A DNA stretch of 40,624 bases, taken from contig JAEPRB010000313.1 in assembly GCA_016758965.1 (NCBI GenBank), positions 1-40,624 on the forward strand. Direction: 5' to 3'. Under the pieces are notes generated by a model. The model ran no database searches. It was not told the origin of the DNA and saw nothing but the letters and a program-made list of their open reading frames with translations. The DNA comes from Circinella minor. Taxonomy: Eukaryota; Mucoromycota; Mucoromycetes; Mucorales; Lichtheimiaceae. Made by a program: the position numbers and the translations under genes. Below are positions 1-40,624 of the stretch, piece after piece. Position 1 is the stretch's first letter. Each line of letters opens with the position of its first letter.

Positions 1-24
1 TTTTTTTTTTTAAAATTTTTTTAA

Positions 25-62
<38 letters not shown>

Positions 63-83
63 GTTGTCTTTTTTTTTTGTTAC

Positions 84-512
84 CTTGCAACGAATATGTT
101 GATATCGCCAAATAAATATAACCATTGTTAAAAACATGAGAATAGGAATTATAATTAAAATGAATACTAATTTAAAACTATGCCATAACGTATAAACTGT
201 TAAAGCAATAACAATCCATAATATCCATAATATACCCATCCAAACAAGTTTGTTACCAGGAGGTGGATTTGATAATACAGATTGATTAATTATGTTGATA
301 GAACGTTGATAATCTTGTAATGTAAGCTAAAAAAAAAAAACAAGATAATAATAATTATAAAGTAAGTATACAAAAGTTGAATAGACCAAAATTGAGATTA
401 TGCTATTAAACAAGACATTTTTATTTGTATAATACATTACATATCCATGTAGTTCAAAAGTATATTGTTCATCAAATTTTTTATTTATTAATCCAAGTTG
501 AATCGATTTCAT
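84..512 (-). CDS. Small multi-pass membrane protein, 5' part only (gene runs off the left edge)
   Basis: Two exons can be read on the minus strand: 512-441 (24 codons from ATG, MKSIQLGLINKKF...) and 326-84 (81 codons), joined by a phase-0 intron with donor GTAATG and acceptor TTTTAG. A third donor, GTAACA, follows residue 105, so the remaining exon or exons lie beyond the left edge. The protein starts with a short polar segment containing LTLQDYQRSI and NPPPGNKLVW. Two strongly hydrophobic helices follow, roughly residues 54-69 and 74-92, ending in a basic RYQHIRCK. This is a small membrane protein with a cytosolic N-terminal head. I do not recognise the family with confidence; the layout is loosely like Erf4/golgin A7-type small membrane-associated proteins, which is only a guess. 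A run of about 30 A within the first 60 bases lies in the unfinished intron. Confidence 0.55.
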
Positions 513-1367
513 TCTTTTTGAAAGGATTAGAAATGAGTGGAAGAAGGAGTATCGCGTTGTGTATTTTTTTTTGTAACTCTTTTGAGTTGTCAAGAGAAAG
601 AAACAGAGAGAGAGAGAAAACAAAAGAATAGACGAAAATTAATAAATGAATGGAAAGGATTCTTACAATAAAGTAAGTAAAAAAAAAAAAAAACTGGAAA
701 AAAGAAAAAAAGACAATTATGTTTTTTTTTAACAAAAGATATTCCTTCATTTGAAAACAATACGTAAAAAAAGGAGGGAAAAAAAAAAGTAAAAAAGAGG
801 AGAAGAAAAGAATGTCATTACATCCCATTAAAACGAATAATAAAAAAAAAAGAGGAGGAGGGAAATGATGAACATTTCTAATATATAAAAAAGAATTAAG
901 GGGGGGTTAGGTTGGTGTCCACCAAACCGAATTAATAACTCATTGTAACATTAACAAAAAATTAGCAGTAAATAAAAAATACACCTTATTTAGATATCCA
1001 TTCATGCAATAATATTGATATTTTTATGTGATTTATGACATGTATATATATATATATATATTATTAAGAGATTCAAATTTATTTATTTATTAAAGGACTC
1101 ATTGGACCTGTGGTTAAAATAAGTAAATGCCATGTACATCCATATATTCTTTGTTAACTACTCATTTATATTATATGTATAACGAGATATTAAAAGAGTT
1201 CTTACCTATTGTCTTAATTATAAACTACTTTGACTCTTCCCCTTATGGAATTGTGTCTTTTTTTTTTACGCATCCATTCTTTGTTATATTATGGTTATTT
1301 TTATGTACAAGAAAAAAAATGATAGCAGCATTATATATAAAGATATGATTTGTATTTCATTTTTTTT
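513..1367. other. Intergenic region, no gene seen
   Basis: This interval holds the upstream region of the left membrane-protein gene and the 3' flank of the GH15 gene, both on the minus strand. It has several A or T homopolymers, an (AT)n run near 1043-1062 and a G7 tract near 901. Short open frames exist on both strands but show no family motif and no convincing splice continuation. Confidence 0.5.
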
Positions 1368-4298
1368 TTATTGACGTCTTTTTCCAAGTACTCGATCAAG
1401 ATTAAATGCAGCTATGTATAGAAAAATACTATGTAAATAATATAAACAATAATAAAGAATGGATGTCTACATATCAATGATACTTTACCACTAATAAAAG
1501 ATAAATGTGAAAAAGCTTGTGGTGTATTACCAAGCATTTCACCTGATCTAGCCACTTCTTCAGAAAATAATCCAAGATGATTTCCATAGGAAACCATTTC
1601 TTCAAACATAACAACGGCTCTTTCTAAAAGTTTTTTATCATACATGCCTGCTCTTGTTAATGCTTCTACTAACCAAAATGTACACATAGAAAAGGCTCCT
1701 TCTAATCCACCGACACCATCATCTGTAGTTAAATAATTATATCGAAATACTAAATTATTGGCAACCAGTCCACCTATAAATATATATATATAAAAAGAGG
1801 GCGAGGAGATGAATATATATAAATAATTATAGAGTAGGAAAAACAAAAAAAAAAGCCCGATAAAAAAACCTTTTTCTGGAGGCAATAACATTTTTTGAAT
1901 TGTTGATAACATTCTTGGATCATTGGGTGCCACAAAAAAGACTAATGGCATAATTAATACACTTGAATCAAGAGCATCGGGTGATTCAATTCCTTGAGTA
2001 AATATTTGCAGTTTTGGATTCCAACATTTTTCCATTATTTCTTCATAAATTTCATCTCGTACATTCAGCCATCGATATCTTTCTTTACAAGGAAACATAC
2101 GTTTTTCTGCTAAACGTAAACCTAATTTTTTTTTTTTTTTTTTGGGTAAGCTTTTTCATCATTATAAATATATAATTATAATTATTACCTCTATCAACAG
2201 CCACCCAACACATGACTCTAGAATAAGTAAAATGTTGTTTACTACCGCGTACTTCCCTATAATAAATGAACCATAAAACATATACATATTCTTATATGAG
2301 ATAAAAAAAAAACTATGAAAGTATTAATTATATATATATATATATATATATATTACCAAATGGACATATCAGGTTGTTTATAATTATCACAGACATAGTT
2401 GACAAGTTGCTTTACAGAACACCACATATCATATGAAACAGGTTGCCCATGTTTGTTGTAAAGGTATATACCATCCAATAATTCACCTAATAAAAGAAAT
2501 TATTCTTATTTCTTTGTTTGTTTGTGTTAGAAAGAGATAAGTAATAGTAATATAACGAACCATAAATATCAAGTTGAAGATGATCATAAGCTCCATTGCC
2601 TACTCTAACAGGACGTGAACCATGATATCCGTCTAAATGATCCAATTCATATTCATCCAATTTTTTAACACCATCAATGCTATTTGATTTTTTTTTTTGT
2701 TAGCTAGAATATATATACGTACAAGACCTTTCTTTTTTTTTTTATCCAAGCAATAATGTTTTTTTTTTACCTATACATAATATTTAACGACCCATCCGAA
2801 TTCTAAGTTTTTAAAAATATAAAAGTCCAATGATGAATTAATGTATAATCAATAATTTTTATTCCTAGTTGTTGTTTTCTTTTTTTTTTTTTTACTTACC
2901 AAATCATTACAACGATCAGAAATAAATTTCATATAATGTTGAGCTTCTTCTGTGAGACCCAATCGAAGAAATGCATATATAGTAAATGAACTATCTCTAA
3001 TCCAAACAAATCGATAATCCCAATTTCGAGTTCCACCAATAGCTTCAGGAAGACTAAATGTAGGAGCAGCTACAACGGCTCCAGTCTATAAATTATAAAA
3101 AAAAAAGGAAAAGTTTTTTTTGTTTAGAGACAAAATAATAAGAATAATTTTTTTTCCCATTACTTACTGGTTCATAGGTAAGTAATTTGAGAATTAATGC
3201 ACTTCTCATAACACTTTCTCTCCAACGCCCTTTATAAGAACTTCGATTAATCCAATTTTGCCAATATTTGGCTGTTTGTCTAAATAAGGCATCTACCAAA
3301 CTAGCAGTTAAAGGTGGATCTTTTGCTTTACGTTCTTTTGCTTGAAGATGTGTTTCATGTTTAGGAATTTCATTATCAGGCACTTGTCTAAAAATAAATG
3401 TCACTTGTTGTGTTTCTTGTAATTCAAATGTGGCAGTAACACCAGGACCTTTTAAACCAGCACAAGTCGCTTTTTCATCTATTTTCATATTCACCGTAGG
3501 ACATGAAAAGTCACCACATTTTACCACATAACGTAAATCCATATCCATCTCTTTTGATTTAAAAATAGCTCTTTTACCACCGACATAATAAGAAATATCA
3601 TCTTCTGGATAAAGTTTAGGTGCATTGGTTTCATTATTACCCGTGGGTGTTGTTGCTTGGCCAAATCGTTCTAATTCGACGGTATGTTCATCTCTTGCAT
3701 AATTGAAAGCAGGATAACATTCCATATCAAAAGCTACTGTACCCCGAATAACATTCACCACACGAATAATCCAAGGTAATAAAGGTTTTGTACCAAGACG
3801 TTGAGATTGGACGGGAATATGCATATAATCAGTAATTTGTCCAACACCTTCATCTGATAAAAATCGTGTTGTCAAAATATTTCCATTGGGTAAATATTGT
3901 TGTTTATTACTTGTATGATTTCTTGGTGAAATACAAAAATGACCTCCTTTATCTTTATCCAACATACGACAAAAAATTGATGGACTATCAAATTTAGGAT
4001 AACAACAAAAGTCAATAGAACCATCTGTACCACACATGGCAATCGTTCGCATATTGCCAATAATACCATAATTTTCAATAGGTAAATAACCTCTTGTTCG
4101 CATATTACAACGTGTATCTTCTGTTTCTGAAAAAGAAGGACGTCGACTTGGCAAACTTGGATTAATGGATTGACGTCGTGTATCAGCTACATAACGAACT
4201 CCTTCTGGTAATTCATCTGCAGGATGAAGTTTTGCTTCGATTTCAGAATCGAGTTGAAATCCAAACGATTTATCGTCATTGTCATAATCATCACCCAT
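1368..4298 (-). CDS. Glycoside hydrolase family 15 protein (glucoamylase/trehalase-type), 9 exons, 748 aa
   Basis: Exons (minus): 4298-3168, 3085-2900, 2802-2771, 2679-2561, 2486-2357, 2256-2189, 2121-1870, 1773-1489, 1411-1368; they sum to 2247 nt with every phase consistent. GH15 enzymes are inverting exo-glycosidases with an (alpha/alpha)6 barrel that release glucose from alpha-glucans or trehalose. The N-terminal beta-sandwich-like part has [20 protein letters not shown] and [10 protein letters not shown]. The barrel has the family hallmarks [56 protein letters not shown] and [14 protein letters not shown], the last being where the family's catalytic base normally lies. There is no signal peptide, and a 70-residue acidic/Ser-rich N-terminus precedes the domain, so it is probably cytosolic, unlike secreted fungal glucoamylase. 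This sub-type resembles the bacterial-style GH15 trehalase/glucosidase group, so substrate is uncertain between trehalose and malto-oligosaccharides. Exon 3 is only 32 nt. Some donors are non-consensus (GTTCGT, GTTTTT). Confidence 0.9.
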
Positions 4299-4964
4299 TA
4301 CGTAAATAAATAAATAAATAAAAAACCAGAAAAGTTGTATGTGTATAATGAAAACCCCAATAGACTTTATACACACAATAACAAGGGGGGTTTATTTTTT
4401 TTTTATATTTTTTTTTGTAACTAGGGTTACTGTTACTATCCCACTCCCTTGTAATGAAGTAAAAAAAAAAAGAATTTCCTCCCATCCTGATTCATGTTTA
4501 TTGACAATATAAAGAAAGGATGTTCAATTTCTCCCCCCCTTTTTTTCCCCACTCTAAAAAATTAATTATTTTGTGTTTGCATAAATGGGAAAAAAGGGTG
4601 AGTTGAGCGGAGAGTGGACTGAACATTATCAAGCCAATGTGAGGAACTTTTTATTTGTTTGTTTTTTTCATAATAAATATTTATTTATAAATAATCTTTT
4701 CACACAAACAAAAAAAAAATATTACTTGTAATTTTTGATTAATTAGATAACATATATAGGATATCCAATTTGACAGCAGCCAAATTATTCATGCAAATTT
4801 TAAATGTTGTATATAATCATGTAAATTAATTATAAATCATATATTACACTGAAGAAAAGAAATAAAAAGTTACTATGTTATTTATATGATAGAAAACGAT
4901 TACAACTAATTTTTTTTTCTTTTATTTACTACGTATATTCTATTTTAATTATTTTAATAATCCA
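4299..4964. other. Intergenic region, no gene seen
   Basis: Presumed promoter of the GH15 gene and 3' flank of the DUF21-CBS gene, both minus strand. It contains C-rich and A-rich tracts (C6 near 4535) but no recognisable gene or RNA. Confidence 0.5.
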
Positions 4965-5394
4965 TTAGTTAATAGAATTCGGTTTTGAAATAACGGTTGA
5001 TTCAGTATTCGTACTACTACTACTACAACAACCTTTTAATTTTTCATTTTTTATATTGGTATTTGTTGGTGATGAATGATGATAAATGGGGTCTTGTTCT
5101 TGTTGTATTGATGATTTTTTATTATCGGTATTGTCTTTTTCGTTTATAATAGTATCATGTATTAATACATTCGTCAAAAGAGTTTCTTCTTTTATATTCG
5201 ATTTGATTAATTTATTTAATAATTCTTCAAATGTGATTATTCCAAGTACTTTTACGTCCTGCGTATAGGAAACATATTCTTTTTGATGACATGATTCTGG
5301 TGTAGAAGAAGAAGATTGTTGTGTTGATGATGAAAAAGACGAAGAAGAATCAATTTTTAAATCTTTTTGATTCAAGGTATTTGTTTTTTCGTCT

Positions 5395-5425
<31 letters not shown>

Positions 5426-6679
5426 CTGTTAATTCTTTATTATCTATAGACCGATCACCATGCCGAAAAGTGTTGTTTATATTACAACATGCAGTAGATA
5501 TTACAGAACTGCTCGTTTTATGATTTTTGTCATTGTTATGATTCTTGTTATCGCATATTAAAGTATTATCATCTTTCATATTATGAGTAGAATTCATGGG
5601 TAAAACAACTTGAACCATTCGATCTATAATGATAATAATTATAAAATAACATTATTTTAAATCTCTCTCTTTTTTTTAAAAAAAAGATCCCCCTATGATA
5701 GATAGCATAGATAAAAAACATACTAGGATCATTTTGAAGTATTTTTAAAAGTTTAATAGCTGAAGTATCTGCAGAAACTTGTTTTATAGGTTCAATTGTA
5801 ATCTTATTTAATGGAGTTTTATCTTCTGGATTCAATATTGAAAGGTACTAGTAATAGTTAAAAATGATGTCAGTTATATATATATATATACCTCGCTCTT
5901 TTGTTAAAATCACTTCCTCCTTAGTTGAAATATGAATTATATATTTTGAATTTGGAAATAAATAAATAATAATAAAAAAAACCTTAGTTTTTAGAACACC
6001 GAGGATAATTCGACAATGTGAAGATGAATCATATTTATATACAGGAATATGAATGCATTCATTTTGTAAAATTGTATTAATAATCATATTATCTAATTGC
6101 GTATCAATAGGAAGCATAAATGGTTGTTCTTGTTGAGTTGAGTTTATAAAATCACTTGCTGAATATAAAGATAAATCCAAAGTATTCTGAAGAATTTCAA
6201 CAGTATCTTTTTGTAATGGTCCTCCTGCTTTTCTTTCTTCTTCTTTTTGATTATTATTATTTAATGATAATGGTTTTTCTTCACTATGTAGATGAATCAA
6301 TTCTCGTAATTCTATTATATATAATAATAATACGTAATAATAAATCATCAAGTAAATAAATATATATACATATAATTTTTATAATATCTTTATCTTACCT
6401 GAAACTCCATATATAGTACCATCATGTTTTCCTAATATATAATCCAATAATTTTGCAATAGGCCAAGCAAGAATATACCAAAAACCAATAAGAATTCTTA
6501 CAGGAATAGCAAAAAATGCACCTATAGCAAGACCATGTCTAGAACAAATAGCTTGTGGTATAATTTCTGCAAATATAAAAACGAGTGCTGTAGAAATAAT
6601 CACTGCAACATATCCTATTCCAGAAAGAAAGAAAGAAAGAAAGAAAGAAAAAAAAATGAGTGAATTGAATGAAGTCAAT

Positions 6680-6719
<40 letters not shown>

Positions 6720-7445
6720 AAACGATCAAAAAAAAATTTTTCTTCTCCTTTTTTAACGTATGATTTGGAGCTTTTACCTTCTCCAAATAATCCATCACAA
6801 AGAATAGGAAGTGTTTCATTTAAAACAGTATTGGTAAGTAATAAAGATGTTAATAATAAATGTGCATTTTTCCGAATAGGCAAAATTTTTGCAGCATATT
6901 TTTGTTGTTTAGCTGTACCAGCTGTAGATAATATAGCTAAATTGGTTGCATCTAATGACATCTATAATAATATTCATAATAATAATAAAAAAAAAAGATG
7001 ATATATATTTTATATCACATAATTTAACATCATGTAAAAAAAAAACTTAACATATTCAGTTGAATTATTTACCAAACCAAGTGTTAGACCTATATCATTT
7101 TTAATTTTAATTGATACAAAAGAATCGTTTAGTAAAGAAGAAGCAAAAAAAGATAATAGAGGAGTATGGTTACTATGGCAAAGAAATAATTCTTTATTGA
7201 TTATATATATATTTGTTGTTGAAGTACGTATATATACCTGCAACAATTCCACTACAAATTACAAGAGCAAAAATAGCCAGAACTTGACCCCAAAATCCAG
7301 CTGATGAAACTGATAATGTTTCTTTTTCTTCTTCATTATTACCAATAGCATATACATTTTGTTGTACTAATAATGTTAAAAGTAAAAAGAATATTATTTT
7401 GAATTGATAATAATCATGGTAACGATAACTAAAATTAATTGACAT
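4965..7445 (-). CDS. CNNM/Mam3-type DUF21-CBS membrane protein, 7 exons, 578 aa
   Basis: Exons (minus): 7445-7238, 7089-7073 (17 nt), 6961-6778, 6614-6399, 6311-5983, 5847-5724, 5623-4965; total 1737 nt, phases consistent. Family members are divalent-metal (Mg/Mn/Co) transport or homeostasis proteins of plasma, vacuolar or lysosomal membranes. An N-terminal signal-like helix (IIFFLLLTLLVQQNVYA, about 15-33) precedes a DUF21 transmembrane domain (about 50-215). That domain has the diagnostic GLTLGLMSLD at 70-79, then LLLTNTVLNETLP and EIIPQAICSRHGLAIGA. A CBS-pair region follows (IYGVSELRELIHLHS..., later QDVKVLGIITFEELL). The CBS region is interrupted by a long Ser/Thr/Asn-rich insert containing a poly-Thr run. 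The intron after LGVLKTK uses donor GTTTTT and could be placed differently; I chose acceptor TACTAG because it restores a phase-0 join into YLSILNPEDKT. The family call is firm; the transported ion is not. Confidence 0.9.
6617..6718 (-). repeat. Intronic homopolymer and GAAA microsatellite in the CNNM-type gene
   Basis: Intron 3 of the DUF21-CBS gene contains a run of about 38 T on the plus strand (near 6681-6718) beside a (GAAA)n tract (near 6624-6650). On the sense strand this gives a long A run followed by a pyrimidine-rich (CTTT)n stretch right before the acceptor GGAATAG, so it may act as the polypyrimidine tract. Such tracts also lower assembly accuracy. Confidence 0.7.
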
Positions 7446-7741
7446 TTAAAAAAATGATGATGAAAGGAAAAAGAAAGAAAAGAATATACATTCAAAATGT
7501 TGATCAAAGTATTATTATTATTATTCTTATGTGTGTCACATGAAAGGGTTACTGCTTCTCCTTTCAAAAAAAAAATAATCCTCTTCTCCTTTCTTTTGCG
7601 TCTTTCATGCAGCCAGAAATAAATTTTAGTCCAGTCATATAAAAAAAAAAGTCTAACGTAACTTTTTTATTTTTCCTTTGCATACATTAAATTATTATAG
7701 AAATATAAACATAATATATATGTATGTCAATAACATTATTA

Positions 7742-10700
7742 TTATTTATTTATATGATTCTCTTCTAATTGATCTTTTAATTGTGATAACCATACTGCCA
7801 TAGATTCTATTGACATGATTGATGTTTCTTTAATATTTAAATCTATTTGAACTTTTTGAAAAAATATTTTATATTGATCAAGAATATTTGTCTAAAAATA
7901 ATAATAGATTTGTTTTGTTTTTTAGTTTGTTAAAAGAAGGAAAAATAAACAGATCTTCATGAAAAAAAAAAAAAGCTTATTTGAAAAAAAAAATTCTTAC
8001 TTGTATTGGTTTCATTAAAATATTTTCAATTTTATAATCATTTACATATTCTCGTAGTTTCTTTAAGACAAATCTTATTCTTTCACTTGTTGATTCTTTA
8101 AATTGATCTTCAGTATCTTGAATATCTATATAAATAAATAAATAATCAAAACAAGTATAAATATGTCATTTATATATATATATAATTTTACCTTTTATGA
8201 GAGACTTTTGAGTTTCAATAGCGTCTGATCGAACAGTTGATATCTGGGGAGGATGGTATATGAATAAAAAAAAAGTAAGTTAATTATATGTTTTTTACTA
8301 GTCAAGATTAATATATAGATTTCTTTTTTTTTGTTTACCTTAATCATAAAATTAGTTAATGGTTCAGAAGCACCTTGAACACAGTCCATAATAAAATCTT
8401 CACATACTCTTTTTAATTCTCGATCAATATCTCTTCTAGAATCTAAACTAATCTCTACTACGCGTGGCATTCCTTTTTGAGCCAAACCAATTAAAGCATT
8501 TGGATTAAATATAAGAGATCGATTTTGTTGAAAAGAGTTTAATGTATCTATATTATTTAAATAAATAAAGCACCTATTAGCTTTTATAATAATAATAATA
8601 ATAATAAAATCCGAATCCAATATCTTCTAACCTGTTACATGTGAAAAATCAAGTGTTTTTCCTGAATGAACTAAATTAGCTTCAAATGGTGCTAATTGTT
8701 CTTTTAAAACTAAAAGATGTTTAATAAGAAATACTTGACTATCTAATCGGGACTATATAAAAAAAATAGAAAACAATGTTTAAAAAAAAGTTTCATCTTT
8801 TGTTTTTTAATTATTTGTTTACCTTTTTCACTGTAATAACTTCTGCAGCATTTTTTAAAGATTCATTGCAAAGTGATACAACGTGTTGTGCTAAATCTTC
8901 AAATACTACAGTCTAATATAACATAGCATCGTAGAAAAAAAAAAGAAAAGAAGGGTGGAGGGGAAGAACATATAATTATTATCAAATATCAATTAGACCA
9001 TTAAGAATAAAATGATTCTATTCTTTGTTTTATAAAATTCTTGTACAAACCTGAACACAATGATAAAGTTTAGATAAGATCCAAAGTGTTTTTTGTAATG
9101 TTGGAAACCATCCACATAAAGAATCTGTTCCTTGACCCAAGGGTGAATCAGAACTACTAACAGAAGAAGAATTCGTTTGTTGAGATTTTGTTGTATTATC
9201 ATCTTCCTCAATAGAAAGAGTAGCAGGAACTTCTGAATTCATTATTGTTGTTGTTCCCATAGCTTTTGATCCTTCTAAAACGATGGATGTTTTTGTGATA
9301 TTATCATTTGCTATGTAATTACAAAAAACAAATTTAGTAACACTGATAATTCCCATTTCATTCACACATATATTCACATATCCACCCATGTTTTTTTTTT
9401 ACCTGTAGCAGCATGCATTTCATAATCTTTTGATTTAGGTTGATATTTTTGAATATCATTATCAATATATGTTTGTGCTCTAAATACTAATCGAGCTTGT
9501 GCATCTTCAAGAACATTTTGAATTAAATGACCAAATTCTAATTTATGTCTTTCATTATCATCCATTGTATTATCATCTAAAATAATCCAATTACCATATA
9601 TAGTTTTAGTAAGTTTAAATTTTTGTCTTATCCACCCCCCCCTTCGTTTTAATTTCATGGCAGAAAAAAAAAAAGGAGGCACGGGTACTATAATCTTACC
9701 TGCAGCAAGAGATTCATCTCTTAAAATATACATTTGAAATATACTACATAATTCTGAAAGGACAGATATATTATTTTCATGAATAATACGTGGACGTAAA
9801 TAATCGTAAAGATAACTAGTTAATAAATCTAGAAAAGAACTATATATAACATATTATTTATTAGTTATTTTTTTTTATAGTTTGAAGGGAAGGGGAAATA
9901 GAATTCATAAGCATAGAATTCTTTTGTATAACTTACTATAATTCATCTTCACCCGATCGAAAAAAATTATAAAATAAATTAAATTCATCCATACACAAGT
10001 TCATCATATATGCACATCCATTTCGAGCCTATTTTTATTGATATATATATGTATTAGTGAGTGTATATATCTTAATTCTCCTTTTTGTTATTGTTATTCA
10101 CTTACAAAAGATAAAAGATCACCATAAGGGCTTAATTCTTGAATTTTTCTTGAAATGATAGGTCCCAAAAGATTTTGTCTTGTTTGAAAATAAGCATTAA
10201 GTATATCTTGATATAATGATTGATATCTATATATTTATATAAATAGATGATTAGTTTATTTTACTTACAATGTATATATATATACATATACACTTACTCT
10301 TTATGACCTTCACAACGCTTTTCCAATTCAATACTTAGAGGTTTAATAGTTGAAGAAATCATTTTAAATTTGACATAAAATAATGTTGTTTGTTTACTTA
10401 ATGCAAGTGGTTGTTGATCTGTTGGCTATAAAAAATAATTCTTAATATTCTTGATGATAACAAAAAACAAACATTCGCGTTTAAACTTACTTTTGATATT
10501 TGTTTATAAATATCATATCCAAGAGATTTAATGGTTGTTACTAAATACATTTTTACTACAGTCATACCACGCGTCATACATTGTCGGAATCGCATAAGAT
10601 AAAGTTCGGCATCCCGGTATTTTAACTAAAAGAAAAAAAAGATAAAAATCAATAATTAAAATTCCCTCCCCCCACTCCACACACACACGCATACAGACAC

Positions 10701-11784
10701 AGACATATATACATATAAATCCTTTCCCCCCCGTACTTACATGTTGTTGCATATATTCAATACATTCATCTAATTTTTGTAACATAGGTACAAAATCTTG
10801 ATGTAAACAAATATCATCTCCAGGTGAATTAAATAACTTTGCAATAGGTTCTAATTGATTAAAATAAGCTAATCTTTCTGCTAATGCATCTGCTAATTTA
10901 ATCAATCGATCCTAAAATATTTATATTTTATATTAGTCCATTACTATTTATTTATTTATTTGTTTGTTTGTTATATATATAAATATTACCTGTTCATTTA
11001 ATAATTTTTCACATGCAGTTTGTAAAGAACGTGTTCTTTTTTCAACATAACCATATTCACTTCCAAGTTCATCAAATAATTCAGATGTTGTTTTCAAATC
11101 CATTAAAAATCCATCACATGATTCACGATATAAGGAGACAACAGATAAATAATTACTAATAATAAAGAAGTTCATCTTTTAGATTAATTCATGCCTCCTC
11201 CTCCCCGCTTTCCCTTCTTTTTCCATCTTATCCTTCCCTTCTTATATGAATTTCTTTTTTTTTTACCGATAAACATCCTCTTGATCCTTTTCCATTTCTG
11301 ATTCCATTAAAGCAAACCAATCAAAAAATTGTTGTAAACTTTCAATAGGTTTTTCTGAACCAATACCATGAGCAGATCGTGCTTGAAATTCTGAATCAGC
11401 TGCTGTTGTTTCAACTAAAAGATTAGTACTTGATCTTGGACGTGTTGTAAGTGCTGTTAATCGACTTGAGAGTGCACCTGCATTTAATGGTGTTAAGGTA
11501 GCATTAGAAAAAGATTCAGGTGTTCTTACACCGGATGATGATTTAGCTAATGCAGGAGAAGAAGAAATCTATGAACACATAATAATATATTCATTATTAT
11601 ATTAACAAGATGAAAAACTCAATTATATATATATATATATCCTCTCCCTTTTTTTTCATTTTTTAAATACCCAATTAGTTGGTAAAGGAAGTTCTTCACA
11701 AGCATCTTGTAAATCATAAACACTTTGTAATTCTGTTTCTGTAAGTTGTGTTTTTTGTTCCCATTGTTCAAGTGAAATGGCCAT
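7742..11784 (-). CDS. COG3: Conserved oligomeric Golgi complex subunit 3 (Sec34 family), 17 exons, 849 aa
   Basis: Exons (minus): 11784-11671, 11568-11267, 11155-10990, 10911-10741, 10625-10491, 10425-10298, 10226-10106, 10028-9937, 9839-9700, 9576-9403, 9310-9051, 8912-8823, 8752-8632, 8547-8339, 8243-8192, 8125-8001, 7891-7742; total 2550 nt with all phases closing. COG3 belongs to lobe A of the COG tether, which captures retrograde intra-Golgi vesicles and keeps glycosylation enzymes in place. Family features in order: an N-terminal heptad-rich region (KRTRSLQTACEKLLNEQ), the Sec34 core (AYFNQLEPIAKLFNSPGDD..., LDECIEYMQQH, DAELYLMRFRQCMTRG), then DAQARLVFRAQTYIDNDI and CGWFPTLQKTLWILSKLYHC, and a helical C-terminus. 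Length is close to animal COG3 (about 830 aa). A Ser/Asn-rich acidic linker lies in exon 11. Exon 9 must use acceptor ATATATAG, because the nearer TTCTAG would create a stop. Donors GTTAGA and GTTTGT are non-consensus. Confidence 0.9.
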
Positions 11785-12419
11785 AACGCAAATTTAAAAA
11801 CGCCTATAAAAAAAATGGAAACGCGGAGTGAAACTTAAGGGGGGAGGGAGAACTCATAAAATAATTTTTGCGGGGGAACAAAAACATGCATTATTTTTTT
11901 GAAAGAAAATAATCAATGTCAAATGTCAGCTAATACTTTTTTTTTAGTATAAGATGTTACTCTAAATAAACTATTATTACTTTTTAACTGAAGTAATCCT
12001 GTTTTTTTTCTTTTATAATGTCAATAGTCTTTGTTAAACAAATTTAAAAATGTAATTTGTTAGATATATATATTCATATTATAATAGCCATAGCAACCAC
12101 AGCGTCTCTTTTTATAACCATAGCAATAGCAGCCTCTATTGAACATTATCATAACCATACCAACAACAGTGTCTATTTTATAACATTATCAAGTAATTAT
12201 TGTAATATATATAATTTATTATTTATTAAAAGAATAAAAGCACTAAAAGAATTAAATCCAAATATATGATAGTGTTATGAAGATTAGGGTATTTTTTATA
12301 CTTTATAAACAAAATTTTAGTAATATGCACGTAAAAAAAAAGAAAAAGGGGGGTGAATGGAAGGCGAATAAAAGTAATGATATGTTTTTTCTTTTAAGAA
12401 TCCCACGTTATAAAATATT
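11785..12419. other. Intergenic region with an imperfect tandem repeat
   Basis: Between COG3 and the small secreted-peptide gene. About 12082-12190 holds three degenerate repeats of roughly 36-44 nt built around CCATAGCAAC...CAGYGTCT...TTTTATAAC. They create a 70-codon open frame on the plus strand that looks like repeat translation rather than a protein. Nothing else is recognised. Confidence 0.4.
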
Positions 12420-12596
12420 TTAAAAATCATTATCACAAGTTAATGATCCATCCATTTCAATCTTGTAAGCTTTACACCCAGGTTGTTCTTGTCTTCTATC
12501 AATGGGTTGACCGCTAACCAAAATAGACGAAAACATAAGAATAATAAACATGATGATCATGAAGAATGTTCTTGAAATAATTATTGTATGACTCAT
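12420..12596 (-). CDS. Candidate small secreted peptide, 58 aa
   Basis: A single uninterrupted frame from ATG at 12596 to TAA at 12420. Residues 1-8 are polar, 9-28 form a strong hydrophobic core (FFMIIMFIILMFSSILVSG), and a plausible signal-peptidase site follows (VSG/QPID). The remaining 30 residues are polar with two cysteines (41 and 54), a dibasic RR at 34-35 and an acidic C-terminus (LTCDNDF). This layout fits a secreted mini-protein or peptide precursor with one possible disulphide. I recognise no family. There is no intron, and an A-rich leader precedes the start. The alternative is a chance open frame, but the combination of signal-like N-terminus, paired Cys and normal codon use argues mildly for a gene. 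It is too short for many annotation pipelines. Confidence 0.45.
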   Translation of the reverse strand: MSHTIIISRTFFMIIMFIILMFSSILVSGQPIDRRQEQPGCKAYKIEMDGSLTCDNDF

Positions 12597-15274
12597 TTCT
12601 GTTATATATTAGAGAGAGAGGGAAAAGAATTTTTTTTTGGTGATAATATAAATAAATATACTAGTTTGTTTTTAAGTTGATGGATAAGATCACAAAGAGA
12701 ACAAAAAAGAAGAAAATTCTTTTTCTTTATATGGATTTTTTTTTTTTAGAAAGAATCGAGATTTGTGGAGTCCTACATCTTTATTTTGATTATCTTATCT
12801 ATATTATTGTTTCCCTTTTTTCTATTCTTCAACTTGAAAAACCTCCTCTTTTCTCTCTCTTGCGCTAAATCTCAGCCCGAAAACGATCAACAAAAACAAT
12901 TTTTTTTCTCCTGCATTCATTAACATTTGCATTATCATAAACATAATAAAGTGAATTGTATAACAAACATAATTGCATATTTGGGCCATCAATTGCTTTC
13001 TTTTTTTTGTAAAAATACTCGTGTATTAGAATTGAATGGAATAAATATAAATCTCTCTCCTTTTTTTTTAACCCGTGATCAAAAGTTAAATTTATTATCG
13101 ATACAATAACCATCTTATCGCTCAGATAAAAAAAAACATCATAAGTAACAGGGTCCAGAACATTTATATTCATTGCATATTTTATTGGTTATATCCAAAA
13201 AAAAAATAGTACCTTTTTTTTTTTCTTTTTCGAACAAGGATACGACGGATCGAGAGGTCACTGTACATAAATTGTTTTTTATATATCATTCATATATTAT
13301 TAAAATTTGGTATATTTGAGCGAGATCATAAATTGAATATACCTTCAATCAATATTTAGCGAATTATTATTATAAATGAAATCAATCATGCGTGTTTTGT
13401 TCTTCCTCCTATAGCTGCTTATTTTTTTTATTAAAGTTTACGACACCAAAATCCATACGTCATTTACGCAGTTATCATCCTAAATACTAATAGCCAAGAA
13501 GCATTGTTACGTACGTAGTGAACTTTTATCACTGCAAGTATATCGTTACATTTTAAATTACTAGGCCTATAGACTGTTAATAAGATGTAATACTTCTTTG
13601 TTTGCTGATATTTTACTTAAACTAGTATGATATAAAAAAAAGGGGGGTTTGATTGTGATCAACCACTTGTTATAATCAGGTCAATTAAACAGAATCATAA
13701 CTTTGTACATAGTTGATAAAATAGTTTTTATGTCGTGCGGTTGATGTAATTTACAATCAAACTGTTTTTTATGTTCTTTCGTATGATCAGGGGTCATGTC
13801 TTTATGCTATTGATTCTACAACAAGCATTGGACTTATTGGGAAACGTTCGTGAGGTGAGTTGAATGTCGTTATAATCCAATGCCGTAAACTTTCCTAGTT
13901 TAGACATCTACACTTCCAAACGTAATTCAATGAAATATTTAGTTCTACGTACTGTATATGATAACCACTGCTTATTAAATGTTGTATACATCAATACAGC
14001 TAAAATTTTGGTTTTTTATTTTATATTATGTCTCTGTAAACACAGCATTCTTGTCGAACATTCTTTGTTCAAGAAAGAAGTAAAGCATAGAAAAAAATAG
14101 AAGGAATTGGAACCGTAGGGAGAATTAAAAGAATACTTACATCTGTTGCAGAAAGACGACTGCAATGAGTTATTTGTCTGACTAGGAGAATTTTTATACG
14201 TAATACAATCGTATATCTCTGCCTGAGTGGTGGTATGGGTTGAGTTCTACATGTAATTGGCCAAATATTAACAAGATAAATTGTATTCTTCTTGAAGTTG
14301 GTTGTAATTTTGGGAGCTGATTGAAAAAAAAGGGGGGGGGTCTTTATGTTGTTATGATACTTGTAATTGATGATGCATGTGAAGGAACTAAATAGCACCC
14401 TGTTTTTTTCTTTGTAAAGCATTGATGAGGGAGCACATCTTGAACATGATCTACTTTATCCACCTCCGAGTTAGCCAAGTTTTTATTGAATGCAACGCCT
14501 TTGTTCTTTATTAAACATTGGAATCCACATGATTGGATCGATACTTGACTTAGAGCACAAGCAAGTTAAACTATTTGCGTGAATGGATTCGAAACAAAAT
14601 ATGATCAATATTATCAATCAGATGTTGACGGCCGTAAACAGAATGTTAATATGATAATAAAATAATCATGGTTCCAAAAACAACTCACACAAACACCATT
14701 CGTATAGTTTTTCCCTCATTCTCATTTTTATTATTATTATTAATCTTTAAAAAATATCTTTTTGAAATAAACAATCTTTTTATTCAAATTGGACACTATA
14801 TATACTTAAGCGTATGCGTGACAGTATACATGACATTATACTAGGTTACATGGAAGACTTAATTGAATAGGGTCTATGGGCACGTAGTCGCCTCCTTTGC
14901 AGTACATTATGATTATGGTTAAAGATAAATATAGAAAAAATAGTGGTGATAGATAATTGAAAAACCTCTAGTAGGGAAAAAGGTAGCAAAATGTAGCGAA
15001 ATGTACGTAATGTAGAAACAGAGTTAAAAAACAAAAGAGAAAGAACAAAGAAGAAAGGGCAGAAGAAAGAGATTAATTGTAAAGAAAGTGGTAAATACAC
15101 TAGGTGTTTCCGGAGAGGTGTCAGGGATAAGAATGGAGTTATATCTAATCCATTCTCAGGGATTTGGTTCGTCGTCTTCAAAAAAAGAAAGTCATTTGGA
15201 TGGCTCAAGAGGTCAACTTTCCCAAAGTACATGAATGAGAGCTAATCATGTTTTCTTCCATTTACCAAATGAAA
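12597..15274. other. Gene-poor interval, no gene recognised
   Basis: About 2.7 kb with only short, low-complexity open frames on both strands (for example near 12677-12868, 14069-14422 and 14846-15232). None shows a family motif, a consistent start or a splice pattern. Base composition is slightly less A/T-tract-rich than the host block to the left, and it abuts a decayed gene, so it may be old repeat debris. Confidence 0.4.
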
Positions 15275-18186
15275 GATCGATTTCAGAGCACGGTAAATAA
15301 TTCATGATATATATAATCCAACGATAGAATTTCCGAAGGCAGCGTTGAACAAGGGATGTTGCTATGTTGTGGATCTCTTTTGTTGACCTTTCTGACTATG
15401 TCTTGTACCTTGATTGCCGCTTCTTTTGTAATGTCCTATAGTATAATAAGTATAATATAATATGTGAGCATCACGAGCTAAATCACTATCGTATCATATA
15501 ATATTTAGCTTACTTTTAACTGATGTAAATACGAAGTAATTGTTGGGATGAGAGAGAATTCGAGAACGTTTGTAAATAATTTAATGGATGATAATCGGGT
15601 CATACTGTATACTTCCACACCTTTAGGCTCGAGTTTGTATGCTGATACAGTAACGTGTTTTGTTGACCAAAATCCCACCTACAACGGGGGACTCAACACC
15701 AAGCCTAACCAATCGATTAACCATAAATCTCATCTCATTTCCAATTTTCACTAAATCAGATTCCATCCTATCCTCTCTACCTGGTGGTTTGAATTCAGCT
15801 ACAAGAACAACAAATCGCTTTGATAATCCATTCACATATAAACCATAGTCTGGTTTGAGATTCTTGCTCTCTTGGAGGGAAACATTGGCCCTATATAACG
15901 TATGAAAATATAAATAGTATTAGCATTTGCTACTCTGAACTTTTTTTAGCATAACATGGAACCTACTTTACCACATATGATTCGATGATGGCTCCAAATC
16001 AAAAGTCAATTCAAGTAAGGGAGCTAAAACAATATGTACATAGCTGTCCTCTCCAAAACCGTTACCAGTGCCATTGATTGCAAATGATGACAGCCTGTTA
16101 TATAATGTAAGAGTGATAACATTAGTAAATTGTACTTATTCTATGCCACAATTCATGGTTGACTTACAATCTGTAAAGGCTTTCCACCAAAAATGAAAAT
16201 GCTTCATACTTTTGAAAGTGAGCCGCTATTTGAAAATGGACCAAAATTAGGCAAGCTATCGAGCCATCTAATGTTGATATTGGGGCTGTGTCAAATGAAT
16301 AAAAGTTACCAGATAAAAATTGTATATAACAGTATTTGTTTATTTATATTGAAAGAATAACTATAGAACAAATGTTATTTTTATAGCCTTTTTTCCCCCG
16401 CTTACCACACAATGGTCTCAATACATCAATAAATGGCCCGGCTCAAGCTTGACAATCTTAAGCTTAAATTTGCTTGCTATGGCTGAACTTTGAGCAACGA
16501 TGGCTCAATTTCGTTCAAACAGCTCAATTTGGAAATTGACGCTCATTTTCAAAACATAGCTTATTTTTTTGCTGATGAGTGCTTCATTTAAATAGCCGAT
16601 TGTTTTTTATGTACATCTCTCCTGCTTGAGTATCTCACCTACATGTGAAAAAAATTATTTAGTCAGGCAACTTAAATAAAAACAATCATCATCAACCATG
16701 TTTACATACCAATCCACAAGTAGTGCACCATCCATTAACTTTATCGCTGGATTGAATTGGATTGTGTCTCAACGGATTCGGATCGGATTCGGATCATAAT
16801 TATACAATCCGGCATTTTTGAGATTATTCATAATTCCAGGAAGAGTATTCAACAACTTTTTCATGTTTACCTGGTCCAACATGGCTACTAACGGTATTAT
16901 TGATATCAGCTGTAAACAAGAAAATTCGGTTTAAAGCACTATTATTTAGTTAGTATTATACTGCTAATAGCAAATACATGGCATTCTTCTGATGTAACTT
17001 ACAGAATTCTGATGTCAGACATTGATTTTAAACATTCAATTTTTTCTAATGTTAATTATTATACCATAGAAACCGCTAACTGGTTGACGGTTGTGAAGCA
17101 TCAGCATTAAAATATAATTATTCTTGCAGCATATTGTTCACATTTTTTAATTATATTTACTCTGCCAACAAGCCAAGGTACCAACATGACATTCAACTCT
17201 TCTTCTTTTGCATCCAGGTCGTCTCCTTCAACCTCAAGATTATAATCATCATATCGTTGTTCATGACATTGGATGCTGAGATTCGATTTCGGCTCAGGAT
17301 CCTCTCCACTACTATAATAACATTCACCTTCATCAAAAAAATAATCTTCATTCGCTCCTTCTTCATCTTTTTGTAAATCGATTATTTTTGTTTTTTTTTT
17401 TGTCCGACTTTCAGCATTTCCGTCCTCTTCATAACAGAGAGTTTCGGGAGATCGTATTTTGGTGAAAATACGAAGCTGTAAAAGGAAAAACAGGTTACCA
17501 TTCAACATCTGCTTTCGTTAAACTACGAACCACTTTGTATTTTCGATTCCAAAAACGGTGTATGAATAACGCTAAAAACGTGTACCGTTCCAATAATAAT
17601 ACTTGAAATTTACTCTTCATAGCATTGTTGTGTTACCAGAAAACTTCTCAGCAAAATCATTTTATATTTCGTCCATATTTCGGTTGATTTGGTATTTTCA
17701 TGAAAATACGAACTCCCAAAACTCTCTAGTCTATTTTTGCTGATATTAATATCGACTGTTCATTTACAAATAATTATAATAAAAATGAGATAATACACGA
17801 AATTCTCTTACCCCAATCCTTCACCAGTAACGCTTTCTTCGAATCATCTCGCCTTCATTCAGCGCATACTGTACTACAGTTTTATTTGCATCAACTTGTA
17901 GCTCGATGTCTGTTAATTCACGTTGCTTCTTTAAACGATCCTTTTCTTCTATTATTGAACGATCGTTGTTCTTCTGGTATTCGTTAAATTCTTTTTTTTC
18001 GATCTTTCTTGTACTCCTGAATCACGGATCTTCCTCGAAGTCAAAATATCCCCGTAACGGCGCCGTGCATCTGATTCCGATCCAAATTTGAAAGTTTCCT
18101 TATACAAGAGTTGTAATATTCTTAACACACCAATCGGTGTCGTTCATAATTTTTGCTTTTTCAAATGTCATTTTTTCTTTTGGCAT
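15275..18186 (-). pseudogene. Decayed multi-exon gene of a probable fungal lineage-specific family
   Basis: A long protein can be followed on the minus strand through several exons, but it is broken repeatedly. It begins MPKEKMTFEKAKIMNDTDWC at 18186, then shifts frame into KETFKFGSESDARRRYGD and DRLKKQRELTDIELQVDANK. An acidic exon (near 17475-17165) follows, with HEQRYDDYNLEVEGDD. Next are MLDQVNMKKLLNTLPGI (from 16883), a stretch near 16640-16400 with about seven in-frame stops ending AGPFIDVLRPLC, APISTLDGSIACLILVHFQI (from 16286), LSSFAINGTGNGFGEDSYVH, then NVSLQESKN and FVVLVAEFKPPG, MRFMVNRLVRLGVESPVVGG, a frameshift near 15672, and a tail DITKEAAIKVQDIVRKVNKR that stops at about 15275. 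Intron borders between the later pieces keep phase (GTAAGT...CAG, GTAAAG...TAG), so this was a spliced host-type gene. It resembles a multi-copy uncharacterised family I associate with Mucorales; that attribution is from memory. Function unknown. Confidence 0.7.
17692..17709. repeat. 18-bp perfect palindrome GTATTTTCATGAAAATAC
   Basis: A perfect inverted repeat without spacer, inside the decayed gene interval. A related half (ATTTTCACCAAAATACG on the minus strand) occurs about 240 bp away near 17450-17470. It could be a protein-binding site relic or chance. Confidence 0.5.
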
Positions 18187-20718
18187 GTTGAAGATGTATG
18201 TATGTAAATAATTATGTATGTATGTAAATGTGTTTGTGTGTTTGTATACAAATAATGAGTGTTTTCTGTCAATGTACAATAGGAATATTTGCAAAGCAGG
18301 ACAATGGGTATGGATTTTGGTGGTATGGTGCATACACTTTAGAACCTAAATGATTTTTTGTTTAATTTGAAATGGTTATAAATGAACGTAAACGCGACCA
18401 AAACACAAAATAAACCATTAAAATGAAAGATACAGCTGTTAAAAATAAAACTAATGGATTAGGTTTTGTAATCTTAACTGAAAATATTTTTTATATACTT
18501 CTAAAGTTGGGATGTAGCTTACCATTTTGGCTGGAGAGAGCCTATAGTCAAGTCCAAATTGAAACATTGAGGATGGACATCATATGTCAATAATATATTT
18601 CTCTAAAAAAACATGCATGTATTTTTTTTTGACCTTGGGTTGGTCCACTTTCCAACAATAGTATATAATTGTCATTTATAAACGATTGAAATAGTTTGAC
18701 AAATATATTTGTTGAATGTTTTTTGCAACAATTTATAACACTAGTTTTTTTATTAGTAACACTCAATCTATAATGACAATATATGTAATTCAAAAGAAAA
18801 AAGTTTACTTACTATGATTCTTCTTGTCAAGCATATAGCCACTTTTTTTTGGTTCTATTTGTAATCCAGGCGTGTATTGCTACAAAGTGTCATTGTGTTG
18901 CCCCCATTTTAACTTGACTAACCCACTTCCAAGTTTGAGGTTCACTGTGGTATAACTAGAGAGATCTTGTTTTTTTCTTCATAAAGTTATCTTAGAATAT
19001 GGGTGGGAAAGAAAAAAAAAGAGCGAAAAGAACAATAGAAATGTCACTGGCTTTAAAATAGGGAGCTTTGTTCAATGAGTAGTCGATTACTGTTTTTGAA
19101 GTAACAGGTGTAGGTTGAAAAATAAAATCCCAAATTTTCTTTGACTTTGAGACGTTGAACCGCAAATACTCGGGTTCATAGATTGATTTATTTTTTCATC
19201 AAAAGAAGTACAAAGCTAGTATCACACTTGAACGTAAATGTACCTTTTTAATCCTTAGACCATTTGCGATTTTTAATTGTAGACCAATACTATATAATGA
19301 TTTGGCAACGGTACTATTATTTTTATAAGGAATAATAACAATATCATAATAAGCAGGTTATTTTGAAAATAAAAAAAATGCAAGTCGAACTTTTTTTTTG
19401 CTCCATAATATCCATAATATCCATAATATAATATTCTTTTTTTTATAGCATGAATATGATGTTTCAATAATTGTCTGATGTGTCGTCAAAATTGGGTAGA
19501 GAAAAAATAATCATTTTCTCGGCTGCTCACCTAAGTTTCAAGTTCGTTGTAATAGTAAATAATAATAAAAAGAGTGTGTTTTTTTCTGTTTTCGTCTTTT
19601 GTATATGTTTAACAATAACGTCAGATATTGAGGTTGTCAGTTATTTAAAAAGATGTCAACTGTTTAGAAGATTGTTGATTCTGATAAACGAATTGATGTA
19701 AAGTCACAGACAAAGCAATAATAAAAAGAGATAAGTAGTTTTCATCTCATATAGACCAATAATAAGCTTTATTTATCTTTATGTAATAAAAAAAACAAAA
19801 GTAGAAATTTTCTGCATCTTATTAATGCAGATTATATTTCTTTCTATTCATTGTTCATCAAGCCTTTTTGTACATTCTTATCAAAATATAATTTTTTTTT
19901 TCTTCCCCCTATCACTTAAAATTTCAACTTTTTAAACTGAAACTTGCCTGAACATAGTGTTTGAAATAAACGAGGAGATGGGTTACCATGACAACAAGGA
20001 ACACCAAAATCCACAAGAAATGGTAAGGTCTAATTGCTTATAACTTTTTTTTTACTCGTTTCACTATCTCTTCCTGCGAAAAAAAAATATTACTTTGAAA
20101 AAAAGGGTGGGAGTGAAATTTTCCTCTAGAAATAAACAGAATTTTTTTTATTGTTGCTATTGTTTTAATATAATATCCAAATTCGTGGCAAATTTCCATA
20201 TACGTTTCAATTTTTTCCATTTTCATTTTTTATTGTTATTAATACTAATTAGACTATCCATGATGTATCTCATTTTTATTGTTACAGTCGTGCCATCTAA
20301 AACAGATAATAGACCATGTGTCTAGCGAACGTTTTTCCACACAATTTCGTTGCCATGGAATCCCTAATAATTTTTTCTTATTCAAATGAACCAGGAATGT
20401 TCTGGCGTTGTACCAACAAACAAATAATTATTATTATAAAAATAGGGAATCAGTACACAAACTTTAATTAGCAAAGTATAAACAATAGCAAAACAATAAC
20501 ACAGATGGGAAAAACTCAGAAAGGAAAATCATAAAGCCCCATGAATGTATATGAACGGGCTTCTTTTTTTTATACCAATAATTATAATGTGTGAATTTTA
20601 AGTTATTTTATATAATCGTAGCACACCACTTAACTCCTTCTTTCCCTCCCCTCCCTCCCCCCTTTTTTTTACGTTCCTTTTCTTTTTTCTTTTTTCTTTT
20701 TTTTTTCTCGGTAAAAAA
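18187..20718. other. Gene-poor interval, no gene recognised
   Basis: About 2.5 kb between the decayed gene and the ubiquitin protease. Short open frames have no recognisable domains. A 9-bp repeat (ATAATATCC, three copies) lies near 19404-19430, and a segment near 18926-18956 matches an inverted copy near 31152-31180. A pyrimidine-rich stretch at 20636-20706 directly precedes the protease gene and is probably part of its promoter. Confidence 0.4.
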
Positions 20719-20739
20719 ATGACGATTTTGAACCGATGA
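20719..20739 (+). promoter_or_regulatory. Upstream mini-ORF overlapping the protease start codon
   Basis: ATG at 20719 opens a 6-codon frame (MTILNR) whose TGA stop overlaps the protease ATG at 20736 in an ATGA arrangement. If transcribed, ribosomes terminating here could reinitiate at the main start, which would lower or regulate protease translation. The transcription start is unknown, so the mini-ORF may lie upstream of the mRNA. Confidence 0.4.
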
Positions 20740-23029
20740 AACCTTTTACTTTGTTCAAGGAGAACACTCTCGTTCGTAAATGGTCAACCAGAAAACGAAA
20801 TAATAATAATAATAAAAAGAATAGTAAACCACCTAAACGAACATTATTAAACAAAGAACAAGAATCGACCATTGTTTCACTATCAGAATATGCAAGTCGA
20901 AATTTTGAAATTGCTATTGAACAAGATAAATTACGTTCATTATTGGAAAATAATGCTTGGAATTTGAAACGAGCCATGGCCGAATTGGATGATTGTGAAG
21001 AAGCATATCATGGTTTATTGCACGGACCACCAGCAGCCAATGACTCCATACTTGGTTGTGAAAATGACGGAGGCACAAGTTGTTATATTGATTCTCTACT
21101 CTTTGCAATGTATACTTCTTTAACAGTAAGTAAAACAAACAAAGAAAGAAAAATGTGTTTTTTTTTGTATGTATAAGGAGAGAAGGAAAGAAAAGAAAAA
21201 AAAACCAGGGTACTTGTAGTTAATTTATATGTAAACATGTATTTTATTTTCAATACTAGGCATTTGACCCACTACTCACAGCAGATACATCTTCGGACCA
21301 AATAGCAAAACGAGATTTACAAACGTCACTTCGACTTTTTATTAATATTATGCGTCGAGGAGGTCTTGTTAAAAAACATATTGTACGTCGTTTACGAAAA
21401 TCATTAGAAGAAGCAACCTGGCGAGGAAGAAATGAAAGGGGATTATGGAAGCAAGAAGATGCAAGTGAATTACTTTTATTCTTGACCGAAACATTTGATC
21501 TTCCATTTTTACCTGTAAGTTTAAAAAAGACAGACCTTATTTTTTGTACTCTTCTTTTTCCTGGGGAAATGGATGATGGTCTGATTAATATGGGGGAATG
21601 AATTGGGGATAAAAATTATTTCATTTTAGTTTCAAATGCGATTATTTCATGGTGCCAATAGGGACGTAGACGACGATCGTGTAACCACTGACCGAGTTCT
21701 ATCATTATGCATACCATCTGAATCCAATAAAACTCTCCGATTAGAAGATATATTATTCGATCACTTTTATAGCAGTATCGTTACAGGTGTGAAAAGACAA
21801 ATTGATTGGCAAGGTCAACAACAACGACAACAAAAGCAAAATCAATTGTCACCTCCTGGTTCACCTACAAGTGCTATCAGTACATCATCCATTGCAAAAA
21901 CAAACATTTTTTTCAATGAACAACAAAGACAACAAGAGATAGCAGTCAATGCATGGCAGGTACTAGAACTATTGCCTTTCTACAGTGGAATTAATGAACA
22001 AGGGGTACGGATAGAATCCCAAAACCAACGATCATTTCCGGATTCTCGAATGGTACTACCCGTAATTCTTAAACGATATCGATGTACAACGTTAGGTCGA
22101 TATGTAAAAGATCAACGAAGTGTAATAATTCCACCGAATATTCATTTCAATAAATTTCTTAATCAAAATGCCGAAGATCCAATATGTGAAGGATGTGGTC
22201 GTAAAGTGGAAGGAATTATGCGATTACGAAGTGTGGTTTGTCATAAAGGTAATTCGCCTCATAGTGGTCATTACATTGCCTATTCAAGAACAATAGATCG
22301 GGATAATGAGATCTGGTTGAAACTAGGTAAATAATAATTGAAACAGATTTAAAAATTAGATGCGAGAGAACTACATATTGTAGATATAGTTAATATAATA
22401 AATTATATTAATTTATATATTGGGATCGATTTTATTTCTATGTAGATGATTTGTCACCTACACAACGAGTAAAAAGACTTACTGGGCGAGAACATGAAGA
22501 AGAAATATATCGTGAACTTGGAAAGGATGGATATTTGTTCTTTTATGAATTGGATAAAACATGTCAACATTTATCATTAGAACATCAAACAATAGTTGAT
22601 GGCCGTCGAGCATCTAGTAGTAGTAGTAGCTATACGAGTAATAAAAATGAAGAAACAACTGGGATATTAGAACAAATTGATAAGGTTGTCAAAGGAGAAC
22701 AAGAAGAAACCAAATCAACATCTGTTGCACCAAAACTAAATGCTGCACCACTTACCCTTCCAAATCGACGACGGGTATCTCTTGTGTTACCACCTGAGTT
22801 ACCACCACGATCTCCACCTCTATCTGCACGTCATGATAAGCCATCATCACAATATCAATCTTTAGAAGCTATTGAAGGCGATATATCCCCAACTATTACT
22901 GTAGCACCATCTACATTAACACCAAATAACTTAACATCACCCTCATCCTCACCATCCAACAATACTCCCCGAACATCTCGTAGAAAATCGTTACGGAAAA
23001 GTAAAGATATCTCATGCAAGACCATGTAA
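20736..23029 (+). CDS. Ubiquitin-specific protease (peptidase C19), 4 exons, 641 aa
   Basis: Exons: 20736-21125, 21260-21514, 21630-22326, 22446-23029 (1926 nt, phases consistent). C19 proteases are cysteine deubiquitinases that cut ubiquitin from proteins or chains. The Cys box is GGTSCYIDSLLFAMY with nucleophile C116, the His box HSGHYIAYSR with H429, and the third triad residue is probably D448 or D449 in WLKLDDLSP. A CEGCGRKVEG segment supplies one Cys pair of a possible zinc site. The first 100 residues are basic, then helical (ASRNFEIAIEQDKLRSLLEN), possibly a UBA-like fold. The last 110 residues are Ser/Pro-rich with PPELPPRSPP and a basic end (SRRKSLRKSKD), suggesting SH3-type or kinase interactions. 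Residues 285-325 hold a Gln-rich insert in the fingers region. The compact domain is CYLD/USP-like, but orthology is not resolved. It converges with the dehydrogenase gene 174 bp downstream. Confidence 0.9.
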
Positions 23030-23203
23030 AAAGAAACAGGAAAAAATCCAAATAAGACCTCCTTTTTCTTTCCATTTCATCTACTTTATTATTATTATTC
23101 CTTGTAATAGAAACAACAAATCAGCAAAAACTTTTCTTTAATATATAAATTTGTGATGTGTATATATTACTATACATTTACAGTCTAAAATAATACTATT
23201 TTT

Positions 23204-24387
23204 TTACTTGCTATAGTCATATACACCTTTACCACTCTTTCTACCCAATGAACCTTGTTCAACAAGGCTGTTAAGAGTCTTGGATGGTGTTACTAAAGCT
23301 TCTTCAATCTTTCCTTCCTTTGCCCAGCCATCAATAATGAATTTCATAGTATCCAAGCCAACAAACTATTGTTTTTTTTTCTTATTAGTATTTTTTTTCT
23401 TTTTACATCAAAAATATTTCTTTTTTCCTTTCGTATTAAACCCCAATAATAATAATCAACTTACATCAGCAAGTTCCAATGGACCCATTGGCATACCAGC
23501 ACCTAATTTCATAGCAACATCAATATCCTTTGCCTTGGCATCACCACGATCCAAAACACGGAAAGCTTCCATCATATAAGGAACCAATAATCGGTTAACA
23601 ATGAAACTATTATTAAAAAAAATCTGTTATTAATATAATGATAAAAAAACCTTATTTTTTTCTCACTTTTGTTACTGTCAAAATAGAACTTTTTATTAAA
23701 AAAACAAAAAATTTACCCAGGTGTATCCTTGCATTCAACAGGTGTCTTTCCAGTATTCTTTGCAAATGTAGCCAAAGAATCATATACTTCATCCTTAAGT
23801 ACTTCAGTACGAACAACTTCAACCAATTTCATAGCAGGTACAGGGTTAAAGAAATGTAAACCACCAAAACGTTCTCGTCTAGCAGCGGATGTAGCTTCAG
23901 CAATGGATGTGATAGGTAAAGATGAAGTGTTGGAAGTGAAGATGGTATCTGCAGGAGCAGCTTGATCCAATGCTTTGAAAAGAGCTTGTTTAACATCAAT
24001 ATTTTCAACAATAGCTTCAACAACAAGATCTGAACCAGCAACAGCGGCAGGACCGTCAGTAGAAACAGTAATATTTGATAAAGCTTTATCAATAAAAGCT
24101 TGTTGTTCAGCAGCATTTTCTTCACCAAACTTCTTTTTAGCAACACGTTTGATAGATTTAGTGATAATAGCCTGACCGTTCTTTAAAGCAGCATCGGTGG
24201 TATCAACCATGGTTACTTTATAATTGGCTTGAGCAGCAACTTGAACAATGCCAGAACCCATGAGACCAGCACCAATAACAGTAACACTATTAATGTCTTT
24301 AAGATGACGTGCACTGCTTGAAAAAGCTGCTTTACGAATATGTGTTGAAATGGAGGTTCGCAATGTATTAGCAGTGGTGAACAACAT
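23204..24387 (-). CDS. 3-hydroxyacyl-CoA (3-hydroxybutyryl-CoA) dehydrogenase, probably mitochondrial, 3 exons, 324 aa
   Basis: Exons (minus): 24387-23717, 23606-23465, 23365-23204; total 975 nt, phases consistent. The enzyme oxidises L-3-hydroxyacyl-CoA to 3-ketoacyl-CoA with NAD+, the third step of fatty-acid beta-oxidation. The Rossmann domain starts [12 protein letters not shown] (GxGxxG at 39-44). The catalytic dyad is H178 in [10 protein letters not shown] and E190 in MKLVE, with the same 12-residue spacing as in the human enzyme. [10 protein letters not shown] and the C-terminal domain ([46 protein letters not shown]) are also present. The first 30 residues are rich in Arg/Ser/Thr with no acids ([20 protein letters not shown]), a typical mitochondrial presequence. 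There is no peroxisomal C-terminal tripeptide. An upstream open frame extends beyond 24387, but the chosen ATG starts the presequence and is the best fit. Confidence 0.93.
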
Positions 24388-25392
24388 GTTTTGAGACAAG
24401 TGGAAAAGTAACGAAAAAAAAAGGTATGTGGAAGAAAAAAGTAAATAAAAAGAGAAAAAAGTGTATGTGTGTGTGTGTGTGTGAGTATATACAGGGACAA
24501 AATAACAATTGGTGATGAATGCTTTAGCGTTGTTTTTCACATGTTTCTCACACGGAAGAAGAACTTCTATTCGCTTATTAGATACTTTTTTTTTGTACAA
24601 CTTGACATATAATGCCTTTATTTTATGGAAAAATGATCTCGCGATCCCATAAATGTTCAACCACACATCGGAACTTAATTTTTCATGTTTGCCCTGATTT
24701 GATGACTGATGAACTATATAACAAACTACTACAACGGATATTCGCGGAAAGGAAATAAAAAAAACCTTTCAAATTAGTAAGTTAGTTATAGGAATATGTA
24801 TGCTTCAGACTAATAAGCTCCTATATCTACAATTTGAATGTTCAGGAACTATATATTACAAAGGGACACAATGAAATATATATATTTTTTGGAAAAGAAA
24901 ATCTATTGATTCATGACTAAAAGCAGACAAAATTGCAACCATGGAAATGAATTTTATGCATGAATCCTCCATAAATGAAAAAAAAAATTATTTGGAGCCA
25001 CTGATACCCACGAGAGCATAGGACTTTTTGTTGAAAAACAAAAGTCTCAATAAACCTTCCAAATATCCTATAGAGTGGTCGCAATAAGACAATATAACCA
25101 AATTACGGTACATTCAAAGTGGAAGCAGTCAAAGTGAAGTAATATGAATGACCTTTAGTTGAATCTGGGAAATCAATCAATAATGAAAGCAAATTTTACA
25201 AATATTTATTATAAATGATAATTATCTCATTGAGAAATGTATTGTAATTTCTTTTTTAATAATAATTATTTACTTCTGCCCTCCCACTCCCCTTTCTTTT
25301 CTCTTTACACATTTTTTTTATTTCTATAAGAATAGTAAGTTCTACATATTTTATTCATTCAAATTATCCAATAAATAGCCAATATAAATCCA
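24388..25392. other. Intergenic region upstream of transposon A
   Basis: Presumed promoter of the dehydrogenase gene (minus strand), including a (CA)n tract near 24463-24482, then about 700 bp with no recognisable gene up to the transposon target-site duplication. Confidence 0.5.
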
Positions 25393-25400
25393 ATTTTATT
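25393..25400. repeat. Target-site duplication of transposon A, left copy (ATTTTATT)
   Basis: The 8 bp directly left of the terminal inverted repeat are ATTTTATT and are identical to the 8 bp directly right of the opposite end (31117-31124). Two identical 8-mers at exactly the inverted-repeat borders are the expected footprint of transposase-mediated insertion. Confidence 0.85.
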
Positions 25401-25423
25401 GGCGGGGATAACATGAGTGAGGC
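25401..25423 (+). repeat. Left terminal inverted repeat of transposon A
   Basis: 23 bp: GGC, two variable bases, GGATAACATG, two variable bases, TGAGGC. It pairs with 31116-31094 with four mismatches, all in the two variable doublets. Confidence 0.85.
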
Positions 25424-25629
25424 GTGAACTTCCAATAAAAAAAGGTTTTGACGATTTATGTCTGCCAATGAAACTACACTTTGACTACGTGTGTAACAAT
25501 TGAGAAAATAGGTTCAGCTGTATATGTTGATAGCCTTTCTACTCTGGCTTTAAATTAAACATTGAGTTACTGCATAATAAACGTTTCATCTTTGTCAAAA
25601 GACCCTTATTACTAATAATATAACTCAAT

Positions 25630-28600
25630 ATGTTTCCAACAAAAAACCAAACTCAAAAAAAATTATTGCTTCCAAACGAAAAAGGTCCTGGCAGACCAAA
25701 AGGAACTAAGAATTCACCTAATCACAATGCAGGACGTCCAAAAAACAAAAAAACTGGAAGGGGTGACCCTAACCAACTCAACATACAAAACATGCTTCAG
25801 CGTGCCATTAAGCAGCCTACTGCTACAGATCTAGATGAATCAAACGTGGTAATTCAAAATGAATCCCTTGATCAATCTCCCTGTGCAAATGTACAGCAAT
25901 CGAATGTAGAGATTCAAAATGAATCGGAATCTTCTAACACAATACTTCAGGCAACAATTGAGACTGAAGAACGTGTTATCTCACCACCTGTCGAAGAATT
26001 AATGCTACTTAGTCAACTCATGGAAAATAGCAACAAAGAAAACATTGACAGCACTATCCAACTTACGCCGTTACCTGATGAGGATGATAATATATATGAC
26101 CATGAGCCAATTCCCGAGGAGAACGCCAAGGAAGAAGAACAGACCTCAGGTGTGATACAAGACTATTTGCTTGGTCTTCAAAAACGTTTCAGAGAGCAGG
26201 GTACACCAAAGGAGTACAGAGACGGTCACTTTTGGATATATCCCAAAGATCCGTTTTTTGTTTTAATGCACAATCTCGATCCAACCGATTTATACAAACC
26301 ACGGGTTTTTCTTTGGTTTCCCCACATGCTATCTAAAAATCTTATAACGCTTAAATGTCCTATTCACAAGGACGAAAAATTAAAGAACAATGGATATCAA
26401 AAAGATCCATGCACACGTCGAGTTGTTGACCATGATGGGTATGCCTATTTTATAACTTAAAATGTGATTTATTTATTTATTTTTTTGAATATTTACTGAT
26501 TGAAATTATAATAAATAACAATAGTTGTTTTTACATAATGGGCTACCGTTATTATTGTGCCAAGTGTAAAAAGTCATTTGTTAGCCATGATTCAGAAATT
26601 ATCCGCCAATTACCTGAAATGCTTCAATGTGAATACCCTGGCTATATGACCCATCGTAGTGGGCTGTCAAAACCAGTTGGTGATCTTTATCGCTCATGCG
26701 TGCAAAATTCTGTTGGACCTAAGCGTTTCAGCAAAATTCTTAGAGAAATGCACATGTTAAAATATTCAAGACGTCGGCTACAGTATCTTCAAGCTATTTT
26801 TTTTCGACGTAAATATCCAACTTTAGAACAAAAACCTATTGTTTCATTCTCTCAATTTGACGATCGGCTTAAATATGCAGGACATTTGCCATCACCACAG
26901 TACTTACGATCATTTTACACTTCATTTATTGGCGAAATGCGGCACCTTATGGACAAGCAAATGCAAGCCCTTGATGGTATTTATCTTAAGGGTGACCACA
27001 CTTTCAAAATTATTAAGCTTATGAATAAAGCAAATGGGCAGCCTGTTTTTGCTGCACTTTATACTCTATTAAATGAGTACGAAGAAGTGCGTTTACAATA
27101 CCTTGTGCCCAACAAATCCATGGAACATTTACGATATGCTTTTACAGCTATGAGAGATGCATATGAATTGTATGGTTATCAACAGCCTCAGATATTTTTT
27201 ACGGATAATGTAACTGGCGAACAAAACTTCCTCAAGAACATTTTCCCATCACTTTCACAAGGTGTTACTCCAATTACAGAAAAAGAACCATCTCAAATAT
27301 CTGAACCAGAGATTTTTCCAGTTTTGGAATTACCCAAGGACCAAGTCGTTGTCAAATGCATTTATACCTATCAACAAATTGAAGACAGTATCAAGACTTT
27401 TCTCGAACAAGGACAATCGCATATAATTGATGGTAAGGTTGTGTATGATCAAAGAGCAATTGGTTATGACTGTGAATGGCCGGTTGACAGACGTACTGGT
27501 TACCAAGGCAAAGTCGCCACCATACAAATTGCAGATGATCATACTGCTTTGGTATGTTGTGTCAGTCATATTGATCAATTGCCGCCATCGTTGTGTGCAC
27601 TTTTGGAGAGCAAATCTATTATGAAAATTGGTCGTAGTGTTAATCCGGATTTGAACAAGACAAAACGTGATTTCAAAACTCCATGTAATGGTGGATATGA
27701 GCTTGGCAGTTTTTGCAGAAGTCAAGGAGTGATTAAGGATGGGCGAATGAGTTTGAAAAAGATTTGCGAAGCAGTGCTGAATCGCACTTTAAGAAAGGAT
27801 AATGAGGTACGCCTTGGCAATTGGGATGCGGCACGACTTTCTGAAGATCAGATCAATTATGCAGCTCTGGATGCATGGGTGTCATTGAAAATTTTTCAGG
27901 AAGTAAAAAGTCATGGAGTAATAGGAGCAAGTATTTCTAAGCCAATTTGTCCAGGTAATGTTTTAGCTATTTATAATATATACTGTAGTTTATCAAAGGA
28001 ACTGTCACTTACAGTATAATAAAATACTTTCAGAACAAGCTATTTCATACAACCCAGGAGGAAGACTTAGCGATGCTGCGGCTTATGGTGAAATTGCAGA
28101 ACAAACTAGCGATTTGAATGGTCAAGGTTTGAAAAAAAATGAAGCTATTGTAACTGTTAAAAAAGTTTGTATCAAAGGTGCGATGGTAAAAGCTCATAAC
28201 AAATGCTTAAGAGACTTTGGAAAACCCCCATTTAAAATGATTGTCCGCATTAATGAACTTCGTACGTATCGAAAAGTGGAAGTTGATCAAGAAGAACCTA
28301 CAAATAGTATAGAGCAACAGTGTCTATCAGTGCAGACAGAATCGAGCGACAATCACATAAGCACAGCAGAAGATGGTAGGTATTTTATATTTCGAGATAG
28401 AAGATACAAGCTAATATATAAATTTATGTATATTGTATACTAATAAATATTATTATTAAAATACAGAGTGTATATACTCTAACGATGTTAATGACGTTGA
28501 CGAAGAAACAGATGAACTATTAGATAGTACTAATATTGATGGGTATAATAATGAAGATAATGAACTGGTGTCTATGACTGTGGATGAACGAAGCAAAGAA

Positions 28601-30871
28601 TTCGGCCAACAGCAATTTTTGGAGTTGGAAAGAGCAAATAATAATAAGTCACAGTTGGAGCAGAAGCAGAAAGAACCCACCCATTCAAGAATATTAAAAG
28701 ATGTTTTCCACTTAATGGACATTCTAAAAATTTCGCAAAAGCATGGCTTATCCAAAGTTTTCAAAAGGGCTTTTCGAGATACCCTATTTATTATTGATGA
28801 TGGTGACAAGGAACTGGTCAGTAACATTTTGATTAAACAAGGGACAACATGGAATAAAAAACTTGCTGAAAGTCCAGATTGGATATTCCGGAGAGTTCGA
28901 CGTACGTTTCAAACTTAAAATAAGCATGCCTGTATATAGAATCAAATATAATAACACACTTTTCTATTTGTTGTAGGCGTTGTGCCACCCCCAAAAGTAC
29001 TGTATAATGCAGTAAAAGATCTGTTTGAAACATACGGTCCTCTTTTGTGTGCCAGGACAGGTCGTCCATTATTCGATTATGATAATTGGAGACAGGCCAG
29101 AAATATTCTCACTACTATCCATTTAGGTCATGTTTCAGATCCACCAGGTGTTCCTTTTTATTTTTCTATGGGAACTGACAAGGATGGTCTTACTCTCTAT
29201 CGCTGTAGTCGTGGTACAAATTCCTTGGAGGGTGGTATTCACCAGAATCTGATTCGAAGATTTGGATCATTTGGTGCGAGTGTTGAACTTATGGAAGCTG
29301 CATTGGCTGATTATCGTTTAAGACATAATATTGATGTATGTTGTATTATATATTGTATTTAATATATTAATGTGTAAAATAGTATGGAAATGAATTTATT
29401 TATTTTACATTTTTTTACAGGTTGGGACAGCAAACAGATACGGTCGTGTACATATTGGACACTACGACCCATGGATAACCCAGCATATTAATGATTTAGA
29501 AATTTCGCTTGGATTATCTGTTACATATAACGAACCCTTAGTACATCAGCAAGCACTGCAGCTCGTTTCGTCGGGAGAGGAATTTGGTATATCCAGACTA
29601 CCATCGAGTGCAATGAAATCATTTGGAATTAGAGAATCTACATTACCAGAAAAAAATACCATCCATATGTCAACATCATTGAATATTGCGACCTTGCTAA
29701 TGATAAATAGATCAACGTTGCAAACAAAAGGTGCGCAGTATAAATTTATTGCCATGCGACAGAAAGCAGCTCACGCGATTGTACCAGTTCATACCACTGA
29801 AGAAGAAGTTTTATTTAATGAACTATTACTCAAACATTTTTCTGAGCATAAAACAAAAACAATTGATTATACAGAATTTACAAAGATCTGGTCCCAGAAT
29901 GTTGACGGAATTACTATTTTTTACAAAACACTTGAGCATATGCGTAATTATTATCATGCTTGGAAAGAGAAAGATAACATTAGGCAGTCAATCTACAATA
30001 ATAAAGAGGAGATCAATAAAGCGAGAGATGCTATTTACTCCCCAATACGAAAACGATCAGCTCCATCCCCAAAACAACCAACACCAACCAAACATATTCG
30101 GGTAGAACAAAGCGTTCAAATACCAGTCCCGTTAGCATCAGCAATATCATATCCGTCATCTCAACTACCACCATCCCTATCTGAAAAAGCACCTATACCG
30201 ATATCATCTGCACCATCTGCTCCTCGTATTATTTCTCAACCAGTTAACATTGCTTTAAGAAACAACATACATTATAATTTGGTTCCTTTGCACATACAGT
30301 CAATACATAATAATACAGGTAATCATAAAAATCTCTACTATTGGACATGGTAGCTTGGTTTTATCTTGTATCATTATTTTAAAATGTTTGTTGGTTAACA
30401 CAAATGGGATGCTTCATATACATGGGAGTGACATGACATCAGTTGCAGACACCAACAATAATATATGAACAATAATATATGAACATTACTATAGAAGGAT
30501 TAGTACAACCACCATCCATACAAGCTCATCCTCCGCAAATGTATTCTCATCAGCAAATATACCAACAAGTTCATTTACAACGTTCTTATCCACAACAAAA
30601 TTATTCACAATATCAATACACCTATCCGCAGCAGCAAATTTATTCACAACAACATCTTCCTCAACTACACCCTCCTCAACAATTTTCTCCTTCTATTCAG
30701 CAACAGATTATTCCGATCAATAATAATATCACTGGTACTAGTAATACAAATTTAAAAGCCGGTTTGCCTAAATATCGTCAAAAATCAGCATGCTCCTTGT
30801 GTGGCTATACTAACTGCAATGGCAAATACAATCGTCGGTTATGCAAAAACGTTGATAATAACCAGTCATAA
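25630..30871 (+). CDS. Transposase-like protein: AT-hooks, DUF6729-like Zn domain, DDE core with embedded DEDDy exonuclease, 1549 aa
   Basis: Exons: 25630-26438, 26525-27954, 28034-28375, 28467-28901, 28977-29335, 29421-30318, 30495-30871; total 4650 nt, all phases close and there is no internal stop. In order: two GRP AT-hook cores (21-23 and 35-37, KGPGRPKGTKN); an acidic linker; a DUF6729-like metal-binding domain (C243, H246, C281, C284; CTRRVVD, GYRYYCAKCKKSF); an RNase-H-like core with D427 in LKGDHTFKI and D497 in IFFTDN; a complete 3'-5' exonuclease (D585/E587 in IGYDCEW, D645 in NPDLNK, Y715 and D719 in YAALDAW, the DEDDy pattern of WRN/RNase D); an acidic/Gln-rich linker; then E1090 in RGTNSLEGGIHQ, the likely third DDE residue. 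The tail has KFIAMRQKAAHAIVPVHT, a Pro/Gln-rich region and a knuckle C1524-x2-C-x4-C-x8-C1541. The predicted role is DNA cut-and-paste with end trimming; this is inference. The last intron is the least certain; without it the protein would end near residue 1435. Confidence 0.8.
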
Positions 30872-31029
30872 ATATATAAAGCACTTCTATATTACATCAC
30901 GTATACTCTATTTATAGTTTTATAAATTTATATTCTCAATTACTTTGTTATACTTTTTTATGAATAAATACATTTCTCATTATTTTATATAAAAAAATAT
31001 GTTTTGCAATAAGTCGCAAGTATAAATTG

Positions 31030-31064
31030 AAAAAGTACCCTGAAGCTTCGCTTCAGGGTACTTT
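31030..31064. repeat. Perfect 16-bp-stem hairpin near the right end of transposon A
   Basis: AAAAGTACCCTGAAGC is followed by the 3-base loop TTC and then its exact reverse complement. It lies between the transposase stop and the right terminal repeat, 51 bp from the element end. No matching copy was seen in the left end. It may be a transcription or 3'-end processing signal, a cruciform recognised by the transposase, or a small foldback insertion. Confidence 0.85.
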
Positions 31065-31093
31065 TCCAAAAAATTAATTAATTAATTCCCTCA

Positions 31094-31116
31094 GCCTCAG
31101 ACATGTTATCCGAGCC
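31094..31116 (-). repeat. Right terminal inverted repeat of transposon A
   Basis: Read on the minus strand: GGCTCGGATAACATGTC then TGAGGC. It pairs with 25401-25423 at 19 of 23 positions. Confidence 0.85.
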
Positions 31117-31124
31117 ATTTTATT
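31117..31124. repeat. Target-site duplication of transposon A, right copy (ATTTTATT)
   Basis: Identical to 25393-25400 and abuts the right terminal repeat with no gap. Confidence 0.85.
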
Positions 31125-31754
31125 TTGACCTACATCAATATACTCAACCCTCTTACCACTGTGACCTCAAACTTGGAGTTAGAAGGCAAGGATCAACTTA
31201 AAGAACAGATTTTTGTTCGTTCGACGCATACTTCTTTCCCTTGATGGATATTTAGCCCTACTACCAAGTGGACCTTTGGGTCTCTTTTTCAGTAACCAAG
31301 AGAAGGTAGAGCGATTTGTAACTCTTATGTTCAGATGTGTTTAGTTTAAACAATTGATCAAGCTCTTTAATTGTCTTTATATGATGAGTCGTGTGTTCTT
31401 CCTAGTTGTTGTCTTCTTGGTCGATGGTAAGTTGTAGATTTTTCTGTGAAACTATAAAAATATGTATGTAAATTAATTAATAATAAAAAATTTACACTTT
31501 TATATTTAATTCTAAAAAATAATATGAAATGCTCTGTTTAATTGTATATCCTCTCATCTGTATATGTGATATGATTATACTTGTATCACATTAATAAAAA
31601 CAACAGATATATATATGGTATGTTTTACTATTGATAATATAGAAGGTGACAAGTTCCACTTGTTGTGAAAACAAACAATTTGGAAATCCTAGGGTTGCAA
31701 ATTCAGGGGCTTAACTATAGTTGGCTAAAAATAATAATTTAATAAACTAAAGTT
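31125..31754. other. Spacer between the two transposons, no gene seen
   Basis: About 630 bp of unassigned sequence. The part near 31152-31180 matches, in inverted orientation, a segment near 18926-18956 (CCAAGTTTGAGGT followed by CAC, one base, GTGGTA), suggesting a dispersed repeat. No open frame with recognisable motifs. Confidence 0.45.
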
Positions 31755-31757
31755 TTA
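31755..31757. repeat. Target-site duplication of element B, left copy (TTA)
   Basis: TTA directly precedes CACCATGGG at the left end, and TTA at 38115-38117 directly follows CCCATGGTG at the right end. A 3-bp duplication is typical of the CACTA superfamily. Confidence 0.65.
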
Positions 31758-31798
31758 CACCATGGGAAATTTTTGGCACATTTGGCACATTTGGCACA
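31758..31798 (+). repeat. Left terminal inverted repeat of element B with iterated TTTGGCACA
   Basis: CACCATGGGAAA followed by three TTTGGCAC units. It pairs with 38114-38074 on the opposite strand at 38 of 41 positions. Iterated short motifs at CACTA ends are normally transposase-binding sites. Confidence 0.85.
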
Positions 31799-32021
31799 AA
31801 AGTTTTAATAAAAAAGGAAAAGGAATCAAAAAAAAAATCGTAAGAGCAGAAGGTCAAAATTTATTGAAATTGGTAAAGTTGAAAGGGAATAGTGATACAA
31901 AGAAAGAGAATAGTGAAGATGTCGAGTCTACTTTGGGACATTTGGCACATTTGGCACATTTGGCACAAAAGTTTTGATAAAAAAGGAAAATGTTTTTTTT
32001 GTAAGGGAGGAAGGTCAAAAT
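31773..32021 (+). repeat. Direct duplication of the left subterminal region of element B
   Basis: The roughly 88-bp block 31773-31860 (TTTGGCACA units, AAAAGTTTTRATAAAAAAGG, then a GTAAG-GG/AG-AAGGTCAAAAT tail) recurs at 31932-32021 with a few changes. The left end therefore carries a second, internal array of the same putative binding motif. Confidence 0.8.
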
Positions 32022-32065
32022 CATAGGATGATAGTTAGTTGTGGAGAAGATTTTGAGGATGGAGT

Positions 32066-35000
32066 TTAAATATTGCTGATATCCCCCAGAGGAATATCAC
32101 CTGGTATCATTTCTGGGAAAACCACGTAATAGTGGCCATCATGCAATGAGGACTTAAGTAAGCCTGCATTACTCTTTAGATTCTTGGTATGGGTGACGTA
32201 AAGTTTGTCTGCACTACTTGTATTTCTACTTGTCCGAAAACCAAATGGGACACCCTTTTTTGTTCCTCATGTACCATATTCCATCATCCTAATGTTGCCA
32301 TAAACTTTCACCAAACATAGGGGATGCTCAATGCCTAAAATTATAAAAAAGGTAAGTAATCTATTTATATATGTGTATGTTTTACATTTACTGGTATGAA
32401 ATCGTACCCTCATAGGTGTGTGTGAAAAACAGCAATAGGTCTCCAAAGAACATTCCCAAACCAGATGTAGTTGGCATTATCAATTTAACCAAAGTATCCA
32501 GTTTTTTTGCTGTGCTTGGGTATTCTTGACAACAGAATATGATATCACCTTTTAGCAATTGTTTTCCGATGCGAATGTTGTTGTCTAGGACACTGTGAAG
32601 TACTCGGTCATCGCGAAACTGGTAATGCCAATAATTTGTCAAGTATTCAATAAGATTATATTTTGTGTTATAGTCAGTGACACTTGCTATATGGTGGTTC
32701 CATAAAATCATTTCGTCATGTTCTTCATATTCATCAGGTACGAGATACTGGTTTGCTGGGAGCTCACCTATTGGATCATCGCTCTTATATACATGCTCAA
32801 AATTACGCATAATTAACTGATGTTTAATTATCTTGGCAGCGTTGGCTTCAGGTCGGACACGAAGTTTTATATGCCGTTTGAAAAATCCTATATTGTGCAA
32901 ACAGATAGTAAGTATATATTTAATGTAGCAATGGGGTATTTAGTAATAATATACTAACCAATTGGGCGCTCTGCCGATTGTGTACTGTAACCACGCAAGG
33001 GGCCAAGCTTTTCAATAATGTCATGGAAGTGACGAAGTAAGTGAAAATTCACTGTATATAAATTGTGATCCATTTTATTCTTCATATGTAGGTGCCAGGC
33101 ATGCAAGTGTCTAAATATAATCAAATTATTGGTTAATTTTATTAACATTCAATAAACAAATAAAAAAATTTACACTTACTTTTTTATATTAGAGTGATCT
33201 TCTCTGTCAATTTCCCATTGTAAGGACAAGGTACATCCTATTACAAGAGCCATTAAAGCTTGGACCTGATCTGAATATCGACCATATTCTTCTACTAGCT
33301 GCTCAAACACAAGTGTTGGGACTATTATCTGAAGGAACATAATCCAGTCGACAGAACGCATAAGGCCTGCCTTTTTTGAAACGTCTATCAATGAAATAAG
33401 TATGTTAATAAAAGTTGATAAATTAATTTAACATACAGGTATACATAAAAAAAATATATACATACCTCTAAATGCTCCTTCAAAAATTCTAGATGGTATT
33501 GTTGATCCTGAATCAACAATCGCCCTACCTATATTTGAACAGGGTCTATTGTGAAGTTTGATCGTCGAATTCATGTCTGTTGCGAAGTTTCTGGTGATTA
33601 TATCCCACCGCTTTCTGGTAACGTTGGCCCCAATGCAATGCATTTCATCCAACCCAAAAAAGCTGTACCCGTGGAAAGATTTTAATTGACCAAATTTAGG
33701 TGCCTTCTTGATACTGAAGTCCTATATTACAATACAAGCAAAAAAAGTCAGTAAACGAAAAAGGTTAATTATTCGTTAATGTTACTTAAACTTACTGGCA
33801 TTCCTCATACAAACTCATCATCTGTTCTTGGCTCGGACATGGCGATTGTTCCAGGGTAGTAATGACCACGTCCTTTACCAGCGGGACTAATTTCAGATGT
33901 TGTTATTATGCGACATTGCCTACATCCATATTCGGAATTATTCCCGGTATGGTGCGCGATCTCCTGGCATCCTATCAAGTCCCTGAAGCTAAGAGCAAAT
34001 GTACCTTTACATGAATTAGGCCACCTTCACAATATATATTCATACCAGCATTCTCAAGAACAAAAAGCTCTCTCAAAAGTGGTGTGAGGAAACTATATAT
34101 GTTGCCTGTATGATCCGCGGGAATGATTGCCACTTGCATCATGTGCTTCGTCTTGTATCTACATAATTGAAGATATGTGTAAGTTTTAGTAATAGTGATA
34201 TATTTTTTTATAAAGAGATTTTAGTCACTGATAGTTACCTTTCCTTTGGTGCTAGACTTAATAATACAAGATGCACAATCGTCATTCTCGAGTTTCCACT
34301 TCCCTTGAATAGTGTGAAACCATCAACAAATAGAGACACTGCAAGAGACAAGTTCGTTTTGGTTTGGTTTTGGAAAAGATGGGCTTTTTGTGTTCTGTAC
34401 ACGGTACCATCAGTTATATCTGTCAGTACTTCTTCTCCTGGTTCCAATGATTGCAACGTCACTGTATCTAGTATAGATTTGCAGATATCGTTGTCTGCAA
34501 TCATGTATGACAGCTGTCGTCTGAGTGGGAGGTATGACATGGATGCAACCAGTTTTCCACTGGAAAGAAATTGTTCTTTTCCACATGAGCAGTCATCTAT
34601 CAAATTAGGTGGGAAGAGTCAACAATGACCTGGTCAAATGCGGTATTCGGTTTCCTGGAGGTTAAACATTTTTTCTAAATGCGCTTCACTTTTTGCTGGT
34701 GAAAACAATGGCTTTCTGTCTATATATTTTTCAAGTAAGTTAAATAACATATTATGTAAAGTGAGTTGACGAATCTTAAACAAACAAATCTTACTAAAAC
34801 TATCATCCACAATCCATTCGTTTAACATTGATAATAACAATGTGTAGGCATCACGTCTGACATTATGTTCCTGGATCCAGCTGTACAATTCAAAGCTCTT
34901 TTTCTCATGTTTATCAAGTGGGACAGTTCCCTGGACCATCTCTTCAAAAGGAATGTTGGTACAGAGCGGAAGCTCTTTATCCCAAGGATCAACATAAAGG

Positions 35001-35513
35001 CCTTCTTCTTTATCATTATCTACTTGATCCATTGGCTCAACAGCGATGACCTCTTGTTCTGATGTATTTCTTTGACCATCGTCATCTTTATTGTCGCTAT
35101 TATCATTGTAGTTATCATCCATTGCAAAATCATCATCGTCGGTCATATGATGATCATCATCATCATAGTTGTCCGCGTATGGTTGTTGTGCAAGAGCAGG
35201 CGGACTGTTCCTGAAATCGTACTCGATCATGTCATCGTCATGCATGTCTTGGTTAAATGTTTCTTGCATCATGCTCATAACACTGGGATCCATGTCAAGT
35301 GCATTAGGGAGTACTTCAGGGTCCTCGTTCATAGGCATGTATTGCTGAATTTCGCCATCTAAATAAGTATTATAAATTTATAAGAACAACTAACCATAAC
35401 ATAATTTCACTAAGCTATATTTACATACCGCATGCTGCAACATGTGCATTATATCGCGTTCTCAGCTGATCGACACCGCACATCATACAGGTAATAAGTT
35501 TGGGATTAGGCAT
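32066..35513 (-). pseudogene. Broken Tnp2-like CACTA transposase gene, 8 exons
   Basis: Reconstructed exons (minus): 35513-35429, 35358-34239, 34158-33796, 33721-33466, 33384-33180, 33110-32959, 32887-32408, 32334-32066. The product starts MPNPKLITCMMCGVDQ, a Cys2-His-Cys finger (CxxC...H...C), then a long acidic Asp-rich linker. The Tnp2 region has SLAVSLFVDGFTLFKGSGNS (family DGF...SG motif), HMMQVAIIPADHTGNIYSFL, EYGCRQCR, HGYSFFGLDEMHC, RSVDWIMFLQIIVPTLV, LGPLRGYSTQSAERPIG and a C-terminal domain ending YYVVFPEMIPGDI. Breaks: in-frame TGA at about 34634, a second TGA about 15 nt further on, TGA in DEFV-GMP (near 33805), TGA in EYGT-GTKK, and a 1-nt loss in exon 3 near 33980 (reading ...HLLLASG then DLIGCQE). 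All four stops are TGA. The gene cannot make full-length transposase as it stands. Confidence 0.85.
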
Positions 35514-35669
35514 GGCTGTTTAAAAAAAGTAGTTGAAGTTATAATGTCAAAACAAGTATCATAAAAAGTGGTTCCTTTTATAGGCTCAGAATGTTTCGAC
35601 TTTGGGTAATTATAATATGCATTACAGTCTTAAACAAAAATAACTGATAGAATAATTGGTTCATCATCA

Positions 35670-36105
35670 TGGAAAAGTATGGAGTGATTACTAATAGTAT
35701 TATTTAATTTACTTATTAATACGATGTAGATGGTAATATTCGGTACTGGTTATGGCTTGCATGAAATGACGCGTCGAACGGTGGGAATATGGATTACGGA
35801 ATGGTTACTAGTATTATTAATTTACTTCTCAATACGATGTGGATGATAATGTTCGATACTAATTAGTGTTTTGCATGAAATGACGCGTCGAACGGTAGGA
35901 ATATGGAATGATTACTAGTATTATTAATTTACTTATTAATATGATGTAGATGGTAATGTTCGATACTAATTAGTGTTTGCATGAGATGACGTGATCAAAT
36001 GGTGGGAATATAGAATGGTTACTGGTATTATTATTTTACAGATTAGCACGAGTTAGATGGTAATATTTGGCACTAATTAGTGGTTTGCATGAAATGGGGC
36101 GTTCA
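35670..36105. repeat. Tandem repeat (about 106-114 bp x 4) between the divergent genes of element B
   Basis: Four degenerate copies can be aligned on TTGCATGAAATGACGCG (35758, 35872, 35978, 36086), giving spacings of 114, 106 and 108 bp. Each copy also has GATGGTAATRTTCG, RCTAATTAGTG and GGAATATGGAATGRTTACTRGTATTATTA blocks. Copies 1-2 keep the palindrome GACGCGTC; copies 3-4 have lost its CpGs. The position between divergent genes suggests a bidirectional promoter or a regulatory binding array. Confidence 0.8.
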
Positions 36106-36259
36106 AAAAGTATAAATATGGAAATGGTAACAACATTTAATTTTGAATCATTAATACATCACAGCAACTACTTTCAACCCCCCCATTTTTTATTTCAATC
36201 ACTCTCTAATAAACAACAATCACCAACTACCCTCAACAACCATCGAGCTGGTGCTCCAA

Positions 36260-38015
36260 ATGATTTTCCAATTAAACAACACTATTCAGGAAAACACCCG
36301 TGTTGTTAATCAACGATTTGATCAAGTGGATGAGCGACTCACAAGAATGGAAGATATGTTGCAAGCAGGAACCCTTGAGCAACAAGAACAACAACGTTCG
36401 CCTTCTTCTTCGCCACCACCACTTCCTATAATAATCAAACAAGAGGTCATGATTCCAACTGCGTTCGACCATACTCAACACGTACCCTCGGGCGAATATC
36501 ATCCTCCCTGAGTGGTACTAACCACTGAGGAGGAACGTCGTTGACCAACCGAGCCTCTGTTCATAGACCTCCTGCTCTTCGTGCCATTACCAGCAATGTC
36601 ATCCCCAAGCCACCATCACAAGGAAAGCCTGACATAATCAAGCACTTCATCAACAACCCTGGAAACATCGGTCGTCCAGATGATGCCTAGGTTTATGAAA
36701 TGTTGAGAGCGGAGGCTATTCGCCACAAGCATGCTCTCTTGCATGCTAAGGAGGAAATCCCCAGCCACTTGCCAAAGACTTGGAACCATATGGATAGAAT
36801 GGCGAAATCGACAGAGATCTCTTTGTTTGAGTACAAGGTGTACCGGATGTTTAGGCTTCCAATGCATCTATGCGAGGATCACTGGGTAGCCAACTTTCTT
36901 TTAAGAAAGGCGGCTACCATATGTGAGGTTAGGGAGTAAGTGTTTTTTTTTATTAAATAGTATTTTTGATTTTAACACTAGAATGATATTACCAATTACT
37001 AATAAGCTCTTTTTATAAAATTGTCTTTTTATTAGTGCACCATCCAGTACAAGCAGCACTGTAACTCGAACAATGTATGTATATTTATATATAGCTATTT
37101 GTATTTATCAACATCAAATTCTAACATAGAAAATATATTAGGAGCATGGACATGACGTCCGTCATGAGTGCCGTCACAGGCCAAGCTGCTGGTTCACCTA
37201 GACCATCTTTGAGCTTCCGGTCAATGACATCAGCAATGTCAACGTAAGTAAGCTTATTTGATTGTATAATAGTGCCATATATCTAAACAGGACATTTTTT
37301 AAAAATAGTGACTCAGTAGCTCAAAATACGTCCGGTGAAAGGTAACATACAGTTTCAATTATTACATTATGCCTATTATATTCCATCAAATCTTAATTCT
37401 AACAATGATTATCTTTAGCTCTGCTGCCCATGCCCTACAACAATCCGTGCCATTGTAAGTTACGAATAAACATGCCACACATTTTTTTATTATATTATTC
37501 AAATGCTGATAAAGATCATTTTCTTTAGATTTTCTGTCTTTTCGGTAAGAGCACCATCGCCTGCTACCCCCTTACAACAACAACAACAACCCATGCCAAG
37601 ACTTCGACCCCACCCCACCTCACCACGACAACAACCATCATCATCACCATCATCCCACCAGCCCCTAGAGGGTATGCCTGATCCCCGCATGCCCTCTTTA
37701 CATACCACCTTCTACACCGACAACGACAACAGCACATCGCGATTCCAGCAAAACACCTTTAAGGATCGCGGTGTGTTTATTCCTTCCACTTGCACAAATT
37801 CCGCACTCTCCCTTTCATCATCATCAACTACCGAACAACATGCTGGTCGCAAAAAGAAGGGGAGAGTAACTTCTACTAGAAAATGGCTTTTTTTTTGGCA
37901 TATCATTGTTTTTTTTTCTATATATATTATAACTATAATAAATTTTAATAAACATTTATCAAGCACACATATTTATATTGATTTTGATTGGGTCTGCTTG
38001 GTACACAAACTTTAA
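36260..38015 (+). pseudogene. Second gene of element B (coiled-coil/Ser-rich protein), broken
   Basis: ATG at 36260 opens IFQLNNTIQENTRVVNQRFD, a heptad-like coiled coil continuing VDERLTRMEDML, then a Ser/Pro/Gln-rich stretch that ends at TGA 36509. In another frame the protein resumes: SNVIPKPPSQGKPDIIKHFI, an in-frame TAG at 36688 (codon after GRPDDA), MLRAEAIRHKHALLHAKEEI and FLLRKAATICEVRE. Short exons with good splice sites follow (near 37037-37074, 37142-37242, 37309-37342, 37420-37454). The last exon from about 37529 is Pro/Gln/Ser-rich and carries basic AGRKKKGRVTSTRK. CACTA elements usually encode a second DNA-binding protein that recognises the subterminal repeats (TnpA-like); that role fits the position and the basic and coiled-coil segments but is inference. 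The exact gene end is uncertain. Confidence 0.55.
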
Positions 38016-38073
38016 TATACAAACTATCTGTAAAAGGAAATCTCTGCACTGAGAAAGAATTCTATTTGCCAAA

Positions 38074-38114
38074 TGTGCCAAATGTGCCAAAGGTGCCAAA
38101 GGTTTCCCATGGTG
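38074..38114 (-). repeat. Right terminal inverted repeat of element B
   Basis: Mirror of 31758-31798, with four TTTGGCA-type units extending to about 38065. TTA target duplication at 38115-38117. Confidence 0.85.
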
Positions 38115-38117
38115 TTA

Positions 38118-38977
38118 TATAATATTATAGTATCAATAAATGGTCTTTAGTGCTGATCTGATCTGGAAGAAAGAATGTCAGCTAGGTTATCAGCCTTATT
38201 ATTTCTGTTACCTTATATAATGTGATTCTATTCATTAGATGCTCTTTCATAGTACTCCACCCAAGGTTTTCTATTAAAGAGAAAACATCTTTTTGGTTTA
38301 CTTTCTGTTATACTGTCATATAATACAGTAGTATCTATTGTTTGATAAATAAGTGCGTGCCTGATGAACCCGTCACTAAAGCTGGTAGAGTCCAAATTCA
38401 GAGTTAACACTCTCATCTGTTGGATTAATATTAATTAACTTTCTTTTTTTTATAACAAGGTCAACATACTTTGAAGTGTTTAATAAGCTATTAAATTTGA
38501 CATAACATTCGCTTTAACGTCACTACTGCAAATAGTCTTACACCAATATGTTTCAAGACAACAGGATGGTTAAACTTCAAAAAATCAGATGTTGTATATA
38601 CAGCATCGAAGTCAAAAAATCAAAATTCCTTGCTGCCTGTCCTAGTCCTAGTAGAGATTCAATATACTAGAAGTTTGTCCTTTTACCACAGGTTGATCAA
38701 TTATAGGCTATCAGTAACAAAATGATATTTAGTAGCACTAATTATACTTGCCATTGTCATTCACAATATAACAGTAGAATTGGTCAACTTGCTGGCTGTC
38801 TCAATAAATAGTTGTCCTTTTCTTTTGGATATACTACCTTGCCATGGCTGGGCAGAATTCTGCTATGGTACTGAATTTACCACAGAATTCATTGATTGGA
38901 ATTACAATAAACAAGAACAGTATTCCCAGCCCTAAACGTGAAACCAAGAAAGAAGCAAAGTTGTACTAGAACTAACA
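38118..38977. other. Right flank of element B, no gene recognised
   Basis: A 62-codon open frame on the minus strand (38416-38228, with FIRHALIYQTIDTTVLYDSI) has a non-random look but no family I recognise. It could be a remnant of a broken gene. The rest has frequent stops in all frames. Confidence 0.35.
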
Positions 38978-38989
38978 GTGCAATGCAAT

Positions 38990-39531
38990 GGTAATACCCT
39001 TTTTCAAGCATATGATCCTGACTTTATACCTCCTTTAAAACTTACAGAAACCAATGAACTTAATAATGAAGGCGAACTTTATTTCGATCTCGTATATGAG
39101 ATTGTAAACCAGAAAATGATGCAATTAAAGCTATTGCAGAATATTAATAAAGCCAGAAATTTTTGGCAAACTGCATTGTCTACAGAATACTACCACTTTT
39201 GTGGCAACACAAGAGTGAACAAGAATGTATGGAGTTTATCCGAAATTATACACTTATTCATATTCATGACATGTATCTTACTGAGGACACCGAGCTACAT
39301 ATTCTTATCAATCAATATTATAATAATCTTCTTGCAGCTGGCTTCCCCCATGTACTTCCTTTACAGGTCGTGAACATTTACTGCTGCAGGGACATGTTAC
39401 TTCCTTCATTTTGGGATTTTCCCTTCTTTTTTTTCTCCTCTATTATTCTTTTTATTGTCATCATTATTGTCATCATTATTGTCATTATTATTATCACATT
39501 AATATTATTTTTATTATGTTCACTTAAATAA
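38990..39531 (+). pseudogene. Frameshifted fragment of an unrecognised protein-coding gene
   Basis: A protein-like frame with QAYDPDFIPPLKLTETNELN, FDLVYEIVNQKMMQLKLLQN and INKARNFWQ runs to about 39165. It then continues only after a one-base shift as NCIVYRILPLLWQHKSEQEC, FIRNYTLIHIHDMYLTEDTE and LHILINQYYNNLLAAGFPHV, up to about 39366. The join lies in a T5 run. Helix-rich, balanced composition and the absence of low complexity suggest this was a real cellular gene, probably alpha-helical repeat type. No start, no splice continuation and no family identified. A sequencing error in the T run is an alternative to true decay. Confidence 0.45.
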
Positions 39532-39924
39532 ATACCAGACGTTTACAAGCAGTAATAACCAAGTTCAACCCTAACTACATTGAAATTTATATATTTATTA
39601 AGACGAAATTTATTGAGCACGCGCTGACCTCAGCTTATTGCTCTCGTAAGTACAGAAAAAACAAAGATCGGTCCTAAAAAACCTACTGGGCAGCAGGAAA
39701 AAGGGGTGGGAAAGATAAAATAAAAAAGGAGAGGTGCTTATATATGAAAAGAGCATTGTAGTGATGTACTAGTAGATAAGTAGAAACAAAATAAAGAAGA
39801 AATCTGGTGAGGAGGGCATTCAAGGGGGTAATGAGAAGAAGTATTAGTATTAGTCTGCGTTTTTTTTTTCTTTTTCTTTTTTTATTTTTTATTTATTTTA
39901 TTTTATTTTATATAGATAGATAAT
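39532..39924. other. Interval without a gene
   Basis: Purine-rich plus-strand segment followed by a T-rich tract with a TTTTA-type repeat near 39866-39910. No open frame of note. Confidence 0.45.
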
Positions 39925-40485
39925 TTATGATGTTACTAGTGATGCAGAAAAAGGCTTGGCTGATGGTTTAATCTATTTGAGAAAAGGTTGTCTAAATTGT
40001 TGAGATGCTGATAATGATGTTGTGGTGTATTGATCTGGATGACAGGTACGGTGGCATTGATGTAAAAGGTAGGATAATACATTGTAATAGCATTGTCTGT
40101 GTAATGCAGTTGGTGGTGATTTTGGCAAGCGATTGAAAATATAAGAAATTAAATCTTTGATATTAGGAGAGATGGAAAGTACAGAATAGACATTAAAGCA
40201 TTGTATTAGATGTTGTTTGGATAAACGAGCGATGTTGTTGCAATTCAGATGGGCTTGTTGTTGATGACTAATAATCCAGCCTAGTCAATGATGTATATAT
40301 AATATACGTTCTAAAGGTGACATTGATATCCAAAGAATAGGGTCAATTCCTAGATGGTTACAACAAGCATTCAATAAAATGCTGTGTTTACATTCACATT
40401 GTTTTTCATATGATTGTTGTCGATGATGTTTAATGGGTATTGTGAAATTTTGTGGAAATTGAGGCTTTTTCGTGTAGCGCCCCAC
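39925..40485 (-). pseudogene. Fragment of an unrecognised gene, open apart from two C-to-T-type stops
   Basis: One minus-strand frame stays protein-like for about 187 codons: FPQNFTIPIKHHRQQSYEKQ, HSILLNACCNHLGIDPILWI, SMSPLERILYIHH, TGA, LGWIISHQQQAHLNCNNIAR, FNVYSVLSISPNIKDLISYI, FNRLPKSPPTALHRQCYYNV, then TAG and IKPSAKPFSASLVTS before a TAA. The composition is rich in Cys/His/Gln. The first codon of the open stretch is GTG, so the true start is upstream, in another exon or past the window. Each internal stop is one C-to-T change from a sense codon (CGA, CAG). Family unknown. Confidence 0.5.
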
Positions 40486-40624
40486 TAGTTTTACGTTACA
40501 CTGTAGCCGGTGTGGATGTTTTTATATTAGATTTATAAGTAGATATATTTATTCAGCTACAACAGATGCTTATGTATTTTTATAGTGAGCACCAGTAATA
40601 TTATCGTATATTACAACGTAATTG

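What the first reader, a model, noticed from the sequence alone, without database searches (positions are those of the whole stretch)
25630..30871. Transposase-like protein with a complete DEDDy 3'-5' exonuclease embedded between DDE catalytic residues
Seen directly: D427 (KGDHTFK) and D497 (FFTDN) are followed by D585/E587, D645 and Y715/D719 in the exact arrangement of WRN/RNase D exonucleases, and only at residue 1090 does a candidate catalytic Glu appear in TNSLEGGIHQ. All motif residues of both putative active sites are present and the reading frame is open across 7 exons. Known knowledge: insertion domains between the second Asp and the Glu occur in hAT, MULE and KDZ-like transposases, and WRN-type exonucleases process DNA ends. 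Inference: a self-contained cut-and-trim enzyme, with the exonuclease resecting ends, limiting footprints or degrading competing DNA. I know of no standard superfamily defined by this fusion.
Basis: partly seen in the sequence, partly recalled or inferred. Interest (0 to 1): 0.88.

Follow-up and report, generated by a model that had tools for sequence, protein, structure and literature searches.

The report
Exonuclease-bearing Dada-like fungal DNA transposon
This stretch of a mould genome is a jumping gene whose moving enzyme carries a DNA-trimming enzyme inside it; such a fusion was described in 2013, but here the jumping gene has different ends and insertion sites, and some relatives keep the inserted part after its catalytic residues have changed.

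Summary
A seven-exon, 1549-aa gene (25630-30871) has a complete WRN-type DEDDy exonuclease (residues 578-730) between D497 and E1090 of a DDE-type transposase. It sits in a DNA transposon at 25401-31116 (5716 bp) with 23-bp imperfect terminal inverted repeats (19/23), an 8-bp target duplication (ATTTTATT), a paralogous empty site, a decayed sister copy and short elements with similar ends. The host is very probably Circinella minor (Mucorales).

The fusion is not new: Kojima & Jurka 2013 (PMC3706591) reported it in Dada transposons of Laccaria and Ectocarpus. Domain order and spacings match. Three published Dada features do not: this element has terminal repeats, 8-bp rather than 6-7-bp duplications, and varied AT-rich targets rather than small-RNA genes. 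I call it Dada-like, a new variant of a known kind.

Not found in eight literature searches: a clade of 14 Mycena proteins with at least three of four exonuclease ligands changed but no substitution seen at D/D/E. The domain stays about as conserved as in a matched intact-exonuclease set, though Pfam recognises it in only 7 of 14. A non-catalytic role is thus plausible. Whether it trims DNA here is untested.

The parts
25401..31116 (+). complete DNA transposon, 5716 bp
   Evidence: ends, target duplication and empty site; C2 copy 97.96% identical over 5700 ungapped positions
25393..25400 (.). left copy of the 8-bp target duplication ATTTTATT
   Evidence: single copy in the paralogous empty site L065
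31117..31124 (.). right copy of the 8-bp target duplication ATTTTATT
25401..25423 (+). left terminal inverted repeat
   Evidence: 19 of 23 identical to the right end; found genome-wide
31094..31116 (-). right terminal inverted repeat
25630..30871 (+). transposase gene; exons 25630-26438, 26525-27954, 28034-28375, 28467-28901, 28977-29335, 29421-30318, 30495-30871 (acceptors of exons 3 and 7 uncertain)
   Evidence: predicted from sequence, no expression data
26227..26918 (+). DUF6729 domain (residues 200-401, across intron 1) with the N-terminal zinc-finger-like motif C243/H246/C281/C284
   Evidence: Pfam PF20499 E=8e-19; column counts
26994..26996 (+). first catalytic Asp, D427 (KGDHTFK)
   Evidence: D in 87 of 104 rows, 1 other, 16 gaps
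27204..27206 (+). second catalytic Asp, D497 (FFTDN)
   Evidence: D in 89 of 104 rows, 2 other, 13 gaps
27447..27905 (+). embedded DEDDy 3'-5' exonuclease (residues 578-730)
28700..28711 (+). DxxH motif, D939-H942 (DVFH)
   Evidence: D in 74 and H in 73 of 104 rows, 2 other each, the rest gaps
29228..29230 (+). catalytic Glu, E1090 (TNSLEGG)
   Evidence: E in 67 of 104 rows, 4 other, 33 gaps
30791..30844 (+). C-terminal zinc-finger-like motif C-x2-C-x4-C-x8-C
   Evidence: read in the translation and aligned relatives
31027..31069 (.). subterminal palindrome near the 3' end
   Evidence: self-match of the 3' end on the opposite strand, 88% over 43 bases

Best explanation
The locus is a cut-and-paste DNA transposon with an open transposase gene, very probably from Circinella minor, whose transposase belongs to the exonuclease-bearing Dada-type lineage. 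Shown: transposase gene model, terminal inverted repeats, 8-bp AT-rich target duplications, empty site, decayed sister copy, and short elements with similar ends. Inferred: the zinc fingers and N-terminal basic, AT-hook-like motifs bind DNA; D427, D497 and E1090 form one RNase H active site that cuts at the GGC termini and joins the ends across an 8-nt stagger. The WRN-like exonuclease lies between the helix after the second Asp and the strand before DxxH, so it should sit near the active site. My preferred reading: it is a DNA-end-binding part of the complex that, where the catalytic residues are intact as here, also removes 3' nucleotides at the donor break or up to a fixed protein footprint. 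It does not freely chew the ends that integrate.
For: Ends, duplication and empty site. Terminal-repeat pattern, made from these ends: 79 genomic sites against 0 for the reversed-pattern control. 5 of 14 elements have exact 8-bp duplications and 2 more match 7 of 8; own pairs average 6.07 matches of 8, 182 cross pairs average 3.11 with none at 8. A second subfamily, C465, has 20/23 end identity and a 7/8 duplication. Model of relative P0032, pLDDT 86.9, pTM 0.79: D301 in a strand, D371 directly after the fourth strand, D785-H788 after a short strand, E938 in a later helix. A MULE ORF of the same genome shows TDN...IFP...CxxH (L088), like TDN...IFP-[exonuclease]-DxxH here. Spacings agree with published Dada-U6_DR numbers: Asp-Asp 70 vs 68; last zinc ligand to first Asp 143 vs 135 (paper passages). 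Exonuclease place as in Dada of Laccaria and Ectocarpus. Mycena clade with changed ligands and matched domain conservation.
Against: The published Dada description (passages) has no terminal inverted repeats (Dada-U6, Dada-U1), 6-7-bp duplications and insertion in small-RNA genes; none of these holds here. No direct comparison with a named Dada protein was possible. Similarity to MULE is weak: below the Pfam cut-off here, seen in 1 of 23 members of A1 (E 0.14) and 1 of 5 of A3 (E 0.0019); profile comparison with one MULE protein gave probability about 1% and put the first Asp out of register. D-D-E distances were not measured. 7 of 14 elements match at 6 or fewer of 8 target bases, and C9 fits 7 bp with one mismatch better than 8. 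C167 fits 9 bp; C42 has a paired end (19/23) but 4 mismatches in the duplication; C338 gave no paired end. The C118 pair was left out of the count because its flanks are an inverted repeat. The right side of the empty-site match is only 27 bp. Pfam's exonuclease match is kept in only 7 of the 14 Mycena proteins. No expression data.
Confidence: 0.82

Rival explanations
1. Cut-and-trim: the exonuclease activity itself is needed for transposition and processes the cleaved 3' ends (the first reader; Kojima & Jurka 2013 also suggest end processing).
For: All four acidic ligands and the Tyr are intact here; all four ligands are intact in 54 of 72 rows with those positions readable; in this genome 15 of 18 contigs with all five positions readable have all intact.
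Against: 14 Mycena proteins in one clade have 3 or 4 of 4 ligands changed with no substitution seen at D/D/E; the GGC ends and the recurring 8-bp size show no variable trimming.
Confidence: 0.35
2. The exonuclease is mainly a structural or DNA-binding insertion domain, and catalysis is a dispensable relic.
For: At core identity 0.60-0.75 the exonuclease/core identity ratio is 0.805 (63 pairs) in the Mycena clade and 0.803 (118 pairs) in the intact Agaricomycete set.
Against: Ligands persist in 54 of 72 readable rows, which a pure relic would not predict. Over all pairs the ratio is lower in the changed clade (0.816, 75 pairs, against 0.876, 325 pairs, at different core identities), and Pfam recognises the domain in only 7 of 14. 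Pairs are not independent.
Confidence: 0.35
3. It is a separate superfamily, not Dada, that acquired a similar exonuclease.
For: Terminal repeats, duplication length and targets differ from published Dada (paper passages).
Against: Same domain order, residue spacing and exonuclease place as published for Dada.
Confidence: 0.15
4. A domesticated host gene or gene-model artefact, no longer mobile.
For: No expression or mobility data; only one other near full-length close copy was found in the capped genome search, and it is decayed.
Against: Ends, exact duplication, empty site, 97.96% identical sister copy elsewhere.
Confidence: 0.04

Closest known systems
Dada transposons of Laccaria bicolor and Ectocarpus siliculosus (Dada-1_LB, Dada-2_LB, Dada-1_ES; Kojima & Jurka 2013, PMC3706591, passages read)
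   Same: DDE transposase with a DEDDy exonuclease between the second D and DxxH; introns; similar element size (the Dada-2_LB entry spans 5652 bp)
   Different: their ends and targets are not given in the passages I read, so the difference in ends cannot be judged against these members
Dada-U6, Dada-U1 and tRNA-targeting Dada (same paper, passages)
   Same: DDE residue spacing and DxxH; similar layout of the N-terminal zinc finger
   Different: no exonuclease mentioned for them in the passages read; Dada-U6 and Dada-U1 lack terminal inverted repeats; 6-7-bp duplications; insertion into small-RNA genes
MuDR/MULE and hAT transposases
   Same: C/DxxH motif after the second Asp; hAT makes duplications of about 8 bp (both stated in PMC3706591 passages)
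   Different: no embedded exonuclease known to me (recalled); sequence similarity very weak
WRN exonuclease domain
   Same: fold and all catalytic residues; 30% identity in the aligned model of relative P0032
   Different: in WRN it is joined to a helicase, not to a transposase

Membership tests
Dada superfamily (as in PMC3706591) | catalytic D, D, E with a DxxH motif after the second D | tested here: met
   D427, D497, D939-H942, E1090 conserved; Asp-Asp spacing 70 vs 68 published
Dada superfamily (as in PMC3706591) | N-terminal CCCC zinc finger | tested here: inconclusive
   C243-x2-H246-x34-C281-x2-C284: spacing agrees, but the second ligand is His here. Columns over 84 rows: first C in 24 (29 gaps, 31 other letters), second C in 55 (28 gaps, His here), third C in 66 (18 gaps), fourth C in 64 (17 gaps, 3 other)
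Dada superfamily (as in PMC3706591) | C-terminal CCHC zinc finger | tested here: inconclusive
   C-x2-C-x4-C-x8-C here; last spacing agrees with H1372-x8-C1381, third ligand is Cys; many aligned relatives lack or truncate this end
Dada superfamily (as in PMC3706591) | 6-7-bp target duplication | tested here: not met
   8 bp exact in 5 of 14 elements; 0 of 14 exact at 6, 7, 9 or 10 bp, C9 fits 7 bp with one mismatch
Dada superfamily (as in PMC3706591) | no terminal inverted repeats (stated for Dada-U6 and Dada-U1) | tested here: not met
   23-bp repeats, 19 identical; 79 pattern sites genome-wide, 0 in the control
Dada superfamily (as in PMC3706591) | insertion into specific small-RNA genes | tested here: not met
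   The uninterrupted empty site L065 has no Rfam match, nor do the other 17 loci scanned (the 11 short elements had only 50-bp flanks) or the window. The five exact duplications differ from one another. Nearest listed tRNA or U6 gene to a terminal-repeat site is 8.8 kb away; the tRNA list is a lower bound (63 of 1938 candidates scored)
Dada superfamily (as in PMC3706591) | sequence clusters with named Dada transposases | not testable with these tools
exonuclease-bearing Dada subgroup (Laccaria, Ectocarpus) | DEDDy exonuclease between the second D and DxxH with all four catalytic residues | tested here: met
DEDDy exonuclease (DNA_pol_A_exo1) | DEDD ligands plus Tyr, WRN/RNase D fold | tested here: met
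   fold in relative P0032
MULE transposase (PF10551) | Pfam match over the curated cut-off | tested here: not met
   17.4 bits, cut-off 27.6

The most novel reading that the evidence does not exclude
The exonuclease-bearing branch is a distinct fungal transposon lineage that uses ordinary terminal repeats and AT-rich targets. In it a captured WRN-type exonuclease became a built-in end-binding part of the transposase, which in a Mycena sublineage persists as a catalytically dead pseudo-exonuclease while the elements kept spreading.
Probability: 0.33. Interest if true: 0.6.

Novelty: new variant of a known kind. Interest (0 to 1): 0.42.

Why it matters
Transposases with a built-in exonuclease offer a way to ask whether end trimming can be part of transposition itself. 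Nature has supplied a control: related proteins with intact and with changed exonuclease ligands. The element also suggests that terminal repeats, 8-bp duplications and non-RNA targets occur among Dada-like transposons, which would widen the description of that superfamily.

Tried and rejected
Direct comparison with named Dada proteins: three homologue searches (candidate lists capped in 28 and 45) returned proteins named from fungi, unnamed environmental proteins, one EukProt protein, and eight hits covering only the exonuclease (8-20% of the query; among them a snake WRN). None was named Dada, and I could identify no animal Dada. The last search used an alignment with the exonuclease cut out, to reach exonuclease-free relatives.

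Profile comparison with MULE: my script found a usable ORF in one of five MULE loci, so the MULE side was a single sequence; probability 1.1% and 0.6%, E 0.05 and 0.09, first Asp out of register. I use only the visible motif order.

First structure model (relative P0010, 23 sequences) had pLDDT 62 and low confidence over the RNase H part; a second with 87 sequences (P0032) was used instead. The PDB comparisons were filled by the exonuclease, so the transposase core was not tested against solved folds; no transposase appeared in the 50 rows shown of each. Sequence search of solved structures with the exonuclease-free profile found nothing up to E=1.

Domesticated host gene: thought unlikely because of ends, duplication and empty site. 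Chance resemblance to an exonuclease: rejected (E=5e-18). Selection from codon differences between the window copy and the C2 copy was not pursued, because C2 has five stops and a 444-bp insertion.

Papers seen: PMC3706591 passages; PMC4482050, PMC12477816 and PMC10799480 one passage each; all others only as search listings.

Full report
WHAT WAS CHECKED. The gene at 25630-30871 splices with GT-AG introns into an open 1549-aa protein. Pfam finds DUF6729 at residues 200-401 (E=8e-19), DNA_pol_A_exo1 at 578-730 (E=5e-18) and a sub-threshold MULE match at 462-515 (E=0.006). The exonuclease is nearest to WRN by sequence. Two acceptor sites are ambiguous, at exons 3 and 7.

THE ELEMENT. A DNA search of the window's own genome (46.6 Mb, 619 contigs; 40 of 50 candidates scored) showed that similarity to the closest copies begins at about 25394-25401 and stops near 31117. 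The ends are GGCGGGGATAACATGAGTGAGGC and, reversed, GGCTCGGATAACATGTCTGAGGC, 19 of 23 identical, flanked by ATTTTATT on both sides. Locus L065 on contig C85 is a paralogous empty site: joining the flanks minus one ATTTTATT gives a continuous 179-column alignment (141 identical, 26 gap columns); on the right side only 27 bp support it, at 89% identity. A sister copy on C2 is 97.96% identical over 5700 ungapped positions with its own exact duplication AGGATTTG; it is decayed, with five in-frame stops and a 444-bp insertion. C9 holds an internally deleted copy.

PARTNERS AND TARGETS. The terminal-repeat pattern with up to 3 mismatches occurs 79 times (43+36) and its reversed control 0 times. From the list I picked 12 pairs of facing ends and fetched them: 11 short elements of 799-989 bp, and the C118 pair, which I left out because its flanks form an inverted repeat and not a direct one. 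Over 14 elements (these 11 plus window, C2, C9) the 8 bases on the two sides agree exactly in 5, at 7 of 8 in 2, and at 6 or fewer in 7; C9 fits 7 bp with one mismatch. Own pairs average 6.07 matches, the 182 cross pairs 3.11 with none at 8. The five exact duplications are five different sequences. The left-side 8-mers are 81% A+T against 68% in the window. Of other autonomous subfamilies, C465 has 20/23 end identity and a 7/8 duplication; C167 fits 9 bp; C42 has a paired end (19/23) but a duplication with 4 mismatches; C338 gave no paired end. No Rfam family is matched in the window or in 18 fetched loci, the empty site included (the 11 short elements had only 50-bp flanks, so a split RNA gene there could be missed). 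tRNA and U6 genes are detectable in this genome; on the five contigs that also carry a terminal-repeat site the nearest is 8.8 kb away. The tRNA list is a lower bound.

HOST. Protein P0004 of Circinella minor comes from a contig of 36462 bases, the length of contig C330, and aligns to C330 locus L026 in five pieces at 98-100% identity. The window is therefore very probably C. minor (Mucorales, Lichtheimiaceae).

CONSERVATION. Over 104 aligned rows (the window protein and 103 hits; eight hits matching only the exonuclease, P0084-P0091, were dropped before counting), D427 is D in 87 (1 other, 16 gaps), D497 in 89 (2 other, 13 gaps) and E1090 in 67 (4 other, 33 gaps). Of 72 rows with all four acidic exonuclease positions readable, 54 are intact, 16 have two or more changed, and 2 have one changed. 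Of the 54 intact rows, 37 show all of D, D, DxxH and E, 2 have another letter at E, 1 has Y for the H of DxxH, and the rest have gaps. On a quick tree built without the exonuclease columns (SH-aLRT only, some long branches), 14 of the 16 form one clade with support 100, all named Mycena; the other two, P0024 and P0073, lie outside it. In these 14, three or four of the four ligands are changed; D/D/E are all three seen and intact in 10, the other 4 have gaps and no substitution. One (P0020) has H for the D of DxxH. M. filopes has both kinds (P0016, P0020, P0026 changed; P0038 intact).

At core identity 0.60-0.75 the exonuclease/core identity ratio is 0.805 in the changed clade (63 pairs), 0.803 in the intact Agaricomycete set (118 pairs, 26 rows chosen) and 0.692 in Mucorales (15 pairs, 12 rows chosen). 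Over all pairs it is 0.816 (75), 0.876 (325) and 0.772 (66), at different mean core identities. Pairs are not independent. Against a fully kept fold, the precomputed Pfam exonuclease match is present in 7 of the 14. In this genome, letters could be read for 28 contigs; 15 of the 18 with all five exonuclease positions readable have all five intact; one contig (C521) has N for D497 (several loci per contig may be merged, and not every exonuclease match was fetched).

COMPARISON WITH WHAT IS KNOWN. Kojima & Jurka 2013 (PMC3706591; passages) describe Dada by a DDE transposase with DxxH, zinc fingers and (outside Perkinsus) introns, 6-7-bp duplications and insertion in small-RNA genes; Dada-U6 and Dada-U1 lack terminal inverted repeats. 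[quoted passage not shown] The present protein matches in order and spacing: Asp-Asp 70 vs 68; last N-terminal zinc ligand to first Asp 143 vs 135. It fails three published features: duplication length, lack of terminal repeats, targets; its zinc fingers agree in spacing but not in every ligand. I therefore call it Dada-like and do not file it as a strict member. Where the passages name the families behind those three features, none is an exonuclease-bearing one, and for the exonuclease-bearing ones I read nothing about ends, so this may simply be how that branch behaves.

MECHANISM. Shown: ends, duplication size, empty site, conserved D/D/E and DxxH, embedded exonuclease. Inferred: cut-and-paste with an 8-nt stagger; the exonuclease close to the active site. 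Because the GGC termini and the 8-bp size recur, the exonuclease cannot freely shorten the integrating ends; it may act on the donor break or trim to a protein footprint. The Mycena clade argues that the domain can be useful without catalysis. I hold a dual role (end binding everywhere, trimming where intact) as most likely, with the purely catalytic and purely structural readings close behind.

Noticed in passing
window 31138-31701: The right flank of the element is itself repeated DNA (copies on C356, C2, C196, C30 at about 71-76% identity); nature unknown.
   Followed up: partly
window 31027-31069: An imperfect palindrome (88% self-match) sits inside the 3' end of the element and recurs in other copies; possible protein-binding or hairpin site.
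   Followed up: no
L069-L079: Short 799-989 bp elements with unequal ends (GGCACGGCTAAAGTGAATGAGGC and GGCCCGGATA[A/C]CATGTATGAGGC type) recur; which transposase moves them is not known.
   Followed up: partly
proteins P0020, P0021 (Mycena): Predicted proteins join an HSP70 domain to this transposase; gene-model error or real fusion.
   Followed up: no
protein P0023 (Mucor saturninus): Predicted protein carries both this exonuclease and a DDE_3 domain, which suggests a nested or neighbouring second transposon.
   Followed up: no
model of P0032, residues about 616-702: A strand-rich region directly after the exonuclease; the matching part of the window protein has no Pfam match, and the fold was not tested.
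   Followed up: no
window 23713-24768 (-): ORF that by eye looks like a 3-hydroxyacyl-CoA dehydrogenase, a probable host gene beside the element; not tested.
   Followed up: no
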